Positions 1 to 8,943 of a DNA stretch of 8,943 nucleotides are shown piece by piece; within the stretch, counting starts at the first letter, position 1; each line of letters starts with the position of its first letter. The notes under the pieces are model-generated. The model was not told the origin of the DNA. It did not search any database and saw only the letters and a list, made by a program, of their open reading frames with translations. Position numbers and translations under genes: made by a program. Source of the DNA: Deltaproteobacteria bacterium (GTDB taxonomy: Bacteria; Desulfobacterota_B; Binatia; UBA9968); assembly GCA_016193385.1 (NCBI GenBank), contig JACPSF010000467.1, forward strand, positions 1 through 8,943. Direction: 5' to 3'.

Positions 1-1
1 A

Positions 2-565
2 CGGCGGGTCAATCTTGGAAAGATTAGAAAAAACGAGAACGCACTCCTCAGTTTCGCTCCCCACGACATCTCCACGGTCTTGTATCTTTTGGAAAGCGAG
101 CCCGTAGAGGTTTGGGCGCGGGGAGAGGCATATATCCAGCCAGGAGTCGAAGACGTGGTGTTTGTCAACATCACGTTCCCCACTAAGGTCATGGCGCAGA
201 TTCATGTTAGCTGGCTCGATCCCCATAAGCGCAGAGAGCTCACGGTTGTTGGGAGCAAGAAGATGGCGGTCTTTAATGATGTCTCAACGACCGAGCCGGT
301 TCGGGTGTATGACAAGGGAGTCTTGGAGCCAGGGACCTATGTTTCCTATGGAGACTCTTTGGGGATACGTAGCGGGGATATTTGGATCCCGAAGGTCGAA
401 ATGCAGGAACCCCTGAGGCTCGAATGCCTGCACTTCCTGAGTTGCGTGGAACAGCGGACCCGTTCCCTCACGGATGGTCGCCACGGAATTCAAGTTGTGC
501 GGGTCTTAGAGAAGGCCCAAATGTCCCTCAAGCGCAAAGGCGTACCCGTGGCCGTTCAGGGCTAG
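2..565 (+). CDS. Gfo/Idh/MocA-family sugar-nucleotide dehydrogenase, C-terminal part
   Basis: This is the 3' end of a gene whose start lies before the window. The frame is open from base 2 to the TAG at 563-565, giving 187 residues, roughly the C-terminal half of a family whose members are usually about 310-350 residues. The segment NENALLSFAPHDISTVLYL, followed by beta-sheet-rich sequence with VHVSW-like and LTVVGSKKMAVF stretches, is typical of the C-terminal substrate-binding domain. The His in APHD sits where these enzymes carry a conserved active-site His. The NAD-binding Rossmann half is not visible. WbpB/WlbA-type members oxidise C3 of UDP-GlcNAcA or UDP-GlcNAc. The acetyltransferase next door, starting directly after this stop codon, fits that subgroup, but the exact substrate is inferred. 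A TTG at 80 is only an internal codon and not the start. Confidence 0.85.
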   Translation, partial: RRVNLGKIRKNENALLSFAPHDISTVLYLLESEPVEVWARGEAYIQPGVEDVVFVNITFPTKVMAQIHVSWLDPHKRRELTVVGSKKMAVFNDVSTTEPVRVYDKGVLEPGTYVSYGDSLGIRSGDIWIPKVEMQEPLRLECLHFLSCVEQRTRSLTDGRHGIQVVRVLEKAQMSLKRKGVPVAVQG

Positions 566-1132
566 ATGCGAATCTTCGTTCATCCCACTGCGGTTGTCGA
601 GAAGCCGGTACAAATTGGCCCCGGCACCAAAGTCTGGCATTTTTCCCACATTATGGCAGGCGCGCGGATCGGGGCCAGTTGCGTCTTGGGGCAGAATGTC
701 TTTGTCGCCTCGACCGTCGTCGTCGGGGACCGTGTGAAGATTCAGAATAATGTTTCTCTATATGACGGGGTGGAACTTGAGGCGGAGGTTTTTTGCGGTC
801 CCTCCGTTGTGTTCACCAACGTGACGAATCCGCGCAGCTTCATCTCGCGTCGCGGGGAGTTCGAAAAAACCTTGGTCCGTAAAGGCGCCACCCTAGGTGC
901 CAATGCGACCGTTTTGTGCGGCCTCACTATTGGCTCATACGCTCTCGTCGGGGCTGGCTCCGTGGTGACGCGGGATGTGCCCGATCACGCCTTGATGCAT
1001 GGAAACCCGGCCCGGTTCCAGGGGTGGGTGTGTCGGTGCGGTACGAGGTTAGAAAGACGAGGTCGCCGCTGGACCTGTCCAGCCTGTGCGCTGAATTACC
1101 GCAGCGGCGAAGCGGGTCTGACGGACACTTGA
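566..1132 (+). CDS. WbpD/WlbB-like UDP-amino-sugar N-acetyltransferase (hexapeptide repeat) with zinc-ribbon tail
   Basis: This 188-residue left-handed beta-helix acyltransferase probably transfers acetyl from acetyl-CoA to the 3-amino group of a UDP-2-acetamido-3-amino sugar in the cytoplasm. Visible motifs are HPTAVVE (6-12), KVWHFSHIM (22-30), LGQNVFV (41-47), [13 protein letters not shown] (57-69), [15 protein letters not shown] (77-91) and [11 protein letters not shown] (106-116), a pattern very close to WbpD/WlbB. Residues 156-174 carry CRCG and CPAC, four cysteines resembling a zinc ribbon that the shortest WbpD-type enzymes lack. The ATG directly follows the TAG of the dehydrogenase gene, so the two are probably translationally coupled. 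Together they suggest a WbpB-to-WbpD type route. The aminotransferase (WbpE type) is not in the window and may lie upstream. The exact sugar is an inference. Confidence 0.88.
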
Positions 1133-1133
1133 G

Positions 1134-2732
1134 ATGAGGTTCATCAAACAGAGCACGCGCAAAAATCCCAAGGTGAGCCTGATCCTGCTGGATTGGGGCG
1201 TGCGGGAGAGCTTTCATCTGCTGCATTACCTGGCCCGCCAGAGCGTAAACCGGGACCAGTTCGAGGTCGTTTTCATCGAATACTATGCGCGGGAAGCCGA
1301 AGCTCTCAAGCCGTTTGCGGGCGAAGTGGACACCTGGTTATTGCTGGAGATGCCTGAACCGTGCGTCTACCATAAGCATCTCATGTACAATTGCGGGCTG
1401 GTCTTCGCGCACGGCGAGATCGTGGTCCTGTGCGATTCGGACGCGATGGTTAAGGAAGGTTTTATCCGGACCATCATCGATTCGTTCGCGGGACAGGACC
1501 GTATCGTGCTGCATCTGGACCAATTCAGGAATAATCGCCGAGATTTTTACCCTTTCAATTATCCCTCCTTCGAGGAAGTTCTCGGCGAGAGTTGCATCAA
1601 CAATCTCGGCGGAAAGACTGCCGGGGTCCTCGATCGGGTCGACCCGTTGCACAGTCGAAACTACGGCGCCTGCATGTGTGCCCGCCGCGCCGACCTGATC
1701 GCACTTGGGGGTGCGGACGAGCATATCGATTACCTGGGACATGTCTGCGGCCCCTACGAGACGACGTTCCGTTTGATCAACCGCGGATTCAAAGAGATGT
1801 GGCACGAGACTGAATTCCTCTACCATACGTGGCATCCGGGCCAGGCCGGAGTGGACAACTATCAAGGGCCGCACGACGGCCGTCAGATGTCGAGCACGGC
1901 ACTGGAAGCGTTTGTGACTAAAAGAACCCGGCCGCTGGTGGAGAACCGGGCCATTCGTTACCTGCGTACCGGGGAAAGACTAGGCGGGGAGTGGATCGGG
2001 ACTTATTTGATCGATGAGCGCTACCGGAGAGATTGGGACCGGGACGTCGTCTTGGAGCGCCAAGCTCGCGAGCGAAAACTAGGGAAAAAAGCCATGACTG
2101 ATCTTTACCGGGGTTATAAGATCACTAACGACGACGGGCGTTTTTACGCCTGGAGAAGTGCGGCCGCGAACTTTGCGATAGCCTCGGGGGGATCGAATGA
2201 GCTTATTTTGGAAGGCGGCACGGTGGAGGATCTCGTTCGGAAGATCGATGAAGGCTACCCATGGTTTCTCCGCCTGAGCGAGCGGATTAATGCATTCCAT
2301 TCCCTGCTTGCTCTAGGACTGTGGCCTATTGTCGCGCCTATCCTCGGATGGGTTAGGGCGATGCGCAAGAAAGTCGGACAAAAAAACCGGGGCTCGCGTG
2401 TCACCCCGGCGTTTCCCGCGCCCAGAGAGCCATCGATGGCGGGCAGGTTGAGGGGGCTTTGGCAACAATACAAGTTGGGATGGTTGGCGGCGAAGTATCG
2501 GCAAGCCTACGTGAATCAGTGGGAAAACGAGATGATCGCGAACCTCTATTTCACGAACGGTGGCGCGCTATCGGACTCATCCAGCAAAAGGCGGCTTCTG
2601 ATTACTACCTCGCCCTATCTGGTAATTTATCTGAAGGCCCTCATCGCGCTCGGCGTTGTTCGCAACATCTTCACGGACTTCTACGGGCTCATCCAGTCCT
2701 GTCCCAACCTCGATGATCCCCTTGTTTTCTGA
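1134..2732 (+). CDS. Large GT-A (GT2-like) glycosyltransferase with uncharacterised C-terminal extension
   Basis: This 532-residue protein starts with a GT-A fold: VSLILLDWGVRESFHLLHYL (residues 14-33) is the first strand and helix, and EIVVLCDSDAMV carries the DxD-type motif DSD at 101-103. GGADEHIDYLGHVCGPYETTF (192-212) matches the acceptor-side region with GGxDE, followed by WHETEFLYHTWHPG (223-236). Sequence after about residue 260 is not recognised. It includes a hydrophobic stretch at about 388-406 followed by a basic segment (RAMRKKVGQKNRG), which could be a membrane anchor, and a charged tail to residue 532. It begins one base after the acetyltransferase stop and lies 2 bp before the next glycosyltransferase, so it is in the same operon. 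Donor sugar and linkage cannot be read from the sequence. It is a polysaccharide glycosyltransferase by context. Confidence 0.8.
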   Translation: MRFIKQSTRKNPKVSLILLDWGVRESFHLLHYLARQSVNRDQFEVVFIEYYAREAEALKPFAGEVDTWLLLEMPEPCVYHKHLMYNCGLVFAHGEIVVLCDSDAMVKEGFIRTIIDSFAGQDRIVLHLDQFRNNRRDFYPFNYPSFEEVLGESCINNLGGKTAGVLDRVDPLHSRNYGACMCARRADLIALGGADEHIDYLGHVCGPYETTFRLINRGFKEMWHETEFLYHTWHPGQAGVDNYQGPHDGRQMSSTALEAFVTKRTRPLVENRAIRYLRTGERLGGEWIGTYLIDERYRRDWDRDVVLERQARERKLGKKAMTDLYRGYKITNDDGRFYAWRSAAANFAIASGGSNELILEGGTVEDLVRKIDEGYPWFLRLSERINAFHSLLALGLWPIVAPILGWVRAMRKKVGQKNRGSRVTPAFPAPREPSMAGRLRGLWQQYKLGWLAAKYRQAYVNQWENEMIANLYFTNGGALSDSSSKRRLLITTSPYLVIYLKALIALGVVRNIFTDFYGLIQSCPNLDDPLVF

Positions 2733-2734
2733 TC

Positions 2735-3634
2735 ATGCCCAAAATTTCTCTCTTGCTACCCACACGAGGAAGGCCCCAATGGGCGCAAAGGATGTTCGAT
2801 AGTTTGGCGGCCCATACGACTCGCCCGGAGGATCTCGAGGTCGTGCTCTATCTCGACGACGATGACCGAATGAGCCATGATCTAGGCCACGAGGATTTCA
2901 GCGTGGTAAAGATCATCGGCCCGCGTGCCAGTATGGGAACCTACAACACCGCCTGTTTAAATCGCGCATCCGGGGACATCGTCATCTTGATGAATGACGA
3001 CGTGGTCGTGCGCACACCCGGGTGGGACTCGGCGGTTATCGAGCTTGCTGCGGCAGTTCCGGATGGGATCTACCTTGCCTACGCCAATGACCTCCATATG
3101 GGGAAGAGGATGTGCACCTTTCCCATCTTGACCAAAAGAGCTTGTGAAGTCATGGCAAAGCCTTATCCGGCGGCGTACCAATCAGGCTTTATCGATTGGC
3201 ACCTATTCGATGTCTTTAAGCGTCTTAAGCGTATGGGCGATGACCGGATCTTCTACCTCGAACAGGTGGTCTTCGAACACCGCCATTATATGGCGGGGAA
3301 AGCCGAGATGGATGCAACAACCTATCGGGTCAATGAATATTATGCGGACGATTGGACCTTCGTTGCGCTGCGCCATCTGCGTCAGATGACAGCGGAACGT
3401 TTGCAAGCCTTCATCGCTGGCAGGCCGTTGCCGGAACTGCCGAGAACAAACGGCGTCGGTAACCGGCCAAGCAGCGCATGGCGCGCGCTTCTCTGCTATG
3501 CCTCGGTCTTTCTCCTCGACTCCGCCTTGCCCATCAGCGAGCGTATACGCCTATGGGTGTGGTTGACCGGTCGTTATCTGAGATCTCAAGGCTATTTGCC
3601 GCTGAAGCAGCCACTGCGCAAAGCCGATCGATGA
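2735..3634 (+). CDS. GT2-like (GT-A) glycosyltransferase
   Basis: This 299-residue protein begins KISLLLPTRGRPQWAQRMFDSL (3-24), the classic first strand and helix of a GT-A glycosyltransferase. YLDDDDR at 39-45 and the metal-binding NDD at 87-89 (DIVILMNDDVVV) follow. GFIDWHLFDVFKRL (151-164) and VVFEHRHYMAGKAEMD (178-193) resemble the acceptor/catalytic side of this family. The last 50 or so residues include a moderately hydrophobic stretch (ALLCYASVFLLDSALPI, 251-267) that may contact the membrane. The ATG comes 2 bp after the stop of the previous glycosyltransferase gene and no promoter is evident between them. The stop at 3632-3634 lies 2 bp from the stop of the convergent GT4 gene. Donor and acceptor are unknown. 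Confidence 0.82.
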   Translation: MPKISLLLPTRGRPQWAQRMFDSLAAHTTRPEDLEVVLYLDDDDRMSHDLGHEDFSVVKIIGPRASMGTYNTACLNRASGDIVILMNDDVVVRTPGWDSAVIELAAAVPDGIYLAYANDLHMGKRMCTFPILTKRACEVMAKPYPAAYQSGFIDWHLFDVFKRLKRMGDDRIFYLEQVVFEHRHYMAGKAEMDATTYRVNEYYADDWTFVALRHLRQMTAERLQAFIAGRPLPELPRTNGVGNRPSSAWRALLCYASVFLLDSALPISERIRLWVWLTGRYLRSQGYLPLKQPLRKADR

Positions 3635-3636
3635 TC

Positions 3637-4647
3637 CTAGAGCCTGCGATAGAGCGCGATGTATTGCGGCATAATGGCGTCCTCGGAAAAAGCCGTCTCC
3701 GTTCGGCGTCGCGCCGCGCGGCCGTACTCCAGGCACGTTTCGGGTTCCGCCGCGAGTTTTCGGCAGGCCATAACAAAGGCGTCGATATCGTTGGGGGGGC
3801 AGAGGATACCGCTGACCCCGTTCTCGATGAGCTCCGGCAGAGAGGACGTGTCCGCTGCAATCACGGGCTTGGCGCAGGCCATCGCTTCCAGGGGCGCAAG
3901 GGGAAACCCCTCGAAGCGAGAGGGGAAAAGGAACGCGTCGCACGCGCGATAGGCCTGCAAGAGTTCTCCATCGCCGTTCAGGCGACCCAGGGGAACCATG
4001 TTTTCCAGGCGCGGGATGCGCCTGAATCCCTGAAGGCCGGAGGTGAAGCGCAGCTCGAATTCCCCTCCAAGCCGCCTCATGATTGCGACAAGCAGGTCGG
4101 CTCCTTTCCGTCTCGAAAGGTTACCGACGAACAGCAGCCGGAAGGGGCAGGCGGGAACGCGAGGCGGATCATCGGCCGGGAGAAAAGTGCGAGTGTCGCT
4201 CCAGTTGGGGATCACGTGGACTTCGTCGACCCCCAGGGATCGCTTCAAGCCCGAAGCCGTGAAATGGCTCACCGCAGTGATTTCAGAAGCCTCCCGAAAA
4301 GATGCGGCGGCGAATCTCCGCACTAGAAACTCGTGGTAGAAGTGCTGGAGGCGACCTTTATAAGGGCGATAGCGATGGTCGAGCACGTTCAGATGCTCGG
4401 TCACCACCAAAGGAATGCCGGTCCGTTTGAATGCGAAAGCATTCCACGAGTTGGCGTGGATCAGGGTCGTGCCAGGGGGCGGCGCGACATAGCGAAGAAG
4501 AAAAGGGGCGAGTTGGAAGTGTCTGGAAAACCAGGTGATCTCGCTTGCAATGCCGCGGCGCCTGAGGGCGTCCGAGAGACGGCGCGTAAAAACATCCGTT
4601 CCGCTCCCACCGCGGATTACAGGAAGCCAAACTTTCATTTGAGCCAT
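3637..4647 (-). CDS. GT4-family (GT-B) glycosyltransferase
   Basis: This 336-residue retaining-type glycosyltransferase is read on the minus strand. MKVWLPVIRGGSGTDVFTRRL at the N-terminus resembles the glycine-rich acceptor loop of GT-B enzymes. LLFVGNLSRRKGADLL (about 172-187) is the donor-binding GxxxxxKG region. FPSRFEGFPLAPLEAMACAKPV (about 241-262) contains the E-x7-E motif typical of GT4. The start at 4647 (MAQMKVWL) is preferred. The frame stays open upstream to 4710, but the extra residues (TRPHPAGNLRQTAHRARHLS) are Arg/His-rich and unlike the family, and a start at 4638 is also possible. No strong Shine-Dalgarno sequence precedes any of these. It is divergent from wzm and convergent with the upstream operon. 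It probably adds a sugar to the exported glycan, with unknown specificity. Confidence 0.88.
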   Translation of the reverse strand: MAQMKVWLPVIRGGSGTDVFTRRLSDALRRRGIASEITWFSRHFQLAPFLLRYVAPPPGTTLIHANSWNAFAFKRTGIPLVVTEHLNVLDHRYRPYKGRLQHFYHEFLVRRFAAASFREASEITAVSHFTASGLKRSLGVDEVHVIPNWSDTRTFLPADDPPRVPACPFRLLFVGNLSRRKGADLLVAIMRRLGGEFELRFTSGLQGFRRIPRLENMVPLGRLNGDGELLQAYRACDAFLFPSRFEGFPLAPLEAMACAKPVIAADTSSLPELIENGVSGILCPPNDIDAFVMACRKLAAEPETCLEYGRAARRRTETAFSEDAIMPQYIALYRRL

Positions 4648-4653
4648 GGATAA

Positions 4654-4697
4654 GTGCCGGGCACGGTGTGCCGTTTGGCGCAGATTACCCGCCGGGT
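4654..4697. promoter_or_regulatory. Cluster of short palindromes, possible operator
   Basis: GTGCCGGGCAC at 4654-4664 is a perfect palindrome around a central G, and a further GTGCCG follows at 4668-4673, so three GTGCC-type half-sites lie within 20 bp. A second perfect palindrome, ACCCGCCGGGT, lies at 4687-4697. The cluster starts only 7 bp upstream of the GT4 start codon. It could be a regulator-binding site or a 5'-leader hairpin. Short GC-rich palindromes also arise by chance. Confidence 0.25.
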
Positions 4698-4812
4698 GAG
4701 GGCGAGTCAACTTTCATCTGCCGGAGGGTCGTTTAAGAGCTGCTGTTTTTGGCCATGCTACCATGGGTGGCGGACTCCAGCTTGGGCAGTACCATTTTCC
4801 TCCTGGCAGAAC

Positions 4813-4833
4813 TGGTCTGAAAATTGCTATACT
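4813..4833 (+). promoter_or_regulatory. Candidate wzm promoter: sigma54-like -24/-12 element overlapping an extended -10
   Basis: TGGTCTGAAAATTGCT (4813-4828) matches the sigma54 consensus TGGCACG-N4-TTGCW at TGG, the second G and all of TTGCT, with the invariant GG and GC separated by exactly 10 bp. Three bases of the -24 block mismatch. Immediately overlapping it, TGCTATACT (4825-4833) reads as an extended -10 (TGn plus TATACT, one mismatch to TATAAT), with no good -35 hexamer 16-18 bp upstream. Either could drive wzm, leaving a leader of about 120 bases. This is a pattern match only. Confidence 0.4.
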
Positions 4834-4959
4834 ATTGCTGTTTGCACGACTTTCAGCCCGGCAAGGAGCCGAATTCGTCACTTAGGAACGACCAAGAGGC
4901 TCGTTTTACAGCGGGATGGAATTGGCCAATGCGCGAATTTTGTCAGCAAGGCAGGGGTC

Positions 4960-5805
4960 ATGAAATCGCCGGATGAAAGCTTAAATGCGTCCGTCATCAG
5001 GATCCGACCTGTTTCCGGCGGGGTTCGTCTCAACCTCGGCGATCTATGGGAGTACCGCGAACTACTCTATTTTCTCGTGTGGCGCGATCTCAAGGTGCGC
5101 TACAAACAGACCGTCCTGGGCGCGGCCTGGGCTATTATCCAGCCGCTGTTTTTGATGCTGGTTTTTACCGTCTTCTTCGGTCGGCTCATCGGCGTTCCTT
5201 CCGAGGGTCTGCCGTATTCAATCTTCGCCTATACCGCGCTCCTCCCTTGGCAGCTATTTGCGCGCGCGCTCAGCGACGCGAGCGTGAGCCTGGTTGCCAA
5301 CGAGCGTGTCATCACCAAGGTCTACTTCCCGAGGCTTTTGGTTCCAGCCGCAGCCGTGATTTCGAGCTTGGTCGACTTCGCGATCGCCTTCGTGCTTCTT
5401 CTGGGCATGATGCTCTTTTACGGCGTCTATCCGGGGTCGTCCATAATAGCACTGCCCGTTTTCATTCTTCTGGCGTTAATCGCCGCGCTGGGCGTGGGAT
5501 TTTGGCTTTCCGCGTTAAACGCCATCTATCGTGATGTGCGCTATACGCTGCCCTTTCTGACCCAACTCTGGATGTTTGCTACACCGGTGGTCTATCCGTC
5601 GAGCTTGGTCCCTCGGAAATGGTGGCTTCTTTACAGTCTGAATCCGATGGTCGGAGTGGTCGAAGGTTTTCGTTGGTCTCTTCTGGGAAAGGCCGCCCCT
5701 TCGGAGACCATGCTCGTGGTCTCTGCCGTCGTCGTCCTGTTTATATTTGGTGCCGGGATCGTCTACTTTGGGCGAATGGAGCAGACTCTTGCAGACGTTA
5801 TCTGA
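4960..5805 (+). CDS. wzm: ABC-2 polysaccharide export permease (Wzm)
   Basis: This 281-residue inner-membrane protein is the normal size for Wzm/KpsM-type permeases. YFLVWRDLKVRYKQTVLGAAW (37-57) is the characteristic amphipathic segment leading into the first membrane span. Further hydrophobic spans lie at about 55-74, 86-104, 129-152, 162-186, 197-213 and 251-270. LNAIYRDVRYTLPF (186-199), FATPVVYPSSLVP (206-218) and LNPMVGVVEGFRW (227-239) are conserved family motifs. It pairs with the Wzt ATPase to export undecaprenyl-linked glycan across the inner membrane. The start at 4960 gives the usual short cytosolic N-terminus and has AGGGG (4953-4957) just upstream. The longer in-phase frame from 4654 does not look like protein. 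The partner gene is not adjacent: three unrelated genes intervene. Confidence 0.93.
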   Translation: MKSPDESLNASVIRIRPVSGGVRLNLGDLWEYRELLYFLVWRDLKVRYKQTVLGAAWAIIQPLFLMLVFTVFFGRLIGVPSEGLPYSIFAYTALLPWQLFARALSDASVSLVANERVITKVYFPRLLVPAAAVISSLVDFAIAFVLLLGMMLFYGVYPGSSIIALPVFILLALIAALGVGFWLSALNAIYRDVRYTLPFLTQLWMFATPVVYPSSLVPRKWWLLYSLNPMVGVVEGFRWSLLGKAAPSETMLVVSAVVVLFIFGAGIVYFGRMEQTLADVI

Positions 5806-5835
5806 GGATTCCGCAAAGGTATACGTAGAACGGTT

Positions 5836-6345
5836 GTGAAGCAAACAATAGGCTATTCCAAGTATAAGGTGTTGCTCAAGGCCTTTATCAACTCACTCCA
5901 GGAGACCTTGGGGGATCAAGTAGTATCCGTTGTCCTCTATGGATCGGTGGCACGGGGGAAAGCCAGACCTGATAGCGATGTGGATTTGCTTCTCATCCTG
6001 CGGGACGCGCCTGCCGCGTATTGGAAACGGCTCCAGTCACTTCTTCCGATCCTCCGGCGGTTACGGGAGGAGCCGTGCTGGCAGGAGTTGCAAAGGGAAG
6101 GGGTGACTCCGTTCCTCAGCTTGCTTGTGCTCTCGTTGGAAGAAGCCAGGGAAAATCGGTATCTCTACCTGGACATGATCGAGGAGGCAAGGATCCTCGT
6201 GGATCGGGACGGTTTTTTCCAGGACAAATTGCACAGCCTGCAACAAAGGTTAAAGGAGTTGGGCGCGAAGAAGATTCGGAGGAATGGAGACTGGTACTGG
6301 GACCTCAAGCCGGACCTGAAGTTGGGGGACGAGGTTATTTTGTGA
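5836..6345 (+). CDS. MNT-type nucleotidyltransferase (partner of downstream HEPN)
   Basis: This 169-residue protein has the minimal nucleotidyltransferase core: VVLYGSVARGKARPDSDVDLL (32-52) carries the GS-x10-DxD motif, with Ser37 and Asp48/Asp50 as nucleotide- and metal-binding residues. I see no clear third acidic residue on the strand after residue 90 (TPFLSLLVLS). The C-terminal segment ELGAKKIRRNGDWYWDLKPD (136-155) looks like the tail of a HEPN-linked subgroup. It starts with GTG 30 bp after wzm, with no strong ribosome-binding site. Its stop overlaps the HEPN start as GTGA, indicating coupled translation. MNT/HEPN pairs are often toxin-antitoxin modules in which the MNT enzyme modifies and silences the HEPN RNase. 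Whether this pair works that way is uncertain. It has no evident role in polysaccharide export. Confidence 0.85.
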   Translation: MKQTIGYSKYKVLLKAFINSLQETLGDQVVSVVLYGSVARGKARPDSDVDLLLILRDAPAAYWKRLQSLLPILRRLREEPCWQELQREGVTPFLSLLVLSLEEARENRYLYLDMIEEARILVDRDGFFQDKLHSLQQRLKELGAKKIRRNGDWYWDLKPDLKLGDEVIL

Positions 6346-6758
6346 AGAGCATGCGAGAGGAGGGGCTTCGGCTGATTCGGGAGGTGGAGGGCATCCTCAG
6401 GCGCGACGCCCGGGGAGCCTTGACCGATAAGGATTTCAACCTGGTTGTGCGGCGCGCCCAAGAGGTTGTGGAATTAGCCCTAAAAGGCGCCTTGAAGATG
6501 CTCGGAGTAGATTACCCCAAAGTTCATGATGTGGCTCCTCTGTTTTCTGATCGACTGCGCCAGAAAAAAGGGGTAGGTGACCCCACAGTTCTTCAGAAGA
6601 TTGAGGAAGCTTCTTTATGGCTTGCCCAGTCGAGGGCACCATCATTTTACTTTGATCGCGAGTACGGAGAAGAGGACGCAGAGCAAGCTCTTAAGGACGC
6701 TGCCTTTGTATTAAATGAGGTCAAGGAGCTTTTAGGTCTTAGTCGTAAAGAGCCGTAA
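6342..6758 (+). CDS. HEPN-domain protein
   Basis: This 138-residue all-helical protein is counted from the GTG at 6342; a start at the ATG 6351 would give 135 residues. AQEVVELALKGALKMLGVDYPKVHDVAPLF (39-68) fits the HEPN family (PF05168 type), with the characteristic central Glu-Leu-Ala-Leu-Lys helix and the His-Asp pair at 62-63. The catalytic Rx4-6H motif of RNase-active HEPN toxins is not seen: no Arg lies four to six residues before His62. The protein may therefore be a non-nucleolytic HEPN that binds ligand or partner, as in the MNT/HEPN class related to kanamycin nucleotidyltransferase. The GTGA overlap with the MNT gene argues that both act as one complex. The stop is followed after 3 bp by the first heptad-repeat array. 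Confidence 0.82.
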   Translation: MKSMREEGLRLIREVEGILRRDARGALTDKDFNLVVRRAQEVVELALKGALKMLGVDYPKVHDVAPLFSDRLRQKKGVGDPTVLQKIEEASLWLAQSRAPSFYFDREYGEEDAEQALKDAAFVLNEVKELLGLSRKEP

Positions 6759-6761
6759 TTT

Positions 6762-6803
6762 CGGATTGCGAATTGCGGAAGGCGAATGTCGAAATTCGAA
6801 AAG
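6762..6803 (-). repeat. Heptanucleotide repeat array 1 (inverted relative to arrays 2 and 3)
   Basis: Six consecutive 7-bp units keep strict phase: CGGATTG, CGAATTG, CGGAAGG, CGAATGT, CGAAATT, CGAAAAG. Each begins CGR. Read on the minus strand they become units such as CAATTCG, ACATTCG and AATTTCG, the same family as arrays 2 and 3. The array starts 3 bp after the HEPN stop and ends 12 bp before the ATG of the four-helix-bundle gene. Confidence 0.85.
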
Positions 6804-6815
6804 TAACATTCAGCA

Positions 6816-7187
6816 ATGGAAAGACAGGATCTCGAGAAACGGACCAAGGATTTTGCATTAAGGCTCATACGGTTTATAGGGAGCCTGCCTAAAAACAACG
6901 TAACGGCTGTCGTGGGCTATCAGTTGTTGAAGTCGGGAACCTCGATAGGTGCCAACTATCGTGAGGCAAACCGAGCAGAGTCGCATGACGATTTTATCCA
7001 TAAGATTGGTATTGTAGAAAAGGAAGCCAGCGAATCACAGTATTGGCTTGAACTCATCGAAGAGGCGGACATCGGGGACAAAGAGGAACGTGCCTGGTTG
7101 ATGGGGGAGTCTAGCGAATTGGTTGCGATATTTACTGCCATGGGCAGAACGGCGAAGTCGCGCCGTGTGGCAAAACGACGAATTTAA
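6816..7187 (+). CDS. Four-helix bundle protein, 23S rRNA intervening-sequence (S23/IVP) family
   Basis: This 123-residue protein matches the short four-helix-bundle family first found in 23S rRNA intervening sequences: KDFALRLIRFIGSLPKNNVTAVVGYQLLKSGTS (11-43), the highly conserved SIGANYREANRAES (43-56) and KIGIVEKEASESQYWLELIEEADI (63-86). The length is normal for the family and the C-terminus is basic (KSRRVAKRRI). The molecular role of the family is not established; binding to structured RNA has been proposed. No Shine-Dalgarno sequence is visible before the ATG. The gene is enclosed by inverted heptad-repeat arrays, unlike any other gene in the window, and probably came in as a unit with them. 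It has no obvious tie to polysaccharide synthesis. Confidence 0.88.
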   Translation: MERQDLEKRTKDFALRLIRFIGSLPKNNVTAVVGYQLLKSGTSIGANYREANRAESHDDFIHKIGIVEKEASESQYWLELIEEADIGDKEERAWLMGESSELVAIFTAMGRTAKSRRVAKRRI

Positions 7188-7202
7188 ACGTCTGGTTGCC
7201 AA

Positions 7203-7236
7203 ATTCGATATTCGCAATTCGCTTTTCGCAATTGTT
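7203..7236 (+). repeat. Heptanucleotide repeat array 2, abutting the wzt start
   Basis: The units ATTCGAT, ATTCGCA, ATTCGCT and TTTCGCA follow in strict 7-bp phase (7203-7230), then a degenerate ATTGTT reaches the wzt ATG at 7237. It begins 15 bp after the stop of the four-helix-bundle gene and is in inverted orientation relative to array 1. It occupies the place where a wzt ribosome-binding site would be expected. Confidence 0.82.
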
Positions 7237-8598
7237 ATGTCTGACCTTGCCATTCGCGTTGCAGGATTGGGTAAGCGTTATCGCATCGGTCAGCGGGAGC
7301 CCTACTCTACGCTCCGCGATGTGTTGGCTCACTCTTTCGCTGCCCCGTTCCGCTACTTGAGGCAAATTTCGAATTTCGAATTTCGAAATGCGAATTTGGC
7401 CGATCCGCAACCTGCGCTTCTCAATTCGCCATCCGCAATCCCCAATCCGCAATCCGAGTACATCTGGGCTCTCAAGGACGCGTCTTTCGAGATCAAGAGG
7501 GGAGAGGTCGTTGGGATTATAGGCCGAAACGGCGCCGGAAAGAGCACGCTCCTCAAGATCCTATCTCGAATTACGGCTCCGACTGAGGGTGAGGCTGACG
7601 TCTTTGGTCGGGTGGGGTCGCTCCTGGAAGTGGGCACGGGCTTCCACCCGGAGCTTACCGGTCGCGAGAACGTCTATCTTAACGGCGCTATCCTCGGGAT
7701 GAAGAAGGCAGAGATTGACCGCAAGTTTGACGAGATCGTGGCGTTTGCCGAAGTGGAGAAATTCCTTGACACACCAGTCAAGCATTATTCCAGCGGCATG
7801 TATACACGCTTAGCCTTTGCTATAGCGGCTCATCTGGAACCGGAGATTTTGCTGGTAGATGAAGTGCTGGCGGTGGGGGATGCCGCTTTTCAAAGGAGGT
7901 GCCTAGGTAAGATGGGTGATATTGCGGCAGAAGGCCGAACAGTACTCTTCGTGAGCCATAACATGGTAGCGGTCGAGCATCTCTGTAAGAGGGTCATTCT
8001 TTTTGAGGACGGTAGGATACGGCTCGATGCAGCTCCCCAAGCAGCCGTTGCGGAATACCTAGCTAGTTTCTCAGCACCGGCCGATGGCCACGGCTTGGTA
8101 TCAGTTCGGCGGGATCTCGGCCTCTTGCCGGTAATCCAAAAGCTTGAGTTCCAGGACTGCTGTGGACGTCCGGTCATTGCAGTGCCGACTGGCGCTCCGC
8201 TGACGGTGCGCATCCATTACAGACATACCGAGCCGATCAGGGATCCTTACTTTGGCCTCGTCTTTGAGACCGCCATGGGAGTGAAGGTGTTTTGGGTTCA
8301 GACTCGCTTGCAGAAGGGGACTCTGCCTGACTTGCCCTCTTCTGGCCTTATCGAATGCCATATCCCGCGCGTTCCATTGGTTCCCGGACTTTACTTTGTG
8401 CAACCGGGTTGTGGTTCTGGTACAACGCAGTTGGATCTAGTCCCGCGTGCGTGTCAGTTGCAGGTCGCGGAAACCGATGTGTTCGGCACCGGGCGTGCGC
8501 CACACCAGTCTTCAGGCCTCGTTATAGTTGATGCCGAGTGGAACGTCGTCCCGGGAGGGCGGGAGGAGCTGTTGAGTAAGGCAGACCTTGCCGAATGA
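7237..8598 (+). CDS. wzt: Polysaccharide ABC exporter ATPase with C-terminal glycan-binding domain (Wzt)
   Basis: This 453-residue ATPase is the long Wzt form. The N-terminus SDLAIRVAGLGKRYRIGQREPYSTLRDVL is typical for the family. Walker A GRNGAGKST lies at 96-104, the VGSLLEVGTGFHPELTGREN segment at about 126-145, the degenerate signature YSSGM at 184-188, Walker B ILLVDE at 204-209 with LAVGD following, and the switch His at 241 (SHN). Residues from about 290 to 436 form a beta-rich C-terminal domain that in long Wzt proteins binds the terminal glycan modification, so export is coupled to chain capping. Residues about 43-75 are a repeat-encoded insert between the N-terminal strand and WALKDASFEI. 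The start at 7237 is chosen on homology; the in-frame extension to 7123 overlaps the preceding gene. Its partner is Wzm, 1.4 kb upstream. Confidence 0.93.
   Translation: MSDLAIRVAGLGKRYRIGQREPYSTLRDVLAHSFAAPFRYLRQISNFEFRNANLADPQPALLNSPSAIPNPQSEYIWALKDASFEIKRGEVVGIIGRNGAGKSTLLKILSRITAPTEGEADVFGRVGSLLEVGTGFHPELTGRENVYLNGAILGMKKAEIDRKFDEIVAFAEVEKFLDTPVKHYSSGMYTRLAFAIAAHLEPEILLVDEVLAVGDAAFQRRCLGKMGDIAAEGRTVLFVSHNMVAVEHLCKRVILFEDGRIRLDAAPQAAVAEYLASFSAPADGHGLVSVRRDLGLLPVIQKLEFQDCCGRPVIAVPTGAPLTVRIHYRHTEPIRDPYFGLVFETAMGVKVFWVQTRLQKGTLPDLPSSGLIECHIPRVPLVPGLYFVQPGCGSGTTQLDLVPRACQLQVAETDVFGTGRAPHQSSGLVIVDAEWNVVPGGREELLSKADLAE
7365..7458 (+). repeat. Heptanucleotide repeat array 3, inside the wzt reading frame
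   Basis: AATTTCG is repeated three times (7365-7385), followed by AAATGCG and AATTTGG, then more degenerate units, and finally ATCCGCA, ATCCCCA, ATCCGCA and ATCCGAG (7431-7458). The 7-bp phase holds across the whole stretch. Three units make 21 bp, so the translation has a seven-residue period, visible as ISNFEFRN and SAIPNPQSE. Orientation is the same as array 2. The reading frame of Wzt remains open through it. Confidence 0.85.
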
Positions 8599-8668
8599 CC
8601 CGAAACCTAATGGGACATCTCACCCTTGTTTGGACAAAAGCACGAGTGCAAGGCGTACTCTGTAGGCT

Positions 8669-8704
8669 ATTGGAACCATCCACGGAGATAGGTGGTGGTC
8701 CAAT
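8669..8704. other. Imperfect hairpin
   Basis: ATTGGAACCATC (8669-8680) pairs with GATGGT-like sequence GGTGGTCCAAT (8694-8704): six base pairs, a one-base bulge at 8675, then five more pairs including one T-G, with a loop of 13 bases. No T-tract follows, so it is not a standard intrinsic terminator of wzt. It could be a processing or attenuation structure, or chance. Confidence 0.35.
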
Positions 8705-8723
8705 GTCTGGCGAGCTGGGGTAA

Positions 8724-8733
8724 AGGAGGGAGG
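8724..8733 (+). promoter_or_regulatory. Strong Shine-Dalgarno-like sequence without a standard start codon
   Basis: AGGAGGGAGG is an excellent anti-16S match but is not followed within 4-12 bases by ATG, GTG or TTG in any frame that stays open. In the sulfotransferase frame the only near-start codon at this place is ATT at 8736. It decides between two models for the sulfotransferase start: a non-standard start here or GTG at 8820. Confidence 0.4.
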
Positions 8734-8819
8734 AAATTTTAGAGTCACCATCGTCTTCGAAGGCTCCGCGCCCACTTCCTCGCGCGCTCCTTGAGCCTAG
8801 CTATCGAGGGCATAATCTT

Positions 8820-8943
8820 GTGTTGATCGTCGGCTGCCCTCGTAGCGGGACCACTTGGCTTCAACGGTTACTGGCGAGCCATCCTAAAATTATTACTGGC
8901 CAGGAGTCTCACGTTTTCGACAATTATGTGGGACCACAAATGC
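8820..8943 (+). CDS. Sulfotransferase family protein, N-terminal part
   Basis: The frame beginning LVLIVGCPRSGTTWLQRLL and continuing LASHPKIITGQESHVFDNYVGPQM is the N-terminus of a PAPS-dependent sulfotransferase. GCPRSGTTWL is the 5'-phosphosulfate-binding loop. The gene runs off the window end after about 41 codons. The start is uncertain. GTG at 8820 has GAGGG (8806-8810) nine bases upstream but begins right at the first beta strand. The frame is open back to 8724, and the much stronger AGGAGGGAGG at 8724-8733 has no ATG, GTG or TTG in this frame at a suitable distance, only an ATT at 8736. By context it may sulfate the exported glycan or a lipid intermediate. Confidence 0.75.
   Translation, partial: MLIVGCPRSGTTWLQRLLASHPKIITGQESHVFDNYVGPQM

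Follow-up and report, generated by a model that had tools for sequence, protein, structure and literature searches.

A four-helix-bundle gene of the 23S rRNA intervening-sequence protein (S23) type, bracketed by inverted arrays of a tandem seven-letter repeat, is a real and general pattern that recurs in several bacterial phyla. The joint coming and going of the gene and its repeats points to an overlooked kind of mobile DNA. Probably the gene, together with the arm on either side, makes up a single small mobile unit whose protein acts on its own heptad ends and which has gene-less derivatives. As judged from comparison of genomes and plasmids, this reading would account for the matched arms, the change of protein and arms together, their joint presence and absence, the cognate arrays scattered in most genomes with a cognate gene, and the replacement of target sequence on plasmids.

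The window, which is the whole stretch of 8,943 nucleotides that was analysed, is a polysaccharide gene cluster. It comprises an ABC-2 permease, a nucleotidyltransferase ORF, a HEPN ORF, a small gene, and an ABC ATPase with a Wzt C-terminal domain. The small gene and the arrays of the window are the following:

6757 to 6801, forward strand: upstream arm, a degenerate heptad array of the GGATTGC/GAATTGC type, G-rich on the coding strand (TRF, repeat search, lag-7 scan)
6816 to 7187, forward strand: four-helix-bundle (23S rRNA IVP / S23) gene of 123 amino acids (PF05635, TIGR02436, PDB 2rld)
7198 to 7233, reverse strand: downstream arm, an inverted heptad array with an inverted match to the upstream arm, score 19 (repeat searches, lag-7 scan)
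7358 to 7402, forward strand: leading array of the inverted pair that lies within wzt and has no gene (TRF, repeat search, lag-7 scan)
7414 to 7462, reverse strand: second array of this pair, also within wzt (repeat search, lag-7 scan)

The product of 6816-7187 is a member of PF05635 (E 6.4e-16, 58.9 bits, curated cut-off 33.8) and of TIGR02436 (E 3e-22, 78.9 bits, cut-off 24), and it matched PDB 2rld by sequence (E 1.8e-18). PF05635 was the sole domain match of the gene, and no transposase gene was identified within the window unit. By the lag-7 scan, which put the arrays at 6758-6801 (forward) and 7199-7233 (inverted), the gene lies 14 bp from the array on the upstream side and 11 bp from the array on the downstream side. 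The stop codon of the HEPN ORF (6756-6758) marks the start of the upstream array, and a gap of 3 bp separates the end of the downstream array from a likely wzt ATG at 7237. The arms were 71% complementary across 38 nt (6757-6794 and 7196-7233). First-order Markov versions of the window contained no arrays in 20 tries. The sequence-only reading had described heptad arrays of the same family, in opposite orientation, on either side of an S23-type gene, and the lag-7 scan and the Markov controls confirmed that description. The Rfam search of the window returned no matches reaching threshold, and the tRNA search returned nothing. The nucleotidyltransferase and HEPN ORFs (5836-6758), which are toxin-antitoxin-like together, adjoin the unit upstream within the polysaccharide cluster.

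Both gene-less arrays (7358-7402 and 7414-7462) lie within a stretch read as the Wzt linker (ISNFEFRNANLADPQPALLNSPSAIPNPQS); the earlier reading was silent on this pair. Linkers like that of the window Wzt were flagged by a rough motif in 7 of 120 homologues. Other Wzt homologues are without such a linker, for example P0124 and P0132, which have 20 residues between the anchors.

Twelve genomes encoding relatives of the window protein gave 105 TIGR02436 matches, of which 71 near full-length copies were used (68 in the random-placement test and 69 in the permutation test). In the 80 bp before and after the gene, letter repetition at lags 7, 14 and 21 was 0.39-0.40, 0.37-0.38 and 0.35, respectively, across the 71 copies, compared with 0.23-0.29 approximately 600 bp from the gene. 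A strict detector identified an upstream array in 33 of the 71 copies, a downstream array in 30, and both in 22. Nineteen of the copies with both arrays matched better inverted and three better directly, two of these three having arrays in both orientations. An inverted score of at least 16 was reached by 49 of 68 copies; when placements were drawn at random within those regions, 3 of 426 did so. The repeat sequence varied from locus to locus, and the two sides of one locus were usually matched. The mean inverted score of a copy's own pair was 19.1, the maximum under within-genome permutation was 13.2, and none of 10,000 permutations was as good; a copy's own flank was its best partner in 40 of 69 cases. 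Direct flank similarity was also above permutation (11.1 versus 9.0).

The sample was then widened with genomes from three phyla, those to which an acidobacterial, a Bacteroidota and a Chloroflexota genome belong, with about 30 loci per phylum taken among the matches listed. A gene match was present in 31 of 60 Acidobacteriota, 45 of 61 Bacteroidota and 20 of 61 Chloroflexota genomes. With these added to the first set there were 160 unique copies, of which 154 had enough flank, and the arm threshold was set at a score of at least 16. At this threshold inverted arms were observed in 112 of the 154 copies and not in the remaining 42, and direct similarity was observed in 21 of the 154. Random cross-locus flank pairs reached the threshold in 1.2% of 4,000. 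The check proposed earlier, whether arrays flank four-helix genes more than other genes, came out in favour: inverted arms were found at 112 of 154 gene copies versus 2 of 391 control ORFs, which were taken within these loci at a distance of over 450 bp from the gene. Simple replication slippage would place heptads in spacers and leave the inverted match to chance or shared base composition, and heptamers are over-represented among bacterial simple repeats according to the available text of PMC4692102. The within-genome permutation and the control ORFs speak against slippage and weigh heavily, and we regard it as extremely unlikely.

The repeat unit in the 112 armed copies was 7 letters long in 81, 8 in 23, 9 in 2, 6 in 2 and 10 in 1, and was unclear in 3. 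On the coding strand, the upstream arm was G-rich (G > C) in 100 of the 112 loci and C-rich in 10. A scan of 61 regions for inverted array pairs was not clean, as some pairs on its 'gene-less' list contain a gene copy, and no conclusion is drawn from it; that list showed no clear polarity (12 G-first, 9 C-first), unlike the arms of gene-bearing copies. In one inverted pair (L269, 3812-4165), two distinct heptad types are joined end to end within an arm.

Arms and protein covary. Within the set of 112 armed copies, arms were shared in 34 of the 37 pairs whose proteins are at least 60% identical (permuted maximum 5 of 37 in 2,000 tries), in 12% of 129 pairs at 50-60% identity, and in 91 of 5,939 pairs below 50%; the pairs mix paralogues and orthologues and are not independent, and 111 pairs with no identity value were dropped. 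From this covariation we infer that the protein probably recognises its own heptad arms. As natural protein-repeat pairs change together, such recognition is directly testable. Ten genome loci encode proteins 54-74% identical to the window protein, and window-type arrays were present nearby in six (L001, L003, L004, L005, L008 and L010; Chloroflexota, Planctomycetota, Acidobacteriota and Bacteroidota) and absent in four (L002, L006, L007 and L009). At L002 (Stahlbacteria), which encodes a relative with 74% identity, the flanks score 22 direct and 10 inverted.

Arrays of the window type are also dispersed through genomes. A pattern of three units of the window-type heptad was searched for in 71 genomes, where one array yields several hits. 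Between 44 and 233 hits were obtained in 9 of the 71, and the reversed control pattern gave 0-2. At least 10 array hits were present in 12 of 14 genomes with a protein of at least 50% identity versus 4 of 57 without (Fisher p 1e-8), a limit that was chosen after the data were seen, with two of the 14 gene-bearing genomes counted by partial matches. The exceptions were the four genomes with such hits and no homologue of at least 50% identity, among them G021 with 179 array hits, and two of the 14 genomes with a homologue, which had 3 and 0 hits. As G001-G012 had been picked for encoding a relative of the window protein, the remaining 59 genomes (G013-G071) were also considered alone, and at least 10 array hits were present in 4 of 4 with the gene versus 4 of 55 without. 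The matches listed include forward-then-reverse array pairs approximately 90-110 bp apart, start to start (for example G005 C5:2127/2234, C100:31155/31253 and C122:8923/9012), and one pair in reverse order (C166:992/1252).

Genome content also bears on whether the unit could be a passenger moved in trans, either by a reverse transcriptase (RT), as Avd works with the RT of diversity-generating retroelements (DGRs), or by a Y1/HUH transposase, as proposed for REPs. PF05635 resembles the DGR accessory protein Avd, which works with a reverse transcriptase and template/variable repeats (PMC10053308, available text), and RT hits were obtained in 14 of 31 gene-bearing versus 7 of 29 other Acidobacteriota genomes (p 0.11). 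However, 17 of the 31 gene-bearing genomes had no RT hit, including G005, G037, G051 and G070 with 58-233 array hits, and no Y1 transposase hit was obtained in G003, G008 and G023 with 33-95 array hits; genome completeness was not given, and these absences count weakly. A domain scan of nine window proteins gave no RT, and thus no RT gene beside the Avd-like gene. We consider a passenger very unlikely. A need for an RT or a Y1 transposase in trans is not supported, albeit weakly, by the genome presence data.

In one Bacteroidota genus (8 genomes), three loci differ in the gene-plus-arms block. Locus 1 (arm score 20) was filled in G109, G125, G195 and G097, and the gene and the arms were both missing in G193 and G194. 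In G192, locus 1 carries a different four-helix gene with the left arm nearly unchanged (L182 compared with L126). Locus 2, with weak arms (score 12), was filled in G097, G195, G192 and G193, and the block was absent in G109, G125, G194 and G196. Locus 3 (arm score 30) was filled in G125 and G109 and empty in G097. The comparison of loci with and without the unit, as proposed earlier, thus shows gene and arms missing together at related loci, with the reservation that the arms of locus 2 are weak. The comparison at locus 3 contained four indels, of which only B is a whole four-helix unit; C lies within an apparent four-helix gene, and A and D are other sequence. At the empty sites the spacer is unlike the filled sequence, and inspection of the Bacteroidota indels by eye revealed no target duplication, so recombination of whole regions is possible at these loci, where each difference may be a gain or a loss. 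A different hairpin, with arms of approximately 17 bp, was noted by eye in the same spacer of a unit-free site (L183, G194).

Paralogues occupy unrelated sites (three in G010, two in G004), and the sequence they have in common starts at an array. The homology ends at the other array in G004, and is ragged among further arrays in G010.

Plasmids were searched by tblastn, giving 25 records, and 17 loci were taken in. The inverted score was at least 17 in 16 of the 17 loci and at least 29 in 8 of the 17, compared with 0 of 119 same-locus controls at 17 or more. Cross-locus pairs reached 17 in 30 of 272 cases because several cyanobacterial units share a heptad. Plasmid pC052_C carries an intact DNA cytosine methyltransferase gene, which the unit splits on the Nostoc plasmids pNPM1 and pNsp_c. 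Approximately 328 bp are replaced by a 466-bp unit, with the left junction at a CAATTCG that pre-existed in the target. On pC052_A, a 431-bp unit replaces 197 bp that are retained by five other plasmids. The flanks of this unit were 91% and 99.7% identical to those of pC052_D, and the unequal identity indicates that the Nostoc C052 plasmids are mosaics. In Nostoc sp. TCL26-01, a unit of approximately 589 bp between cas2 and cas1 replaces approximately 64 bp, nearly all of it from the end of cas1; in Nostoc sp. UHCC 0870, cas2 and cas1 are 2 bp apart. No target duplication was seen by eye at the three plasmid sites; with flank identities of 81-99.7%, a short duplication could have escaped notice.

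The plasmid insertions and the paralogues also bear on whether the arrays are regulatory sites, the four-helix protein being a DNA-binding or nucleoid protein, the arms autoregulatory and the spread of pairs incidental. Arms are at the gene ends in 112 of 154 copies, as autoregulation would have it, and paired tandem 7-8-mers of Geobacter metallireducens were read as putative sites of a global regulator (PMC2700814, available text). However, autoregulation would have no need of a matched inverted array past the stop codon, and it leaves unexplained both the units that replace parts of other genes and the homology of paralogues from array to array. A regulatory role as the whole explanation is therefore unlikely.

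A further explanation is an RNA cassette, in which the arms let the transcript fold as a long stem around the gene, for RNase III processing or mRNA stability. In the RNA structure predicted for 6745-7250 the array regions are paired with each other (MFE -157.5 kcal/mol, z -2.13, with 1 of 100 shuffles as good), as the sequence-only reading had suggested they could be, and the intervening sequence (IVS) of Coxiella carries a terminal stem of 28 bp that RNase III cuts in vitro (PMC4990558, available text). The mismatches between arms, however, when taken as pairs of the sense-strand RNA, were G.U in 166, A.C in 173 and other in 391 cases; as G.U is about equal to A.C, there is no sign of selection for transcript pairing. 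Moreover, a stem needs neither tandem heptads nor dispersed cognate arrays. We consider the RNA cassette improbable. The earlier suggestion of a mobile or RNA-structured cassette was thus supported for dispersal, by the flanking excess, the joint absence, the paralogues that share sequence from array to array and the polarised insertions, and was not supported for RNA pairing, for which the wobble counts gave no sign of selection.

With the mobile-unit reading, the unit would be approximately 0.45-0.6 kb in length and consist of a tandem-heptad arm, the four-helix-bundle gene and an inverted copy of the arm. The protein, a relative of Avd, would recognise the heptad arms of its own unit, possibly in the form of a folded single strand, and deliver them to a target. 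No nuclease or polymerase domain is known for the four-helix protein, nor any domain that explains movement, and the copying and joining of the DNA would fall to replication or repair enzymes of the host, at one site by way of a heptad-like sequence that the target had before. The pair in wzt and other gene-less pairs would be a non-autonomous form, and the 23S rRNA intervening sequences would represent such units after insertion into rRNA.

The intervening sequences do look like relatives of the heptad units. The Coxiella rRNA IVS is 428 nt long and has complementary ends, with two or three GACAGAT heptamers and a degenerate one directly upstream of the S23p ORF, their number being strain-dependent (PMC4990558, available text). 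The IVS and the units described here thus share a protein family of the same name, complementary ends and tandem heptamers upstream of the ORF, and these heptamers strengthen the link to rRNA intervening sequences drawn in the earlier reading (PMC4990558, available text). The window gene, likewise, is an S23p ORF between complementary ends. However, it lies between the HEPN ORF and wzt rather than inside a 23S rRNA gene. Intervening sequences reside in rRNA helices and are excised from RNA, whereas the units reside in protein-coding operons and genes. The units further differ in having matched heptad arms on both sides in most copies, locus-specific repeats and dispersed cognate arrays.

REPtrons and REPINs (RAYT or TnpA-REP) resemble the units in that a gene stands beside cognate repeats, many repeats occur elsewhere, and protein and repeat are cognate (PMC8266576, available text). 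REPs, however, are palindromes processed by a HuH protein, the gene of which is mostly single copy, with no evidence of its own mobility in that text (PMC8266576). The units have a four-helix bundle protein, tandem-heptad ends and a multicopy gene. The window gene matches PF05635 only and encodes no Y1/HUH transposase; inverted cognate repeats border the gene in the window and in relatives, and dispersed copies were seen only in the genomes of relatives.

Tandem 7-8-mers, often in inverted pairs and mostly intergenic but sometimes intragenic, have been described as GGGAATC arrays in Xanthomonas, GGGGA(C/T)T arrays in Nostoc and the sites of Geobacter metallireducens (PMC4692102 and PMC2700814, available texts), and resemble the arrays here. 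In Xanthomonas campestris, 186 GGGAATC repeat patterns were reported, with 70 cases of two convergent sites, generally apart from mobile elements (PMC4692102, available text). The terms S23 and four helix are absent from the main texts of both papers, and xcc0516 is absent from that of PMC4692102, so neither main text names the link proposed here. A tie between free-standing four-helix-bundle genes and heptad arrays was not found in the open PMC literature, which excludes most subscription journals and all preprints.

More tentatively, and at somewhat less than an even chance, these cases may form a class of mobile DNA whose ends are set by a period (tandem 7-mers, sometimes 8 or 9) and not by one sequence. 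Each nuclease-free four-helix lineage would read its own heptad, and insertion would replace the target and not duplicate it. The rRNA intervening sequences, the cyanobacterial and Xanthomonas heptamers and the paired Geobacter sites would be members or derivatives. If true, this bears on why heptamers are over-represented among bacterial tandem repeats and on the origin of rRNA intervening sequences and their S23 protein, and a large gene family (at least 7,996 relatives scored) gains a testable role. The operons in which units occur include those for cas2-cas1, restriction-modification and polysaccharide export, and the gene-less pair would supply a linker of Wzt.

Several minor observations were made on the plasmid units. 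Units lie within or beside defence operons at L274, L276, L285 and L289 (drmD, hsdS-hsdR, a DNA methyltransferase, and DUF1156 with a HEPN protein). On plasmids of Nostoc sp. TCL26-01 and Anabaena cylindrica, the interval between cas2 and cas1 contains a four-helix gene that runs on the opposite strand (L280, 1120-2876, and L281, 1030-3121). The annotated cas1 of TCL26-01 is 972 bp long, compared with 1,044 bp in the unit-free relative. Plasmids of Dolichospermum and of Tolypothrix PCC 7601, a strain in which cyanobacterial heptamer repeats were first described, match at several listed places the heptad TAATTCG, which is that of the units in Nostoc C052 and Dolichospermum.
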